Assembly (NCBI RefSeq): GCF_000169195.2 | Contig: NC_016023.1 | Location: 434,001-498,000, forward strand | DNA length: 64,000 nt | Reading direction: 5' to 3' | Origin: Heyndrickxia coagulans 36D1 | GTDB lineage: Bacteria; Bacillota; Bacilli; Bacillales; Bacillaceae_C | Shown here: positions 1-64,000 of the stretch, in pieces | How the letters are laid out: each line of letters starts with the position of its first letter | Position numbering within the stretch: position 1 is the first letter of the stretch | Program-made: the position numbers and the translations under genes | Notes under the pieces: generated by a model | Told to the model about the DNA's origin: nothing | Database searches by the model: none | The model's input: the letters and a program-made list of their open reading frames with translations, nothing else

Positions 1-1
1 G

Positions 2-832
2 TTTGAGAAAAAAACAGCGGCGTACAAAGAAAAGGGAATCGATTTTTTTAACGCCAAGTATTTAACAAAAATGGAAGTTTACGAATGCCTTTATGCAAAC
101 CGATTTTTGCGGCCGTATTTACCGGAAACTTGCCGGTACGGGCCAGCGTGCCTTGCGGAAAAACTTGAGGCATCAAGCGTCCTGTATGTCAAGCCCGAAA
201 ACGGAAGCCAGGGGCGCGGCATCATCCGGATTGAAAAAATGGAAGGCCGTTTCCTCCTTGGCCATACGCACAAGGAAAACAGTTTGCCGGAAGTTGCAGA
301 AAATGTGGAAGACATCGTTAAAAAAATGGACCAACTCACCGGAACCCTTCCGTATATTCTTCAACAAGGCATTCCATTGCTTTCGGCAGATGGAAGGCAA
401 ACCGATTTCCGGTTTCTTGTCTGGAGAACCGGCGCAAAAAACGATTGGCAGATCGCGTCATCCCTCGCAAGAACAGCGGCAGATGATGCGATTGTATCAA
501 ACCTCTCACAAGGAGGGCTTCCGGCAAAACCGGCGCCGCTGATCTTCCATCATTTTGGAAAGGAAAAAGGCCGGCTTGTGCTGGAACTCATGCACGAGCT
601 GGCGGAAGCCGCCGCCATCACGCTCTGTTCTGCCGGAAACGGGCATTTTGCGGAATTCGGGATCGATTTAGGCGTGGACCGGGAAGGAAAACCGTGGGTA
701 ATTGAAGCAAACGTTAAGCCGTCTAAGGCCGCGTTTGGTGTATCCCGCGGCGGCATCCGCCCATCCGTAAAAGCACTTTACCGTTACGGTTTATTTCTAT
801 GGACTGAAAGGGGAATGGAACATGCCGGATAA
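2..832 (+). CDS. YheC/YheD-family ATP-grasp protein, 5' end outside the window
   Basis: The frame is open from base 2 with no start codon, and its first visible residues (FNAKYLTKMEVYEC) match an internal stretch of the three downstream paralogues. The gene therefore begins before the window; the ATG at 71 is internal. About 276 residues of the ATP-grasp region are visible, with the lysine-containing segment VLYVKPENGSQGRGI, the DFRFLVWR segment, and the metal-binding end EFGIDLGVDREGKPWVIEANVKPSK. B. subtilis YheC and YheD are spore-coat-associated proteins of this family; the substrate they ligate is not established. The next gene overlaps the 3' end by 11 bp, so the cluster is probably co-translated. 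Family assignment is firm, biochemical role unknown. Confidence 0.85.
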   Translation, partial: FEKKTAAYKEKGIDFFNAKYLTKMEVYECLYANRFLRPYLPETCRYGPACLAEKLEASSVLYVKPENGSQGRGIIRIEKMEGRFLLGHTHKENSLPEVAENVEDIVKKMDQLTGTLPYILQQGIPLLSADGRQTDFRFLVWRTGAKNDWQIASSLARTAADDAIVSNLSQGGLPAKPAPLIFHHFGKEKGRLVLELMHELAEAAAITLCSAGNGHFAEFGIDLGVDREGKPWVIEANVKPSKAAFGVSRGGIRPSVKALYRYGLFLWTERGMEHAG

Positions 833-1919
833 ATTAGGCATTCTAACGCTGGATCCTGCTTCCCGGCAGGAATATTTTGACCAAATGGCACATGAATCAA
901 AAAAATACGGGACCGATCTTTATTCATTCTCCCCCCTTGATTTACTGCCCGGCACGCAGAAAGCAAAAGGACTCCATTTTGACACTGCAAGCGGCATATG
1001 GAAAGAAGAAGTTTTCCAAATTCCGGAATTCCTTTATGACCGCTGCTTTTACGGTGAAGACCAGCCATCAAAAGATGCCAAAAAAATTGTCGCATGGCTG
1101 AAAGAACGGAAAGACCTTACCTTTCTCGGATACGGGCTGCCGAATAAAGCCATGCTTTATGACCGCCTAAAGGAAATTCCGGAGATCTCTCCGTATTTGC
1201 CGGAGACAGTAAAGGCGGACAGCACGGGAACGGTTTTGCGGGAGCTGAACAAATACCTTTCCATTATTTTAAAACCGGCAAACGGTGCGCATGGTTATGC
1301 GGTATATTCCCTCGAAAAGAGAACGGGCGGACTGCTTGTGAGTACGACGAAAAACGGCAGTCTTATATCGCGGAACTTCGACCGTTTGGATCAATTTCAA
1401 GCTTGGCTCAATCAGCTGCTTGGAAAGCATGATTTTCTCATTCAGGCAAGGATTGACAATATGGACCGGAAAAACCGGCCTTTTGATCTCCGCATCTTTT
1501 TGCAAAAAGACAGCCGCGGCGAGTGGCAGGAAGTGGCGCGGGGCATCCGTACCGGCATGGAAAACGGCATTCTAACCAATTTGAGCGCAGGGGCAAGCCT
1601 CTCAACATACGAGAACTGGCAACGCGAAACGCCGCATTTTAATCACGTCTATATCAGCCAGGAAATCTCTGACATCATCAGCACCTTGCCGGCTGTTTTG
1701 GAAGAAACTTTTCAACCGCTGTTTGAGCTGGGGATCGATCTGCTCATTGCGGGAGACCAATCGATCTGGATACTCGACATCAATTCGAAACCGGGCAGGA
1801 AAATGGTCAGCCTTCTCCATCCGGAAAAAACCGGGCAAATGGCTGAAGCCCCGCTTGCCTACTGCCGGCATTTACAGGAAACCGGAAGCTGCGCGCGGGC
1901 AAATATCGAAACTGTATAG
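822..1919 (+). CDS. YheC/YheD-family spore-coat-associated ATP-grasp protein (second copy)
   Basis: This 365-residue protein starts at an ATG preceded by AAAGGGG about 8 bases upstream, inside the 3' end of the previous gene. An N-terminal module of about 130 residues (PEFLYDRCFYG) precedes the ATP-grasp fold: ISPYLPETVKA, the nucleotide-binding strand IILKPANGAHGYAVY, DLRIFLQKD, and the C-terminal ELGIDLLIAG...ILDINSKPGRK that should carry the metal ligands. Compared with the first copy the ATP-binding loop lacks the usual SQG/SLG triplet (it reads GAHG), so activity may differ. It lies in a four-gene same-strand cluster. The family is known from Bacillus spore coats; the product of the ligase reaction is unknown. 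Confidence 0.82.
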   Translation: MPDKLGILTLDPASRQEYFDQMAHESKKYGTDLYSFSPLDLLPGTQKAKGLHFDTASGIWKEEVFQIPEFLYDRCFYGEDQPSKDAKKIVAWLKERKDLTFLGYGLPNKAMLYDRLKEIPEISPYLPETVKADSTGTVLRELNKYLSIILKPANGAHGYAVYSLEKRTGGLLVSTTKNGSLISRNFDRLDQFQAWLNQLLGKHDFLIQARIDNMDRKNRPFDLRIFLQKDSRGEWQEVARGIRTGMENGILTNLSAGASLSTYENWQRETPHFNHVYISQEISDIISTLPAVLEETFQPLFELGIDLLIAGDQSIWILDINSKPGRKMVSLLHPEKTGQMAEAPLAYCRHLQETGSCARANIETV

Positions 1920-1953
1920 CACGAAGCTGAAAATGAAACGAGGTGTTTTGCAA

Positions 1954-3315
1954 ATGGCTAGAAAATATAAAATCGAGTTTTTTGAGGCATCCGACCCGAT
2001 CCTGTACACGCCGCAAAGCCTTCCGATACTTGAACACACCGACAAAGTGGCTTTCGGCTCTAAGATCGCTGCCGCAAAAATCGAACCGCATCCAAATGGC
2101 CGCAATGTTTTTTCCGTCTCAAGCGCACTTGCCGGTGAACTGAGAATGCCCGCCTTTTTAACGGTTCTTCACTGTTTCCAAAACAGCGATATCCTAATGC
2201 TCGGCCCGCTTGTCGGCATTTTTACGGCCGGCTTCACCCCTTTTGAAAACCGGCCGGCCGGCGCAAGGTCAGCGTGGTTTGCAAAACTTCTTTCCGCCCA
2301 GCCGGACGCCGGTGTTGTGCCGTTTTTATTCGGCGAACAGCATATAGATTGGGAACAGGGTGTGATCACCGGCTACTTTTACGGGAGAGCGGGCTGGGAA
2401 AAACAGGAAGTTCCATTTCCCAATGCCATTTACGACCGGCTCCCGAACCGGAAGAGTGAAAAACTTGTAAATGCGCAGAAAATTAAAGAAAAATTGGAAA
2501 ATGAATATTTCATTCCATGGTACAATCCCGGTTTTTTCAACAAACTAGAAATTAACGAGCGGCTGTTTCAAGATCCGGATGTGCGCCCATATTTGCCGGA
2601 AACAAACCCGCTCACCTCTTTTCATCAAATTGAACGGATGCTGTCTGACTACGGGATGGTCTATATCAAACCGGTGAATGGCAGCCTTGGCCTCGGCGTC
2701 CATCAAATCCTTTACCACCATGCTTCCGGTGCGTATTATTGCCGGTACCGGGACACTGGCAACCGATTGTTAAAATTCAGCAGCCTTGAAAACTTAATGA
2801 ACCGTGTTTTTTCCAAAAAGCAATGGAACCGGCTGCTTGTCCAGCAGGGCATTTTTCTCGTAACAGACGGAGGGCGGCCGGTTGATTTCCGGGTCCATAC
2901 CAATAAAGACGGGGATGGAAACTGGGTCGTTACAGCAATCGCGGCAAAAGTGGCCGGCCCGGGAAGCCCGACAACGCATGTGAGAAGCGGCGGATTAATT
3001 AAAACACTTCCCGAGCTTACGGAAAACCCGGAACAACAGGAGATGTACCGGCATGCACTGGAAACAGCCGCCCTCAAACTTTCCCGTGCCATCGATGAAC
3101 ATGTCGAAGGAATCATTGGAGAAATCGGGTTTGACCTCGGCATCAGTACGGACGGAAAAGTATGGCTGTTTGAAGCCAATTCAAAGCCCGGGCGCTCCAT
3201 TTTCAACCATCCGTTCATGAAGGCGTGCGATTTATTGACGCGCAAAATGAGCTTATCATTTGCCGTTTATTTGACGGAACGGCAGGTGCAGTCACCAGGG
3301 GAAATGTTCCCATGA
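1954..3315 (+). CDS. YheC/YheD-family spore-coat-associated ATP-grasp protein (third copy)
   Basis: The frame is open further upstream, but the ATG at 1954 is the likely start: it follows AACGAGG by about 9 bases, and the preceding codons lie inside the previous gene. The resulting 453-residue protein is the longest of the four and has the complete family architecture. An N-terminal domain of roughly 200 residues (GPLVGIFTAGF; AIYDRLPNRK) is followed by the ATP-grasp region with VYIKPVNGSLGLGVH, DFRVHTNKDGDG and EIGFDLGISTDGKVWLFEANSKPGRS. Its stop codon overlaps the start of the next gene in an ATGA arrangement. The closest functional reference is B. subtilis YheC/YheD; the chemical substrate is not known. 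Confidence 0.85.
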   Translation: MARKYKIEFFEASDPILYTPQSLPILEHTDKVAFGSKIAAAKIEPHPNGRNVFSVSSALAGELRMPAFLTVLHCFQNSDILMLGPLVGIFTAGFTPFENRPAGARSAWFAKLLSAQPDAGVVPFLFGEQHIDWEQGVITGYFYGRAGWEKQEVPFPNAIYDRLPNRKSEKLVNAQKIKEKLENEYFIPWYNPGFFNKLEINERLFQDPDVRPYLPETNPLTSFHQIERMLSDYGMVYIKPVNGSLGLGVHQILYHHASGAYYCRYRDTGNRLLKFSSLENLMNRVFSKKQWNRLLVQQGIFLVTDGGRPVDFRVHTNKDGDGNWVVTAIAAKVAGPGSPTTHVRSGGLIKTLPELTENPEQQEMYRHALETAALKLSRAIDEHVEGIIGEIGFDLGISTDGKVWLFEANSKPGRSIFNHPFMKACDLLTRKMSLSFAVYLTERQVQSPGEMFP

Positions 3316-4493
3316 CCGTCATCTGGTTTGACCGCAAGGAAAAAATGTTTAAGCGCACTACCCCGTCCCCGCTTTTTTGGGGAAAAGAAGCGGAACTGAT
3401 TCCTTTCTCCGCGAAACCCGGTGAGGAAACGCCTCACCGCCTGATGTTAAAAGGAGCATCGGCCGGCCCCCTTATCGGGATACTTATCAGTAAATCAAAG
3501 AAAGCCATCAGCGGAGATCGTGATTTTTTTATCGCCATTCAACAAGCATTGCAGGAAAAACAGGGCGGTCTGTCTTTTTTATTCAGCCTTGCCGATATTT
3601 CAGCACATATTACCGGTGTGTTTTGGGATATAAAACAAGAAAAATGGCACAGGGCAATGTTCCCGCTTCCGGACGTGGTTTATAACCGGATCCGGAAGCG
3701 GGAGGAAGAATCGGGCGAAGATTTCCACCGCTTCACCACGCTTCTCCGGCAAAAAAGGATTCCTTTTTTCAACCCGCATTTTTTAAATAAATATGATGTG
3801 TACGAAAAATTGAAGCAGGACCCGGCGATTGCTGGTTTTCTTCCGGAAACGGCGCTTATTTCTGATGAAGACAGCTTGCACGCTTTTTTATTGACGCACA
3901 AGGATGTCTATATCAAGCCCGCCGCCCGTTCGCAAGGATACGGCATCCGCCGCATTGTAGAGGGACCCTGTGAGACATGGACATTTTACACGCCCCAATC
4001 CGCCCGCTTGCCCGCCAGCTTTTCGGATGTGTGGCAGGAGATTGGCCTGCTTGCGGAAAAAGAAACGTACATTGTCCAAGAAACCGTGCCAACATTATTG
4101 CTTGATGGTCGGAAATATGACTACCGTGTCCACGTCCATTACGACGGAACAGGTTACCGGGTTACCGGCATCGGCGTGCGGGTTGCCCGCCCCGGCGGCA
4201 TGACAACCCATACGGCAAAGGGCGGGGAAACGCTGGTGCTATCTTCCCGGGAAAAAACGGAGATTGAAAAAAAGCTTGCACCGCTCATTTCAGCATGCGG
4301 CAATGCTTTAGCGGAATCATACGGCTTTTTCGGGGAATTTACCGCTGACATCGCACCCGGCAATGAAGACAGCTTTTATTTGTTTGAACTGAATGCGAAA
4401 CCAATGTCCTTTGATGAACCTGAAATTGAAACAGCAAAAACCCAGAAACTTGCCGATTTGTTTTATGCCGTTACCGGATTTTTGGCAAAATGA
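3312..4493 (+). CDS. YheC/YheD-family spore-coat-associated ATP-grasp protein (fourth copy)
   Basis: The start chosen is the ATG at 3312, which overlaps the previous stop as ATGA and follows AGGGGAA by 9 bases; the longer frame from 3225 would lie wholly inside the preceding gene. The protein has 393 residues. It shows the family N-terminal domain (GPLIGILISKSKK; DVVYNRIRKREEE) and an ATP-grasp region with VYIKPAARSQGYGIR, DYRVHVHYDGTG, RVARPGGMTTHTAKGG and a C-terminal EFTADIAPGNEDSFYLFELNAKPMS. Its divergence from copies 1-3 suggests an old duplication rather than a recent one. It is the last gene of the overlapping cluster. Confidence 0.85.
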   Translation: MTVIWFDRKEKMFKRTTPSPLFWGKEAELIPFSAKPGEETPHRLMLKGASAGPLIGILISKSKKAISGDRDFFIAIQQALQEKQGGLSFLFSLADISAHITGVFWDIKQEKWHRAMFPLPDVVYNRIRKREEESGEDFHRFTTLLRQKRIPFFNPHFLNKYDVYEKLKQDPAIAGFLPETALISDEDSLHAFLLTHKDVYIKPAARSQGYGIRRIVEGPCETWTFYTPQSARLPASFSDVWQEIGLLAEKETYIVQETVPTLLLDGRKYDYRVHVHYDGTGYRVTGIGVRVARPGGMTTHTAKGGETLVLSSREKTEIEKKLAPLISACGNALAESYGFFGEFTADIAPGNEDSFYLFELNAKPMSFDEPEIETAKTQKLADLFYAVTGFLAK

Positions 4494-4558
4494 TTCCCTC
4501 CCTTTAAAAAAATTGAGTAAAATAGACTATATCCAATGAAAAACTGAGGGGTCCAAAC

Positions 4559-5446
4559 ATGCTGGAAAGATTAAAAACGAGGTATCCAAATGCTTGCATT
4601 GCAAATGAACCGATTGCGGCGAAACCTTTGTTGTGGTTTTGGATGGAAGAAGAAAAAAAGTATTTCGGGATTGATCCGGTCGAATTGACACCGGAAGAAA
4701 CGCTGCTGTTAAAGACATTATTCCCAAAATTTCAAGAAAATACTGCCGGCACGACGAGCGAAGCATCCAAATGGTATGACTACCTGTTTTTGCCGGATGC
4801 CGATGCCCCTGTCCATGACGGCGTATATCGCGTTACACAATTTGCGCTGGCAAAAGCAGGGTCGGATGTATCCGGCGTTCAGGAAGCTATCAAAAACATG
4901 TTTGTGCCTGATGTCTTGGTGATTGTGACCAATCAGCTGGAAGGCATTGTGATTGAAGAAAAAAGTGAAACAATTGCAACCAAAGACGATCTGACGGCAT
5001 CCCTCCGTGCGTTTGAAGGGGATTTCTACACCCCTGTTTTGCTGTATTTAGGCGAATTTCAGGAAATGGCAGCATTAAAGCACCACTTCTCATTCGAACG
5101 CCGGCTTTTCGAATTTGCCAAAAGCCGCCGGAAAACGTCCGCTTTGTTCACGGTTCATTCCCTGCTTCCCCTTTATTTGCTGTCTAATTTGCCTGAAAGT
5201 GAAAAGGGCCTGCTCTTTCAATCCCTGCACGGGCTGTTTGAAGAAGACCGGGAAATGGGGCAAACGATCAAACGGTATCTTGAAAATTTTGCGAATGCCA
5301 GCCTGACGGCAAAACAATTATTCATCCACCGCAATTCCTTGCAGTACCGGATTGAAAAATTCGAAGAAAAAACGGGTTTGAATTTAAAACATTTTACAGA
5401 TGCGATCTTTGCGTATTTCGCCTGTCTCGAAACCTTTGGCGGCTAA
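4559..5446 (+). CDS. yxkF: PucR/CdaR-type helix-turn-helix regulator (YxkF-like)
   Basis: This 295-residue protein ends in the PucR-type helix-turn-helix: TAKQLFIHRNSLQYRIEKFEEKTGLNL (quoted region about residues 254-280) carries the HRNS-x-YR signature typical of that family. The N-terminal 230 residues resemble no enzyme and probably sense a signal. The start follows GAGGGG by 7 bases. It lies directly upstream of msmX on the same strand, the same order as yxkF-msmX in B. subtilis, which supports the name and suggests a role in sugar-transporter control. Target genes cannot be read from the sequence. Helix-turn-helix family is clear; the orthology rests on neighbourhood. Confidence 0.78.
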   Translation: MLERLKTRYPNACIANEPIAAKPLLWFWMEEEKKYFGIDPVELTPEETLLLKTLFPKFQENTAGTTSEASKWYDYLFLPDADAPVHDGVYRVTQFALAKAGSDVSGVQEAIKNMFVPDVLVIVTNQLEGIVIEEKSETIATKDDLTASLRAFEGDFYTPVLLYLGEFQEMAALKHHFSFERRLFEFAKSRRKTSALFTVHSLLPLYLLSNLPESEKGLLFQSLHGLFEEDREMGQTIKRYLENFANASLTAKQLFIHRNSLQYRIEKFEEKTGLNLKHFTDAIFAYFACLETFGG

Positions 5447-5755
5447 CCCTTCCGATAAGTCTTACGTGATCTGCCTTGAGATGGAATAGGCCTATTTTAC
5501 AAAAAATGGTTGTATCAAGAGTGGCATGCCGGCATCAGCTCCCATGTTGTAATGAATGCGGCAACCAGAAGAATGGAAAACGAGCTGCTTTTACATTGCC
5601 AGGATCCCGGCTCTCTCATTTCACTGCGTCAACCGGGAAAATCGTGTGGGCAGAGTGCCGAAAATCGCCCTGAATTTTTTGTGCATCCTGACGTTCCCAT
5701 TATGAAATGGTTTTCTTTATAATAAAGACAACTTATAACGGGGGAGGATTTTACG
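5447..5755. other. Intergenic stretch upstream of msmX
   Basis: No convincing gene is visible in these 309 bases. Two overlapping short reading frames of 65-70 codons exist between 5476 and 5722, but neither has a ribosome binding site or a recognisable product. The right end holds a possible SigA promoter for msmX: TTCCCA at 5694, an 18-bp spacer and TATAAT at 5718-5723, followed by a strong GGGGGAGG site before the ATG at 5756. Confidence 0.5.
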
Positions 5756-6850
5756 ATGACAGAACTTGCGCTTGAGCATATTTATAAGATTTACGACAAT
5801 AATGTAACCGCTGTATCCGATTTTAATCTACATATTAATGACAAGGAATTCATTGTATTTGTCGGTCCTTCCGGCTGCGGGAAATCGACGACGCTCAGGA
5901 TGATTGCCGGGCTTGAAGAAATTTCAAAAGGCGATTTATACATGGATGGCAAACGGGTGAACGATGTCGCGCCGAAAGATCGTGATATCGCGATGGTATT
6001 CCAGAACTACGCGCTTTATCCGCATATGACGGTATACGACAATATGGCATTCGGGCTGAAACTCCGCAAAGTGCCGAAAGCGGAAATTGACAAGCGGGTA
6101 CAGGAAGCCGCAAAAATTCTTGGCCTTGAAGAATATTTAAAACGGAAACCAAAAGCTTTATCAGGCGGACAAAGGCAACGGGTTGCCCTCGGCCGCGCGA
6201 TTGTACGGGATGCAAAAGTCTTCCTCATGGACGAACCTTTATCAAATCTGGACGCAAAATTGCGGGTGCAAATGCGGGCCGAAATTGCCCGGCTTCACCA
6301 GCGTTTGCAAACGACGACCATTTATGTGACGCATGACCAGACGGAAGCAATGACGATGGCTTCGAGGATTGTCGTCATGAAAGATGGTGTCATCCAGCAA
6401 GTCGGAACGCCGCGTGAAGTATACGACTCACCTGCTAACCTGTTCGTCGCCGGTTTTATCGGCTCACCAGCGATGAACTTCTTCCGCGGTAAACTGGATA
6501 ACGGCAAATTCCACTTAAACGAATCGGTTCAGATTGATGTGCCGGAAGGAAAAATGAAACACTTGAAAAGCCATATCGGGAAAGATGTCATCCTCGGCGT
6601 CCGCCCCGAAGACATCCACGATGAACCTGTTTTCATTGAGACAATGCCGGGCGCTACCATCAAAGCCACGATTGATGTTTCCGAACTTCATGGCGCTGAA
6701 ACAATGCTTTATTCCAGAATCAACGGGCAAGAGTTTATCTCCCGCATCGATTCCAGGACGGTTGTCAAACCGGGTGACGAAATTACGCTCGGGCTTGATA
6801 TGAACAAAGCCCATTTCTTTGATGCTGAAACAGAATTAAGGATTGGGTGA
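5756..6850 (+). CDS. msmX: Multi-sugar ABC importer ATPase MsmX (UgpC/MalK-type)
   Basis: The 364-residue protein is a complete CUT1-family ATPase: Walker [10 protein letters not shown] (about residues 38-46), Q-loop, signature LSGGQRQR, Walker B VFLMDEPLSNLD, and a switch histidine in YVTHDQTEA. The C-terminal 120 residues form the regulatory OB/TOBE domain (ILGVRPEDIHDE). In Bacillus, MsmX is a shared ATPase that energises several oligosaccharide importers whose own operons lack an ATPase, so standing alone without permeases is expected. The ATG follows GGGGGAGG. A strong terminator follows the stop. The main alternative name, UgpC, denotes the same family. Confidence 0.92.
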   Translation: MTELALEHIYKIYDNNVTAVSDFNLHINDKEFIVFVGPSGCGKSTTLRMIAGLEEISKGDLYMDGKRVNDVAPKDRDIAMVFQNYALYPHMTVYDNMAFGLKLRKVPKAEIDKRVQEAAKILGLEEYLKRKPKALSGGQRQRVALGRAIVRDAKVFLMDEPLSNLDAKLRVQMRAEIARLHQRLQTTTIYVTHDQTEAMTMASRIVVMKDGVIQQVGTPREVYDSPANLFVAGFIGSPAMNFFRGKLDNGKFHLNESVQIDVPEGKMKHLKSHIGKDVILGVRPEDIHDEPVFIETMPGATIKATIDVSELHGAETMLYSRINGQEFISRIDSRTVVKPGDEITLGLDMNKAHFFDAETELRIG

Positions 6851-6855
6851 ATAGA

Positions 6856-6888
6856 AATGCCGGCTGCTGGTTGCAGCCGGCATTTTTT
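6856..6888 (+). terminator. Rho-independent terminator of msmX
   Basis: Perfect 12-bp arms AATGCCGGCTGC (6856-6867) and GCAGCCGGCATT (6873-6884) enclose a 5-base loop and run into six T residues, 6 bases after the msmX stop codon. Confidence 0.9.
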
Positions 6889-6925
6889 CACTGCAAAAAT
6901 CACCAGCGATTACCATCCAGGAACC

Positions 6926-6955
6926 AGTATAATTAAAATTTTTTCCTCCATAATA
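6926..6955 (+). promoter_or_regulatory. Candidate SigG-type promoter for the SASP gene
   Basis: AGTATA at 6926-6931, a 17-bp spacer and CATAATA at 6949-6955 resemble the forespore SigG consensus (TGAATA / CATACTA, 4 of 6 and 6 of 7). Its position about 120 bp upstream of the SASP start and the SigG dependence of such genes in Bacillus support it. No transcript evidence. Confidence 0.5.
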
Positions 6956-7072
6956 CGTAGTACATCGATCAAATTCCGCTGGGTTCAACCAAGAAGGTGG
7001 CGGGGAATTCCCCGCTTGCTGGTGCAATTCCAGCCGACCCAACCAAAAACTTACAACGAGGAGATGACACAG

Positions 7073-7279
7073 ATGGCAAACAACAGCAATTCAAACCAAT
7101 TGTTAGTTTCCGGTGCTGAGCAGGCTCTCGACCAAATGAAATACGAAATTGCACAAGAATTCGGCGTAAACCTCGGCGCAGATACGACATCCCGCGCGAA
7201 CGGATCTGTCGGGGGAGAAATTACAAAACGCCTTGTGCAAATGGCTGAACAACAACTTGGTGGTACTTTCCATTCGTAA
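7073..7279 (+). CDS. Alpha/beta-type small acid-soluble spore protein
   Basis: The 68-residue protein is a typical alpha/beta SASP that coats forespore DNA and is degraded at germination. It has the germination-protease cleavage region [10 protein letters not shown] (cut after the E), the conserved [19 protein letters not shown] and the C-terminal block [14 protein letters not shown]. The ATG at 7073 is preferred over the one at 7064 because the GAGGAG site lies 9 bases before it. It is monocistronic, with its own candidate SigG promoter and a shared downstream terminator facing fumC. Which ssp paralogue it is cannot be decided without the other copies. Confidence 0.95.
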
Positions 7280-7300
7280 TAAAACAAACCAATAAAATGG

Positions 7301-7338
7301 CTGAAAAAAAGGGGGGCAATCGCCTCCCTTTTTTTCAG
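7301..7338. terminator. Bidirectional terminator between the SASP gene and fumC
   Basis: CTGAAAAAAAGGGGGGC and GCCTCCCTTTTTTTCAG form a 17-bp stem with one G-U pair. A/T tracts on both sides let it stop transcripts from either convergent gene. The distal arm covers the last codon and stop of fumC. Confidence 0.85.
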
Positions 7339-8723
7339 TGATTTAAATTGACCATTTTTTCCGGCACAATCCACTCCTCATATTGTTCTTCGGTTACATA
7401 ACCTGTTTTAATGGCGGCTTCTTTCAGCGTCGTACCTTCCTTGAAAGCAAGTTTCGCGATTTGGGCCGCTTTTTCATAACCGATATGCGGATTTAAGGCC
7501 GTCACCAGCATGAGGGAACGATTGACATTTTCCCGGATCGTTTCTACATTCGGTTCGATGCCGCGCACGCATCTTTCACCAAATGACTTCATCGCATCGC
7601 CGAGCAGATGGACGGACTGCAGGAAGTTGTATATAATTACCGGTTTAAATACATTTAATTCAAAGTTGCCCTGGCTCGCGGCAAACCCGATTGCGGCATC
7701 ATTCCCGAATACTTGGACCGCTACCATCGTCAACGCTTCGCACTGGGTCGGGTTGACTTTGCCAGGCATAATCGAGCTGCCCGGTTCATTGGCCGGGATC
7801 GTAATCTCACCGATTCCGCTTCTCGGCCCGCTTGCAAGCCATCTGACATCATTGGCCATTTTCATTAAATCTGCAGCAAGGCCTTTTAATGCCCCGTGGA
7901 CATGAACGATTTCGTCATGGCTTGTGAGCGCATGGAATTTGTTATCAGAAGAAACAAACGGGTAGCCGGTCTGTTTTTCCAGTTCTTCCGCAACTTTATC
8001 ACCGAAAGTCGGGTCCGCATTAATGCCGGTACCAACAGCCGTGCCGCCGATCGCCAGGTTCAAAATATGTTTTGCACTTTCTTTGATCATGCGTTCGCTT
8101 TTTTCCAGCATGGCACGCCAGCCGCTGATTTCCTGGCCGAGAGTAAGCGGGGTTGCATCCTGCAAATGCGTGCGCCCGATTTTGATGATTTTCATGTATG
8201 CTTTTTCTTTTTCAAGCAGCGTTTCTTTCAGCTGTTCCAGCGGCGGCAACAGCCTTGTCTGTAGTTCATGGTAGGCGGCAATATGCATTGCAGTCGGGAA
8301 CGTATCGTTCGAGCTTTGCGACATATTCACATCATCGTTCGGATGGACGTGTTCAGCACTATTTTCTCCGGAAAGAATTTCGTTTGCCCTTCTTGCCACC
8401 ACCTCATTCACATTCATGTTTGACTGGGTGCCGCTGCCTGTTTGCCAGACAACAAGTGGAAAATGTTCATCAAATTTCCCGTCCAGCACTTCTTCACAAG
8501 CCTGGACAATGGCCTTCATTTTGGCATCCGATAATTTGCCGAGGCGATTGTTGCTGACGGCAGCCGCCTTTTTCAAATGGGCAAAAGCGCGGATCACTTC
8601 CATCGGCATTTTTTCCCCGCCGATCGGGAAGTTTTCCTTGCTGCGCTGCGTTTGTGCCCCCCAATATTTGTCCCGCGGCACTTTCATTTCTCCGAGTGTG
8701 TCTTTTTCAATTCGGTACTCCAC
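7335..8723 (-). CDS. fumC: Class II fumarate hydratase
   Basis: This 462-residue protein has the full class II fumarase sequence, including the superfamily signature [11 protein letters not shown] (about residues 317-327), [11 protein letters not shown] and [10 protein letters not shown]. It interconverts fumarate and malate in the TCA cycle as a soluble iron-independent tetramer; the B. subtilis equivalent is citG/fumC. Translation begins at GTG (8723), 8 bases after AGGAGGGG. It is transcribed alone toward the SASP gene, with a shared terminator between them. Argininosuccinate lyase and aspartase belong to the same superfamily, but length and active-site segments fit fumarase. Confidence 0.95.
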
Positions 8724-8824
8724 TTTCTTCCCCTCCTGTATGTGCTTACAATTGAGTTTTGCAAAACGGTGGAAACGGTGGCAAGCCTAAAAAACTTGCC
8801 GGTATGTAGCTGCAAGTTTATTTT

Positions 8825-8854
8825 ACTATAAATTCCCGCAAAGCAACACCTCAA
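8825..8854 (-). promoter_or_regulatory. Candidate SigA promoter of fumC
   Basis: On the minus strand TTGAGG (8849-8854), an 18-bp spacer and TATAGT (8825-8830) precede the GTG start by about 100 bases. Match is moderate. Confidence 0.35.
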
Positions 8855-9160
8855 CGCTCGCGAGTCGCTGATCAATTCCTTTTTGAAAACAATTTTCAGG
8901 AATGAAACTTGCACCAAAAAAGCGGCATATCCGTTCACGAGCCGGCCAATGCCGTACATTTACCGTTTGCCGGTATCACAGTCCTGAAAAAATGCCTGCC
9001 ACTCTCCGGATTTGCCGGATTGTAACAGACATCATTCCCCGCTAACGACCGCTTGAACGGCACCCCTGCTGACTCAGGCCGGCCGTTTTTTCAATGCATT
9101 GCGGGTCGCTACCGCCCTGAGCAGCCTGTTCGCAATGGTGTGCATTTATTTTATTTCATA
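8855..9160. other. Intergenic stretch upstream of fumC
   Basis: About 300 bases with no supported gene. Frames crossing it are short, lack ribosome binding sites and show no family resemblance. The left neighbour is the fumC promoter region, the right neighbour the decayed third copy of the Rpn tail. Confidence 0.4.
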
Positions 9161-9215
9161 TATTCGCGAAATCAAAATAAAAATTCGGCAGCTTCAATAC
9201 TTGTCCTGCTTTGTC
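9161..9215 (-). pseudogene. Decayed third copy of the Rpn C-terminal tail segment
   Basis: Read in the +1 frame relative to the preceding small gene, these bases give DKAGQVLKLPNFYFDFAN, plainly related to DEAEQVLKLPNSYFDRG, found in both the full-length nuclease and the small tail gene. The homology stops at 9161, so only the first part of the segment remains and it is out of frame. Confidence 0.7.
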
Positions 9216-9469
9216 TCCAGTTGCTGTTTTATTTTTTCCACTTCTGTCTGGCTCAGGCCGGTTTTTTCTACAATTAATTGAAGCTCCGTACCTGCCAGCA
9301 ACATTTTGATGGCAATTGGAATCGTTTGTAACAATTCTTTTCTTTCTTCTTCCCTTCCTTCTTCTCTTCCCTTCTCTACTCCTATTTCAATTCCTTTCTT
9401 ATACCCGCGATCAAAGTAAGAATTCGGCAGCTTTAATACTTGCTCTGCTTCGTCATAACTCGGGTTCAA
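9194..9469 (-). CDS. Stand-alone Rpn C-terminal tail protein
   Basis: The 91-residue product begins with a near copy of the tail of the upstream nuclease (DEAEQVLKLPNSYFDRGYKKG), continues with a charged helical stretch of GREEGREEERKE type, and ends with a helix-turn-helix-like TGLSQTEVEKIKQQL. It has no nuclease domain. The TTG start overlaps the upstream TGA as TTGA and is preceded by AAGGGG, so translation may be coupled to the nuclease gene. Its C-terminus runs into the frameshifted third tail copy. It is either a remnant of tandem duplication or a functional small tail protein; separately expressed tail domains act as antitoxins for some enterobacterial Rpn proteins. Confidence 0.6.
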   Translation of the reverse strand: MNPSYDEAEQVLKLPNSYFDRGYKKGIEIGVEKGREEGREEERKELLQTIPIAIKMLLAGTELQLIVEKTGLSQTEVEKIKQQLETKQDKY

Positions 9470-10392
9470 GGCTTTTCCCCTTCTATCTGCCTTTTGATTT
9501 TCATGATCTCATCTTCACTCAAGCCGGATGCTTGGGCAATGACCTTCACATCCACTTGATTTTTCAACAAGTTAACAATAAATCTTCTTAACCTTTCTTC
9601 CCCTTCTTCCCTTCCTTCTTCTCTGCCTTCCTCTTTCCCCTTCTTATACCCGCGGTCAAAATAGGAATTCGGCAGCTTCAATACTTGCTCCGCTTCGTCC
9701 GGATCCAGCATTTTAATGTTTTCCATTACTTCCGCCTCCTCTTTTTCGTTCAATTTTAAATAATAATCAAAGAAACCATATAGCAGCCTCATTTTTGCAG
9801 GGTCAAGCTCCATCCGGGCCAGCATCCGCAGAAACTCCAGTTTGACCTGCACCCGTTCTTTTTCTGTATACCCCATTTTGCTTAATAATGCTGCGGCAAC
9901 TGGGTTGTTGCTCCGGATATAATTTCTCCAATTTTGTTTCATCAGATGAATGGATAAATAGTGAAAACGAAGAATTTCAATGTTGTGGAACGCAAAGATG
10001 TATGTATCAGGGGTTTCTGTTTTCTCCTCGTAACTAAAAACGGCAATCGGCAATACCGGTTTCCGGTGCCGGAGATTGATCATCATGTAATAACGAAACA
10101 TGCGTTCAGGAAAAGGCTTCTCGTAATACGACTGCGGCTCTACATGGATGAGAATCACGGTATCTTTGCCTTTTACCTTCGTTTCGGCAAAGATGTCAAC
10201 CCGTTTTTGCTCACCGCCTGGAAAGTCCGTAAACTGTTCCTGCGACAAAAACCGCACCCGGCGGTAGTCGAGATCCGCTGCCACATCCGGGAAAAACGCC
10301 TCCATAAACTCCTGAAAAAAGTTTTGGATCAGCTCCTTAAAAAAACGATCATGCACGTGATAACCGGCATGTTTTTCCATTACAAGTTCCAA
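9466..10392 (-). CDS. Rpn-family PD-(D/E)XK nuclease (putative transposase/defence nuclease)
   Basis: A 308-residue protein of the Rpn/PDDEXK_2 family. The N-terminal half shows the nuclease core: DRFFKELIQNFF, then VDIFAETK and ILIHVEPQS with acidic and ExQ residues as expected for PD-(D/E)XK enzymes. The C-terminal part (about 215-308) has the tail DEAEQVLKLPNSYFDRG, an EEGREEGREEG stretch and a helix-turn-helix-like GLSEDEIMKIKRQI. The TTG at 10392 is chosen because AAAAGGGG lies 8 bases before it. An upstream in-frame ATG at 10413 would sit almost on the predicted transcription start. E. coli Rpn proteins act as DNA endonucleases in RecA-independent recombination and phage defence; the role here is inferred. 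Confidence 0.82.
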   Translation of the reverse strand: MELVMEKHAGYHVHDRFFKELIQNFFQEFMEAFFPDVAADLDYRRVRFLSQEQFTDFPGGEQKRVDIFAETKVKGKDTVILIHVEPQSYYEKPFPERMFRYYMMINLRHRKPVLPIAVFSYEEKTETPDTYIFAFHNIEILRFHYLSIHLMKQNWRNYIRSNNPVAAALLSKMGYTEKERVQVKLEFLRMLARMELDPAKMRLLYGFFDYYLKLNEKEEAEVMENIKMLDPDEAEQVLKLPNSYFDRGYKKGKEEGREEGREEGEERLRRFIVNLLKNQVDVKVIAQASGLSEDEIMKIKRQIEGEKP

Positions 10393-10424
10393 TGGCAACA
10401 CCCCTTTTCTCATTTTTCAGTTTT

Positions 10425-10453
10425 ATTATAAAGGACAAACGTTCGTTTTTCAA
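10425..10453 (-). promoter_or_regulatory. SigA-type promoter of the Rpn gene
   Basis: TTGAAA (10448-10453), a 17-bp spacer and a perfect TATAAT (10425-10430) on the minus strand. The start of transcription would fall near 10418, leaving room for the AAAAGGGG site and the TTG start at 10392. Confidence 0.65.
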
Positions 10454-10669
10454 GTGGATTTTGCAAATTTGGTCCGGCATTCTCCTTTTGCATATTTCTT
10501 ATCAATTTATCGTAACCAATAAAGCCCTCCATGATTTATACAAAAACTGTTCAAAACCTGAATATATGGCACTATGAAGGAAATGTCGCAGGTGGCGCAA
10601 TGAATGAGATTTGTGGTGCAAAATTCATTCAATTTTCGCCTTATTTTTCCGTATCAGAGAAAAAGAAAA
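10454..10669. other. Intergenic stretch between the Rpn gene and the tRNA terminator
   Basis: No coding region is supported. The only short frame (10531-10848) would run through the tRNA gene and is discarded. Confidence 0.4.
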
Positions 10670-10689
10670 ACGACTGCAAATGCAGTCGT
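10670..10689 (-). terminator. Rho-independent terminator of tRNA-Arg
   Basis: Perfect 9-bp arms (ACGACTGCA / TGCAGTCGT) with a two-base loop. On the minus strand it is followed by a T-rich tract, about 48 bases after the tRNA 3' end. Confidence 0.85.
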
Positions 10690-10736
10690 ATCAAGGGTTT
10701 AAAAAATTTTAAGCTAATTGTTCAGTTTTTAGAAAA

Positions 10737-10808
10737 CGCCCTCGGCAGGAATCGAACCCACATTTTGAGAACCGGAATCTCACGTGCTATCCTTTGCACC
10801 ACGAGGGC
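10737..10808 (-). tRNA. tRNA-Arg (anticodon CCG)
   Basis: The minus strand folds into a full cloverleaf: acceptor GCCCTCG/CGAGGGC (7 bp), D stem GTGC/GCAC, anticodon stem TGAGA/TCTCA around the loop TTCCGGT, and a T arm with loop TTCGATT. The anticodon CCG reads the arginine codon CGG. The discriminator base is G and the CCA end is not encoded. The T stem contains two G-U type pairs. It stands alone, not in a tRNA cluster, and has its own terminator. Confidence 0.93.
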
Positions 10809-10930
10809 AATAAGTGATTCAACAATAATAGATTATAAAGGACAATGAACAAAAAAGCAAGCCCCTTTTTGGTTTTATTTTATCGGAATTTGGTTATGAT
10901 GGGTATTGTAGTTCAGGTGAAGGCAATTCT

Positions 10931-10960
10931 TTTGACCTTCATTGACCAATATTGTATGAT
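10931..10960 (+). promoter_or_regulatory. clpP promoter with overlapping CtsR operator
   Basis: TTGACC (10932-10937), a 17-bp spacer and TATGAT (10955-10960) form a SigA-type promoter. TTTGACC-TTC-ATTGACC at 10931-10947 is the reverse-strand form of the CtsR heptad repeat (GGTCAAA-NNN-GGTCAAA, one mismatch) and covers the -35 element, so CtsR would block RNA polymerase until heat or protein stress releases it. Established in B. subtilis clpP; inferred here from sequence. Confidence 0.82.
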
Positions 10961-11049
10961 CAGTACATAAGGATGGAGAATAATTCCTTTAACATCCATG
11001 ATATAGCATATGATGGACCATTCCGAAGAGAAGAAGGAGGATACTCAAT

Positions 11050-11640
11050 ATGAATTTAATTCCCACAGTAATTGAACAAACAAACCGCGGGGAACGCGCA
11101 TACGACATTTATTCCCGCCTGTTAAAAGACCGGATTATTATGCTTGGCAGCGCGATTGACGACAATGTTTCCAACTCGATTGTTTCCCAGCTTTTGTTCC
11201 TGGAAGCGGAAAACCCTGAAAAAGATATTTATCTTTATATTAACAGTCCTGGCGGGAGTGTCACTGCGGGCCTTGCCATTTATGACACCATGCAGATCAT
11301 CAAACCGGACGTGCAAACGATTTGCGTCGGGATGGCTGCATCAATGGGCTCCGTGCTGTTGACCGCCGGCACGAAAGGGAAACGTTATGCCCTGCCGAAC
11401 AGCGAAGTGATGATTCACCAACCATTAGGCGGCGCCCAAGGCCAGGCAACAGAAATTGAAATCGCGGCAAAACATATTTTGTATACGCGCGCGAAATTAA
11501 ACAAAATTTTGTCCGACCATACCGGCCAGCCGATTGAAGTGATCGAAAGGGATACAGACCGCGATAACTTCATGAGCGCGGAAAAAGCAAAAGAATATGG
11601 TTTGATTGACCATATTATGACAAAAAAAGAATTGAAATAA
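11050..11640 (+). CDS. clpP: ATP-dependent Clp protease proteolytic subunit
   Basis: This 196-residue serine peptidase is full length. The catalytic triad is visible: Ser98 in GMAASMGS, His123 in MIHQPLGG and Asp172 in ERDTDRDNF. It forms the double-heptamer chamber that degrades substrates unfolded by ClpC, ClpE or ClpX in the cytoplasm, with roles in stress survival, competence and sporulation. The start follows GAAGGAGG. The promoter carries a CtsR box and a hairpin follows the stop, so it is a single-gene transcript, as in B. subtilis. Confidence 0.97.
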
Positions 11641-11648
11641 AATTGAAC

Positions 11649-11674
11649 AAGGCCGTCCGCAAGCGGGCGGCCTT
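11649..11674 (+). terminator. Terminator hairpin after clpP
   Basis: AAGGCCGTCCGC and GCGGGCGGCCTT form a 12-bp stem with one G-U pair and a two-base loop, 8 bases after the stop. The following tract (TTGTACTGTG) is only weakly T-rich. Confidence 0.65.
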
Positions 11675-11721
11675 GTACTGTGTTTGAAACCTGCAGGCTG
11701 ATTCCGGCGCATGCGCTTACA

Positions 11722-11991
11722 TTAGGACGGAAGTTTTTCTTTTCCTTCAATATAGTTTGCCAAATGTTCAAATGCTTCTTCTTCATCACTCCCGTCCACG
11801 CTCAGCGTAACAGTTTCTCCATGGCCTGCGGCAAGGGTCATCAGCCCCATAATGCTTTTTGCATTCACCTTTCTTCCTTCTTTTTCAAGAAAAATTTCCG
11901 ATGAAAAGCGGGTGGCTTCCTGGACAAATTGGGCTGCAGGACGCGCTTGCAAACCGGATTTTAATTTCACTTCCAATTGTTTTTCGATCAC
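11722..11991 (-). CDS. crh: HPr-like catabolite repression protein Crh
   Basis: The 89-residue HPr paralogue has Gln15 (KSGLQARPA) in place of the phosphotransfer histidine but keeps Ser46 (NAKSIMGL), the diagnostic combination for Crh. It therefore cannot carry PTS phosphate but can be phosphorylated by HprK (encoded in this window) and act as a CcpA corepressor. Translation starts at GTG after AAAGGAGAGG. It follows whiA, as in B. subtilis, but with a structured 200-base leader and a possible promoter of its own. Confidence 0.95.
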   Translation of the reverse strand: MIEKQLEVKLKSGLQARPAAQFVQEATRFSSEIFLEKEGRKVNAKSIMGLMTLAAGHGETVTLSVDGSDEEEAFEHLANYIEGKEKLPS

Positions 11992-12190
11992 GATAACCCT
12001 CTCCTTTCAAGTAGCAGGATAGGGGCGCTGCCAATACGCCCCCCATCTTTGTACTTTTTAAACCTATTCATCTTAGATAAGTTGAATTTTAACATAACTA
12101 CTTCTTTACATGTTATGAGAAGCCATGTCTTATCCTGCTCGTAATTTGCGCGAAAAACTAAAGCTTATAATATATAGATGTTGGTACCCA
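11992..12190 (-). other. Structured leader of crh with a candidate promoter
   Basis: On the minus strand TTCATA (12192-12197, in the end of whiA), a 17-bp spacer and TATATT (12169-12174) form a possible promoter. The transcript would contain AGCAGGATA (12131-12139) pairing with TATCCTGCT (12013-12021). This closing helix would enclose a CATAAC/GTTATG hairpin and a GGGGCG/CGCCCC hairpin and end just before the crh ribosome binding site. Function is unproven. Confidence 0.4.
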
Positions 12191-13144
12191 TTATGAATTT
12201 TTATTGACAGGCCCGTTTGCCCGCAGTTTCTCGGCAATTTCATCGATTTTGCGGAGCCGGTGATTGATGCCGGATTTGCTAATATGCCCGCCGGACACCA
12301 TTTCGCCGAGTTCCTTCAAAGTCACATCCTGGTGGTTCACGCGCAATACTGCAATCTCGCGCAGTTTCTCCGGCAGTGCATCAAGGCCGACCGTTTCTTC
12401 AATATAGCGAATGTTTTCCACTTGACGGAGGGCGGCTCCGATCGTTTTATTCAAATTGGCCGTTTCGCAATTGACGAGCCGGTTGACGGAATTGCGCATA
12501 TCCCGAACAATCCGGACATCTTCAAACCGGAGCAGGGCATGATGGGCACCGATAATATTGAGAAACTCCGTAATCTTTTCCGCTTCTTTTAAATACGTAA
12601 TATAGCCCTTTTTTCTTTCAAGCGTCTTGCTGTTTAAATGAAACCCGTTCATCAGGCGGCATAGCGCATCGTTGTGCTCTTTGTATTGGGAGGAAATTTC
12701 CAGATGATAAGAGGAAGTTTCCGGATTGTTAACGGATCCGCCCGCCAGAAAAGCCCCACGCAAATAGGAACGTTTGCAGCACTTTTTCTTCAGCAGTTCC
12801 GGGGAAATGTTCCGGGTAAAGGTAAAATGTTCACCGAGAATATGCAAATCTTCCAATATTTCTTTTGCCCGGGCCTTTAGCCTGACAATGTAGACATTGT
12901 TTTTTTTCAGGCGCATTTTTTTCCTGACTAATAATTCCACCGGGACGTCATATAATCTTTTTACAAGGACGTAAATTCGCCTAGCAATGGCGGCATTTTC
13001 CGTCTGCACATTGACAACCAGCACCTTGTTGGAAAAAGATAAAGATCCGTTCATCCGGATCAGTGCCGATAATTCGGATCTCACGCAGCAATCTTTTACT
13101 GCTAAATTGGTCAGCTCTTTTTTGATCTCTGATGCAAATGACAT
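12191..13144 (-). CDS. whiA: DNA-binding protein WhiA
   Basis: This 317-residue protein has the N-terminal LAGLIDADG-like fold ([33 protein letters not shown]) without nuclease residues and a C-terminal helix-turn-helix ([21 protein letters not shown] region). In Firmicutes WhiA (YvcL) influences cell division and chromosome segregation; in Streptomyces it is a sporulation transcription factor. The ATG follows GGAGG. It sits between yvcK and crh in the conserved operon. Length matches the B. subtilis protein. Confidence 0.95.
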
Positions 13145-13224
13145 CCTCCAGGCCCCTCCCTTGGCAAAATTTAGAGCTATGCGAAAAAATGCACATGAAA
13201 AGGGGATGTTCCACCTTTATCCTT

Positions 13225-14205
13225 TCACCGGGCACTGGAGCGTGAAAGCCATTGCTGCTTTTTCAAAATATCATAAAGGATTTCGGCAACTTTTTCCGTA
13301 TCGTGGCGGATGACCCCGCCTTTATACGTTAAAATATTTCCCGAAACCACCTCCAGGCCGAGCCCCATTAAACGCTTCACGTCGTATACAACAGGCTGTG
13401 CCAACTCCTTGCGATACCGGTGCATAATCGGTTCCGGCACATCTTCATCATTAACGAGGATCGTATCAATACAGGCACTACCCATATGGTTGAAAATCGC
13501 CTGCACATGATCCGCGGCAGTATAATGATTCGTCTCGCCCGCCTGCGTCATCAAATTGCATACATACACTTTTTTCGCATTTGCCTGGCATACTGCTTCT
13601 CCAAGACCTGGCACCATTAAATTCGGCAAAATACTTGTATAAAGGCTGCCTGGGCCGATCACGATCAAGTCAGCTTCCTGAATGGCCGTTAATGTTTCCG
13701 GAAGCGGCTGAATGACTTCTGGGGTCAAAAACACCCTTTTGATTTTTTTGCCGGCACACGGAATTTTGGATTCTCCGGAAACGATCGATCCGTCTTCCAT
13801 TTCGGCGTGCAACACGACACTTTGGTTGGCGGATGGTAAAACCTGCCCCCGTACATTCAGGACTTTGCTCAGTTCCTTTACGGCGTGCACAAAATCTCCA
13901 GTTATCGAAGTGAGCGCCGCAATAATCAGATTGCCAAGCGAATGCCCGGAAAGTTCATCGCCGGTTTCAAAGCGGTGCTGGAACATTTTTTCAAGCAGCG
14001 GCTCCACATCGGATAAAGCCGCAAGCACATTGCGGATGTCCCCCGGTGAAGGAATGTCCATTTCATTGCGGATTCTTCCGGAACTCCCGCCGTCATCTGC
14101 AACAGTTACAATGGCACTGATCTCAACCGGGTATTTTTTCAGCCCCCGCAAAAGCACGGGAAGCCCCGTCCCGCCTCCGATCAGTACAATTTTCGGATGC
14201 CTCAT
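13225..14205 (-). CDS. yvcK: Gluconeogenesis factor YvcK/GlmR
   Basis: The 326-residue protein opens with [20 protein letters not shown], the phosphate-binding loop of the CofD/YvcK fold, and keeps [13 protein letters not shown] and [14 protein letters not shown]. subtilis YvcK (GlmR) binds UDP-GlcNAc, is needed for growth and cell shape on gluconeogenic carbon, and steers carbon into peptidoglycan precursors. It overlaps rapZ by 4 bases (ATGA), so the two are coupled. The gap to whiA is about 80 bases. Confidence 0.94.
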
Positions 14206-15092
14206 GGCTTACGCTCCTCTTTTCTTTTAATATCACGGTGAGAAATCGTTGTATGATAGTCTTTTTCAAAAAAATGGCCGATATACTCGGCAAGCGCTAC
14301 GGAACGGTGCTGTCCGCCCGTGCACCCGATGCCGATCACCAGCTGGCTTTTCCCTTCCCGTTTGTAATGCGGGAGCATAAAAGCAAGCAAATCGGTCAGC
14401 TTTTCAAGAAATTTTTGCGTTTCATTCCATTTTAAAACGTAAGTGTATACCTCTTCGTCCAGTCCGGTTTTCGGGCGCATATGTTCAATATAGAATGGAT
14501 TCGGCAAAAACCGGACATCAAAAACAAGATCACAGTCAATCGGAATACCATTTTTGAAGCCGAACGACAGGACATTAACCGTGAAAAACGACTGCTTATT
14601 CGCCGAAAACTCCATCACTATTTTTTCGCGAAGTTCGCGCGGTTTTAAATTGGATGTGTTAAGAATAAGCTGTGCGCGCCCTTTCAGCTCCTCAAGGATT
14701 TTTCTTTCCTGCTGTATCCCTTCCAGCGGCGTCCCATCCGGCGAAAGCGGGTGTGAACGGCGCGTTTCTTTATACCTGCGTACGAGCACAGAATCATCCG
14801 CATCTAAAAATAAAATGGTGGGCGTAACCCACGAAGACTTGTCAAGTTCATCCAGCGCCCGGAACAAGTCATCAAAGAATTCACGGCCGCGCAAATCCAT
14901 TACAAGCGCGACTTTATTCATTTTATTACTGGCATCTTTCATCAGTTCCAGAAATTTTGGCAAAAGCGTCGGCGGCAAATTATCGACACAGAAAAACCCG
15001 AGATCCTCCAGGCTTTGGATCGCAACTGTTTTTCCGGCCCCACTCATGCCGGTAATGATGACAAACTGCATTTGATTTCCTTCTAAACCCAT
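14202..15092 (-). CDS. rapZ: RNase adapter / nucleotide-binding protein RapZ (YvcJ)
   Basis: The start at 15092 ([11 protein letters not shown]) is chosen because GGGGG lies 7 bases before it and the length (296 residues) matches B. subtilis YvcJ. Features are Walker A GMSGAGKT, Walker B-like [12 protein letters not shown], the [10 protein letters not shown] segment and the C-terminal [14 protein letters not shown]. YvcJ is a GTP/ATP-hydrolysing protein linked to competence; the E. coli orthologue RapZ guides decay of the GlmZ small RNA and so controls GlmS. Next to yvcK, which also acts on amino-sugar synthesis, the context is coherent. It overlaps yvcK by 4 bases. Confidence 0.94.
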
Positions 15093-15128
15093 TCTTTTTC
15101 CCCCTGACGGAAAATTTAGCATGGCGTT

Positions 15129-15587
15129 TCAGCTTGGATCGAGCCTGTATGAAAGCAATTCAAAGTCGGGCGTGTACGTAAACTGGCCGTAGATGATGCC
15201 GCTTCCGTGAACCATATATTCCAAGATATGGGTATCCCCCGCCGCCATCGGCAAGTTCTTCATTTCATCAATGGCATGCCACTGCAAAATTCCTTCAGCA
15301 GATTGCTCGAAGTTTTTGCCGTCGCCGTCTGTGGCAACAAACGTAAACATCATCCATTCAGACACGGGTTTATCCCCGTCTTTGATGACAATGGTGAAAA
15401 CGCCTTTTAAATCAGGATGTTTTAAATAGATGCCCGTTTCTTCACGGTATTCACGAATGACAGCTTCACGGACCGTTTCTCCTTGCTCCATTTTCCCACC
15501 GGGTGCAACCCACCAGTTGCGCCGCGGCTTTTGCAGCAATAAAACCTGTCCGTCTTTGATGAATACACAATTTGTTATTCTTTGCAA
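15129..15587 (-). CDS. yvcI: Nudix hydrolase YvcI
   Basis: The Nudix box is intact: GGKMEQGETVREAVIREYREETGI fits G-x5-E-x7-REUXEEXGU, where the acidic residues bind Mg. The preferred start is the TTG at 15587, giving 152 residues beginning LQRITNCVF, because GAGGTGA lies 5 bases upstream and the result aligns with the B. subtilis start. A longer frame reaches 15626. The substrate is unknown; the family cleaves nucleoside diphosphates linked to another moiety. It is the first gene of the yvcI-rapZ-yvcK-whiA-crh operon. Confidence 0.88.
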   Translation of the reverse strand: MQRITNCVFIKDGQVLLLQKPRRNWWVAPGGKMEQGETVREAVIREYREETGIYLKHPDLKGVFTIVIKDGDKPVSEWMMFTFVATDGDGKNFEQSAEGILQWHAIDEMKNLPMAAGDTHILEYMVHGSGIIYGQFTYTPDFELLSYRLDPS

Positions 15588-15928
15588 AGGAGTCACCTCA
15601 TATCTGAACCGGAATGATGCGGACAAATCCGCATCTATTCAACCGATGGATAAACCTTTCCCGTGCGTAAAACCATGTACCTTTTTATTATACTATTAAT
15701 GAAATGGTTGAACAATGAATGCACCTGCCCCGCAGTTCTGAAGAGTAAATTCATCAATTTTTAGATGTTTTATGATAAAATGACTTATCCACATTTAGAA
15801 AATTTTTCCATCTATTTTTTCTGCTTTCAAAGTCAAAAAGAGCCGAATTTGCAAATTTCTTTTTTAAAATTGTGGATAACTTCAAAAAAACCTTTTTTTA
15901 CATCACATCCTTTGCTATAATATAACCA
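15588..15928. other. Promoter region of the yvcI operon and AT-rich spacer
   Basis: The right half (15720-15928) is AT-rich and contains no supported gene. It separates the operon promoter from the 3' end of the transposase gene and may include the left end of the insertion sequence, whose boundary could not be fixed. Confidence 0.4.
15687..15715 (-). promoter_or_regulatory. SigA-type promoter of the yvcI-crh operon
   Basis: Minus strand TTGTTC (15710-15715), 17-bp spacer and perfect TATAAT (15687-15692), about 100 bases before the yvcI start. Confidence 0.55.
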
Positions 15929-17239
15929 TTAAGTAAACCTTACTTGTATTGGCTTACTTAAATGGGTGAAATCCTCGTCTGTTAAAATGCGTGTCCGAAA
16001 CGATTCCAACAGATTTGAGGATTTTTCTTTTGCCGTTTTTTTGAGTGCTTTTAAGATTGACGAACCTTTTTCAAACAGCTGTCTAATAATATCTGTTATT
16101 TGAACTAATAAATAATGATTTTTCATGGCTGTGTAGTTTTGGCTATTGGCATGTTCTATATTGTAACGATTATTTTTTTGTTCGTTAAATCCTTGATTTT
16201 CAATCTTCCAGCGGCTTCTTCCTGCAGCGATGAGTCGTTCCACGTTCTTTTTCGTGATTTTAATATCCGTTATAAATACATACTCTTTCGATTTCCCATC
16301 CTCTGTTTTCATTGTGGCCTCCATCAGATTGACCGTTCTGTCTTTGTAGGCAATATCATTCACCCAAACTAATGAATTCTGATCCTTACTTTGTTCCAGC
16401 TCTTTTATTGCCTTAAACTCCGTCGAGATACTTTTAATTCTCCCTTCCTTAAATCTGCATATATATTTCCATTTGTGCGCCCTGCACAGATTAAATACCG
16501 TTTCACATGCATAGAGACTATCTCCCAAGATACAAATCGGTAGTCTTTTAAATATTTTTTTTATTTTCTTTGCCAGCCTGTCGAAGGCTTTTAATTCACA
16601 ATCTTGCTTAGAAACATTTTCTGATTCATTTTCGATAAATTCGGAGGCAATACTGAAGACCATATCCCCCACGACAAGCTTGGCTTCAAGTACATGGTGC
16701 ATATAAAGTACGTTCGTTTCTCCTGTTTCTTTATTTGTATATGCCCGTCTCAGGCAGTGTTTACAATGTTTCTCATGAAAGGTGTGTAATCCAGTTCCAT
16801 CAATGATGACACCCCAGTACTTTCCTTCAATTCGATAAGACTCGAGAGACCTTTTTTTCAATAATTCTTTAATCATATACGTTCTAATTTTTTCTAATTC
16901 ATTTACATCTAAGCCAGATAAAAAGTCGTTAATTGTATCATAATGTGGAAGTTCTTCAAGAGAATCTAAGCCTAACACCTTCCCTACATTTTTAATACAT
17001 TCTTCTTTATTAAAACGCTCACTCATGTTTCTCATGGATTTTAGGCCGGTCATATTTTTCAACATCATCGTAAATAAAAGGACCTCTGGACCATAAGTGA
17101 TATAGCTTTGATGTCGGTGGTCTGCTACCTTTTTTAGGTTATTCATCAGGTCTTTGAAAAAATGCTTCTGAATTTTAAGGAACTCGAAAAAATAATTTGC
17201 TTCTTTTTCACGATTTCTTTTTTCTTTTCTAGTAACCAA
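15929..17239 (-). CDS. DDE transposase of an IS4-like insertion sequence
   Basis: This 436-residue protein has the DDE arrangement of the IS4 superfamily. The first Asp is in GVIIDGTGLHTFH, the second in ICILGDSLYACETV, and the Glu in SRWKIENQGFNEQKN, which resembles the R-(3)-E-K pattern. A CKHC pair follows the first Asp. The frame is intact, so the element may be active. Translation appears to start at TTG (17239) after GAGGGGG. Codon use is AT-richer than the neighbours, as expected for mobile DNA. Clear terminal inverted repeats were not found, so element boundaries are not given. The exact IS group is uncertain. Confidence 0.88.
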   Translation of the reverse strand: MVTRKEKRNREKEANYFFEFLKIQKHFFKDLMNNLKKVADHRHQSYITYGPEVLLFTMMLKNMTGLKSMRNMSERFNKEECIKNVGKVLGLDSLEELPHYDTINDFLSGLDVNELEKIRTYMIKELLKKRSLESYRIEGKYWGVIIDGTGLHTFHEKHCKHCLRRAYTNKETGETNVLYMHHVLEAKLVVGDMVFSIASEFIENESENVSKQDCELKAFDRLAKKIKKIFKRLPICILGDSLYACETVFNLCRAHKWKYICRFKEGRIKSISTEFKAIKELEQSKDQNSLVWVNDIAYKDRTVNLMEATMKTEDGKSKEYVFITDIKITKKNVERLIAAGRSRWKIENQGFNEQKNNRYNIEHANSQNYTAMKNHYLLVQITDIIRQLFEKGSSILKALKKTAKEKSSNLLESFRTRILTDEDFTHLSKPIQVRFT

Positions 17240-17269
17240 AATAAAAACCCCCTCAAAACAGCCAAGTTT

Positions 17270-17358
17270 AATTAGGGCTTGCTGAACGAATCAAATTTTA
17301 GCTTGTATTCGACTTGTCACTAAGCCATGCCAAAATATTCGTCCAGCAAGCTCTAATT
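17270..17358. mobile_element. 89-bp palindromic element with 22-bp inverted ends
   Basis: AATTAGGGCTTGCTGAACGA at 17270 onward and its inverted copy ending at 17358 match at 20 of 22 positions and enclose 45 bp without coding capacity. The same end, AGGGCTTGCTGAACGAAT, recurs inverted at 61741-61758. This is the pattern of a small non-autonomous transposable element (MITE-like). It lies directly beside the transposase start, but whether that enzyme mobilises it is unknown. Confidence 0.6.
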
Positions 17359-17465
17359 ATTTAAATTATTACATATTTAGCCGCATTTTTGGGGGGGAAT
17401 AGTTAAATTATCACGAAAAATTTTTACTCCTCAGAGCTGCCTGCCCCGTTTGTGTCAAGTTTTCC

Positions 17466-17804
17466 CCAATCGTGAAAATCGCATGGGTGAGGACAAGTCC
17501 GTGGCTCCTGAACTTTGATTTGTCTTTCACCGGGCAGATGAAGGACAAATGGCTGGCAGCTGCGCTTTGTTTTGTCTTTCATTATGCCGGTGAAGGACAG
17601 AATACTGGCAGCCATCTTATAAAATGTCTTTCATCGGGGTGATGAAGGACAAATCGATACCCGTCATACCTTGTTTTGTCTTTCATCGCATCGATGAGGG
17701 ACAAATGGCAAGCAGTCGCGCTTTGTTTTGTCTTTCATCAAACCGGTGAAGGACAAATAGGCGCCCGCCACCCTTTAAAATGTCTTTCATCTCCCGTATA
17801 AACG
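17466..17804. repeat. Array of 52-bp palindromic units (array 1)
   Basis: Palindromes of the form TTTGTCTTTCATC-N5-7-GATGAAGGACAAA start at 17518, 17570, 17622, 17674 and 17726, with a left-hand degenerate unit near 17466 and a truncated one at 17778. The spacing is exactly 52 bp each time. Stem bases co-vary (for example CACC with GGTG), while the centre varies freely. No reading frame is conserved. It lies downstream of trxB and upstream of the transposase. The same core recurs in the array at 51.3-52.4 kb. Confidence 0.85.
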
Positions 17805-17863
17805 AGCCAGCGCATTTATCAGCCGGAAAAAGCAGCGCAATATCCGCACCGCAATTTTTGCGC

Positions 17864-17956
17864 AAAAAAAAAAAAAGAGCACAGGATTTTCCTGTGCCTG
17901 GGAGATAGGTTCCTTGAACCGCTTATAGCCGGAGCCATAAGTGTTCTTGGTTCAAA
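17864..17956 (-). ncRNA. Candidate structured RNA ending in a strong terminator, downstream of trxB
   Basis: On the minus strand TTGAACC (starting near 17955) can pair with GGTTCAA around a CTTAT/ATAAG stem. Alternatively the same GGTTC can pair with GAACC immediately 3' of it, so two folds exclude each other. Then GCACAGGA-AAA-TCCTGTGC (17879-17897) runs into T-C-T13, a textbook terminator. It may be the processed 3' end of the trxB transcript, whose stop is about 140 bases upstream, or an independent small RNA; no clear promoter was found. I do not recognise a named RNA family. Confidence 0.5.
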
Positions 17957-18094
17957 CATATAAAAAAGGGGGTCAATTTATATTTACATCATACCGCAAG
18001 TTTATTTCATGCGGGTTACAAACACGTTAAAACCACTTGACGTTTTCCCTGTTTTTAGCAAAATGCCGGGGATACACGCCTTTTTATCCAGCAA

Positions 18095-19057
<963 letters not shown>

Positions 19058-19137
19058 TTATTGAAAGGCCGCGGCCGGGAAACCGCAGGCCGCCTGTTTT
19101 CATCGTTCCACAAAGATGCAATTCCATACGATTTTTT

Positions 19138-19174
19138 TGAAAAAAACCCACTCTCTTTTATGCAGTGGGGTTTT
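19138..19174 (-). terminator. Rho-independent terminator of yvcD
   Basis: Minus-strand stem AAAACCCCACT / AGTGGGTTTT with an 11-base loop and a run of T residues, about 50 bases after the yvcD stop and before trxB. Confidence 0.75.
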
Positions 19175-19224
19175 CTTTCATTCTCTATAGTAAAGGAATA
19201 TTGGTTTATCGTCTATTTTTGTGC

Positions 19225-20736
19225 TTAAAGGAGCGATTTGATCCGGTTTGCGTATTTCCTTAATGTGGAGACGGAAATCCGGTACTCCCTTGCGATTGCC
19301 TGTTGGGATACTTTATCGCCTTTTTGGTGATGCCACAAGTAATCGATAGCGGCGGCAAAACCGGACTCATTTTGAAACCGTTCCCCGCGTTTCAGACCGG
19401 TTAAAAAAATCGAAAACCAGGCGAGCATTAAGTTCGTATAGCCCGGAAACATCGGACCGTAATGGCTGTGGAGGATACATGCAATATTGTGGCCGCGCAC
19501 AAACACCTCATCCGGGTCAAACGATTCGCGAATATCCGACTCCAGCACATGGGCGAGATAAATTTTTTCGGTCAGCGTAAAATCGTCAAGCGGTTTAAAA
19601 TCCGGATGCGATACGATATCCGAACGATTGGAAGACAATCCGATCATGAAAATTCCGAAGAACCGCTCGGGCAACTCCGTGCTGTTCAACCTGTCCAAAA
19701 TAAACTGGACATTTTTCTCGTTCATTTTCTTTTCCATTTCCCGGTTCCATGGTTCGCAGCCTTTTTTCTCCGGATTCAGTTCCACAAGCTGCTCCCAGGC
19801 GGCTTCTGCTGCCTGTTGCCGGTTCGTATGGTAAGCCGCCCGCGAAAGCCAGTAGTAAAACGAAGCATCCCCGTCAAATCCAACTTTTTTCAACCGGTTC
19901 AGCCAAAGGTACGCCTCTTCATAGCGCCCGACAATTGCAAATGTTGCACCGAGTTTATATTGATGGTCCAGTAACACCGGCCGAACTTTTTCAAGGCCGC
20001 GTAAAATCTGTTCCAGCTTTTCGTCATCGCGTTTATGGTAGTAAAAAACCGCTAAATTGCAAAGTGCATGAAGGTTGCCAGGGTTCTTTTCGAGCAAATC
20101 CATCAGTACCTCGACCGCTTTTTCCGTCTGGCCAAGGTAAAAACACGCAAGCGCCATGTTGTTGTAGGCAGACCAGAAATCGGGGTATTTCTTGATCAGT
20201 TTATGCAACTCCGAAAGCGCCGTATCGAAATGTCCCGCTTCGAGATACCGCCTTGCTTCCTCTTGTCTGGCCATGAGTTCGTCCTGTTCATACGAAATAG
20301 CGCCCGTTTCGTCCTCTTCTTCCAAATCAAGCACATAAATGAGTTCTTCTGCTTCTTCCCTGTACTCGCCAAACGGGTCCAGTTCAAGATATTTTCGCGC
20401 ATGGTATAAAGCTTCGTTAAAAAATCCGAGATCCGCATAATTATTGGCAATAAAATAATGGCATTCGACCATGCCGGGATCGAGTTTTGCTAAAATATGG
20501 CGAAAAATGTCAATCGCCTTCCGAAACGCTTCACAATGGGTATAAATGATCGCAAGCTGGCAGGCGATGACCGGATCATACGGGTCAAGCTGGGCAGCGC
20601 GCTGCATATATTTCAATGCCTTTTTGATGTCATGGCGGTCATAAGCCTGGACACCTTTATTAAAATAGTATTCTCCCGTTGGTACAAAAGACAGCACATT
20701 GTCATGTTCCTGCCTTAATTTGGAATCTTTGCTCAT
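19225..20736 (-). CDS. yvcD: Tetratricopeptide-repeat protein YvcD
   Basis: This 503-residue protein contains several TPR helices: GEYYFNKGVQAYDRHDIKKA, AAQLDPYDPVIACQLAIIY, ARKYLELDPFGEY, FWSAYNNMALACFYLGQTEKA and NPGNLHALCNLAVFYYHKRD. These typically mediate protein-protein contacts. The last 30 residues (VSQQAIAREYRISVSTLRKYANRI) look like a helix-turn-helix, so a regulatory role is possible. No signal peptide is seen. It precedes trxB on the same strand but is separated by a terminator and has its own extended -10 promoter. Role unknown in Bacillus. Confidence 0.82.
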   Translation of the reverse strand: MSKDSKLRQEHDNVLSFVPTGEYYFNKGVQAYDRHDIKKALKYMQRAAQLDPYDPVIACQLAIIYTHCEAFRKAIDIFRHILAKLDPGMVECHYFIANNYADLGFFNEALYHARKYLELDPFGEYREEAEELIYVLDLEEEDETGAISYEQDELMARQEEARRYLEAGHFDTALSELHKLIKKYPDFWSAYNNMALACFYLGQTEKAVEVLMDLLEKNPGNLHALCNLAVFYYHKRDDEKLEQILRGLEKVRPVLLDHQYKLGATFAIVGRYEEAYLWLNRLKKVGFDGDASFYYWLSRAAYHTNRQQAAEAAWEQLVELNPEKKGCEPWNREMEKKMNEKNVQFILDRLNSTELPERFFGIFMIGLSSNRSDIVSHPDFKPLDDFTLTEKIYLAHVLESDIRESFDPDEVFVRGHNIACILHSHYGPMFPGYTNLMLAWFSIFLTGLKRGERFQNESGFAAAIDYLWHHQKGDKVSQQAIAREYRISVSTLRKYANRIKSLL

Positions 20737-20776
20737 GTTGTTCCCTCACAAACAAGTAACATTCATCGTTTCTTGT

Positions 20777-20785
20777 AGTATAACA
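20777..20785 (-). promoter_or_regulatory. Candidate extended -10 promoter of yvcD
   Basis: Minus-strand TGTTATACT (TGn plus TATACT) about 45 bases before the ATG; the -35 region is weak. Confidence 0.4.
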
Positions 20786-20835
20786 TACAATTGGAAAGCC
20801 TTTAACCTTTTGGGATAAAGTAATTCTTCCCTTTT

Positions 20836-21351
20836 TTATCGTTTTGTTTGTTCCGGGTCTTTCTTTTCGCTACTTTTCTGCCTGATTTGAAGCGGATTCC
20901 CGCAAGCAAAGGCACCAGCCGGCACATCTTTATGGACGACAGAACCGGCGGCCACCACCGCCCTGTCTCCGATCGTTACACCTGGAAGGATCGTCGTGTT
21001 CGCCCCGATCATCACATCATCGCCAATCACAACTTCACCGATTCGGTATTCATCAATCAAATATTCATGCGCGAGAATGGTCGTATGATAGCCGATCACG
21101 CAATTTTTGCCGACTGTGATCATCTCCGGGAACAGAATATCGACAAGCGCTTTGTAGGCAAAAGCCGTCCTGTCCCCGACTTTCATGTGCAAAAAGATGC
21201 GGTACATTTGGTTTTTAAGACGCAAAAACGGAAGAAAGCGCGCAATTTCAATGACAAGCACGTTTTTAAAAACTTTCCAGAATGAAACGGTTTTATAAAT
21301 TTGCCAAAGGGCATTCGATCCTTTAACCGGATACCGCTTTGTATTTCTCAT
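20836..21351 (-). CDS. yvoF: Hexapeptide-repeat acyltransferase YvoF
   Basis: The 171-residue protein has the left-handed beta-helix pattern of hexapeptide acyltransferases ([49 protein letters not shown]). An N-terminal helical region precedes it. Such enzymes acetylate sugars or antibiotics; the substrate is not predictable here. It overlaps ppaX by 4 bases (ATGA) and ends the hprK-lgt-ppaX-yvoF cluster, matching B. subtilis. Confidence 0.87.
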
Positions 21352-22001
21352 TTCACATGGACCCCGACAATTTCAGCAAGATCCGTCATCGTTTCGAGCA
21401 TAAAATCCGGGTTGTATTGCTCGAGAAAAGCGCGCCCTTTTGCCGACCATGCCACACCGGCCGAAAAGGTGCCGGCATTTTTCCCCGCTTCGATATCATG
21501 GTAATTGTCGCCGATCATCATCGCTTCTTCCGGCTTTGAACCGAGAAGGCGGAGCGCTTTTTGAACAGGCTCCGGATCCGGTTTGGCCTTTTTGACATCA
21601 TCAAGCGCCACAATCACATCAAAAAACGGGTCCAGTTTTGCCAGTTTCAGTCCTTTCTTGATCGTGTCCTTCATTTTTGTTGAAACAATTCCGAGCTTAA
21701 AGCGGTGTTCCTTGAGCATTTTAATCGTGTCATATACGCCCGGAAATTCCTTTACAAGCGCATCATGCTGCTGAATATTATACGTCCGGTATTTGGCGGT
21801 CATTTCTTCCGCCCGTTCCGGATCGATCGATAGAAACGTGTCGATTAAAGGCGGGCCGTTAAAAATGAGCACGTCCTCGCGGCTGTAACGGCCCGGATAG
21901 TACGCATTGAGCGTATACAAAAAGGACTGGATAATCAATTCGTTCGTGTCAATTAAAGTGCCGTCAAAGTCAAACAACAATGTCGTAATCCGGTTTTTCA
22001 A
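21348..22001 (-). CDS. ppaX: Pyrophosphatase PpaX (HAD superfamily)
   Basis: The frame is open upstream, but the start is set at the TTG at 22001 ([11 protein letters not shown]) because GAGGG lies about 8 bases before it and the 217-residue result matches B. subtilis PpaX. HAD motifs are [14 protein letters not shown] and [14 protein letters not shown]. In Bacillus this enzyme hydrolyses the pyrophosphate released when HprK dephosphorylates P-Ser-HPr, so its presence beside hprK is functionally meaningful. Confidence 0.9.
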
Positions 22002-22096
22002 TCTGCTTCCCTCTTTCTTTTCCTGGCTCCGTTTGGCCGGAAAGCCTGTTTGCCTCTCTGAAACGGGCTGAACCATCCGGAAAAATTAAGCCTTTT

Positions 22097-22912
22097 TCAC
22101 TCTTCATCGTATCGTTTGGCCGATAAGCCTGTTTTTCTGCGGTAAAACCAGAGAAGAAGCGCGCAAACAATCAGGATGAAGGATACAACTTGCGCCATGC
22201 GGATATGCGCAGTCAACATCAGGCTGTCCGTCCGCAAACCTTCGATAAAAAACCGGCCGATCGAGTACCAGATAAGATAGGTTAGAAAAATTTCGCCCCT
22301 GTGCATCGCCGCCCGCCTTCTCAACAAAAGCAAAAAGATGAAACCTGCAAGATCCCAAAGTGATTCGTATAAAAATGTTGGCTGGTAATAAGTGCCGTTT
22401 ATGTACATTTGATTAATGATCCAGTCCGGGAGATGCAAGTTCTCGAGAAAAGCCCTGGACACAGCCCGGCCATGCGCCTCCTGATTCATAAAATTGCCCC
22501 AGCGCCCGATCGCCTGCCCTAAAATCAGGCTCGGCGCAACGATATCCGCAATTTTCCAGAAAGAAACGCCCTTTGCACGTGTAAAAAGAATGGCGGTGAC
22601 CACCGCCCCAATTAGCGCGCCGTGAATGGCAATGCCGCCATTCCAAATTTTAATGATTTCACTTGTATGTTGGGCATAATACTCCCATTCAAACAGGACA
22701 TAGTAAATGCGGGCGCAAATAATGGAAACCGGAATCGCCCAAATGCATAAATCGGCAATGATATTTTGGTCAACCGAAAGCCGGTCAGCTTCCCGCATCG
22801 CAAGGGCAAGACCCAAAAGAATGCCGCAGCCGATAATGATTCCGTACCAGTGCACACTAAACCCGCCTAAATGAAACGCAATCGGATTCAGCGGGGTAAT
22901 ATTCGAATCCAT
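22097..22912 (-). CDS. lgt: Prolipoprotein diacylglyceryl transferase
   Basis: This 271-residue integral membrane enzyme has about seven transmembrane helices. It moves diacylglycerol onto the lipobox cysteine of prolipoproteins such as the PstS and YclQ proteins of this window. The signature [13 protein letters not shown] is intact. The motif normally reading HGGLIG is HGALIG here; the histidine is kept. It follows hprK in the conserved cluster. The ATG follows a GGAG site. Confidence 0.94.
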
Positions 22913-22975
22913 TTTTCACAACCACTCCTTCTTTTCCGCGCCGTAAAGGCCAGCCTAAAATACAGCCGGCCATTT

Positions 22976-23929
22976 TTACGGTTCGTTCTTTTCTTCTTCC
23001 GTTCCCTGCTCGTGTTCTTCGATGACGTTTGCGAGCTTGGCCGTAAATTGCCGCGCCGCATTGACGCCCATATTTTTCAGACGGTAATTCATCGCCGCCA
23101 CTTCGATGATAATGGCAAGGTTCCGCCCCGGCCGTACCGGTACCGTCATCTTTGTAATTTCGGTATCAAGGATTTTGACTTTTTCCTCATCCAGCCCGAG
23201 CCGGTCATATTGCTTATGCTCGTCCCACAGCTCGAGATTGGCGATCATGGTAATTTTTTTATGGCTCCGGACCGCGCCAGCGCCAAACAGCGTCATAACA
23301 TTTATAATGCCAAGGCCGCGGATTTCAAGCAAATGCTCGATCAATTCCGGCGCATGCCCGATCAGAGACCCTTCTTCTTCCTGGACAATCTCCACGCAGT
23401 CATCCGCGACAAGGCGGTGCCCCCTTTTGACAAGTTCAAGCGCTGTTTCGCTTTTTCCGACCCCGCTCTTGCCGGTGATCAGAACGCCGACCCCGTACAC
23501 ATCTACAAGCACACCATGGATGGCTGTTGCCGGGGCGAGCTTATATTCCAAATAATTGGTTAAGCGGCTTGAAAACCGGGTTGTTTTCATCGGGGTCCGC
23601 ATCACAGGGATCGATTTTTCTTCGGAAGCTTCTATTAACTCATCTGGCACTTCCAAATTTCGTGATATCACGATGCCCGGTGTAATATCGCTGCATAAGT
23701 TGTCCATCCTGCTCTTCCGTTCTTCCGGCGAGAGCCTCTTGCTGAAGGTGATTTCCGTCATCCCGAGCAGCTGGATCCGGTCGGCTGGATAATAATCGAA
23801 AAATCCCGTCATCTCGAGCCCCGGTCTTGAAATATCGCTTGTGGTAATCGGGCGATGGATGCCCTCTTCCCCACTGATCAATTCCAGATTAAAATGTTTA
23901 ATCATATCTGCTACGCGCACCTTTGCCAC
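22976..23929 (-). CDS. hprK: HPr(Ser) kinase/phosphorylase
   Basis: The 317-residue bifunctional enzyme has Walker A GKSGVGKS (residues 153-160), the following VADDCVEI, and the HprK signature [10 protein letters not shown]. It phosphorylates Ser46 of HPr and Crh when fructose-1,6-bisphosphate is high and reverses this using phosphate, producing pyrophosphate. Translation starts at GTG after AGGAGG. Downstream lgt, ppaX and yvoF give the same order as in B. subtilis (yvoD is absent). Confidence 0.95.
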
Positions 23930-24333
23930 TGTAATTCCTCCTGTTAAGTCCGGATAAAAACCACCGGAACGGCTTGTTGATGATTCAAAGGCTTCTTATT
24001 ATTTTATCATTTCCCAAAGGGCCCGTTCCACCCTTTTCAACCAAAAATCATCCTGTGCCGTGTAAAACTGCGTTAAAGCGGTTCAGGGCCTAATGGCAAA
24101 TCAGAGCGGACGCTGCTTTTCTCCTTTTCCAAAAGGACGATGCTATAAATGAACGAAAAGTCGCCACCCTGTTACTTCTTTTGAGATAAATGCCGTGTGG
24201 TGCATTTTTCATTTTAAAAATAGTTTGGCTGCCTGAAAATGATTTACCCTATATCCATCGGGCCATGGCATGAAAAAACGGCGGGTTTTCGCCGCCGTTT
24301 TTTCAAAGCTCCGGTGTCGGGCCGCCGCCTGTC
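23930..24333. other. Intergenic stretch between hprK and yvlD
   Basis: Apart from the terminator at 24272-24304, nothing was recognised. The first 100 bases upstream of hprK are AT-rich with a possible TAAAAT -10 element but no acceptable -35. Confidence 0.4.
24272..24304. terminator. Terminator downstream of yvlD
   Basis: Perfect 13-bp arms GAAAAAACGGCGG / CCGCCGTTTTTTC with a 7-base loop. A and T tracts within the arms allow function in either direction; yvlD ends 30 bases away on the minus strand. Confidence 0.85.
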
Positions 24334-24678
24334 TTATTTTCGGAATACGGTTTCCTGTAAAATTAAGTTTACGATCGCCATGATGATCGCAACGAAAAGC
24401 GCCATGCCGAAGCTGTCAATTTCAAAGCTTGCACCCATCAGTTCATCCGTCAGCACGAGTGTAATGGCGTTAATGACGAGCAAAAAGATGCCCAGCGTGA
24501 GAATTGTGATCGGCAATGTAAGCAGAATCAGGATCGGCCGTACCAGAATATTTAAAATGGACAAGACGAGACTTGACATAACGGCAGCCCCAATATTTTC
24601 GACATAAAAGCCATGAAAATAGCCGGAAAGTGCAATAAATAACACCGCATTGATCAAAATTCCAAGTAACCAGCGCAT
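24334..24678 (-). CDS. yvlD: Small membrane protein YvlD (phage-holin family 4 type)
   Basis: About 114 residues, nearly all in four hydrophobic helices (LLGILINAVLFIALSGY; VLSILNILVRPILILLTLP; LGIFLLVINAITLVL; MALFVAIIMAIVNLIL). This is the DUF360/YvlD family, membrane proteins of unknown role. The ATG at 24678 is 10 bases after AAAAGG; alternatives are ATG 24684 and TTG 24687. It lies beside yvlB, as in the B. subtilis yvlABCD cluster. Confidence 0.8.
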   Translation of the reverse strand: MRWLLGILINAVLFIALSGYFHGFYVENIGAAVMSSLVLSILNILVRPILILLTLPITILTLGIFLLVINAITLVLTDELMGASFEIDSFGMALFVAIIMAIVNLILQETVFRK

Positions 24679-24802
24679 GATCATCAAACCTTTTCTGTGT
24701 GGTTCTTTTTACAGTATATAACGGTACAGCAGTGGATTCCAGCAGCACAGCAGGTACGCATCTTTTTTTCGCGAAATTTCTGCTTTCTAGGCAAAAAAAC
24801 GA

Positions 24803-25948
24803 TTATGCTTCCGGGCTTTCTTCTTCCTCCGGCTTTTGTTCGTTGATCGTGATGGACCCCGTTTTCGCGTCGGCAAAAATATATAATGCGGGCTCGGTGG
24901 TGCCTTTTCTGCTGAACCGCGCCACTTTCTGAATCATTTCTTTTCGTTCTTCATATTTTTCCATGCCTTGAAGGTCAATCGCAAAGTTGCCGAAGTTGCT
25001 TTTTCCTTCCCCGTGTACGGAGATGTTTTCCGGGATGGTCATTTCAATGTTTCCGGAGACGGTCTTGCTGTGCAATGAATCGGCGCCCGGAGCCATTTTT
25101 ACCGTAATATTGCCGTTAAATGCTTCAAAGTCTGACCGCCTGCACGCTCCGTTCCACCGGATGTCCCCGTTCATCGTCTGTACTTCAACCTGCCCGATTG
25201 TATTTCCGTCAAAATCAACGGTGCCGTTTCCCGTTTCGACTTCCGCCGTTTCCAAATCGGCATGTTCCACAAGTACTTTTCCGTGGAGTGTTTTCACTTT
25301 TAACTGGTCTGCCTGAATGTCTTTCACCTGGACGTTTCCATTGAAAGTGCTCAACGTGATTTTCCGGTAGCGGGACGCCGGAACATAAACGGCTGTATCC
25401 ACTTTCATCCATTTGGATTGCGTAGAAAACACAAGCCTGCCGCCCTCCACCGAAAACGTGCTATTGTTCAGCAGAAAACTGCGGGCATCTTCCCTGTCAT
25501 TGGTGCGGTACACTTTTGCTTGGCATTCTATCCGCACATCTTCCTGATCCCATTGTTTAAACGTTAAATGCCCGTTTGCGATGTCCAATTCAATCGTATC
25601 GGTTTCCGGCAGGCTTTGCTGGAAAACATGGGAAACTTCGGCAGACTGGCCCAGCTGGAGATCAAAGTCCTTTATTTTTTTCAGCGCGCCGCCGACAAGA
25701 TCAAACAACTTTTCTTTCGTTTCATTAAAATTCCGGTCTGCGTCGCGGAACTTTTTCTGTCCGGTGGTACTACCAGCCTCGCCGCTGCCGCCGTTTGTAG
25801 CCTGTTCCCCGTTTTCTGCCGGATCCTCTTTCGCAGCAATTTGTCCCGCCTCTTCCCTGTCCAACGCCTCCAACAGCGTCAGTGCCTCATCCGTCGACAA
25901 TTTCCCGTCCTTCACCATATCCAAAATCCGTTTTCGTTTGTTTTCCAT
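24803..25948 (-). CDS. yvlB: DUF4097 beta-helix protein YvlB
   Basis: The ATG at 25948 follows AAGGAGG by 9 bases, giving 381 residues; the frame extends upstream without a site. The first 35 residues (RKRILDMVKDGKLSTDEALTLLEAL) form a SHOCT-like helical module. A low-complexity linker follows, then a long beta-rich DUF4097 region with repeating strands (LELDIANGHLTF, ITLSTFNGNVQV, VEVQTMNGDIRW, FEAFNGNITV, KTVSGNIEM). No signal peptide is visible. In B. subtilis the yvlABCD genes respond to envelope stress; regulation here cannot be read. Confidence 0.82.
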   Translation of the reverse strand: MENKRKRILDMVKDGKLSTDEALTLLEALDREEAGQIAAKEDPAENGEQATNGGSGEAGSTTGQKKFRDADRNFNETKEKLFDLVGGALKKIKDFDLQLGQSAEVSHVFQQSLPETDTIELDIANGHLTFKQWDQEDVRIECQAKVYRTNDREDARSFLLNNSTFSVEGGRLVFSTQSKWMKVDTAVYVPASRYRKITLSTFNGNVQVKDIQADQLKVKTLHGKVLVEHADLETAEVETGNGTVDFDGNTIGQVEVQTMNGDIRWNGACRRSDFEAFNGNITVKMAPGADSLHSKTVSGNIEMTIPENISVHGEGKSNFGNFAIDLQGMEKYEERKEMIQKVARFSRKGTTEPALYIFADAKTGSITINEQKPEEEESPEA

Positions 25949-26131
25949 GGGGGATGGCCTCCTTTTTCTGCTCGTTACTTCTCTTACGTTTAACAGCATA
26001 TTAAGTTTCAATTATTCCATCATTCATTTTAAAAACCTGAAACCGGATTCCTTTGCTGCCATCATATAGACAAATATACTTTTTTTCGATAAGATTTGTT
26101 AGGGAAACCTCCCTACAATATGATTCCTTTT

Positions 26132-26160
26132 TTGACAAAATTCATATCAATTTTTATCGA
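26132..26160 (+). promoter_or_regulatory. Candidate promoter of the teichoic acid fusion gene
   Basis: Perfect -35 TTGACA (26132-26137), 17-bp spacer and a poor -10 TATCGA (26155-26160), about 90 bases before the TTG start. The remaining 26011-26247 intergenic DNA is AT-rich and shows nothing else. Confidence 0.4.
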
Positions 26161-26247
26161 TAAGGAAATAATATGATGGATCATGACAGAAAAAACTTGT
26201 AAATCATTACCAATATAGAGATCTCTTTTGAAAGGAGACACCGTCAG

Positions 26248-29200
26248 TTGAATAAAAAGGTATTAAAAAGAAGATTGAAATTTATCGGTGCGCCGATTAT
26301 ACAGTATCTCATTAAAGATAACCATCAGCGTGCCAATCAATATGCAAAATTTTATGACCAGTTGCGGATAAAACCAAACACCATTCTTTACGAAAGCCGC
26401 GACGGAAAAAGTATGACAGACAGCCCTTATGCGATTTTTAAATATATGGTTGACAATCCCGCTTATCAACATTACAACCATATTTGGTCAATCCAGGATT
26501 TTCAATCGCTCCAGCCGGTTATAGACAAATACAAAAAATATCCAAACGTTAAATTTGTACAGCGTAATTCCAGGGAATATTTAAAGGAATTGGCCTCATG
26601 TGCGTATTTAATTAATAATTCCACATTCCAATCTTTTTACGCTCCGAAAAAAGGCCAGGTTTATATCAATACGTGGCACGGCACGCCATTGAAAAGCATG
26701 GGCTTTGACATTCCGGGCAATCCGGCCCAGTCGCAAAACGTGTTAAGAAATTTCCTGAGTGCCGACTATTTGCTGAGCCCGAATGAACATACGACCAAAA
26801 TGTATCTGGACAGTTATAAGCTTGAAGGGCTGTATGACGGAAAAATTATCGAAGAAGGGTATCCGAGGATTGATTTAACCTTCCATACAAATCCGAATAC
26901 CGTAAAAAAAGCGTTAAAAGACGCCGGATTAACCGTTGATTTCAATAAAAAGAACCTCCTTTACGCGCCGACTTGGAAAGGAAAAAGTGTTTCAAAGGCC
27001 AATAATGATGTAATGCAAATCATCTCTGACATGGACAGAGTCGAAAAAGAAGCCGGAAATGAATACAACGTTTTCGTAAAAGTCCATCCGTTTTTATACC
27101 CGCAGGCAGCCAAATATCCTGAATTGCAAAGCCGGCTTGTTCCTGACTATATGGACACGAATGAACTGCTTGCTGCAACGGATCTTTTAATTACGGATTA
27201 CTCCAGCATCTTTTTCGATTACCTGGTCACAGGAAAACCAATATTATTTTATACATGGGATTATGATGTATACAGCGAGGAAAGAGGACAATATCTCAAA
27301 AATGAAGATTTGCCCGGCCCGCTCTTGTTTAGCGTAGAGCAATTGATTGAAGCCATTCACAACATTGAAACGGTATCGCAAAAATATGCTTCAAATTACC
27401 AAAACCTCCGCAGCCGTTTTACCAACCATGAAGACGGAAAAGTGACGGAAAGAATTGTACAGTATATTTTCGACCAAGCTTCTTTGCCCCTTCATATTGT
27501 CAATGCAGTGCCGGTTAAAAAGGAACGGATACTGATTTATCCGGGGGGGATGCGAAATAACGGGATTACCTCCTCTTTCCTGAATTTAATGAACAACATT
27601 GATTTTGAAAAATACGATGTCAGCTGTTTTACCGGCGCACCAAGATCGAAAGAAGTCCTGAATAATATTTACAAAATCAATAAAAATGTGCGCATGATCT
27701 TTAAACCTGGCGTACCGCTTTACCGCGTGTTTGAAGTATACCGGGATAAATTTACGCATAACCGGGGCATACAAGGGAATCTTGGGAAAAAGATTTTTCC
27801 AGAGCGTGCTTATGTCAGGGAACATACGAGATTGTTTGGCAACAGCCATTTTGATTATATTATCGATTTCAGTGGATACAGTTACTATTGGGCAAAGTAT
27901 CTGGTCGTTGCAGATGCGAAAAGAAAAATTTGCTTTATGCATAACGACCTGCTTTCAGACAGTGAACGTGAAATCAACGGGAAACACCCGCACAGAATCA
28001 ACCTGAGAGGCTTGTTCACGCTGTACTACAGATTTGATAAGCTGGTCAGCGTCTCCAAAGGAACAATGGAAGTCAACCGGAAAAATTTAAGCCGGTATGC
28101 AAATGATGATCAATTTGATTACGTCCTGAATTCCATTAATCCGGACAGAATTCTTTATGCAGAAGAAGAAAAATCGGATGAGCCTAAAATTACCAAGTTT
28201 AAGGCACGGGCGCTCCTCAGTAATGTAAATGATTATCCGGTTTGGCGGGTGCTCCCTTCCATTGAAGGCGCAACACAAGTATCTTTGTCCAATGAGATGG
28301 CGAATGCCGAGGTTTTGATTACAGCCAAATCAACAGTAAAACACGCATTATATTACCGTTTCCATTACGAAGGCAAAGAAATCGGCTGGATTCATGAAAA
28401 AGCAGTTGCCCTTCTTCCGGATAGTGTTGTCACATCGGAAAAGGTAGATAAGCTGGCAAAGATTGTTAAAACAAGAGGAAATGCTATATGGAGCAAACCT
28501 TTTAAACTGCCTGGAACAAGAAAGATCTCTTTGAGTTCCGACTTTAAAAACTGTATTGTAGCTGTTGATCAGGCAGTACAAACACAGCATTCAACTTATT
28601 ACCGGTTCTCTGTAAAGAAAGAAGCCATTGGCTGGATTGACAAAAGAGCGCTTGGATTTTACAGCAGCTGTACGATTGAACCCAATACGGGAATTTTCAG
28701 CAAGCTCAAGATATTTGTTTTACGAAAGCTGATTCAAACGTTAAATTACAGTAAAAGAGAATTTTTAAACCATCTTGACGGCCGAACACGCAGGCTTGTT
28801 GACCTCCGCAAGCCTAAATATTATAAAGTGGCAGGTTCAGTAAATGAACCAATATGGAACAAGCCGTATCCAAATCATAAGGCCAAGATGGTAGAAGAAG
28901 CTTTGAACTATAAAGATGCCATTGTCACTGTAAAGAAATTAGCAAAAACAAAACAGGGCGTTTACGCTCTCATTTATTTAAAAAACAATAAAATCGGCTG
29001 GATTCATACAAGCGCATTAAGCCCATTGAAACGCTCAACTGTCGTCTCTGACATTGAAGTTTTAAAAATCGCGAGGATATTGCCGGATGAGAAAAATGCG
29101 GTAATCTGGTCCAAGCCATATGGAATGGAAGGCGCGGAAAAGGCAGGGCTTCCCGATATGCTGAAAGGTGATGCAACCTTTACAATAGACAGGGAAGTTA

Positions 29201-29844
29201 CCACCCCATCCGGGACTTATGGCCGTATCCTGCAGGCGGACGGGCCTGAAATTGGCTGGATCAACATGCGGAACGTCTTTGTAGAGCGTGCTTACGGATA
29301 CGAAGTAAATGGCCAGTATGTCCCGGAACCGGACAGCAGCCATTACAATTTTGTCAACATGGGCAGGCTTTCTCCGGAAAAAGCGCAGGCCAATTTAATT
29401 TCGGCGTTTGCCGATTTTCATAAAAACCATCCGAAAAGTAAACTCTATATTCTCGGGCAGGGCCCTTTAAAAGCCGAGTTGCAGGCGCTGATTCTGGAGC
29501 TTGGCGTAAGCGATTCTGTTTTCCTAATGGGCCAGCTTGATAATCCTTTTCCTTTTATGAAAAAATGCGATTGTTTTGTCCTGTCATCGCATTATGAGGG
29601 CCAGCCGATGGTACTGCTCGAGGCGTTAACGCTCGGCATGAAAATCGTGGCAACAGATATTGTCGCAAATCGTACCGTCCTCGAAGACGGCAAATACGGG
29701 CTGCTTGTGGAAGACAGCATTAACGGGTTAAAATCAGGATTGGAAGCCATGATCACCCACCAGCATCCGGAATTTGAAAAGTTTCATTATCAGGCGTATA
29801 ACAAAGCCGCCATGGAAACATTCTACAGATGCTTGCATGAATAA
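26248..29844 (+). CDS. CDP-glycerol glycerophosphotransferase - GT4 glycosyltransferase fusion with GW repeats
   Basis: This 1198-residue protein combines three parts. Residues 1-410 are a TagF-type glycerophosphotransferase (WHGTPLKSMG near 142, YAPTWKG near 238, TDYSSIFFDYL near 318). Residues 428-648 resemble the N-lobe of a GT-B glycosyltransferase (ILIYPGGMRNNGITSS; DFSGYSYYWA). Residues 650-1030 hold four GW-type SH3 repeats ending EIGWIHEKAV, AIGWIDKRAL, KIGWIHTSAL and EIGWINMRNV. Residues 1032-1195 are the GT4 C-lobe (NMGRLSPEKAQ, EGQPMVLLE with E-x7-E). Translation starts at TTG after AAGGAG. No signal peptide or membrane helix is seen. It probably builds or glycosylates wall teichoic acid at the inner membrane face. 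Confidence 0.85.
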   Translation: MNKKVLKRRLKFIGAPIIQYLIKDNHQRANQYAKFYDQLRIKPNTILYESRDGKSMTDSPYAIFKYMVDNPAYQHYNHIWSIQDFQSLQPVIDKYKKYPNVKFVQRNSREYLKELASCAYLINNSTFQSFYAPKKGQVYINTWHGTPLKSMGFDIPGNPAQSQNVLRNFLSADYLLSPNEHTTKMYLDSYKLEGLYDGKIIEEGYPRIDLTFHTNPNTVKKALKDAGLTVDFNKKNLLYAPTWKGKSVSKANNDVMQIISDMDRVEKEAGNEYNVFVKVHPFLYPQAAKYPELQSRLVPDYMDTNELLAATDLLITDYSSIFFDYLVTGKPILFYTWDYDVYSEERGQYLKNEDLPGPLLFSVEQLIEAIHNIETVSQKYASNYQNLRSRFTNHEDGKVTERIVQYIFDQASLPLHIVNAVPVKKERILIYPGGMRNNGITSSFLNLMNNIDFEKYDVSCFTGAPRSKEVLNNIYKINKNVRMIFKPGVPLYRVFEVYRDKFTHNRGIQGNLGKKIFPERAYVREHTRLFGNSHFDYIIDFSGYSYYWAKYLVVADAKRKICFMHNDLLSDSEREINGKHPHRINLRGLFTLYYRFDKLVSVSKGTMEVNRKNLSRYANDDQFDYVLNSINPDRILYAEEEKSDEPKITKFKARALLSNVNDYPVWRVLPSIEGATQVSLSNEMANAEVLITAKSTVKHALYYRFHYEGKEIGWIHEKAVALLPDSVVTSEKVDKLAKIVKTRGNAIWSKPFKLPGTRKISLSSDFKNCIVAVDQAVQTQHSTYYRFSVKKEAIGWIDKRALGFYSSCTIEPNTGIFSKLKIFVLRKLIQTLNYSKREFLNHLDGRTRRLVDLRKPKYYKVAGSVNEPIWNKPYPNHKAKMVEEALNYKDAIVTVKKLAKTKQGVYALIYLKNNKIGWIHTSALSPLKRSTVVSDIEVLKIARILPDEKNAVIWSKPYGMEGAEKAGLPDMLKGDATFTIDREVTTPSGTYGRILQADGPEIGWINMRNVFVERAYGYEVNGQYVPEPDSSHYNFVNMGRLSPEKAQANLISAFADFHKNHPKSKLYILGQGPLKAELQALILELGVSDSVFLMGQLDNPFPFMKKCDCFVLSSHYEGQPMVLLEALTLGMKIVATDIVANRTVLEDGKYGLLVEDSINGLKSGLEAMITHQHPEFEKFHYQAYNKAAMETFYRCLHE

Positions 29845-29845
29845 G

Positions 29846-29889
29846 ATGAAAAAAAGCACTCCCTATTAATAGGAAGTGCTTTTTTTCAT
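29846..29889. terminator. Terminator after the fusion gene
   Basis: ATGAAAAAAAGCACT and AGTGCTTTTTTTCAT pair around a CCCTAT/AGGA inner stem, ending in seven T residues on the plus strand; the mirrored A tract could also stop transcription from tagG. Confidence 0.85.
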
Positions 29890-29973
29890 ACCTGTTTTTC
29901 GTCATCCGGGCCATTTCGAGTCAGCTCTAAAAATCTGATCACGGCCGGAAATGGCCATCTTTCGGGAAAACCC

Positions 29974-30780
29974 TTATAAGAAATCGACAAAACTATTTCT
30001 AAATTTGATATGCAGCGCCGAACCAATCATAAAGACGATGAGGGTTACAGCCCAGAAATAAATCGTGTAATGTAAATGTTCAACAAGATACCATCCCATA
30101 TTTCCAAGCAATGCAGAGCGGTACCCTTCAACAATGTAGTAGTACGGATTTAACTTTAAAATCAATTCAATCGGGCCATGCAATCTTGCAGATGGATCCC
30201 AAAGAACAGGCAAAATATAAATCATCATCCGCATAATCGCCTGCACAATGTTTTGCACGTCCCGTACAATCGTTGCCAGCGTAGATGTAATCAAAGATAA
30301 AGAAAATGTAAATACAAACGTGCAAACCAAATAATATGGCAGCTCAAGGTAATAGACGGAAACCGGATAACCTTGAAATTGAAGGATAATGATCACAATC
30401 GCAAGCAGCAGCAAGTGCTGATAAAATTTTGACATAATGACATAACTCGGAATGGCGCTTAATGGAAAATTCATTTTTGCAACCATTCGGATCCGGGAAT
30501 AAATGGAACGGGATCCTTGCAAAACAGCCGGGCTGATAAAAAACCAAATAGACGACCCTGCAAACAGCCATGGAATATAACCCGGCCGCGGATGCCCGCC
30601 TCTTAAACCAAAACCGAAAACAAACCAGTAAATCGCAAGCTGGATCATCGGATTTATGACTTCCCAAAGGATGCCCAAATAATTATTCCTGTTTTCACTC
30701 CTTACCTCATATAAGGAAAGGCGGATAATTAAATAAAAACTGTTGAATTGCTCTTTTAAGACAGTAATGGCAGATTTCAT
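29974..30780 (-). CDS. tagG: Teichoic acid ABC transporter permease TagG
   Basis: The 268-residue ABC-2-type permease has six predicted membrane helices (LGILWEVINPMIQLAIYWFVF; IWFFISPAVL; LLLAIVIIILQF; YLVCTFVFTFSLSLITSTLA; IMRMMIYILPVLWDPSARL; IYFWAVTLIVFMIGSAL). It should export wall teichoic acid together with the ATPase TagH. No tagH lies beside it, unlike in B. subtilis, so the ATPase must be encoded elsewhere. It overlaps the upstream tagF-like gene by 4 bases (ATGA) and is last in the operon. Confidence 0.88.
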   Translation of the reverse strand: MKSAITVLKEQFNSFYLIIRLSLYEVRSENRNNYLGILWEVINPMIQLAIYWFVFGFGLRGGHPRPGYIPWLFAGSSIWFFISPAVLQGSRSIYSRIRMVAKMNFPLSAIPSYVIMSKFYQHLLLLAIVIIILQFQGYPVSVYYLELPYYLVCTFVFTFSLSLITSTLATIVRDVQNIVQAIMRMMIYILPVLWDPSARLHGPIELILKLNPYYYIVEGYRSALLGNMGWYLVEHLHYTIYFWAVTLIVFMIGSALHIKFRNSFVDFL

Positions 30781-31964
30781 AACTCTTTCCTTTCTGCAAA
30801 TACCCTTTCAACAACGCGCCGTGCTGATTCTCCACATTCTAAATAACAGAATTTCTGATAAAAAGCATCAAATGAATCCGGCAGTTTATATCCCGCGGCA
30901 TCCATCTTCTTCACTTCATCAATCACCTGTGCGGTCGTTGTAACAAGCGGGCCCGGTGCCTCTTTTTCAAAATCAAAATAAAAACCGCGCAAATGGTCTC
31001 GGTATTCTTCAATATCGTATACGAAGAAAAGCATCGGCCGTTTTAAAATGGCATAATCAAAAAATACGGATGAATAATCCGTGATCAGCAAATCAGAAAT
31101 TAAATAAAGCTGCGCGATATCTTCATAATTGGAAAAATCATAGGCAAAACCTTGATAAGGTGCTAAATCCAATTGTTCCGCAACCAAATAATGCATCCGT
31201 AAAATTAAGATATAATCATGGCTCAGATGATGCTGCAACTGATCTAAATCAAGTTTTAATTCAAACCGGTACTTCCCGGTTTCATGAATTTGGTTATCCC
31301 GCCAGGTAGGGGCATAAAGAATCACTTTCTTATCAGCCGGAAGCCCCAGTTTGCTTTTTAATGACTTAATAGATGCACGGTTGTTTTGGGCGGCTAAAAT
31401 ATCATTACGCGGATACCCGGTTTCAAGTATCGCCTGGCGGAATTGAAAAGCGCTCCGGAAAATGGCTGTTGAATAGGCATTGGGCGAAATTAAGAAATCC
31501 CACTTCCCCGCCTCTTTCAAAAAATCTTTTTTATACTGTTCAGCCGTAGTTCCCGGAATATGCACTTCTTCCATATCATTTGCAAGTTTTTTCAAAGGCG
31601 TCCCGTGCCATGTTTGAAGATACACGGTATGTTTCGGCTTCGGAATCCATAAAGGCATCCGGCTGTTGGTCACCCAGTAACGGGCCCTAGCCATCATATA
31701 TACCCAGTAAGGAGATAGCCTTTTAATATAGCGGACGTCTTTATTTTGGAAGTTATGTAAGAAGTTTTTGTGCACGCTCCAGTAACAAGTATAGCCCGGG
31801 TAATGCGCTTTGATATATTCATATATCGCCCGCGGATTATCGCTGTACTGCTTGCCCTGAAAGCTCTCAAACATAATCACGTTCTTTTTGGCGGGCAATT
31901 TCCCGATCAAAAGCATAGCCAAAAAATAAATTTGCTGTGCTATGCTTTTCAAGATTTTTTTCAT
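30777..31964 (-). CDS. tagF: CDP-glycerol:poly(glycerophosphate) glycerophosphotransferase (TagF-like)
   Basis: The 395-residue protein belongs to the Glyphos_transf family: an N-terminal membrane-associating helix (IYFLAMLLIGKL), TWHGTPLKKLAND, YAPTWRDN, LRMHYLV and TDYSSVFFDYAILKRP. These enzymes transfer glycerol phosphate from CDP-glycerol to the teichoic acid chain. At 395 residues it is shorter than the about 750-residue B. subtilis TagF, lacking its long N-terminal domain, so it may be the TarF-type primer extender, with polymerisation by it or by the 1198-residue fusion. Operon: tagD-tagB-this-tagG. Confidence 0.82.
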   Translation of the reverse strand: MKKILKSIAQQIYFLAMLLIGKLPAKKNVIMFESFQGKQYSDNPRAIYEYIKAHYPGYTCYWSVHKNFLHNFQNKDVRYIKRLSPYWVYMMARARYWVTNSRMPLWIPKPKHTVYLQTWHGTPLKKLANDMEEVHIPGTTAEQYKKDFLKEAGKWDFLISPNAYSTAIFRSAFQFRQAILETGYPRNDILAAQNNRASIKSLKSKLGLPADKKVILYAPTWRDNQIHETGKYRFELKLDLDQLQHHLSHDYILILRMHYLVAEQLDLAPYQGFAYDFSNYEDIAQLYLISDLLITDYSSVFFDYAILKRPMLFFVYDIEEYRDHLRGFYFDFEKEAPGPLVTTTAQVIDEVKKMDAAGYKLPDSFDAFYQKFCYLECGESARRVVERVFAERKEL

Positions 31965-32102
31965 ACAAATGCATCCTCACATCAAGACACGATTAAAAGC
32001 ACTTAAACGGCTAAAACACAGTAAAATTAAACAGATTTCCCATTGATGCGGTTTTTTCTTGCAATACCGGAATCTGTCCCGGAATTCCATTTTCCTGCAA
32101 AC

Positions 32103-33293
32103 TCACCCATACATTCTTCCCTTTTTCTCGTCCTGTTCACGCAAATACTGTACCAGATCGCGGCTGGAGTGGCCGGCAGAGTATGTATTCCAGGTTCTTG
32201 AAAACGCGTCGACACTCCCTGCATCAAAAGAACCTTTTTTAATCAAATCAATAATTTCTGCCGTCGTACTCGCAATCGGACCGGGGACAAGCCGGTCATA
32301 CGGTTCCCACAGCCCCCGTGTGGCCTGATAGCTTTCCAGATCATACGGATAAAAGATCATCGGGCGGCCTAATAGGGAAAACTCAAAAGGAACAGAAGAA
32401 TAATCCGTGATCAAGTAATCCGTGACCAGCAATAATTCGTTGATATTCATATCATGCGGGCAGTCCACTACAAAATCAGGATACTGCAGCAGCCCTGCCC
32501 CTTTGTTTACAGCCGGATGAAATTTCACGGCAAAAATATACTCATCCTTCAATGCATCATAAAGCCGGCCCCAATCAAGCGGCACTTCAAAATGATCCGG
32601 GTGCTGGTCCCTGAAAGTCGGAGCATACAAGATCACTTTTTTCTTTTGAAAGGCAGGATACCGTTTGTACAGCTCCCTCTTAATGTCCCGGATCCTGTTT
32701 TGGTCAAAAAAAAGATCGGTCCGTGGTATGCCTGTGCAAAGAAAATTTTCAGGAGGAAGCCCGAAAGCCCTCATAAAAATATGCTTCATTTTTTCAGACC
32801 CCACCACTACCCGGTCAAAATGGGCATACACTTTTTTAAACCGCTTCAATGCACGCTTGCCCCTCGTGCGGATCGTTTTGTCTTCAAGGCCAAACGTTTT
32901 AACAGCCCCTGCTGCATGCCAGAGCTGGATGCACTCCACCCCTTTTTTAAACCGGGCGGCAGCCAGGAAACCATAATAATTATCAACAATCACAAATTTC
33001 GATGTCGCAATGTTGTATATGCTGCGGATAAAATGCTGCAAATTTTTCATTTCAAACAGAAATACCTTCTCTTGCCGGACGGTTTCCGCAACACGGCGAT
33101 AGCAGGAAGAAGTACAAACGAACACTACCTGAAAAGGATCGGGATGCTTTTTCAATTCCTCATACACATATAAACTGTTCTGCTCAAATGAAACGACAAA
33201 TGTGATTTTCCTTTTCAAAGGAAAAATTTTACACAATGTAAACAGCACACGAAAAAGCAATAAGTATAAGGAAATGAACAGTTCCCTAACCAT
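32103..33293 (-). CDS. tagB: Teichoic acid glycerophosphate primase (TagB-like)
   Basis: This 396-residue Glyphos_transf protein has an N-terminal hydrophobic helix (LFISLYLLLFRVLFTLCKI), QLWHAAGAVKTFG, YAPTFRDQHPDHF, KFHPAVN and TDYSSVPFEFSLLGRP. The WHAAGA version of the first motif and its place directly after tagD fit TagB, which adds the first glycerol phosphate to the lipid-linked disaccharide. It overlaps tagD by 8 bases. About 140 bases without a gene separate it from the tagF-like gene. Confidence 0.82.
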   Translation of the reverse strand: MVRELFISLYLLLFRVLFTLCKIFPLKRKITFVVSFEQNSLYVYEELKKHPDPFQVVFVCTSSCYRRVAETVRQEKVFLFEMKNLQHFIRSIYNIATSKFVIVDNYYGFLAAARFKKGVECIQLWHAAGAVKTFGLEDKTIRTRGKRALKRFKKVYAHFDRVVVGSEKMKHIFMRAFGLPPENFLCTGIPRTDLFFDQNRIRDIKRELYKRYPAFQKKKVILYAPTFRDQHPDHFEVPLDWGRLYDALKDEYIFAVKFHPAVNKGAGLLQYPDFVVDCPHDMNINELLLVTDYLITDYSSVPFEFSLLGRPMIFYPYDLESYQATRGLWEPYDRLVPGPIASTTAEIIDLIKKGSFDAGSVDAFSRTWNTYSAGHSSRDLVQYLREQDEKKGRMYG

Positions 33294-33684
33294 TTTTCAC
33301 AGAGAAGAGGTCCTTCTTAATTTTTGACGTAGAGATGCCGACCGTTCGCGGCAGGTAAACCACTTCGCAATAATCCTTCAGAAAATCAAATTTGCCTTTC
33401 CAGTCATCGCCCATCACGAAAACATCGACATTGTATTTTTTGATATCGTCTATTTTTTGTTCCCACGAATGTTCCGGTATGACCTGGTCAACGTAACGGA
33501 TCGCTTCCAAAATTAATTTCCGGTTTTCATAGCTGTGGTACGATTTTTTATTTTTGATTTCGTTAAATTCATCCGATGAAAGGCCGACGATTAAATAGTC
33601 GCCTAATGCTCTTGCGCGTTTCAGTAAATTGATATGCCCCCAATGGAGAAGGTCAAATGTTCCGTATGTGATTACTTTTTTCAT
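33286..33684 (-). CDS. tagD: Glycerol-3-phosphate cytidylyltransferase
   Basis: A 132-residue nucleotidyltransferase with the two diagnostic motifs HWGHINLL (HxGH) and RTVGISTSKIKK (RTxGISTT-like). It makes CDP-glycerol from CTP and glycerol-3-phosphate, the donor for all glycerophosphotransferases here. Length equals B. subtilis TagD (129) within a few residues. It is first in the tagD-tagB-tagF-tagG operon and has a good promoter. Confidence 0.95.
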   Translation of the reverse strand: MKKVITYGTFDLLHWGHINLLKRARALGDYLIVGLSSDEFNEIKNKKSYHSYENRKLILEAIRYVDQVIPEHSWEQKIDDIKKYNVDVFVMGDDWKGKFDFLKDYCEVVYLPRTVGISTSKIKKDLFSVKNG

Positions 33685-34033
33685 ACAGTTCTCTCCCTGC
33701 TAAATGTAATAGGCAACATTCCTGCACAATGCGACACTTTTCATTATTTTTCCCTAATCTTTACTCATTATATGTCTATTTCAAGCAGAATTCAAATACT
33801 TCTTCAAGAAGCGGGCGCCGGGTTTTCCCCTATGTAAGAGGGTCCCTCCCACAAGCGGGGAGGAACGCCATACAGTGAGCACGCCACGTAATAGAAAAAA
33901 TGGCCAAAAGACACCGTACATCCCGCATTCAGTTATTCATCCGGCAGGGCAGGAGGTAGAGAAACGCGGGCGTCCGGGACTTTAGGCGCGAACACAGCCA
34001 GAGTCGCACTTATGAAAAAACAAAAAGCATGCC
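33685..34033. other. Intergenic stretch between tagD and uvrA
   Basis: The left part holds the tagD promoter. From about 33830 to 34030 no gene, hairpin with T tract or repeat could be supported; a small GAGGGTCCCTC palindrome occurs at 33837. Confidence 0.4.
33767..33795 (-). promoter_or_regulatory. SigA promoter of the tagD operon
   Basis: Minus strand TTGAAT (33790-33795), 17-bp spacer and perfect TATAAT (33767-33772), about 80 bases upstream of the tagD start. Confidence 0.7.
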
Positions 34034-36898
34034 TCAGCGCGCCAGGTTTTCTATTTCTTTTTCCATTCTTTCCCGGTCGCGTTCCAACACCGGTTTCAAA
34101 TATTTTCCGGTGTAGGAGGTTGGGTGTTCCGCAACTTTTTCCGGCGTACCGGTAGCAACTACGGTTCCGCCGCCATCTCCGCCTTCCGGTCCGAGGTCAA
34201 TGATATAGTCGGCGGTTTTGATGACATCGAGGTTATGCTCGATCACAAGCACCGTATCGCCGTTTTCCACCAGCCGCTGCAGCACATCAAGCAGTTTGGC
34301 AATATCATGGACGTGAAGGCCGGTTGTCGGTTCATCCAAAATATAGAAAGAACGGCCGGTCGAACGCCGATGCAGTTCAGATGCGAGTTTCACGCGCTGC
34401 GCTTCGCCGCCGGACAGAGTTGTTGCCGGCTGACCGAGCTTGACGTAACCAAGGCCGACATCCGCGATGGTCTGCAGTTTCCGCCTGATTTTCGGAATGT
34501 TTTCGAAAAAGGAAATCGCATCTTCCACCGTCATATCGAGTACATCAGCAATATTTTTGCCTTTGTATTGAACTTCGAGCGTTTCGCGGTTGTACCGTTT
34601 GCCGTGGCATACTTCACACGGTACGTACACATCCGGCAAAAAGTGCATTTCAATTTTGATAATCCCGTCGCCGTGGCAGGCTTCACACCGGCCGCCCTTG
34701 ACGTTAAAGCTGAACCGCCCTTTTTTATAGCCGCGGATTTTTGCTTCGTTCGTGGAAGCAAACACGTCGCGGATATCATCGAACACGCCGGTATAGGTCG
34801 CCGGGTTGGACCGCGGCGTCCTGCCGATCGGGGACTGGTCGATGTCAATGACTTTGTCGAGATGTTCAATACCCTTGATTTCTTTGTAAGCGCCCGGTTT
34901 TGCTTTTGCACGCTGCAATTTTTGGGCAAGCGCCTTATGCAAAATTTCATTGACAAGCGTGCTCTTTCCGGAGCCGGAGACGCCGGTTACAGCAATAAAC
35001 AGGCCGAGCGGGAATTTTACATTGATGTTTTTTAAATTATTTTCTTTCGCGCCCCTGATTTCAACAAAACGGCCGTCCCCTTTCCGCCGTTCAGGCGGGA
35101 GCGGGATAAATTTCTTTCCGGATAAATACTGGCCGGTGAGTGAATCCGGATTTTTCATCACCTCGCGCGGCGTGCCGGCAGCAACAACCTTTCCGCCATG
35201 GACGCCTGCTCCCGGGCCGATGTCAATCAAGTAGTCTGCGGCAAGCATGGTATCTTCGTCGTGTTCGACAACAATAAGCGTATTGCCGATATCAGCCATT
35301 TGCCTGAGCGTTGCAATCAGGCGGTCATTGTCGCGCTGATGGAGGCCGATCGACGGTTCATCAAGAATGTATAAAACGCCTGTAAGCCTCGATCCGATCT
35401 GCGTCGCAAGCCGGATGCGCTGGGCTTCGCCGCCGGAGAGCGTGCCGGCAGAACGGCTCAGCGTCAAATAATCGAGGCCGACATTGACGAGAAAACCGAG
35501 CCGGGATTCGATTTCGCGCAGGATCAGCCGGGCGATCGCCTGCTCTTTTTCCGTCAATTCGAGATGGGCAAAAAAGGAGCGGGCTTCCGCGATCGAGTAA
35601 TCCGTCACTTCACTGATATGTTTCCCGCCCACTTTCACAGCAAGGCTTTCCGGTTTCAGACGGTAACCTTTGCATTTCGGGCATGGCTGCTGAGCCATAT
35701 ATTTTTCCATCTGCTCGCGCGTAAAATCGGAACTGGTTTCGCGGTAACGGCGTTCGATATTGTTCAGTACGCCTTCAAATTGAATCATATTGTCGCGCAC
35801 CTGGCCGAAATCATTTTCATAATGGAAATAAATCCGTTCATTGCCGGATCCGTATAAAATGATCTCCATCTGATGCTTTGGCAAATCTTTTACAGGCGTG
35901 TCCATGTCAATGCCAAAATGCTCGCACACCGCTTTTAAGAGCTGCGGATAATATTGTGAGCTGATCGGTTCCCACGGGGCGATCGCGCCTTCATTGAGCG
36001 TAAGTGAGGCGTCCGGAATGACAAGGCTTGGATCCACTTCAAGCTTTGCCCCGAGCCCGTCACATTCCGGGCAGGCGCCGAACGGGCTGTTGAACGAAAA
36101 CATGCGCGGTTCCAGTTTGTCGATCGAAAAGCCGCAAATCGGGCAGGCAAGGTGCTCGCTAAACAGCAGTTCCTCTTCCCCGATCACATCAATTACCACG
36201 CGCCCGTCCGCCAATTTCAGCGCTGTTTCAAGCGAATCGGCCAGGCGGGGCTCAATTCCGTCTTTTACGACAATACGGTCAACAACGATATCAATGGAAT
36301 GTTTTTTGTTTTTGTCCAGCTCAATTTCTTCGCCGAGGTCAAGCATTTCCCCGTCAATGCGGACACGGACGAAACCCTGTTTCTTAATATCATCCAGCAG
36401 TTTCACATGCCGGCCTTTTTTCCCCGATACCACCGGGGCAAGCACCTGGAGCCGTGTCCGTTCCGGGTATGCCATGATCCGGTCCACCATTTGTTCGACC
36501 GTCTGCGAAGCAATTTCAATGCCATGGTTCGGGCAGATCGGGTGGCCGACGCGGGCATACAGAAGCCGCAAATAATCATAAATTTCTGTTACCGTCCCGA
36601 CGGTGGAACGCGGATTGCGGCTCGTTGTCTTCTGGTCGATGGAGATTGCCGGGGAAAGGCCTTCAATCGCATCCACATCCGGCTTGTCCATCTGCCCTAA
36701 AAATTGCCGGGCATAGGCGGACAGCGATTCAACATAGCGCCGCTGCCCTTCCGCATAAATCGTATCAAATGCGAGCGAAGATTTTCCGGACCCGGACAAT
36801 CCCGTCAGCACAACAAGCTGGTCCCGCGGCAAGGTTACATCAATATTTTTTAAATTATGGACGCGGGCCCCTTTTACTTCAATTTTATCTAATACCAT
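34034..36898 (-). CDS. uvrA: Excinuclease ABC subunit A
   Basis: A 954-residue DNA damage-recognition ATPase. Two ABC modules are seen: GLSGSGKSS with [11 protein letters not shown], and GVSGSGKST with [11 protein letters not shown]. Zinc-binding pairs CPICGF/CPECDG and [14 protein letters not shown] are present. The ATG at 36898 is preferred over the GTG at 36910 because AGGTGA lies 8 bases before it. It overlaps the end of uvrB by 14 bases, giving the usual uvrB-uvrA operon. Confidence 0.97.
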
Positions 36899-38885
36899 TG
36901 TGGTCGTCACCTGCTTTCAGTTCTAAAAGGGCATCACGGTACCGGGCGGCCTGCTCGAAGTCAAGCGCTTTTGCCGCTTCTTTCATCTTTTCTTCCAGTT
37001 CTGCAATCATCCGTATGCGTTCTTCTTTCGTCAGCGGCTTTTTCGTTTCTTCCGCTTCATACGGCGTTGCATCTTCCGCCGCATAGGTCGCGTGGATCGT
37101 ATCGCGGATATCTTTTTGGATCGTTTTCGGCGTGATGCCATGTTTTTTGTTATAGGCTTCCTGGACGGTACGGCGCCGTTTCGTTTCGCTGATCGCTTTT
37201 TCCATCGAATCCGTGATTCTGTCGGCGTACATGATCACTTTGCCGTTTGCATTCCGGGCGGCGCGGCCGATCGTCTGAATCAGTGACCGTTCGGAACGCA
37301 GGAAGCCTTCCTTATCGGCATCGAGAATGGCAACAAGCGACACTTCCGGGATGTCCAGCCCTTCCCGGAGCAGGTTGATGCCGACAATACAATCATATTT
37401 GCCAAGACGGAGGTCGCGGATAATTTCAATCCGTTCGAGCGTTTTTACTTCGGAGTGGAGATACTGGACTTTAATGCCCACTTCTTTCAAGTAGTCCGTT
37501 AAATCTTCCGCCATTTTTTTCGTCAGTGTCGTGACAAGCACGCGCTCATTTTTTTCAATCCTGTCCTGAATTTCCCCGAGTAGGTCGTCGATTTGCCCTT
37601 CGATCGGCCGCACCTCAATTTCCGGATCCAAAAGGCCTGTCGGGCGGATAATTTGTTCCACCATTTTCGGCGTATGCTCAAGTTCATACGGCCCCGGTGT
37701 AGCGGATACGCAAATCATTTGCGAAATATGTTTTTCAAATTCCTCAAACCGGAGCGGCCGGTTGTCAAGCGCAGACGGCAGCCGGAACCCGTGGTCGACG
37801 AGCACCTGCTTGCGCGCCTGGTCCCCATTAAACATTCCCCTGATTTGCGGGAGCGTAACATGGGATTCGTCAATGACGAGCAGAAAATCTTTCGGGAAAT
37901 AGTCCAGAAGCGTATACGGCGTCGAACCGGGCGGGCGCAGCGCCAAATGGCGGGAATAGTTTTCAATCCCGGAACAAAAGCCCATTTCCCGCATCATTTC
38001 CAGATCATAGCGCGTTCGCTGTTCGAGCCGTTGCGCTTCGAGCAGTTTACCGTTATCGCGGAGCTCTTTCAGCCGTTCTTCAAGTTCCGCTTCAATATTC
38101 CGGATCGCAATCTGCAGTTTCTCATTGCGCGTAACGAAGTGGGAAGCCGGGAAAATCGCCACATGGTCGCGGTCACCGATAATCTCGCCGGTCAGCGCGT
38201 CGACTTCGCGGATCCGGTCAATTTCGTCACCGAAAAACTCGACACGAATGCAGTGTTCATCGCGCGAAGCCGGGAAAATTTCGACGACATCGCCGCGCAC
38301 ACGGAACGTCCCGCGCTGGAAGTCAATATCATTGCGGGCATACTGGATATCGACAAGCCGCCGCAATAACTGGTTCCGCTCGATTTCCATCCCGGTCCGG
38401 AGCGAGACGACAAGCTCGCGGTATTCTTCCGGCGAACCTAAGCCGTAAATACAGGAGACGCTCGCAATAATAATGACATCATTGCGCTCAAACAGGGCAG
38501 ACGTTGCCGAGTGCCGCAGTTTGTCAATTTCATCATTAATGCTTGCATCTTTTTCAATATACGTATCGGTTTGCGGCACGTACGCTTCAGGCTGGTAATA
38601 ATCGTAATAACTGACGAAATACTCTACTGCATTGTTCGGGAAAAACTCCTTAAACTCGCTGTACAATTGCCCGGCCAGCGTTTTGTTGTGGGCAATGACA
38701 AGCGTCGGCTTATTCACTTCTTTAATCACATTCGAAACCGTAAACGTTTTTCCCGTTCCGGTCGCCCCGAGCAGTGTCTGAATCTTTTTGCCTGCACGGA
38801 TGCCGTCCACAAGCTGGCGGATCGCTTCCGGCTGGTCCCCCTCCGGCTTGTATTTCGAAACAAGTTCAAAAGCATGCTGTTCCAT
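36885..38885 (-). CDS. uvrB: Excinuclease ABC subunit B
   Basis: The 666-residue helicase-like subunit shows Walker [14 protein letters not shown], the beta-hairpin [29 protein letters not shown], helicase motifs QTIGRAARN and [10 protein letters not shown], and the C-terminal UVR motif ([19 protein letters not shown]) that contacts UvrC. It loads onto damage recognised by UvrA. The ATG follows AAGGAGG. A LexA-like box lies upstream, in line with SOS induction of uvrB in B. subtilis. Confidence 0.97.
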
Positions 38886-38991
38886 CCATGAGCCTCCTTA
38901 ACCGGCATCATCTATTTCAACCTTAAAAGGCGTTCTTCGTCTTTCAGTCTTTTTATTTTAACATAAATCCTGCCCTGTCTCCAACAAAAAG

Positions 38992-39005
38992 CGAACAAGT
39001 TTTCT
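38992..39005 (-). promoter_or_regulatory. Candidate LexA (DinR) box upstream of uvrB
   Basis: Minus strand AGAAAACTTGTTCG matches 11 of 14 positions of the Bacillus SOS box CGAACRNRYGTTYG. A possible promoter (TTGGAG, 18 bp, TAAAAT) lies just downstream. Confidence 0.45.
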
Positions 39006-39025
39006 ATCTTTTTCATAAGAAAGAA

Positions 39026-39046
39026 CGGTAAGGATTTTCCCTACCG
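39026..39046 (-). terminator. Terminator after the DUF2164 gene
   Basis: Minus strand CGGTAGG / CCTTACCG with a short loop, followed by TTCTTTCTTAT; the stem has a one-base bulge. Confidence 0.5.
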
Positions 39047-39066
39047 CTTTTAGGAACGGATGGCCG

Positions 39067-39312
39067 TTATTTCACCGGGATTTCCAGAGCGTACCATTCT
39101 TCTTCAAGACGTGCATTTTGCCCTTCCCATATTTTCTTCGCATCCTCAATTCCCTTATTATAGTAGTGTGCCGCAAGCTTTTCCTGAAAAAAGTCAAAAT
39201 ACGCCTGTGCGGCAATCACGCCGATTTCTTCACCTGTCTGTTCCCAGACAAATTGCTGTATTTCCCGCAGAACCCGCTGCTTTTCTGCAGGGTTCATTTT
39301 GAATCCGGTCAT
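39067..39312 (-). CDS. DUF2164 family protein
   Basis: About 81 residues, with the family pattern EKQRVLREIQQFVWEQTGEEIGVIAAQAYFDFF. The ATG at 39312 is preceded by ACGGAGG at 5 bases; an earlier ATG at 39330 overlaps csbA as ATGA and is an alternative. The protein is small, acidic and helical, with no known function. It is co-transcribed with csbA, upstream of uvrB but separated from it by a terminator. Confidence 0.75.
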   Translation of the reverse strand: MTGFKMNPAEKQRVLREIQQFVWEQTGEEIGVIAAQAYFDFFQEKLAAHYYNKGIEDAKKIWEGQNARLEEEWYALEIPVK

Positions 39313-39326
39313 GGGCGCCTCCGTCT

Positions 39327-39572
39327 TCATTTTTTCATTCCTTTTTTCATCTTTGCCTTCCGTATCATTGTATTAGCAAAATAAAACCCGATTGTCAATG
39401 AAGCTGCATCCACGATATATACCGGCCACGTGCGCGTATAGCCTTTATAAACGGAAGCGACAATGAGCGCAACCGTAAGGATCAGCCCAATCACCTGGTT
39501 AAACGTCACCCGCGAAAAAAAGATGACAAGAAAGCATGGAAAAACAGCGGCTACCACCAATTGAACGATCAT
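39327..39572 (-). CDS. csbA: CsbA-family membrane protein
   Basis: About 81 residues with two or three transmembrane helices (VVAAVFPCFLVIFFSRVTFNQ; LILTVALIVASVYKGYT; VDAASLTIGFYFANTMI). The segment FSRVTFNQ and KGYTRTW match CsbA, a SigB-controlled membrane protein encoded just upstream of uvrBA in B. subtilis, so position supports the name. The start could be ATG 39572 or GTG 39578. No clear SigB promoter was found. Function unknown. Confidence 0.75.
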   Translation of the reverse strand: MIVQLVVAAVFPCFLVIFFSRVTFNQVIGLILTVALIVASVYKGYTRTWPVYIVDAASLTIGFYFANTMIRKAKMKKGMKK

Positions 39573-39641
39573 CCTCACCCCACTCCAAGCCCTTTCTTCT
39601 GCTATCCCTATTTTTTAACATTCCGCCTGAAAATACAAGAA

Positions 39642-39687
39642 AAATCATTGAAAATGAATTATCTTTTGAATTCATTTTCAATGATTT
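39642..39687 (-). terminator. Long terminator stem encoded partly in the 3' end of the HD-domain gene
   Basis: A perfect 19-bp inverted repeat (39642-39660 and 39669-39687) with an 8-base loop; on the minus strand it ends in GATTTTTCTTG. The 5' arm lies in the last ten codons of the HD-domain gene, so the protein's C-terminal residues are constrained by the stem. Confidence 0.85.
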
Positions 39688-40303
39688 CATCTGTAATGCC
39701 GCGCAACTGGCTCCGTTCGATAAATCGTTCTGCGAGCAGATCAGGCAAAATGGACGTTAAAAAGTATTGGACAGATGCAAGCCCCGAAAACCGCAAAATG
39801 GTCCGCAGCGATTCCTCGTAAATTTCCAGAAACAGCGGCTCCGGATTGCCTTTTTGAATTTCCCCAAAAGATTCATACAAAAGATCGACTTTGTCGGAAA
39901 CGGATAATATTTTTCCTTCCAGCGTATCGTCCTTGCCTTCTTTGAACAAATCAAAATAAATTTCCCGGTATTCTTCCGGAAATACGCCGTTGATAAAGTT
40001 TTTCGTCATTTCTTCCTCGACCTGTTTGAACAACTCATGCAGCTCTTTTGAAGAATATTTGACCGGCGTTTTGATGTCGCCTGTAAACAGTTCCGGATAA
40101 TCATGATTCAGCGCCTTTTGGTAGAGCGCGCGCCAGTCCACTTTATTGCCGGCTTTCTCTTCCACATGGCCGAAAAACTGGGCGATTTTTGCCACTTTAA
40201 AAGAATGGGCTGCCACCGAGTGTTCTTGGAATTTAAACTTGCCCGGGCAGCGGTAAATTTTTTCCAGGTCAGACAAACTTTTAAAATATTGGTGAACCCC
40301 CAT
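39659..40303 (-). CDS. HD-domain nucleotidase (YfbR-like)
   Basis: The 214-residue protein has the HD metal-binding pattern: EHSVAAHSFKVA (the first His), then LNHDYPELFTGDIKTPVK with the HD pair, and a later SDKVDLLYE. This layout matches the YfbR family of 5'-deoxynucleotidases, which remove phosphate from dNMPs; activity and substrate here are inferred. It is a single gene with its own terminator, transcribed toward csbA. Confidence 0.78.
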   Translation of the reverse strand: MGVHQYFKSLSDLEKIYRCPGKFKFQEHSVAAHSFKVAKIAQFFGHVEEKAGNKVDWRALYQKALNHDYPELFTGDIKTPVKYSSKELHELFKQVEEEMTKNFINGVFPEEYREIYFDLFKEGKDDTLEGKILSVSDKVDLLYESFGEIQKGNPEPLFLEIYEESLRTILRFSGLASVQYFLTSILPDLLAERFIERSQLRGITDEIIENEFKR

Positions 40304-40389
40304 CCTGCTTCCCTCCTTGCTGTCCGATTTTCTTTTCTCTATAGGATCGGGACTGGTTCTTTGATATTTCCACTATTCTAGAAAAAAAT

Positions 40390-40415
40390 AAACCCAGCGT
40401 CAAGCAACTGGATTT
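40390..40415 (-). terminator. Terminator of the glycosylation operon
   Basis: Minus strand AAATCCAG / CTGGGTTT, 10-base loop, followed by ATTTTTTT, shortly after the stop of the last gene. Confidence 0.7.
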
Positions 40416-40420
40416 AAAAT

Positions 40421-40750
40421 CTACATGGTAAGGAAAAATGCCCCTGTAATGACGAGCAGAATCCCGAACCATTTTCTCTTGTTCATTTTTTCCGACAAAA
40501 AAAAGGAAGAGAGGATCAAGGTCCAAATATATGTAATGGAGGTTAATGGATATACAATCGTATACGGCATCATTTTCAGCAACTGAATATTCAGCAATGC
40601 CCCTAATACATAGAAAACACCGCCAATGCCAAGATTCAAAATGAAAAATCCGCTCAGCTTCAATCCTCTGGAAGTGCATTTTTTGAAAAAGAAGCCCCCC
40701 AATGACCCTAACAGCGTCATGCATAGAAGAAGTACAAGTTTAATCAGCAT
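40421..40750 (-). CDS. EamA/SMR-type half transporter, candidate lipid-linked sugar flippase subunit 2
   Basis: A 109-residue protein with four membrane helices (LIKLVLLLCMTLLGSLGGFFF; FFILNLGIGGVFYVLGALL; YTIVYPLTSITYIWTLILSSF; WFGILLVITGAFFL). The YPLTSITYIWTL segment resembles ArnE/ArnF and SMR proteins. Together with the overlapping preceding gene (11 bp overlap) it would make a two-subunit transporter. The neighbours, a polyprenyl-phosphate GT2 and a GT-C enzyme, suggest it flips an undecaprenyl-phosphate sugar, but drug efflux is the alternative. Confidence 0.72.
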   Translation of the reverse strand: MLIKLVLLLCMTLLGSLGGFFFKKCTSRGLKLSGFFILNLGIGGVFYVLGALLNIQLLKMMPYTIVYPLTSITYIWTLILSSFFLSEKMNKRKWFGILLVITGAFFLTM

Positions 40751-41093
40751 CCCCGCCCCCTATCAGCGCTGCCCCTGCAAAAATGATGCAAGTGCCGATG
40801 ATTTTTAAAGGCGTCATATGTTCTCCCAAAAAAATGCTCCCCAGGAAAAGGGAAAAAATATACCCCATACTTAAAAGCGGGTGAAGGACAGAAAGATCCC
40901 CGAAACGAAACGCAACTATCATCAGCAATGCGCCGCAAAAATAGAGAAAGAAGCCGGTCACAAAGTATGCATCCAAAAAATGCCCGGACATTTTCCACAG
41001 CATCTGTCCGACAGAGGTGGAAAATGCCGCAAGCATAATCAGCAAAATGCCCGTTTTATTTTTACGGATCGATTGAAAAATAGAATTACCCAT
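40740..41093 (-). CDS. EamA/SMR-type half transporter, candidate lipid-linked sugar flippase subunit 1
   Basis: About 117 residues from the ATG at 41093, which overlaps the preceding stop by 8 bases; a GTG at 41102 is the alternative and no strong ribosome binding site is seen, consistent with coupling. Four membrane helices are visible (ILLIMLAAFSTSVGQMLWKMSG; AYFVTGFFLYFCGALLMIVAF; LLSMGYIFSLFLGSIFLGE; IIGTCIIFAGAALIGG). The PLLSMGYIFSL and GEHMTPLKIIG segments are typical of EamA/SMR half-proteins. It is partner to the next gene. Confidence 0.72.
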   Translation of the reverse strand: MGNSIFQSIRKNKTGILLIMLAAFSTSVGQMLWKMSGHFLDAYFVTGFFLYFCGALLMIVAFRFGDLSVLHPLLSMGYIFSLFLGSIFLGEHMTPLKIIGTCIIFAGAALIGGGDAD

Positions 41094-42888
41094 GGCTATC
41101 ACGCTTTCTGCTTGTTAATGTTGCAAGGAAGAAAAACGGCACCGCCAGTAAAAAGTTTGGAAAAAAGTAGCGGATGTCCTGGGCCGGAATCGCCGCGAAC
41201 ATGGAACCGAGATTTAAAAACATCGGAACAGCCGCGAGCACAAACCGCCAGTTTCCTTTTAAAATGGCAGTAAACAAAAACAAAAGGATGAGATACAAAT
41301 AGAACGCCGGCATCATAAGCACACGGAGCATCCCTTGTGAAAATGTCTGATTGATTTGCGTAATGCGCGACGAAAGTTTTGTATTCGCCAGATCTGATCC
41401 ATAATCTTTATAATAGAACCATTTATAATGAACATGATATTTTTGCACATTCTTTTGGGTCATAAAATAAACGGGACGGTACTTCTCAAAATCCTTGTTC
41501 CGGAAAATCGGGCGGCGCAACTCTTCGCCGGAAATATACAGTTTCCACGAAAGCTTTTCCTGATCGTAAAAAGCTTCCAAAGCAAGTTTTGGATTTTGCC
41601 GGCATAGCGCGAACCACGTACTGAAAAAGGCTTTTTTATGGGATTTAATATACGCACGGTCAAAGTGCGGCGTAAACTTTATCCGATCAACGTCTGTCGG
41701 CTGATAATATTTTCTCCAATCCGGAATCGGCATCACCTGATTGATCACGGCTCTTTGGGCAGGCGTTATATGCCCGTTTTCCTTCACAATTCGTCCAATC
41801 TGCTGGTAAAGAATGGAATACGATTCCGTTTCATCAGCCGGAAGCACTTTGTAATGCTTGTAAACCGGGCCTGTCACAATTAGGAACGTAATGACCGCAA
41901 GCGCGAAAACGCCATACATATACAAATACCGTTTTCGCAGGAAAAAAAGAAAAATAACAATCGTTGCAAGCAGCACCGGCCAGCCGTTATGCCGGTAAAA
42001 AATGACACCGCAAACGGATAAGTACAAAAACAACAAATGGGAGAACGACCGCAGCCATTTGCCGTTCGAATCAATGATCTGAATCAGCATAACCGTAAAC
42101 GCCAGCAGAAAATAACTGAACAACGTATCTTTCCAAATCACGACAGAATAAAGCGGGATAAGCGGCAAAAAGCAGAAAAACGCATACCCCAGCCATAAAA
42201 CCGGCTTTTTGATCCTTAATTTTTCAAATACATAAAAGACGTATCCGGTAATCAGCGCTGTCAAGATGAACTGGAAAATCACATATGATGCCGGCGTATC
42301 CCATATGTGGGCCGTAAACTTAATGAGCCATGTCATCACAGCAGGATGCCAGTCATTGTAAAAAGTGGAGTGCGCCTGCTGCCACTGATTGACAGAATCA
42401 GCCATTAAAATGCCCGGATAAAAAGCCCAGAAGTACAGAAGGGAGATCAATAAAGGCAGGATTGAAAAATAAAGAATATGCCTCCTGGGAACATCCCCTT
42501 CTGCCCGGCTCTCTGTTAAAGAATACAGTATTTTGACCGCCAGCAGCATGGCAAATAGCAAAAACACAATCGTTGCAAGATAAATAAGGCAGTTTATCAA
42601 AAAGGGCTGGTGCGCCAGATGCTGCTGCGGCCCTTTTAAGGCAAATGTGACAATGACCGAGAGCACAAGGGAAAAAAGAAAAGAACCCCATTTTAAAGGG
42701 CGCTTCATCCGGCCAATATTCCAAAAAATGGCACCGTATGCCAGAAAGCTACCGGCCAGCGCGAAAAAAACCGGATACCAGCCGGGCACGCTTTTAAAAG
42801 AATAAGAAAAAAGCAGAAAACCGGGCCCTACCAAGATGCCGATCACTAAACTAAGTACCGCCTGCATGGTCTTTTGATGCGCAAACAT
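41086..42888 (-). CDS. Polytopic GT-C-type glycosyltransferase (DUF6020-like)
   Basis: This 600-residue membrane protein has about 11-12 hydrophobic helices and a soluble C-terminal region (about 330-520). The first large external loop carries YPGILMADSVNQWQQAH, the acidic motif position expected of GT-C enzymes that take sugar from polyprenyl phosphate on the outer membrane face. The start at 42888 overlaps the upstream stop as TAATG, with GGAG 6 bases earlier; ATG 42900 is possible. It closely resembles the uncharacterised DUF6020 family. Acceptor unknown; wall or lipoteichoic acid is likely from context. Confidence 0.75.
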   Translation of the reverse strand: MFAHQKTMQAVLSLVIGILVGPGFLLFSYSFKSVPGWYPVFFALAGSFLAYGAIFWNIGRMKRPLKWGSFLFSLVLSVIVTFALKGPQQHLAHQPFLINCLIYLATIVFLLFAMLLAVKILYSLTESRAEGDVPRRHILYFSILPLLISLLYFWAFYPGILMADSVNQWQQAHSTFYNDWHPAVMTWLIKFTAHIWDTPASYVIFQFILTALITGYVFYVFEKLRIKKPVLWLGYAFFCFLPLIPLYSVVIWKDTLFSYFLLAFTVMLIQIIDSNGKWLRSFSHLLFLYLSVCGVIFYRHNGWPVLLATIVIFLFFLRKRYLYMYGVFALAVITFLIVTGPVYKHYKVLPADETESYSILYQQIGRIVKENGHITPAQRAVINQVMPIPDWRKYYQPTDVDRIKFTPHFDRAYIKSHKKAFFSTWFALCRQNPKLALEAFYDQEKLSWKLYISGEELRRPIFRNKDFEKYRPVYFMTQKNVQKYHVHYKWFYYKDYGSDLANTKLSSRITQINQTFSQGMLRVLMMPAFYLYLILLFLFTAILKGNWRFVLAAVPMFLNLGSMFAAIPAQDIRYFFPNFLLAVPFFFLATLTSRKRDSHG

Positions 42889-43835
42889 TACCTGCTCCAT
42901 TCCTTTTCTCTTTTTAATTCTTCGTAGACGGTGTGAAGCTCCATTTCATATTGCTTACGGGAGTGGCTGACAACCGTATCCAGAATGAGCGCACTGGCAA
43001 AAGAAAGCATGGCCATCAGGACAAGACCGACTGCCAGGATCGCTGACGGTACTTTTGTAATGTAATGGGTGTGGAAAAATTCCACAATAACCGGCACGCC
43101 CGCTACGAGCCCGAGAATAAGCAAAATGACTGCCCAAAATGTGAAAAATAGCATCGGTTTGTAATCTTTAAAAAGGGTAAAAATCGTTTTGATTACCTTC
43201 AGGCCGTCAGAAAAAGTGTTGAGTTTTGACTCGCTCCCTTCCGGACGATCGCGGTAGTCAATGGGAATTTCTTTGATTTTAAATCCTTTATCGAGCGAAT
43301 GGATGCTCATCTCCGTTTCAATTTCAAAACCTTTGCTTACCACAGGAAAAGAACGTACAAACAAGCGGTTAAATGCACGGTATCCCGTCATAATATCCTG
43401 GATATTGCTTTTGTAAAGCTTGTTGATTAAACTTCTTACCAAATTGTTTCCCAGGTTATGAAAAGCCCGTTTATTTTCTTTTTCGTAAGTGCCGTTTGAC
43501 AGCCTGTCCCCAATGGTCATATCGGCTTCGCCTGTTTTTAAAGGCTCTAACAATTGATGTACAAATTCAGTAGGATACGTATCATCCCCGTCTACCATTA
43601 CATAGTAATCTGCATCAATTTCAAAGAACATGGCTCTTACGACATTGCCTTTTCCCTGGCGCGGTTCTTTTTTTACAATGGCCCCGTTTTCCCGGGCAAT
43701 TTCATATGTACGATCCGTTGAATTATTATCATAAACATATATGTCCGCGTCAGGCAACTCTCTCTTAAAGTCCCGGATCACCTTTGCAATCGTCAGTTCT
43801 TCGTTATAACAAGGAACCAAGACGGCTGTTTTCAT
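42888..43835 (-). CDS. GT2 polyprenyl-phosphate glycosyltransferase (DPM1/GtrB-like)
   Basis: A 315-residue protein. The N-terminal GT2 domain has LVPCYNEELTIAKVI, YDNNSTDRT, MVDGDDTYP (nucleotide-metal site), MTGYRAFNR and KGFEIETEMS. Two C-terminal helices follow (MLFFTFWAVILLILGLVAGV; AILAVGLVLMAMLSFASALIL). Such enzymes load a sugar from a nucleotide donor onto undecaprenyl phosphate at the inner face. It is the first gene of a four-gene overlapping operon with a GT-C enzyme and two half transporters. The sugar cannot be predicted. Confidence 0.82.
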   Translation of the reverse strand: MKTAVLVPCYNEELTIAKVIRDFKRELPDADIYVYDNNSTDRTYEIARENGAIVKKEPRQGKGNVVRAMFFEIDADYYVMVDGDDTYPTEFVHQLLEPLKTGEADMTIGDRLSNGTYEKENKRAFHNLGNNLVRSLINKLYKSNIQDIMTGYRAFNRLFVRSFPVVSKGFEIETEMSIHSLDKGFKIKEIPIDYRDRPEGSESKLNTFSDGLKVIKTIFTLFKDYKPMLFFTFWAVILLILGLVAGVPVIVEFFHTHYITKVPSAILAVGLVLMAMLSFASALILDTVVSHSRKQYEMELHTVYEELKREKEWSR

Positions 43836-43889
43836 TGTTGCTCCTCCAAATCATTACTGATTTTATCATTCGCCATACAGTACTGAACT

Positions 43890-43898
43890 ATTATAGCA
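43890..43898 (-). promoter_or_regulatory. Extended -10 promoter of the glycosylation operon
   Basis: Minus strand TGCTATAAT (TGn plus perfect TATAAT), about 55 bases before the GT2 start, with a weak -35. Confidence 0.5.
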
Positions 43899-44002
43899 CG
43901 AGGAGAAATTTTAGTGAAAGAGTGTTTCAGGATTTTTCCGGATTTGCCGGGACCTTTTTTCCGTTTTGTTGCCATGGTTCCGCTCACCGGGTACACGAAA
44001 AG

Positions 44003-44024
44003 AACACGCTTCGTGAACGTGCTT
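44003..44024 (-). terminator. Weak terminator candidate after the pst operon
   Basis: Minus strand AAGCACG / CGTGTT with a 9-base loop followed by CTTTTC. Only about six pairs, one G-U; the rest of the 300-bp gap 43836-44137 shows no gene. Confidence 0.3.
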
Positions 44025-44137
44025 TTTTTTGTGCATTTCAGGCTCAAGAAAACAGAAATGTCAGCTGCACGGTTGCCCTCTCAGCTGAACTTGAATGGAA
44101 AATGTGCTTTCCTTCACCTGTCAAGCGATGGAAAGGA

Positions 44138-44923
44138 TTAGCCGAACCGTCCTGAAATATAGTCTTCTGTCTGCTTCGATGCAGGATTTGTAAACATTTT
44201 GGTTGTTTCAGCGAATTCCACCACCCTGCCATTCAAAAAGAAAGCGGTATGTCCGGACACGCGCATCGCCTGCTGCATATTATGGGTGACGATAATGATC
44301 GTGTATTGTGCTTTCAATTCGAGGATCAACTCCTCAATTTTTGCGGCCGATACCGGATCAAGTGCCGATGCCGGTTCGTCCATTAAAATAATGCCCGGTT
44401 CAACCGCGAGCACCCTTGCAAGCACAAGCCTTTGCTGCTGCCCGCCGGAAAGCCCCGTGGCAGAGGTGTGAAGGCGGTCTTTCACTTCATCCCACAGCGC
44501 AGCCTGCATCAAACATTTTTCTACGATTTCATCCAGCACATGCCGGTTTTTAACACCGTGGATGCGCGGACCGTACGCGACATTATCGTAAATGGACATC
44601 GGAAACGGATTCGGGCGCTGGAAGACCATGCCGACATTTTTTCTTAATTGGACAACATCCGTTTTTGGCGCATAAATATGTTCGTCTCCAATCGTAATAT
44701 GGCCTTCCATTCGGAAACCGGGGATGTTGTCATTCATTCGGTTCAACGTCCGCAAAAACGTGGATTTTCCGCATCCGGACGGGCCGATCAGTGCTGTCAC
44801 ATGCTTTTTTGGAAATGCCAGATTGATATCGTAAAGGGCTTGAAAGTTTTTATAAAACACATTCACACGCTCAGCCCGGATAGCCGTTTGGTTATCTGCC
44901 CGTTTTTCCAATACTGCTGCCAT
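44138..44923 (-). CDS. pstB2: Phosphate ABC transporter ATPase PstB (second copy)
   Basis: The ATG at 44923 follows GGAG by 9 bases, giving 261 residues like B. subtilis PstBB. ABC features: [22 protein letters not shown] (the Pst-specific Q-loop), [25 protein letters not shown] and VTHNMQQA. It energises uptake through PstC-PstA. Seven bases separate it from pstB1. Tandem pstB genes are also found in B. subtilis. Confidence 0.95.
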
Positions 44924-44950
44924 TTTGCATTTCTCCTTTTCCACCGGGAT

Positions 44951-45784
44951 TTAACCGAAAAAGCCGGATAAGTAGTCCCTTGTTTGTTGGTTTTCCGGTT
45001 TCGTAAACATTTTCGTCGTGTCCCCCGCTTCGATCAGTGCACCCATGTAAAAGAAGGCGGTTTTGTCGGAAATGCGGGCGGCCTGCTGCAAATTGTGCGT
45101 GACAATGGCAACGGTATAATCTTTTTTCAGTTCGAGCATCAGTTCCTCAATTTTACCGGTTGAGACCGGATCGAGCGCCGATGCCGGTTCATCAAGAAGC
45201 AGGACATCTGGGTTCATGGCGAGCGCCCTTGCGATACAGAGCCGCTGCTGTTGGCCGCCTGATAGGGCAAGCGCGGACGTATGCAGGCGGTCCTTCACTT
45301 CATCCCATAATGCTGCTTTTTTTAAGCTTTCTTCGACAATTTCTTCCAGCCATGCTTTTTTCTTCACGCCATGGTGCTTTGGGCCGAACGCGACATTTTC
45401 AAAAACCGATTTTGCGAACGGATTCGGGCGCTGGAACACCATGCCGATATGCTTCCGGATTTCAAAAACGTCCGCGCCGGGCCGGGTGATGTCGGCTCCT
45501 TTATAAAAAATCCCGCCGGACATCCTGCAGCCTGCAATTTCATCATTCATGCGGTTCAGGCTCCGCAAAAAGGTGGATTTTCCGCATCCGGACGGGCCGA
45601 TTAATGCCGTCACCTGATGTTCGGGAAACGCGAGGCTAACATTTTGGATCGCTGCTTTTTCCCCGTAAAAAACACTTAAATTTTTGGTTTCGATGATAAT
45701 GTTCTGTGCTTCCGGCATCTGCCCAGGGATTTCAACCGCGGGTAGCACTATTTTTTCATTCCGTGCCAGCATCGATACTGCCAT
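44951..45784 (-). CDS. pstB1: Phosphate ABC transporter ATPase PstB (first copy)
   Basis: A 277-residue ATPase with [46 protein letters not shown] and [10 protein letters not shown]. It carries an N-terminal extension of about 20 residues relative to the second copy. It lies 333 bp after pstA, an unusual gap filled with degenerate repeats. Confidence 0.95.
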
Positions 45785-46117
45785 GGGTCATTCCTCCTTT
45801 TATTGTGAAATGATTCAGGTGGATCTGTTTTTTGTCTTGGCTAAAAGGAAACGTGTGCAAGCCTAGCGTTTGATACGGATGGCCGTTACCAGTTTTTGGA
45901 CCGGTACATGCCCAACCTCTTATGGCGAACTCAACCGATTGTCGAGCTGTTTGCTTCTCATTCTCGCTAAGTAAAAACGAGCTATGATGCCAAACAGACG
46001 TAGCGTTGTTAGTTTTTGAACATCCCCACTTATCCGGTTGCGAAGCTGTTGCTTTTAATCCTGCCATGCACCGATTTGAAAGCAGGCACGGCACGTTTCC
46101 AAATGGATACGGTGCCT
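45785..46117 (-). repeat. Degenerate repeats of the pstA 3' end between pstA and pstB1
   Basis: The coding-strand segment at the pstA end (CTCCACAACCGGATGA, near 46130) recurs in altered form as GCTTCGCAACCGGATAAG near 46040 and GCTCGACAATCGGTTGAG near 45935. A second shared stretch, GTTCAAAAACTAACAACG near 46010, matches GGTCCAAAAACTGGTAACG near 45890. Spacing is roughly 95-105 bp. No coding potential is seen; in other Bacillus operons pstA and pstB are nearly contiguous. Confidence 0.6.
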
Positions 46118-47002
46118 TCATTGCGAAGTCATCCGGTTGTGGAGCCATTTGCCGATAAACCTTGCTGAAAAATTAAAGATAAGCACAAACAGGATCAGCA
46201 CTGCGGACGCGCCGCTTGATACGGACGCGGCATCCGGCATGAGGCCTTCCCCGTTGATTTTCCAAATGTGCACAGCCAATGTTTCAGCCGGGCGGAGCGG
46301 GTTCAGCGGAGAGTTCATGCTGAACGGGTTCCAGTTTGAAAAATCAAGATTCGGCGAGCTCATGCCTGCTGTATAAATTAGGGCTGCCGCTTCGCCGAAA
46401 ACGCGCCCGGAGGCCAAAATAATCCCGGTGATGATCCCCGGCAACGCAGCCGGAAGCAGCACCGATTGAATCGTTTCCCATCTTGACACCCCAAGTGCAA
46501 GGCCTGCTTCCCGCTGCGCTGGCGAAATGGCACGGAGCGAATCTTCCACGACCCGGACCAGCAGTGGCAAATTGAAAAGCGCCAATGCAAACGCGCCGGA
46601 CAAAATCGAAAATCCCCAGCCCATCGACAGGACAAAGAACAGAAAACCAAACAGCCCGACCACAATAGACGGAAGCGAAGACAACACTTCAATCGCCGTC
46701 CTGAGCAAATCCGTCAGCCGGTTTTTCCGTGCATACTCTGCCATATAAATACCTGCGCCAAGTGCGATTGGCATGCTGATCACCATTGTCAACACGAGTA
46801 AATAAAAGGAATTGAACAACTGTGGCCCGATTCCCCCGCCTTCTTTAAAGGTTTGGGGAGGGGACGAAATGAATGACCAGCTAACGTGCGGCAGCCCTTT
46901 TACAAGAATGTATCCGACGAGCCCCGCAAGAATGGCGACGATAAACATGGCAATGAAGTAAAGAACGGATGTTGCGATACGGTCCGCCATTTTTGCTTTC
47001 AT
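46118..47002 (-). CDS. pstA: Phosphate ABC transporter permease PstA
   Basis: The start at 47002 overlaps the pstC stop as ATGA and follows GGAGGG, giving 294 residues. About six helices are visible; the BPD-type loop is LVRVVEDSLRAISPAQREAGLALGVSRWETI, with the EAA motif contacting PstB. It forms the phosphate channel with PstC. Its last codons are the source of the repeats in the following gap. Confidence 0.94.
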   Translation of the reverse strand: MKAKMADRIATSVLYFIAMFIVAILAGLVGYILVKGLPHVSWSFISSPPQTFKEGGGIGPQLFNSFYLLVLTMVISMPIALGAGIYMAEYARKNRLTDLLRTAIEVLSSLPSIVVGLFGFLFFVLSMGWGFSILSGAFALALFNLPLLVRVVEDSLRAISPAQREAGLALGVSRWETIQSVLLPAALPGIITGIILASGRVFGEAAALIYTAGMSSPNLDFSNWNPFSMNSPLNPLRPAETLAVHIWKINGEGLMPDAASVSSGASAVLILFVLIFNFSARFIGKWLHNRMTSQ

Positions 47003-47943
47003 GATGCATCCCTCCTGCGGCCGATAAAACGGACGATGATGATAAAGACGAGCGACATGAGCAGCAGCACGAGCGCCAACGTCCAAAGCGCGTTATTTTC
47101 CACGCTTCCCATCACGGTATTGCCCATGCCCATCGTTAAAATGCTCGTTAAAGTGGATGCCGGTTCGAACAATGAACGGGGCATCACCGTTGCGTTGCCA
47201 ATCACCATCTGCACCGCGAGCGCTTCGCCGAATGCCCGGGCCATCCCGAAAATAACAGCTGTTAACAGGCCCGGCCGCGCCGTCCGCAGCACTACTTTGT
47301 AAGTCGTTTGCCAACGCGTCGCCCCAAGCGCAAGCGAGGCTTCCCGGAGCGAATCGGGCACAGCCCGGATTGCATCCACCGACAAACTCATCACAGTCGG
47401 CAAAATCATGACTGCAAGCACAATGGTTCCTGCCGCAATGCCAAAGCCGCTTCCTGATATATGTTCACGAAGAAAAGGAACGACGACGCTTAATCCAATA
47501 AATCCGTAAACAACCGACGGAATGCCGACAAGCAATTCGATGACCGGCTGCAACATTTTTTGCCCCCGTTTAGCGGAAATTTCCGTCATAAATACAGCCC
47601 CGCCGATTGAAAGCGGCGCACAGGCGATAGCGGCAAGAAATGTTACAGCAAAGGAACCGGTTATCATCGGCAAAGCGCCCGCAACCGGGTTTCCAGCAGC
47701 ATCCTTTTTGCCCGGATTCCAGTCTTTTCCGGTGAAAAATTCTAGGACACTGGCGTGATGTTCAAAGAAAAGGGCAAGCCCTTTTGTTGCGACAAAAATA
47801 AAAATTGATGTGGCAACAACCGCCATCAAAGCAATGCAAATCAGTGTCATCATTTTCCCGCGCCGTTCTATTTTGATTTTCGAACGCGGCTTAGCTTTAT
47901 TTTTGACAACCTGTTCTGTCCATTTGAGTGCATTTTCACTCAC
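46999..47943 (-). CDS. pstC: Phosphate ABC transporter permease PstC
   Basis: About 314 residues with six helices after a charged N-terminal tail (KNKAKPRSKIKIERRGK). The EAA loop is VDAIRAVPDSLREASLALGATRWQT, and GIPSVVYGFIGL is typical of PstC. The GTG at 47943 is 11 bases after AAGGGG; a TTG at 47952 lies too close to that site but cannot be excluded. It is separated from pstS by a 630-bp repeat region. Confidence 0.93.
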   Translation of the reverse strand: MSENALKWTEQVVKNKAKPRSKIKIERRGKMMTLICIALMAVVATSIFIFVATKGLALFFEHHASVLEFFTGKDWNPGKKDAAGNPVAGALPMITGSFAVTFLAAIACAPLSIGGAVFMTEISAKRGQKMLQPVIELLVGIPSVVYGFIGLSVVVPFLREHISGSGFGIAAGTIVLAVMILPTVMSLSVDAIRAVPDSLREASLALGATRWQTTYKVVLRTARPGLLTAVIFGMARAFGEALAVQMVIGNATVMPRSLFEPASTLTSILTMGMGNTVMGSVENNALWTLALVLLLMSLVFIIIVRFIGRRRDAS

Positions 47944-47959
47944 GTTGTTCAAATCCCCT

Positions 47960-48450
47960 TCCGGTTACGGTTTCTAAAAACGGGCATGGTTGCCGCTTTG
48001 ATTTCCGGATGAATTTCTACTTTGCGAGCAACCTGCTTTGCCCGCTCGGCTGTTTGTGCTTTTACACGGTCTATCCTTTTCAGTTGCGGTTTTGAAAAAA
48101 GAGCATGGTTGCCGCTTGTTTGTCGAACTCATTTTGTTTTCGAACAACCTATTTTACCCGCTCGGCTGCTTGTGCTTTTACTTGGTCTATCCCTTTCAGT
48201 TGCGGTTTTGAAAAACGGGCATGGTTGCCACTTTGATTGCCGAACTCATTTCTGCCTTGCGAGCAACCTATTTTACCCGCTCGGCTGCTTGTGCTTTTAC
48301 ATGGTCTATCCTTTTCAGTTGCGGTTTTGAAAAACGGGCATGGTTGCCGCTTTGATTGCCGAACTCATTTCTGCTTTGCGAGCAACCCGCTCTGCCCGCT
48401 TGGCTGCTTGTGCTTTTACATGGTCTATCCTTTTCAGTTGCGGTTTTCAA
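47960..48450 (-). repeat. Four tandem 116-120-bp repeats, each a terminator-like hairpin, between pstS and pstC
   Basis: Copies of a roughly 119-bp unit are marked by CAGTTGCGG at 48081, 48197, 48316 and 48435, and a diverged unit lies near 47963. In the transcribed (minus) strand each unit folds: GCGGGCA...GGTTGC pairs with GGCAACC...TGCCCGT and runs straight into GTTTTT or CTTTTTT. Hairpins span 48335-48398, 48216-48279, 48101-48163 and 47981-48044. Some stem pairs are conserved through compensating changes (GGGTA, GAGC/GCTC). Reading frames crossing the repeats are by-products. Confidence 0.85.
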
Positions 48451-48573
48451 AAAAGGACAAGACAAGCAGAAATGTGCCGCCGGACGTGCCCCGGATAACC
48501 GGAAACCGTATCGTTCTGGCGATCATTCTGCTGCTTGCATCAGTTCAGAGCTCCGCAAAGTTTTAAATCCACT

Positions 48574-49461
48574 TTATTTTGTTGTAACGTTTCCGCTTGC
48601 ATCCCGTTCAACTTGCATTTCAGAAATAGGCATGTACCCGAGTTTCGGAACGAAGTTTTTTTGCACTTCATCCGAAAGCATGTAATCTATAAACTTTTTC
48701 GTTAAGCCTTTTGCCTTTCCTTTTGTGTACATATGTTCATAAGCCCAAATTTTCCATTTGTTTGTTTTGACGTTCTCTTCTGTCGGTTCAACGCCGTCCA
48801 CTTTTAAAGCTTTGACTTTATTGTTCATATAAGAGAATGCGAGATAGCTGATAGCCCCCGGTGTTTCGTTGACAATTTTTTGCACAGTACCCGAAGAGTC
48901 CTGTTCCTGCGCCTTCACTGCAGTAGCGCCATCTAAAGCCTGTTTTTCAAAGACGGCCCGTGTGCCAGATCCTTCCGCACGATTGATCACAACGATTTTC
49001 AGGTCTTTTCCGCCGACTTCTTTCCAGTTTTTAATTTTTCCAGTGAAAATGCCGATCAGCTGCTGTTTTGTCAGGTTATCGACGCCGATATCCTGATTTG
49101 CAACCGGCGCAAATCCGACAACCGCAACTTTATGGTCCGTAATTTTGCTTGCGTCAATGCCGTCTTTTTCCTCGGCAAAAACGTCAGAATTCCCGATTTG
49201 GACAGCGCCTTCCGCAACTTTGCTCAATCCAGTTCCGCTGCCGCCGCCCTGTACGTTAATGGTTGCTTCAGGATGATCATTCATATATTGTGTCGCGGCT
49301 TCCTGCACAAGCGGCTGGAGTGCGGTTGAACCGACAGCCGTGATGCTTTCCTGTTTTGCGCCCTTGCCGGATACTGTCGTCTCTTTTGTGTTCCCGCACC
49401 CGGCTGCAATCACTGCGAAAATCGTGAATAAGCCAAATACCGCTGCAAACTTTTTCTTCAT
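48574..49461 (-). CDS. pstS: Phosphate-binding lipoprotein PstS
   Basis: The 295-residue protein begins with a lipoprotein signal ending IAAGC (Cys22 for lipid attachment). It contains the phosphate-site segments VGSTALQPL, GGGSGTGLSK, NRAEGSGTRAVFE and DSSGTVQKIV. It captures phosphate outside the membrane for PstCAB. The ATG follows a GGGGG site. Four PhoP half-sites lie upstream. Four terminator-like hairpins follow it. Confidence 0.96.
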   Translation of the reverse strand: MKKKFAAVFGLFTIFAVIAAGCGNTKETTVSGKGAKQESITAVGSTALQPLVQEAATQYMNDHPEATINVQGGGSGTGLSKVAEGAVQIGNSDVFAEEKDGIDASKITDHKVAVVGFAPVANQDIGVDNLTKQQLIGIFTGKIKNWKEVGGKDLKIVVINRAEGSGTRAVFEKQALDGATAVKAQEQDSSGTVQKIVNETPGAISYLAFSYMNNKVKALKVDGVEPTEENVKTNKWKIWAYEHMYTKGKAKGLTKKFIDYMLSDEVQKNFVPKLGYMPISEMQVERDASGNVTTK

Positions 49462-49520
49462 TTTTTTGCCCCCTGTTTTTTATTGGCTTGCTCCTTGCAC
49501 TTTTAAAGATAATCGTGCGG

Positions 49521-49559
49521 TATTAAGCAGATATGAATGGAATGTTAAGAGTTTGTAAA
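49521..49559 (-). promoter_or_regulatory. PhoP box array of the pst operon
   Basis: Minus strand TTTACA, TTAACA, TTCATA and TTAATA start exactly 11 bp apart (ends at 49559, 49548, 49537, 49526), matching the TT(A/C/T)ACA direct repeats bound by PhoP~P dimers. They end about 60 bp before the pstS start, the normal activating position. phoPR itself is 3 kb away. Confidence 0.85.
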
Positions 49560-49681
49560 GATGATAGAACCAGGTGTAAGATTTTAAAGGGTGATTGTCA
49601 CATTTTAGGCAAAAACATAAAAAATAGAAGAAACCGGTTTGTTTATAATAGAAGTAACAGAGGCTGAACGGAGGTATAAAA

Positions 49682-51094
49682 TTGAAATCGGTCGTGATCA
49701 TTGGCGGGGGCATTACGGGCCTTACCGCATTGTACGAGCTTCATAAACAGATTGAAAAAACAGGGGCACAGGTATCCTTGGCCCTTGTGGAAGAAAATCC
49801 GGAAGCCGGCGGAAAGCTCCGTACCGTCCGGAAAGAGGGTTTTATTATGGAAACGGGCGCGGATTCGATCGTTGCCCGCAAAAAAGGGGTAGCCGGGTTT
49901 TTGAAAGAACTTGGGCTTGAAAACCGGATCCGCCACAATGCTACCGGCATCTCGTATCTTTACCGGGAAGATGGGTTAAAACCGATTCCGCGAGAGGCAG
50001 TGTTTGGCATTCCGGCAAGTTTGGATGCCCTTTTTGGCAGTGAACTTGTTTCAACGAAAGGGAAACTGACGGCGCTGAAAGATTTGTTTACGAAAAACCA
50101 TTCTTTTACAAAAGACAGTTCAGCCGGAGAATTTTTGGAGGCTTTTTTCGGCAAAGAACTGGTGGAGAAACAAATTGCGCCGGTGCTGTCCGGCGTTTAC
50201 TCCGGCAATTTGTATGAACTGACATTGGCGACAACAATGCCGTTTCTTGTCGATTATAAAAATCGGTATGGCAGCATTATGAAAGGTTTGTCCGAACATA
50301 AGCAAACTTTCTTGTCTCCTGAGAAGAAAAAATTTGTATCGTTTAAAAACGGTTTGTCCGAACTGGCTGACCGCCTTGAGGAAAAGGCAGCGGGCGCTGA
50401 CATCATAAAAGGCGTGAAAGCAGTTGCGCTTGAACGGCACGAAAAAGGCTATACTGTTGTATTGTCGGACGGGCGCAGGCTTAAAGCAGATGTGGTGGTG
50501 CTTGCCGTACCGCATGCTGCAGCGAAGAAACTGCTTGCGAACCCTGCTTTGGATAAGGAATGGGATCAGTTTAAGGCCGCTTCGGTGATCACCGTTTATC
50601 TTGGTTTTGACGTGCCGGATGCAGTCTTGCCGAAAGACGGGACAGGTTTTATTGTTTCTGGCGGAAGTGGGCTCGTTTGCAATGCCTGCACATGGACAAG
50701 CCGGAAATGGCCGCACACGTCGAAAAATGGACGCCTGCTGTTGCGCTTGTTTTATAAAGACGCGGATGCCGCACTGTTTAACCGGCTGAATGCGATGGAT
50801 CAGGAGGGCCTGATTGAAACGGCGCTGAAAGATGTGCGGCAGGCGCTCGGGATAAGTGCACAGCCAGTGGCAGCGGAAGTGACAAAATGGCTGGGCAAGA
50901 TGCCGAAGTACGATTTGCACCACCGTCAGAGGGTAGAAGCGCTAACCAAAAAGCTATCAGCAAGCGACCCGGACGTGGTGCTCGCCGGTTGCTCTTACTA
51001 CGGCGTCGGCATCGCCGATTGCATCGTGAATGGAAAAGAAACGGCGGGAAAGGTAATGGAAAAACTAAGGGAGCAGGGCAGTTTAAATGTGTAA
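49682..51094 (+). CDS. cgoX: Coproporphyrinogen III oxidase (HemY/CgoX)
   Basis: A 470-residue flavoenzyme: FAD motif VVIIGGGITGLTALYEL, GGKLRTVRKEGFIMETGADS, VVLAVPHAAAKKLL and the C-terminal GVGIADCIVNGKETA. In Firmicutes it oxidises coproporphyrinogen III to coproporphyrin III in haem synthesis. Translation starts at TTG after GGAGG. In B. subtilis hemY follows hemE and hemH; here it stands alone between pst and phoPR. A TATAAT (49644-49649) lies upstream without a good -35. Confidence 0.92.
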   Translation: MKSVVIIGGGITGLTALYELHKQIEKTGAQVSLALVEENPEAGGKLRTVRKEGFIMETGADSIVARKKGVAGFLKELGLENRIRHNATGISYLYREDGLKPIPREAVFGIPASLDALFGSELVSTKGKLTALKDLFTKNHSFTKDSSAGEFLEAFFGKELVEKQIAPVLSGVYSGNLYELTLATTMPFLVDYKNRYGSIMKGLSEHKQTFLSPEKKKFVSFKNGLSELADRLEEKAAGADIIKGVKAVALERHEKGYTVVLSDGRRLKADVVVLAVPHAAAKKLLANPALDKEWDQFKAASVITVYLGFDVPDAVLPKDGTGFIVSGGSGLVCNACTWTSRKWPHTSKNGRLLLRLFYKDADAALFNRLNAMDQEGLIETALKDVRQALGISAQPVAAEVTKWLGKMPKYDLHHRQRVEALTKKLSASDPDVVLAGCSYYGVGIADCIVNGKETAGKVMEKLREQGSLNV

Positions 51095-51281
51095 ATCATG
51101 TATTGCCGAATGGACAAAACTTGCAAAGCTTTGTTCATTCGGCATTTCTGTTGAAACCCGCAGACAAGATTGGCTGCACTGATCGGGCAAAACACGGATC
51201 GGCCATTTTTATCTTGTCTATCCTGAAAAGATGCGCCGGTTGATTTTTTATTTTTCCGCTGGTGCCTCAGTGAATGTGGTT

Positions 51282-52420
51282 TTGACGTCTAATTAGACAA
51301 AACTTACGGAGGTCAGGAGGGTTTGTCTAATTAGAACGCCTAACGGAACAAAGCTTGCGGGGAACGGGAGCTTTTTGTCTAGTTAGACCCGCCAATTGGA
51401 CAAAGCTTGCGCCGGGCGCGGGCCTTTTGTCTAATTGGAACTCCTAACGGGACAGTTCTACCGGAGATGCAGTTCCTGCTCTTTTGTCTTACAATCCAAT
51501 TATGAAAGACATTTCGAATTGCAGCTCGCCCCTTTTGTCCTTCATTCAACTTATGAAGGACATTTCAGCTTGTGGTTCGTCCCCTTTTGTCCTTCATTCC
51601 GCTTATGAAGGACATTTCAGACTGCGGTTTGCATCCTTTTGTCCTTCATTCAACTTATGAAGGACATTTCGGCTTGTGGTTTGCACCCTTTTGTCTTTCA
51701 TCCCGGTTATGAAGGACGTTTCAGACTGCGGTTTGTCCCCTTTTGTCCTTCATCCCGCTTATGAAGGACATTTCAGTTTTTGTATGTTAAGGAAGCTCAA
51801 AAAAAAGACGGCCTTTCTTCACATAGAGCCCATCTACGTGAAGAAAGCGTGGAAAATTGACGGCCTTCCTTTACATAGAGCCCATCTACGTTAAGAAAGC
51901 ACGGAAAAACGTAGACCTTCCTTTACATAGAGCCCGTCTATGTTAAGAAAGCGCGGAAAAACGTAGACCTTCCTTCACATAGAGCGCATCTACGTTAAGA
52001 AAGCGCGGAAAAACGAAGACCTTCCTTCACATAGAGCCCGTCTATGTTAAGAAAGCGTGGAAAAACGAAGGCCTTCCTTTACATAGAGCCCGTCTATGTT
52101 AAGGAAGCGCGAAAAATTGACGGCCTTTCTTTACATAGAGCCCATCTACGTTAAGGAAGCACGGAAAAACGAAGACCTTCCTTCACATAGAGCCCGTCTA
52201 CGTGAAGAAAGCACGGAAAAACGAAGACCTTCCTTTACATAGAGCCCGTCTATGTTAAGAAAGCGCGGAAAATTGACGACCTTCCTTTACATAGAGCCCG
52301 CCTATGCTAAGGAAGTAAGCAAAAACGAGGCGCTTCCTTCACATAGAGCCCGTTTACGTTAAGAAAGCAAACAAAAACGAAGCGCTTCCTTCACATAAAA
52401 CGCGTTTATTATCCGCAAAA
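51282..52420. repeat. Large array of 52-bp palindromic units with three sequence subfamilies (array 2)
   Basis: Three blocks follow one another. Block D (51282-51480): TTTGTCTAATTAG...GGACAAAGC units at 51323, 51375 and 51427. Block B (51482-51790): TTTTGTCCTTCAT-N5-ATGAAGGACATTT units at 51482, 51533, 51585, 51637, 51689 and 51741. Block C (51800-52420): CTTTCTTCACATAGA-GCCCA-TCTACGTGAAGAAAG type units with ACATAGAGC at 51821 and then every 52 bp to 52393 (12 units, no deviation). Each unit has inverted arms of about 13-15 bp. Spacers of about 16 bp are also related. It lies between the convergent ends of cgoX and phoR. The short stretch 51095-51281 shows nothing else. Confidence 0.9.
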
Positions 52421-52439
52421 AGCAACAGATCGGACGCTT

Positions 52440-54227
52440 TTAAACAGCGTCCGGCCTGGTTTGCGTCCGCGGCAGAGTGACGATAAAGGTGCTCCCTTTT
52501 CCTTCCTCGCTTTCAACCCGGATTTTACCATGGTATGATTCAACAAGATGCTTAACAATCGCAAGGCCGAGCCCCGTACCGCCGGACTGCCTTGACCGGG
52601 CTTTATCGACCCGGTAAAACCGTTCAAAGATGCGCGGCAAATCCTTTTCGGAAATACCGATGCCTGTATCGCTTACAATCAGGTCCAGCTCATTTTCCCT
52701 TTCGATCAGGCTGATTTCAATCCTGCCTTTATCCGGCGTATAAGCAATCGCGTTCGTTACCAAATTCAACAGGATTTGGCGGAGCCGGTCTTTGTCTGCT
52801 TCCATCATGACGTGCCGCTTTTGTGGCAGCACAAGTTCCAGCTGTTTCTTTTCTATTCTTTTCCGCATCGTTTGGACGGTCTCTGCGACAACATCGACCA
52901 CATTGAGCTGTTCCATTTTCAACAGAATGCGATGCTGCTCGATCCTGGACAAATCGAGAATGTCGGAAATGAGCCGGTGCAGCCGGTCGGACTCGTCATA
53001 GATGATCTTTAAAAATTCCCTGAGTGTCGCTTCATCATACATGGCACCGTCTAGTAACGTTTCCGCAAACCCTTTGACAGAGGTGACAGGCGTTTTCAAT
53101 TCGTGGGAGACATTTGCAACAAACTCGCTGCGGATCTGCTCAAGTCGTCTCGTTTCTGTTACGTCGTGCAGGACCGCCACAACGCCGCGCAGCTCTCCGC
53201 TCTCCCCGACATATGGCGCAATATGGGCATCGAGAATGCGCTCTTTCGGGTAATAAAGATGGACCTCGTCCCGAAACCGTTCACCCGTTTTTAATGAACG
53301 ATCGATCAGCTGGCTGAGCCCGAAACTTTTTCCCGCTTCGATATGGCGCTTTCCAATCAATTCGCCGGACGACAAACCCGTCATTTCTTCCATTGCCCGG
53401 TTCACGAGCATGATCCGCCCCGATGTCTGAATAAGCATGACCCCGCTGTCCATATTTTCCAATACGGCGGTCAGCTGCTGCTCGTTTTCATCAATCTCGT
53501 TCATTTGCTGCTTTAAGTTATGGGCAAGATTATTAATGGCTTTTGTCAGCTGCCGCAATTCCCCGCTTGCATTGACACGGACACGGCTGTCATAATCTTT
53601 TTCAATCAGGCGGTTGCTAACCTCAATGCTCGCTTCAATCGGGCGCGTAAATTTCCGTGCCAGCACATAGCTGATCCAGCCGGAAATGAGGAAGGCCACC
53701 GCCATTGCAAGCCCGAGGCTGAACCACAATCCTTTTAGCACAGCATCAATCCGGTTAAGCGCAATGGAGGTCCGGATGACTGCGATAACTTTCCCATTTT
53801 CTTTTACCGGATTTGCGACATACATCATATTGTACCCGAGCGTATGGCTTGAGCGGATGGACTCACCGCTTGCTTTATGCTGCCTTATAACCTGCCTGAA
53901 TTCCGGTCGGTTTGCGTGATTTTCCATCTTTGCCGGATCATCGTCCGAATCTGCGAGCACTTTCCCGTTTGTATCAATGATGGTAATACGCGGTTCGTGG
54001 TTGGAATAATAATGCCGGACTTTTCCTTGCAGTACATCCGGCTTGTCTTTGAATGTTTGCGGACGGATCGTTTTCATCAGTAGATCTGCATCCTGGGAAA
54101 GCTGCGTGCGCGCCATGTCCATATATGTATGTTGAATCATATCAGCAACGAAAAAACCGATAGCCAGCAATACGGCGGCCAAAATCGATAAAAATGCAAT
54201 AAAAATGCGGATCCATAATTTATTCAT
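52440..54227 (-). CDS. phoR: Phosphate-sensing histidine kinase PhoR
   Basis: A 595-residue membrane kinase: first helix about 7-29, extracytoplasmic sensor domain to about 165, second helix about 168-190, HAMP, PAS (about 255-350), HisKA with the phosphoacceptor in FVANVSHELKTPVTS (near residue 375), and an ATPase domain with DTGIGIS and GGTGLGLAIVKH. Its place after phoP and the pst operon nearby fit PhoR; WalK has a similar layout but lies elsewhere in these genomes. It starts 17 bases after phoP. The C-terminus abuts the repeat array. Confidence 0.9.
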   Translation of the reverse strand: MNKLWIRIFIAFLSILAAVLLAIGFFVADMIQHTYMDMARTQLSQDADLLMKTIRPQTFKDKPDVLQGKVRHYYSNHEPRITIIDTNGKVLADSDDDPAKMENHANRPEFRQVIRQHKASGESIRSSHTLGYNMMYVANPVKENGKVIAVIRTSIALNRIDAVLKGLWFSLGLAMAVAFLISGWISYVLARKFTRPIEASIEVSNRLIEKDYDSRVRVNASGELRQLTKAINNLAHNLKQQMNEIDENEQQLTAVLENMDSGVMLIQTSGRIMLVNRAMEEMTGLSSGELIGKRHIEAGKSFGLSQLIDRSLKTGERFRDEVHLYYPKERILDAHIAPYVGESGELRGVVAVLHDVTETRRLEQIRSEFVANVSHELKTPVTSVKGFAETLLDGAMYDEATLREFLKIIYDESDRLHRLISDILDLSRIEQHRILLKMEQLNVVDVVAETVQTMRKRIEKKQLELVLPQKRHVMMEADKDRLRQILLNLVTNAIAYTPDKGRIEISLIERENELDLIVSDTGIGISEKDLPRIFERFYRVDKARSRQSGGTGLGLAIVKHLVESYHGKIRVESEEGKGSTFIVTLPRTQTRPDAV

Positions 54228-54244
54228 TGCATAGCCCTTTCCTG

Positions 54245-54937
54245 CTACATCACTTCCATTTTATAGCCAAAACCCCTGACTGTTTTAATATATTGCGGCT
54301 GTTTCGTATCTTCTTCCATTTTTTCGCGAAGGTGGCTGATGTGTACGTCGACGATTCTTGTATCACCCGCAAAATCGAAATTCCAAACAGCATTAAGCAG
54401 CTGGTCGCGACTTAACACTTTTCCTGCATGGTTTGCCAAATACAAAAGCAATTCGAATTCTTTCGGGGTCAGCTCCAGTTTTTTCTCTTTAAAATAGGCT
54501 TCGAATTGTTCCGGTAAAATGCGCAGGTCGCCCACTTTTATCGCCTCAGCGGTTTCTTCTTCTGTTTTTGTTTCTGCCCGCCGCAGGATCGCTTTCACAC
54601 GTGCCACCACTTCCCGCGGGCTGAACGGTTTTGTAATATAATCATCTGCCCCGAGTTCAAGGCCGAGAATTTTATCCAGTTCATCACTTTTAGCTGTCAG
54701 CATTAAAATGGGCGTATTGATTTTCCCAAGCCGCAACTGCTTGCAAACGTCCATGCCATCCATGCCTGGCAGCATCAGATCGAGGATAATGACATCAAGT
54801 TTTTCTTTCCTTGCTGTATCATATCCCTCGTTTCCGTCACTGGCAGTCAGCACTTCAAAACCGGCCTGCTCGAGATTAAATTTTAAAAGGGTCACAATGG
54901 ATGGTTCATCATCCACAACCAAAACTTTTTTAGCCAT
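54245..54937 (-). CDS. phoP: Response regulator PhoP
   Basis: The 230-residue OmpR-type regulator has the acidic pair in VVDDEPS, the phosphoacceptor Asp in VIILDLMLPGMDG (about residue 53), the conserved Lys in DDYITKPFS, and a winged helix-turn-helix (SRDQLLNAVWNFDFAGDTRIVDVHISHLREK). It activates phosphate-starvation genes by binding TTAACA-type repeats such as those upstream of pstS. First gene of phoPR. Confidence 0.93.
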   Translation of the reverse strand: MAKKVLVVDDEPSIVTLLKFNLEQAGFEVLTASDGNEGYDTARKEKLDVIILDLMLPGMDGMDVCKQLRLGKINTPILMLTAKSDELDKILGLELGADDYITKPFSPREVVARVKAILRRAETKTEEETAEAIKVGDLRILPEQFEAYFKEKKLELTPKEFELLLYLANHAGKVLSRDQLLNAVWNFDFAGDTRIVDVHISHLREKMEEDTKQPQYIKTVRGFGYKMEVM

Positions 54938-54972
54938 CTGTTATAGCCCCGCTCCCCGACTTGTTTTTCTTC

Positions 54973-55002
54973 ATTGTATCGTGCCTGCTTTTCCATTGTA
55001 AA
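54973..55002 (-). promoter_or_regulatory. Candidate promoter of phoPR
   Basis: Minus strand TTTACA (54997-55002), 18-bp spacer and TACAAT (54973-54978), about 35 bases before the start. TTTACA also resembles a single PhoP half-site, so autoregulation is possible. Confidence 0.5.
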
Positions 55003-55047
55003 GCTGGATCTCAAGCATTCCACGCGCGGCCGGAAAATATGTAAATG

Positions 55048-55350
55048 TTAAGCGTACATTTGGATGAGAAATACTGCCAGAACGGCAATAAGATTCGGCA
55101 ATCCGAACAGGAAAAAAAGCATCGTCAGGCTGAATCTTGATTGGTGATGTTCTTTTGTTTCAGAAAAATAGTTAGCCCGTGTCTCCATGCCGCCCACAAA
55201 CGCCCCCATCGTGATGCCGGAGAAAACAATCCCAATTGCTGCCGCTATCCCGCAGATCCAATAGGTTTTTGAAAAATCCCTGGTAAACAGCCCTGCAATG
55301 ATGCCAGCCGCAGCAATGATCATTCCGGTTATAACAGCATATGCCTTCAA
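55048..55350 (-). CDS. DUF5316 small membrane protein
   Basis: A 100-residue protein with three or four hydrophobic helices (AVITGMIIAAAGIIAGLF; WICGIAAAIGIVFSGITMGAFVG; FSLTMLFFLFGLPNLIAVLAVFLIQ). The family is known only by sequence. The start is TTG (55350), 7 bases after GGAGGGGG. It is a single gene between phoPR and ferredoxin. Confidence 0.7.
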   Translation of the reverse strand: MKAYAVITGMIIAAAGIIAGLFTRDFSKTYWICGIAAAIGIVFSGITMGAFVGGMETRANYFSETKEHHQSRFSLTMLFFLFGLPNLIAVLAVFLIQMYA

Positions 55351-55656
55351 TTTTTGCCCCCTCCTTTTCTTTATTGTTATATTCAGCCTCCGTCATAAAA
55401 TGTCCTGCTTTTAAGACGTCTCTTGTTGCGTGTTTTTTAAATCTCCTTCCCACACGCAGAGAGTTTTGATTGAAAGATTCCTACCATTTTGTTATATTAA
55501 AAATGATCGTTAAAAGATAAAGCATGGACGCCCGGCTTCGAATATTGCGTATTGTCACCCTGCCGGCCCGGGGATGTCCGGCTGGCAAAATGGATGGATA
55601 TAAACGCAACGCTAGACGGATAATGATTAACATATAGGAAAAAGGTGATCTGGAAA
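55351..55656. other. Intergenic stretch upstream of the ferredoxin gene
   Basis: Holds the ferredoxin promoter and a leader of about 150 bases containing a GC-rich stem around CCGGCCCGGGG; no gene is supported. Confidence 0.4.
55470..55498 (+). promoter_or_regulatory. SigA-type promoter of the ferredoxin gene
   Basis: TTGAAA (55470-55475), 17-bp spacer, TATATT (55493-55498). Confidence 0.5.
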
Positions 55657-55893
55657 ATGGCATTTGTAATTACCCAACCGTGCATCGGCGAAAAAGCGGC
55701 CGAATGCGTGGATGTATGCCCCGTGGATTGTATTGCCGAGGGGGAAGACCAGTACTTTATCGACCCGGATATTTGCATCGATTGCGGCGCTTGCCAGGCA
55801 GTTTGTCCGGTAGAAGCCATCTATCATGAAGAAGAACTGGAAGAAGAGGATATGGCCTTCCTGGAAAAAGCCCGCAAATTTTATTCAGAGTAA
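55657..55893 (+). CDS. fdxA: Ferredoxin with [3Fe-4S] and [4Fe-4S] clusters
   Basis: The ATG at 55657 is preceded by AAAAGGTGAT, giving 78 residues. The N-terminal cysteines follow C9-x7-C17-x3-C21-P, the spacing of a 3Fe cluster in 7Fe ferredoxins, and C39-x2-C-x2-C-x3-CP supplies the 4Fe cluster. The acidic C-terminal tail (EEELEEEDM) is typical of Bacillus ferredoxins. It is a cytoplasmic electron carrier; partner enzymes are not indicated by neighbours. A strong terminator follows. Confidence 0.92.
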   Translation: MAFVITQPCIGEKAAECVDVCPVDCIAEGEDQYFIDPDICIDCGACQAVCPVEAIYHEEELEEEDMAFLEKARKFYSE

Positions 55894-55928
55894 AAATAAC
55901 CCCCGCACCATATGCGGGGGTTATTTTT
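55892..55928. terminator. Bidirectional terminator after the ferredoxin gene
   Basis: AAAAATAACCCCCGCA and TGCGGGGGTTATTTTT form a perfect 16-bp stem with a CCATA loop; it serves the convergent ferredoxin and yclQ genes. Confidence 0.92.
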
Positions 55929-55949
55929 AAAACCGGGCGTTGGCACGGC

Positions 55950-56888
55950 TTAATCAATCGCATTCCGGACTTCTTTCACCATTTCGGATACGGAGACGAG
56001 CCCGCCGCCGGAAAGGTACCAGTAGCCCGGGTCAAGGTAAACGATATGTTTGTTCTTGTAAGCATTCGTTTTCTTGACGAGGTCGTTTTCGATGATGCTC
56101 TTGGCATTTCCGCCCTGCCCGATGGCTGCATCGCGGTCAATGACAAACAAATAGTCGGGATTGGTTTTCATGATATATTCAAATGACACATTCTGCCCGT
56201 GAATGGATGCTTTAATGTTTTTGTCCGCAGCCGGTACACCAAATACGTCGTGGATGAGGCCAAACCGTGAACCCGGTCCGAACGCGCTCACTTTTCCGCC
56301 GGTTGTCAGGACAATCAACGCTTTGCCGTTCACTTTTTCCGCTTTTGCATGCAGGCTGTTGATTGAATCATCAATATCGGCCAATTGCTTTTTCACGGCA
56401 TTTTCTTTATTGAAAATTTTGCCGAGCGTTTCCATATTCTGTTTAAAGGAATCCATATACTTCGTTGGATCCAGCCCCATATAAACCGTCGGGGCAATTT
56501 TCTTAAATTCCTTGTAGTTGTCCCGCTGCCTGCCGGAAATGATGATCAGGTCCGGATGGATTTCACTGATCTTGTCAAAATCCGGTTCCATGACGCCGCC
56601 GACATTTTCATACTTGCTGCTTTTGTATTTTTTCAAATATGGCGGAAGATTGTCCTGCGGCACACCTGTCACTTTAATGCCCAACTTATCCATCGAATCC
56701 AGCACACCAAAGTCAAACACGACGACTTTCTTTGGGTTTTCCGTGACTTTCGTGGTTCCAAGTTCATGCTTTACAGTTATTTTCTTTGATGAGGCACTGC
56801 TACCCCCGGCGCTTTCTTTCGTTCCGCACCCGGCAGCAAATACTGCTAACAACAAAATCATGACTCCGGCCAAATAGCGCTTTCTCAT
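55950..56888 (-). CDS. yclQ: Siderophore-binding lipoprotein (YclQ/FatB-like)
   Basis: From the ATG at 56888, 8 bases after AAGGGG, the protein has 312 residues. A lipoprotein signal ends FAAGC, followed by a Ser/Gly linker and a two-lobed periplasmic-binding fold (VVVFDFGVLDSMDKLG; PDLIIISGRQRDNY; YLFVIDRDAAIG). B. subtilis YclQ binds petrobactin; the ligand here is likely a catecholate or related siderophore but is not proven. Last gene of yclNOPQ. Confidence 0.88.
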   Translation of the reverse strand: MRKRYLAGVMILLLAVFAAGCGTKESAGGSSASSKKITVKHELGTTKVTENPKKVVVFDFGVLDSMDKLGIKVTGVPQDNLPPYLKKYKSSKYENVGGVMEPDFDKISEIHPDLIIISGRQRDNYKEFKKIAPTVYMGLDPTKYMDSFKQNMETLGKIFNKENAVKKQLADIDDSINSLHAKAEKVNGKALIVLTTGGKVSAFGPGSRFGLIHDVFGVPAADKNIKASIHGQNVSFEYIMKTNPDYLFVIDRDAAIGQGGNAKSIIENDLVKKTNAYKNKHIVYLDPGYWYLSGGGLVSVSEMVKEVRNAID

Positions 56889-56902
56889 CTCAAATCCCCT
56901 TT

Positions 56903-57661
56903 TCATCCATAATATAAGCAAAACTTATTTTGACAGTAATCCTGAATTTGAATATCCATATCGTAAATTTCCTTTAAAACAGAAGGGCGAATGATGTCAT
57001 CCGTTTTCCCCTGTTTTACGATTTTCCCGTCTTTCATCGCCACAATGTAATCGGAATAAAACGAGGCGAAATTAATGTCGTGAATGACAATTAAAACGGT
57101 TTTGCCCAGCTCATCGGCAAGCTTGCGCAACACTTTCATAATCTGGACCGAATGTTTCATGTCAAGATTATTTAACGGTTCATCAAGCAAAATATACTCC
57201 GTGTTCTGGGCCAGCACCATTGCGATGTATGCGCGCTGCCGCTGCCCGCCGCTCAGTTCATCCAGGTACTGGTTCTCATATTCTTCCAGTTCCATATAGG
57301 CAATCGCTTTATCAATCATTTTTTGATCCGAATCCGTGAGCCGTCCTTCTGAATGCGGAAAGCGCCCGAATGCGACAAGTTCCCTTACTGTCAGCCGGAT
57401 GTTCATATGATTGGACTGCTTCAGGATGGATATTTTTTTCGCCAGCTTTTTACTGTTTGTACGGCTGACGGCCTCCCCGTCTATGTATACATCCCCTTCA
57501 TCCGAAAATTCAAGCCGGCTGATGATCGAAAGCAAGGTGCTTTTTCCGGCACCATTTGGCCCGATAAAAGAAGTGATTTTTCCCTTTGGAATTTTAACAG
57601 ACACATGGTCAATGACCTTCTTGCTCCCGTAGCTTTTTAAGACATTCATCACATTTACCAT
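56903..57661 (-). CDS. yclP: Siderophore ABC transporter ATPase (YclP-like)
   Basis: A 252-residue ATPase with GPNGAGKST, LSGGQRQRAYIA, ILLDEPLNNLD and VIHDINFASF, typical of FecE/FepC-type iron importers. The start overlaps the yclO stop by 7 bases and follows AAAGGAG. It powers the YclN-YclO permease pair. Confidence 0.9.
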   Translation of the reverse strand: MVNVMNVLKSYGSKKVIDHVSVKIPKGKITSFIGPNGAGKSTLLSIISRLEFSDEGDVYIDGEAVSRTNSKKLAKKISILKQSNHMNIRLTVRELVAFGRFPHSEGRLTDSDQKMIDKAIAYMELEEYENQYLDELSGGQRQRAYIAMVLAQNTEYILLDEPLNNLDMKHSVQIMKVLRKLADELGKTVLIVIHDINFASFYSDYIVAMKDGKIVKQGKTDDIIRPSVLKEIYDMDIQIQDYCQNKFCLYYG

Positions 57662-58605
57662 GCGCGACTCTCCTTTAAAAGTAAGTAAATAAAATAGATG
57701 CCCCCGGCAAAATTGATGATGACGCTGAGCGGAACAGAGAACTGGAAGACTCTTTCCACAAGCAACTGCCCTCCTGTCAGGAAGACGACGCTGATCAGCA
57801 TTGCACCCGGTATAAGGATTGTATGCCGGTATGTATCAAAAAATTGATAAGCGACGTTGACAACGAGCAGGCCAAGGAATGTGATCGGCCCGACCAACGC
57901 TGTCGAGACGGAGACAAGGATGACGACAATCAAAAGCAGATGCCGCACTACCCGGTTATAATCGACACCAAGGTTGACCGCCTGATCCCGCCCGAGCAGC
58001 ATCACATCCATAAACTTGGCAAAACGCAAATAATACAACCCGCACAATACAACAAGCACAAAAGAAACCCACAGCAAATGGACATTCACATTGTTGAAGC
58101 TGGCAAACATTTTATCCTGCAGCACCTGAAACTCATTCGGATCGATCAGCATTTGCATAAAAGAAGTGAAACTGCCGAATAAAGTGCCAAAAATCATCCC
58201 GATCAATAGCAGAAAATACATATTTTGCCTGCCCCGGCGAAGAATCAAATGGAACAAAACGGCAGAAAACAGCACCATCGCCACAAGTGAAACCACAAAA
58301 TTGACATGGCTCTGCATCATCGTTAGCGTTTTTGCCCCCATTGCGAAAACGACCACCGTCTGGATCATGAGATAAAGGGAATCCAGCCCGAGCACGTTCG
58401 GCGTTAAAATGCGGTTGTTCGTAATCGTCTGAAAAATAAGGCTCGAAAAGGCAATCGCACAGCCGGTCAGGATGATGGCGAAAATTTTCCGGATTCTTGA
58501 CGGGATAATATAGTTGAAATCCCAGTAAGACCCGATGCAAATATACGCTGCAATGAGGCCTGCTGCAATTGCGGTAAGCATAAGCAGTTTTGAACGACTA
58601 TGCAT
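57655..58605 (-). CDS. yclO: Siderophore ABC transporter permease (YclO-like)
   Basis: The 316-residue FecCD-type permease has about nine helices. The family sequence ILTGCAIAFSSLIFQTITNNRILTPNVLGLD is present, as is VGPITFLGLLVVNVAY. It pairs with YclN. It overlaps yclN by 8 bases. Confidence 0.9.
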   Translation of the reverse strand: MHSRSKLLMLTAIAAGLIAAYICIGSYWDFNYIIPSRIRKIFAIILTGCAIAFSSLIFQTITNNRILTPNVLGLDSLYLMIQTVVVFAMGAKTLTMMQSHVNFVVSLVAMVLFSAVLFHLILRRGRQNMYFLLLIGMIFGTLFGSFTSFMQMLIDPNEFQVLQDKMFASFNNVNVHLLWVSFVLVVLCGLYYLRFAKFMDVMLLGRDQAVNLGVDYNRVVRHLLLIVVILVSVSTALVGPITFLGLLVVNVAYQFFDTYRHTILIPGAMLISVVFLTGGQLLVERVFQFSVPLSVIINFAGGIYFIYLLLKESRAW

Positions 58606-59548
58606 AAGCGTGTCTCCTCAGCAGCAAATATACAAAAATGCCACTCCCGATGATGCCGGCTGTTAAACTGATCGGCACTTCATATGGATAAATGACAAGG
58701 CGCCCCAAAATATCGCAAAATAGCAGGAACACTGCCCCAAGCAGCGCCGTCACCGTAATGCTTTTTTTCATATGGTCGCCGCGGTAAATGGACACAATGT
58801 TTGGAATAATTAAGCCCAGAAACGGGATGGTGCCGACTGTCAGTACCGTTGCCGAAGTAATCAGCGCGACAAGGACAAGGCCGATATTGACCACCTGCTT
58901 ATAATTCAGGCCAAGGTTTTTGGCAAAATCTTCCCCCATGCCGGCGACCGTAAACCGGTTTGCGAACACATACGCGACCAAAACGGCGGGAACTGCTAAA
59001 TAAAGCATCTCGTACTTTCCTTTCAGCACGCCTGAAAAATCGCCTTGCAGCCATGAGGACAGGCTCTGGATTAAATCGAATTTATACGCAAAGAAAGTCG
59101 ATACAGAGCTTACGATATTGCCAAACATCAGCCCGACAAGCGGGATGAAAATCGTATCGTTCCATTTAATCCGGCCCAGTATTTTCATGAACAGCAAGGT
59201 GCCAGCCAGAGCAAAGCAAAAAGCAACCGCAATTTTGATCAGCGGGCTTGCCGCCGAAAACAGGATGATCGCAACTAAAATGCCGAGCCGGGCACAGTCC
59301 ATCGTGCCGGCTGTCGTCGGGGAGACAAATTTATTTCTCGTCAACTGCTGCATCACAAGGCCGCAGATGCTCATGCCCATGCCTGCAATGATGATGCTGA
59401 TCAGACGCGGCAGGCGGCTTGCCAGCAAAATTTCCGTCTGCTCCCTGCTTAAATGGAGCATATCCGCCGGTCTGATATTTTCTGCGCCGATGAAAATTGA
59501 AATGATGGACAGGACGGCAAGCAGGGGCACTAAATATCTTTTTTTCAT
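58598..59548 (-). CDS. yclN: Siderophore ABC transporter permease (YclN-like)
   Basis: A 316-residue FecCD-type permease: SRLPRLISIIIAGMGMSICGLVMQQLTRNKFVSPTTAGTMD and VGTIPFLGLIIPNIV are the characteristic segments. It is the first gene of the operon and lies downstream of a consensus promoter covered by Fur-type boxes. Confidence 0.9.
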   Translation of the reverse strand: MKKRYLVPLLAVLSIISIFIGAENIRPADMLHLSREQTEILLASRLPRLISIIIAGMGMSICGLVMQQLTRNKFVSPTTAGTMDCARLGILVAIILFSAASPLIKIAVAFCFALAGTLLFMKILGRIKWNDTIFIPLVGLMFGNIVSSVSTFFAYKFDLIQSLSSWLQGDFSGVLKGKYEMLYLAVPAVLVAYVFANRFTVAGMGEDFAKNLGLNYKQVVNIGLVLVALITSATVLTVGTIPFLGLIIPNIVSIYRGDHMKKSITVTALLGAVFLLFCDILGRLVIYPYEVPISLTAGIIGSGIFVYLLLRRHAYA

Positions 59549-59590
59549 TCCATTCGTACTCCCCCGTTTCTTTTGTCAGCTCGTTGTAAT

Positions 59591-59640
59591 TGATTTTCAT
59601 TATCAATTATAATTATATTGATAGTGAGAATCATTGTCAA
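59591..59640 (-). promoter_or_regulatory. yclNOPQ promoter with two Fur boxes
   Basis: Minus strand consensus promoter TTGACA (59635-59640), 17-bp spacer, TATAAT (59612-59617). Two 7-1-7 Fur-type boxes flank or cover it: TGATTTTCATTATCA at 59591-59605 and TGAGAATCATTGTCA at 59625-59639, the latter lying over the -35. Fe-loaded Fur would therefore block polymerase. Consensus taken from B. subtilis Fur (TGATAAT-N-ATTATCA). Confidence 0.85.
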
Positions 59641-59807
59641 TTAAGTTTTCAATATTTTTAACGTGTTTTCCATAGAAAACAGGTTTTGAATTTTGACAGA
59701 TAGAATTGCAAGGATCATAGTCAACGAAAAACGCAACCGGCCTTTTGAAATCGCCTCCGTACGAGATGGTCAGTGACAAACGCAATTGTGGTTACGATGT
59801 GTCGATG

Positions 59808-59849
59808 AAAAAAGCGGCGGGACCTCCTTTTGGAAGTTTCCGCCGCTTT
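59808..59849 (-). terminator. Rho-independent terminator of minJ
   Basis: Minus strand AAAGCGGCGG / CCGCCGCTTT with an inner ACTTCC/GGAGGT helix, followed by a T run (the A tract at 59808-59813). Confidence 0.85.
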
Positions 59850-59860
59850 CTATTTTCCGG

Positions 59861-61048
59861 TCATCCCGCCTGGTCCGGATCCCAGTTGATGTTATTTTCT
59901 ACGGTCAATATGCCAAGTTCATGATGCTCGCCTTCATAAAGCGCACCCTGGGCAAAGCGCATTTCCCCGTTCGTATCGATGACTTCAAGTTTGCAATAAG
60001 CCGGGCTTTTCTGTAGGGCACGGTAAAATTCATCCGTATTGCGAACGGGCTCGCCGTTGCATTTGGAAATCACTTCACCGATGGAAAGCCCCATTTTCTC
60101 CGCTTTTGAACCCGGTATGATCCCTAAAACGATCATGCCGTTGTTCTGCTGTGTAAAATAATACGGTGCGTTGTTTTCACGCATCCGGTGGCGAATGGAG
60201 ATCCATGCTCTCGCGACAATGGCAAAAACGGCTGCTACTGCAGGAAAATAAGGAAAATAGAGCCCTGCTGCTCCGATTGCGGTCGTCATGATGCCCGCCC
60301 AAATAACCCAGGTCCCGATCCGCTTCAATGCAGATTGCGGTAAAGTGCTCTGGATTTGGTGCTGGAAACCGATTAAAAACGGGACAAGCACCAGTGAAAA
60401 CGTATGTCCACCCCAGTTCACAACAGGCCACCATGAAGCGGTGACCGAAAGCGGGCCTGCGGGCAGAAAACAAACGACCGGCACAAGCCAGAGTTTTTTG
60501 GCCACAAATGCACCGACATTCAAACCGCGCCGGCTTTTCCGCAGTTTCGGGGAAACATGCTTCGTGCCGCTTGTCCTCAGCAGCACGCCTTCCGCTAACA
60601 AAAGAAGACCTGCTAAAATGGAGAGCCCGGCAACCATCGCATCGGTTGTGCCGCTCATCCAATCCGGCAGTTGAACCGGCAGCCATGTGAAAACAAAAAA
60701 CAGGAGTACCGGTATGCCCAAGGTAAATGCCGGTGAGAGAAACCGGAATTGGCCTACGAGCGAAAATAAAATCGTCGCAGCCGCCACCGCAGCAAGAACA
60801 GGCCATGACACTTCAACCCCCGCCGCCACTGAGAGAGCGGAAAGGATCAACCCGCATATGAGCCCGGCAGGAAATAAAGACCGCAGTTCAAGCGATCCTT
60901 TATAAATCCTGATATGAAAATCGTTTCTTTCCCGCTTCACTCTTGCCGCACCAGAAACGAGCGCGAGCAACAGCGCATAATAGAATATCGGATGGAGAAA
61001 AAATCTTCCGATGCCTTTTAACACTTCAATGAGCCAAATCTGTTCCAA
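59861..61048 (-). CDS. minJ: Cell-division topology protein MinJ
   Basis: The TTG at 61048 gives 395 residues beginning LEQIWLIEVLKGIGRFFLHP, which aligns with the B. subtilis MinJ start; upstream GTG and ATG codons overlap the GGGG site. About eight membrane helices are followed by a C-terminal PDZ domain (about 305-385: GMIVLGIIPGSKAEKMGLSIGEVISKCNGEPV). MinJ bridges DivIVA and MinD at the poles and septum. ctpB lies upstream, as in the B. subtilis yvjB-yvjD region. Confidence 0.85.
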   Translation of the reverse strand: MEQIWLIEVLKGIGRFFLHPIFYYALLLALVSGAARVKRERNDFHIRIYKGSLELRSLFPAGLICGLILSALSVAAGVEVSWPVLAAVAAATILFSLVGQFRFLSPAFTLGIPVLLFFVFTWLPVQLPDWMSGTTDAMVAGLSILAGLLLLAEGVLLRTSGTKHVSPKLRKSRRGLNVGAFVAKKLWLVPVVCFLPAGPLSVTASWWPVVNWGGHTFSLVLVPFLIGFQHQIQSTLPQSALKRIGTWVIWAGIMTTAIGAAGLYFPYFPAVAAVFAIVARAWISIRHRMRENNAPYYFTQQNNGMIVLGIIPGSKAEKMGLSIGEVISKCNGEPVRNTDEFYRALQKSPAYCKLEVIDTNGEMRFAQGALYEGEHHELGILTVENNINWDPDQAG

Positions 61049-61446
61049 CCGAAACACCATCCCCCGCACGTACCTATTTGTAGTATTATTTTAGCAGATT
61101 TTGGCGAAAAGCGCTTCGAAATTCCGGATTTTGTATGTGTCAAGTTTTTCAGCGATAGGGATATGTACCAAGTTTTTCGCGACAGGGGTTTAAAATCGGG
61201 TATTCTAAGACGCTCTTTTTGTACACTTTTGGCTACCGCGCTATGCTTGCTTTCCTGGCTCAGGAGGAAGCTGCCCCGAAGTGACGTAATATTTCTGTAT
61301 AAAGATGGATAACAGGGGTGTTAATGCGCGCGAAATCCACTCGCTTTTCGTGGGCGGCCGGCGAGCCTCCTCGCTCGTGCCTCGCTGCGGGGATGGACTT
61401 CAAAGAGTTCCGGAGGACAGTTCAAAGGGGCATAACTAGACGCGCC
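61049..61446. other. Intergenic stretch upstream of minJ with a GC-rich repeat-like segment
   Basis: No gene is supported. The segment at about 61327-61400 (CTCGCTTTTCGTGGGCGG ... GAGCCTCCTCGCTCG ... CTCGCTGCGGGG) resembles GC-rich dispersed repeats common in intergenic DNA of Bacillus and Geobacillus; recognition is from memory and tentative. Confidence 0.3.
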
Positions 61447-61541
61447 CTATGTGAAGGAAGAGTCTCGTTTTTGCTTGCTTTCTTAACGTAGACGGACTCT
61501 ATGTGAAGAAAGGCCTTCTTTTTCCCGCGCTTCCTTAACAT
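61447..61541. repeat. Short array of 52-bp palindromic units (array 3)
   Basis: CTATGTGAAGGAAG at 61447 and CTATGTGAAGAAAG at 61499 are exactly 52 bp apart. The intervening CTTTCTTAACGTAGACGGACTCTATGTGAAG and a truncated CTTCCTTAACATAG at 61528 match the block C units of array 2. The last unit is cut where the element at 61542 begins. Confidence 0.75.
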
Positions 61542-61758
61542 AGGGCTTGCTAAATAAGTAAAATTCCTAGATTTGGAAAGGATGCTGACAGCTTTGGCAA
61601 AAATTTAAATACAAGGGGATTATAAAAATCCAAAGAAAAGCTTGCACTTGAAAACTGATTCAATGTATAGAAAAGACAGAATCGCATTTTCGAAGTTCTT
61701 CTAGAGCTTACTGACAAAGTGGGGACAAACACAGAAGTGGATTCGTTCAGCAAGCCCT
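61542..61758. mobile_element. 217-bp non-autonomous element with AGGGCTTGCT inverted ends
   Basis: The left end AGGGCTTGCTAAATAAG and the inverted right end AGGGCTTGCTGAACGAAT (61741-61758) share the first ten bases and, partly, the next few. The right end is identical to one arm of the 89-bp element at 17270. The interior is AT-rich without a credible gene. It seems to interrupt a unit of array 3. Confidence 0.55.
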
Positions 61759-61795
61759 TATGCCATCCAACTGTCAAATAAGTATCCTACACAAA

Positions 61796-62005
61796 TTAAG
61801 AGAATTGCAAAAAGGAAGTGGACCTTTTTTCGTTTATTCCTGTTCTTTCTAAAATAAGAATTATGACTGCTACCAATCCAATATATACTGCACTTGCTAC
61901 AAAGTTACTTACATTCGCCAAAAAGAGCGTGGGATACTTTTGACAAAAACCAGCTGTAACACCAAAAACAAGTAACAATAAAGGAATTCTTAATTTCCAA
62001 TACAT
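61796..62005 (-). CDS. Small membrane protein of unknown function
   Basis: A 69-residue protein from the ATG at 62005, with AAAAGGGG 6 bases upstream. Two hydrophobic helices (LRIPLLLLVFGVTAGFC; NFVASAVYIGLVAVIILILE) are separated by a short loop and followed by a charged tail (RTGINEKRSTS). No family is recognised. It lies in a repeat-rich gap between minJ and ctpB, and the ribosome binding site is the main reason to accept it. Confidence 0.5.
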   Translation of the reverse strand: MYWKLRIPLLLLVFGVTAGFCQKYPTLFLANVSNFVASAVYIGLVAVIILILERTGINEKRSTSFLQFS

Positions 62006-62254
62006 CATTAACCCCTTTTTCAAAGGCATAGTTATCTTTTCTTTATTATATTTCCGTCATAAGACAATGACCATAAGGATTTTTTCCAGACTCATAGATT
62101 TTCTGTCCAAACCGGCATCCACGTTTATTTTTCCGTTTTTTTACAATTGCGCTGGGAGTCGCAAAAAGTGGCAGTAAGACAGAGACATGAGAGTTAAGGG
62201 CAAAAAAAGCAAGTTGCTGCACGTTGGCTTGCAACCCGGTCCGCTAAAACGGTG

Positions 62255-63691
62255 TTACTTGCTGACAACCTTTAATGCGACTTGCAGCTGCAAATCGTTT
62301 TTTTCCGCGTGCGCCATTTTGTACAGCGATTTTTCCATTTCATCGGCCGTTTTTTGATTGATGCTGCCGGTTACCGGAAGGCCTTTGTCAAACTGGAACG
62401 CCTTGACGGCATTTTCCGTCTGGATATCGAAATAACCGTCTTCCCTTCCCGGTGAAAAACCAAGACTCTTTAGCATTTGCTGGGCGGTTTTGATTTGGGT
62501 GTTGTTCATATCCTTTTTCAACATGCGGCTGATTTGCAAAGCCTGGGCATCAAAATAGTCCGGCTGTTTCACTTCAATCGTCGGGGCAATGCCTTTATGA
62601 TGGATCCAATGGCCATCGGGCGTAAGCCATTTAAACATGGTGAGTTTGATGATGCTCTCATCTTCCATCGGCACCGCTTCCTGCACCGTCCCTTTGCCGA
62701 ATGTCCGGACGCCAATTAACGGATAATTTTCCGTTTCATGAAGTGCAGCCGCCATTATTTCAGAAGCGCTCGCGCTGCCTTTATCGACGAGAACCGCAAC
62801 CGGGTAAGCCTTCTTTTTCTTCAGTTTGGACACATACTGGACACGGTGCCCGCTCCGTTCCTCAATTTGCAAATACGGCTTGTTTCTTGTAACAAACTGC
62901 TTGAGAATCGCTTCAACACTGGAAAGAAGGCCGCCCGGATTTCCCCGTACATCAATAACAAGCCCTTCCATGCCGCGGTTTTCAAGTTTTTCGAGCTGCT
63001 GTGCAAAATCTGTTGCCGTATCTTTTGAAAACTGGGTAATGCCGATATAACCGATTTTTTTCCCGTTTGCCTTTTTCATTTTCGAGTAGACCGTGTCAAG
63101 CGGGATTTCATCACGTTTGACCGTCACTGTCATCTGTTTGCCGGATCCGGCCCTTGAAATACCCAGCTTCACATTGGAGCCTTTTTTTCCTCTGATTCGT
63201 GTTGTCACTTCGTATAAGTCCATGCCTGCCGTACTTTTTCCGTTAATTGTTGTAATCACGTCTTCCGGGCGCAGTCCCGCTTTTTCCGCCGGGGAGTTTC
63301 TATAAGGAGAAACAATCAGTATTTTTCCGTTTTTTTTGGTAATTTCGGCGCCGATGCCTTGAAAAGAGGAATCCAGCGTGTCGTTGAATTGCGCGGCTGT
63401 CTCTTTGTCCATGTAGATGGAATACGGATCGTCCAATGTACTGACCATGCCTTTGATTGCGCCTTCCACAAGTGTTTTTTCGTCAACTTTCCGGACATAG
63501 GAACTTTTAATTAATTGGTATGCCTGGGCAATTTTTGTGAGGTCCGGCATATTGCTTGTCCCACCGGTTGTTTCCTGGCGGGTGGGGGCTGCCTTGTCCT
63601 TTTGTGAAAACCATTGGCCTGCCGTATAGCCGCCGCCTGCACCGGCAAGCAGCGATCCCGAAATCGCAAGCGCCAGCCATTTTCGTTTCAT
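62255..63691 (-). CDS. ctpB: Carboxy-terminal processing protease CtpB
   Basis: From the ATG at 63691 (9 bases after AAGGAGG) the protein has 478 residues. An N-terminal signal anchor (WLALAISGSLLAGAGGGY) leads to a PDZ domain (about 95-190), an S41 protease domain with catalytic Ser in VDKGSASASEIMA and Lys in RTFGKGTVQEAV, and a C-terminal peptidoglycan-binding domain (MLKSLGFSPGREDGYFDIQTENAVKAFQ). B. subtilis CtpB cleaves SpoIVFA to activate SigK during sporulation; its PDZ gates the protease. Confidence 0.93.
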   Translation of the reverse strand: MKRKWLALAISGSLLAGAGGGYTAGQWFSQKDKAAPTRQETTGGTSNMPDLTKIAQAYQLIKSSYVRKVDEKTLVEGAIKGMVSTLDDPYSIYMDKETAAQFNDTLDSSFQGIGAEITKKNGKILIVSPYRNSPAEKAGLRPEDVITTINGKSTAGMDLYEVTTRIRGKKGSNVKLGISRAGSGKQMTVTVKRDEIPLDTVYSKMKKANGKKIGYIGITQFSKDTATDFAQQLEKLENRGMEGLVIDVRGNPGGLLSSVEAILKQFVTRNKPYLQIEERSGHRVQYVSKLKKKKAYPVAVLVDKGSASASEIMAAALHETENYPLIGVRTFGKGTVQEAVPMEDESIIKLTMFKWLTPDGHWIHHKGIAPTIEVKQPDYFDAQALQISRMLKKDMNNTQIKTAQQMLKSLGFSPGREDGYFDIQTENAVKAFQFDKGLPVTGSINQKTADEMEKSLYKMAHAEKNDLQLQVALKVVSK

Positions 63692-64000
63692 GGTGATGCC
63701 CTCCTTGTACAAGAAGCGCCGCCAAAAGCGGGGTTCTTCATCTCGATAATTCAATATATGTACAAGCCGGGGGGCATATGCCGGGTAGCGGAAAAAGACG
63801 GCGAAAGTCCCGCCGAGGATGCAAACAGGCTGCCGTGAAGCTAAAAAATGCGTAATGCAAAACGGGCTCTGGTTTCTTTAGGGGATACGTGATCCGGCCG
63901 ACCATGCTGTTCACAAAACGGCACGAACGGGATGGAGCCACCATCACAACAGGTAAAAAAGAAGCCTCTTCCGCTAAGCCGGCAAAGCAAAAACGGAAGA
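63692..64000. other. Region upstream of ctpB to the window end
   Basis: No gene is supported; short frames on both strands lack ribosome binding sites. In B. subtilis ftsX precedes ctpB, so an ftsX end may lie just outside. The last 34 bases form a partial terminator, listed separately. Confidence 0.4.
63967..64000 (-). terminator. Terminator of a gene beyond the right edge
   Basis: Minus strand TCTTCCG ... CGGAAGA arms followed by GGCTTCTTTTTTACC; the 5' arm reaches the window end, so the stem may be longer. Confidence 0.5.

Follow-up and report, generated by a model that had tools for sequence, protein, structure and literature searches.

Background

REP and BIME elements are the nearest known kind of repeat to the arrays described here. 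Conserved monomer length is also familiar from the eukaryotic alpha satellite, in which it is about 171 bp. REP/BIME elements have been described as protein sites and IS targets (PMC2817692; PMC1525189), and a GTAG/CGTC tag beside the palindrome is given as a trait of REP/RAYT elements (PMC3733652). Stem-loop repeats of Bacillus include bcr1, and also Bhal-1, Bhal-2, and Bant-1, which measure 72-167 bp and are entered as type I in the tables excerpted from PMC2267715. CRISPR arrays have been reported in Heyndrickxia coagulans (excerpt of PMC8954581). No published description of a 52-bp family was found in the open-licence literature searched, and the excerpts of PMC12306157, PMC2267715, PMC2817692, and PMC8954581 contain none.

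The window analyzed in this study is a stretch of 64,000 nucleotides from the genome of Heyndrickxia coagulans 36D1 (contig NC_016023.1, positions 434,001 to 498,000). It contains members of a family of 52-bp palindrome arrays whose unit length is strongly kept.

Results

The array at 51282-52420 and its flanking genes

An initial annotation, made from the letters of the window, had described a palindrome array at 51282-52420 with about 21 units in three blocks, which differed in their palindromic cores, shared a 52-bp period, and included 12 consecutive block C units without deviation. This description was borne out by shift identity, by TRF, and by a comparison of palindrome centres with shuffled sequence, and the count was a fair one (3 + 6 + 12). 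Identity at a shift of 52 was 0.52 in block A, 0.71 in block B, and 0.84 in block C, and the best shift in each block was 52 or 104. The blocks, with the TRF results, are listed in Table 1. Consensus alignment was indel-free in block C and contained one 1-bp deletion in block B. Palindrome centres were counted where at least 8 of 10 positions paired, which gave one in block A (51362), six in block B (51498, 51549, 51601, 51653, 51705, and 51757), and ten in block C (51830 and each 52 bp up to 52298, the final C units being below threshold). The total of 17 compares with a mean of 0.7 and a maximum of 4 in 200 mononucleotide shuffles. Blocks B and C are out of phase, their junction measuring 73 bp (6.95 turns at 10.5 bp) and not 52.

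The array occupies a convergent gap, in which a protoporphyrinogen oxidase gene on the plus strand faces a PnpS/PhoR-type kinase gene on the minus strand. Rfam covariance models gave no match in the array, and the sole match at gathering score in the window was a tRNA at 10737-10808. An unrelated 119-bp tandem repeat of about 4 copies, outside the 52-bp family, lies at 47964-48453 of the window, downstream of a PstS-like gene and ahead of the next reading frame on that strand.

Table 1. Coordinates of array blocks, flanking genes, and further arrays (window positions, except where a locus, L, is named)
Feature	Position	Strand	Details
Block A, T-type variant, about 3 units	51282..51480	.	half-sites TTTGTCTAATTAG / CTAACGGGACAAA, 52-bp spacing; TRF period 52 at 51322-51454, 2.6 copies, 4% indels, block extent about 51282-51454
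Block B, T type, 6 units	51481..51776	+	TTTTGTCCTTCAT-7-ATGAAGGACATTT, single 1-bp deviation; TRF period 52 at 51481-51776, 5.7 copies
Block C, C type, 12 units	51786..52397	+	CTTCCTTCACATAGA-5-TCTATGTTAAGAAAG + spacer of about 17 bp, indels 0; TRF period 52 at 51786-52397, 11.8 copies, 0% indels
Protoporphyrinogen oxidase family gene, left neighbor, directed at array	49682..51094	+	TIGR00562, 255 bits (cut-off 98)
PnpS/PhoR-type histidine kinase gene, right neighbor, directed at array	52440..54227	-	NF046044 PnpS, 525 bits (cut-off 400)
Further T-type 52-bp array, about 6 units	17513..17815	+	TTTTGTCTTTCAT-7-ATGAAGGACAAA
Small C-type array	61437..61545	-	one full and two half palindromes, fused to IS-end-like repeat
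Array with other Fredinandcohnia/Neobacillus cores	L137 850-1170
Array with other Fredinandcohnia/Neobacillus cores	L149 4118-4349
Array with other Fredinandcohnia/Neobacillus cores	L158 390-783
Array with other Fredinandcohnia/Neobacillus cores	L173 6260-6596

The repeat family in the 36D1 genome

A genome search with the array as query returned 100 matches, and 40 of the 92 first-look candidates were scored, so that the genome has at least as many arrays as are counted here. At least 54 merged array sites, nearly all at 52 bp, were found in the sampled parts of the genome, and additional sites lie beyond these 54 (e.g., 137447, 567144, 960965, 1299609, and 1769530). The leading shift was 52 or 104 in 67 of 77 periodic stretches from 262 kb of sequence (52 pieces around matches plus the window).

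Each unit is made up of an inverted repeat of 27-35 bp and a spacer that takes up the remainder of the 52 bp. Two unit families, T and C, were recognized. The T-type unit consists of TTTTGTC, an inner stem, 7 bases, an inner stem, GACA, and about 20 freer bases, and the C-type unit of CTTYCTTNACNTAGA, 5 bases, the inverse, and a spacer of about 17 bases. The families are unrelated in sequence: homology was rejected because the two consensus units, in their best cyclic register, agreed at 19/52 positions, below the shuffle average of 21.4. The T cores CTTCAT, TTTTG, and TAATTAG are present together in one genome and at times in one array. Exact C-core palindromes numbered 299 in the 36D1 genome, compared with 0 in the backwards control. 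Spacers are alike within an array, and whole-unit identity inside arrays averaged 0.79; a CRISPR array was rejected because of this resemblance among spacers. Neither of the two genes flanking the array at 51282-52420 is a cas gene, although an orphan CRISPR array would have none beside it. The nearest neighbor of a unit lay in a different array for 150 of 371 C units and 32 of 210 T units.

Compensation between loop and spacer length inside units was essentially absent, a single unit having a loop of 6 and a gap of 28. With a half-site finder that was loose and noisy, no shared end points were found among the C arrays, and no fixed insertion unit was therefore recognized. A polar, KOPS-like reading was discarded because array orientations, judged by eye, are mixed along the genome.

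A dispersed repeat resembling the end of an IS, an identity that is a guess, adjoins several C-type arrays (GGGCTTGCTGAA... / AAATTCCTAGATTTGGCAAGGATGCTGACAG; 61540-61590 in the window) and also occurs in 36D1 at 305109, 1080549, 1173098, 1805075, 2467446, 2594864, and 3431679. It is sometimes joined at the palindrome centre, as though an insertion element targeted palindromes. In separate observations, no array was found at about 2.81-3.36 Mb of the 36D1 genome, where sampling was incomplete, and the GC skew of sampled pieces suggested an origin near 1.43 Mb and a terminus within 2.8-3.36 Mb, so that the surroundings of the terminus may be poor in arrays.

Placement between genes

Gene calls followed a simple longest-ORF rule, with ORFs inside arrays set aside; some neighboring genes reach into the array ends, the overlap being about 130 bp at most. 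The 54 array sites of 36D1 lie between predicted genes, 23 of them in convergent, 25 in co-directional, and 6 in divergent gaps. The convergent share (23/54) compares with 4 of 30 window gaps of at least 60 bp (Fisher p 0.007), a background that includes the array-holding gaps. For the other genomes, 21 of 63 classifiable arrays were convergent against 30 of 262 other gaps (p 7e-5), 22 of the 85 arrays being unclassifiable. Arrays are thus over-represented between convergent genes.

The locus in close relatives

Heyndrickxia coagulans DSM 1 has the same two genes at this locus, with one truncated T unit between them. A Heyndrickxia congener (G003), with flanks about 75-81% identical, has three consecutive 52-bp units with a different core in the same place, and two further genomes (G004 and G001) have no 52-bp array at this locus. 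Different species have therefore had 52-bp units of differing sequence at this locus. The C array at 988606 in 36D1 is absent from DSM 1, so that in the two cases detailed arrays were gained or lost between close species and neither is essential. The initial annotation had named, as a finding that would refute its reading, an array present in one strain only whose blocks align as one recent slippage product. The first part is close to what was found, since the array is expanded in 36D1 and only a single unit is left in DSM 1, but the second is not, since 52-bp units with another core occur at the locus in a third species of Heyndrickxia.

Orthologous arrays of 36D1 and DSM 1, in a comparison that leaves out the C array at 988606, changed in length by -52, -52, +52, +52, and +54; the remaining differences were small indels, many of them paired with one of opposite sign, and such pairs may in part be alignment artefacts. 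Intergenic DNA of the same two genomes showed indels of many sizes. Differences at aligned sites amounted to 12.6% in arrays and 6.6% in intergenic DNA. The raw indel-to-substitution ratio was not far lower in arrays (0.103) than in intergenic DNA (0.144); the contrast appears only with opposite pairs and whole units set aside, and it therefore concerns net unit length, not event counts.

Distribution among spore formers and conservation of unit length

Matches were found in 10 of 40 relatives, some of which belong to different families of the order. When any period of 37-67 was admitted, a two-unit T pattern was found in 27 of 397 genomes and 16 of 135 genera of the order (backwards control, 0), the other 370 genomes being without it. 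Named genomes contained at least 116 stretches with this pattern, of which 80, from 44 named genomes, were used for the spacing statistics; these 44 include strains of one species (e.g., several Neobacillus niacini) and five genomes with a single classified spacing. The genera among the matches listed included Neobacillus, Peribacillus, Metabacillus, Alkalihalobacillus, Gracilibacillus, Salinibacillus, and Fredinandcohnia, all of which we take to be Bacillaceae in the broad sense; genera are known from the matches listed only, and groups outside Bacillaceae could also carry arrays.

Among the matches listed, the T-pattern spacing was 52 in 378 of 428 cases, 51 in 27, 53 in 16, and another value in 7, with none of the 428 at 37-48. 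The modal spacing of the 44 named genomes, again among the matches listed, was 52 in 38, 51 in 5 (including one tie with 52 that was entered as 51), and 53 in 1. When 36D1 and the fetched relatives were added to the matches listed, 711 of 789 T-type start-to-start spacings were exactly 52. Sequence was kept far less well. In the 39 genomes with usable units among the matches listed, spacer identity was 0.60 within genomes and 0.31 between genomes, compared with 0.26 after shuffling, and spacer columns beyond the flanking ATTTC and GTTTT held 0.02-0.35 bit. Across these genomes unit length was thus far better kept than spacer sequence, and the claim of the initial annotation that length is kept while sequence is not holds well beyond the locus.

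Palindrome cores that are absent elsewhere in the genomes searched occur in the Heyndrickxia genomes with the pitch unchanged. The TTTTG two-unit pattern was found in 36D1 and DSM 1 only, among 32 genomes, which suggests that the TTTTG core spread within Heyndrickxia at the old pitch. Fredinandcohnia and Neobacillus have other palindrome cores (CCTCTTCAT...ATGAAGAGG; GTCCTCAA...TTGAGGAC), spaced at 52 or 53 bp. Units were mostly of 51 bp in Bacillus sp. UNC438 and in Gracilibacillus massiliensis (51 and 50), and mostly of 53 bp in Halalkalibacter (L160, L179, and L126). Such 51- and 53-bp arrays are natural length variants for testing the pitch.

In a rough drift model (star phylogeny, 36D1/DSM 1 rates) 19% of lineages keep the length, compared with the 86% observed (38 of 44, among the matches listed). 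The difference can be read as selection on unit length, in a comparison where lineages are non-independent and unit recombination also preserves whole units. A simple slippage VNTR was rejected because the three blocks differ in sequence and because 52 bp recurs in other genera with unrelated spacers. A phage, plasmid, or mobile origin was likewise rejected, as blastn of the array gave no match in plasmids and phages and the exact T or C pattern had no match in viral contigs.

Helical phase

Five turns at 10.4 bp amount to 52 bp. Spacings of 40-48 occurred once and spacings of 55-64 not at all among the 789 (matches listed, 36D1, and fetched relatives), and a single pair of CTTCAT palindromes 55-85 bp apart, at 70 bp, was found in 29 genomes. 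Spacings near 42 or 63 bp are thus unused, and helix face alone was rejected as the rule. Block junctions were compared in a strict test, in which junctions below 55 bp were excluded, 9 of 20 off-register distances were kept, and the helical period was not preset. These nine junctions lean to whole turns (V-test p 0.009 at 10.5 bp and 0.10 at 10.4; Rayleigh p 0.05 at 10.5 bp and 0.035 at 10.4), a tendency that is suggestive only, with n=9 and a dependence on the assumed period. The proposal that the pitch is 52 bp because five turns place all palindromes on the same face of the helix is thus possible and not established: the junctions agree with it, but the spacings one turn away are not used.

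DNA or RNA

Stem mismatches in the T class comprised 105 G-T and 92 A-C, and those in the C class 235 G-T and 369 A-C, of which 167 were at position 11. At the commonest variable C-class position the arms carry C or T freely (CG 112, CA 111, TG 102, and TA 26). When right arms were shuffled within an array, overall pairing was unchanged (z -1.2 for C and +1.4 for T), although single C stem positions diverged (position 4, z -3.6; position 8, z +2.3, a weak co-variation); units vary little inside arrays, which limits the power of this test. At stem position 4 of the 36D1 C-type units, which is occupied by C or T, the arms are anti-correlated: 138 Watson-Crick pairs were observed against 160.6 expected within arrays, as if perfect palindromes were avoided. 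Between arrays the arms change together and the cores differ symmetrically, which is the expectation for symmetric protein sites or cruciforms. Because G-T is not preferred and the arms show no overall co-variation within arrays, selection on RNA base-pairing is unlikely, and an inverted repeat at the DNA level remains. RNA hairpins were accordingly rejected as the main reading; the putative dimer-type DNA sites of the initial annotation fit the mismatch counts and the independence of the arms better.

Discussion

Our preference, which is tentative and falls somewhat short of even confidence, is for arrays acting as fixed-pitch DNA inverted-repeat sites of a putative symmetric protein, with a nucleoprotein barrier or anchor as the product and turnover by whole units. 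The family comprises intergenic arrays, found here in Bacillaceae-type spore formers, with a monomer that is mostly of 52 bp (sometimes 51 or 53). Every inverted repeat would be a duplex DNA site for a symmetric protein, dimeric or higher, and adjacent proteins would contact one another or wrap at a constant interval of roughly five turns, so that other unit lengths would be selected against. The nucleoprotein stretch, often downstream of genes and more often than expected between convergent ones, could serve as a local barrier or anchor that stops read-through or holds supercoils or chromosome loops. Units would be gained and lost whole, presumably via recombination between repeats, which would explain both the turnover of sequence and the presence or absence of arrays between close species. 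The protein that sets the pitch is one that we infer; the retention of length over sequence, the unrelated C and T units with a common 52 bp, the convergent placement, and the phase of the junctions are in favor of this reading. Against it stand the 51- and 53-bp arrays, the gain or loss of arrays between close species, the unused spacings near 42 and 63 bp, the raw indel ratio, the weak co-variation at one C stem position, and the majority of genomes of the order (370/397) without the two-unit T pattern. The CTTCAT, TTTTG, and TAATTAG cores of one genome also fit poorly with one sequence-specific protein, except if the common TTTGTC ends are all that it recognizes.

The main rival, to which we give appreciable but limited credence, is a selfish or neutral satellite whose palindromic monomers would multiply by unequal recombination, hairpin replication slippage, and gene conversion from one locus to another. 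The 52-bp length would then stem from the way the units are copied or from shared ancestry, and would serve no function in the host. Such copying would suit the differences between close species (the remnant unit in DSM 1 and the missing array at 988606), the gain and loss of whole units, the partial intermixing of units across loci noted above, and the ability of 51- or 53-bp variants to spread through an array. It gives no reason for the rarity of off-length units when the spacer is near saturation between genomes and length is not, nor for unrelated C and T units that both measure 52 bp. Convergent enrichment also speaks against a satellite, though promoter avoidance could explain it.

It is improbable that the arrays are a BIME-like supercoil sink, in which a topoisomerase, DNA gyrase or another, would favor them as sites in convergent gaps and the pitch would reflect wrapped DNA, as the convergent enrichment would allow. 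DNA gyrase is near universal, yet most sampled genomes are without the T pattern. Tandem palindromes near gene ends do resemble BIME-2 arrays, which are reported to bind gyrase, but BIME units alternate in orientation (PMC2817692), whereas the 52-bp units are direct repeats. An RNA-level function, with hairpin arrays as bidirectional terminators or 3' stabilizers of both convergent transcripts, is very unlikely: convergent placement agrees with it, as does the count of terminator-like matches in the region, six where shuffled sequence gave 2.2 (sd 1.6), but G-T is not preferred over A-C, compensatory change within arrays is absent overall, 31 of the 54 array sites in 36D1 lie outside convergent gaps, the fixed 52-bp pitch would have no obvious role, and the array at 51282-52420 matches no Rfam model.

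That length is conserved across genera and sequence is not is a sign of a physical ruler acting on bacterial DNA. With a protein behind the 52-bp pitch, as in the reading preferred here, the arrays would belong to an undescribed architectural system of spore formers with dozens of natural binding platforms; without one, they would be a length-locked bacterial satellite and a model for repeats that keep their length without function.

Membership among the RAYT/REP elements was rejected because the Y1 transposase domain does not follow the arrays. PF01797, a Pfam model that does not split RAYTs from other Y1 transposases, matched in 20 of 22 genomes regardless of arrays; the match in 36D1 is a 40-position fragment with a stop, a genome with nine two-unit T matches (G266) has none, and a genome with no such match (G073) has four. 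BIME-2 and the RAYT-associated REPs are, like the 52-bp arrays, many-copy extragenic palindromes in regular tandem groups. REP/BIME units alternate in orientation, whereas those of the arrays inspected here are direct repeats, and the present family differs further in a 52-bp monomer that is fixed across genera while spacer and cores change. The repeats bcr1, Bhal-1, Bhal-2, and Bant-1 are likewise stem-loop repeats in Bacillus, but the excerpt of PMC2267715 describes no 52-bp tandem period for them and its text does not contain the word tandem. CRISPR arrays share a palindromic repeat and regular spacing with the 52-bp arrays, in which, by contrast, spacers are diverged copies of each other instead of being unique, and repeat and spacer both vary.

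Eukaryotic satellites also keep monomer length as sequence diverges, evolve in concert, and turn over by presence and absence; the 52-bp arrays differ in being bacterial, short, dispersed over dozens of sites, and built of a palindromic monomer. A bacterial counterpart of nucleosome-length satellites is conceivable, if doubtful, in which a putative polymerizing architectural protein would read the five-turn, 52-bp monomer and mark the boundaries of (often convergent) transcription units, leaving sequence free within a ruler of length.
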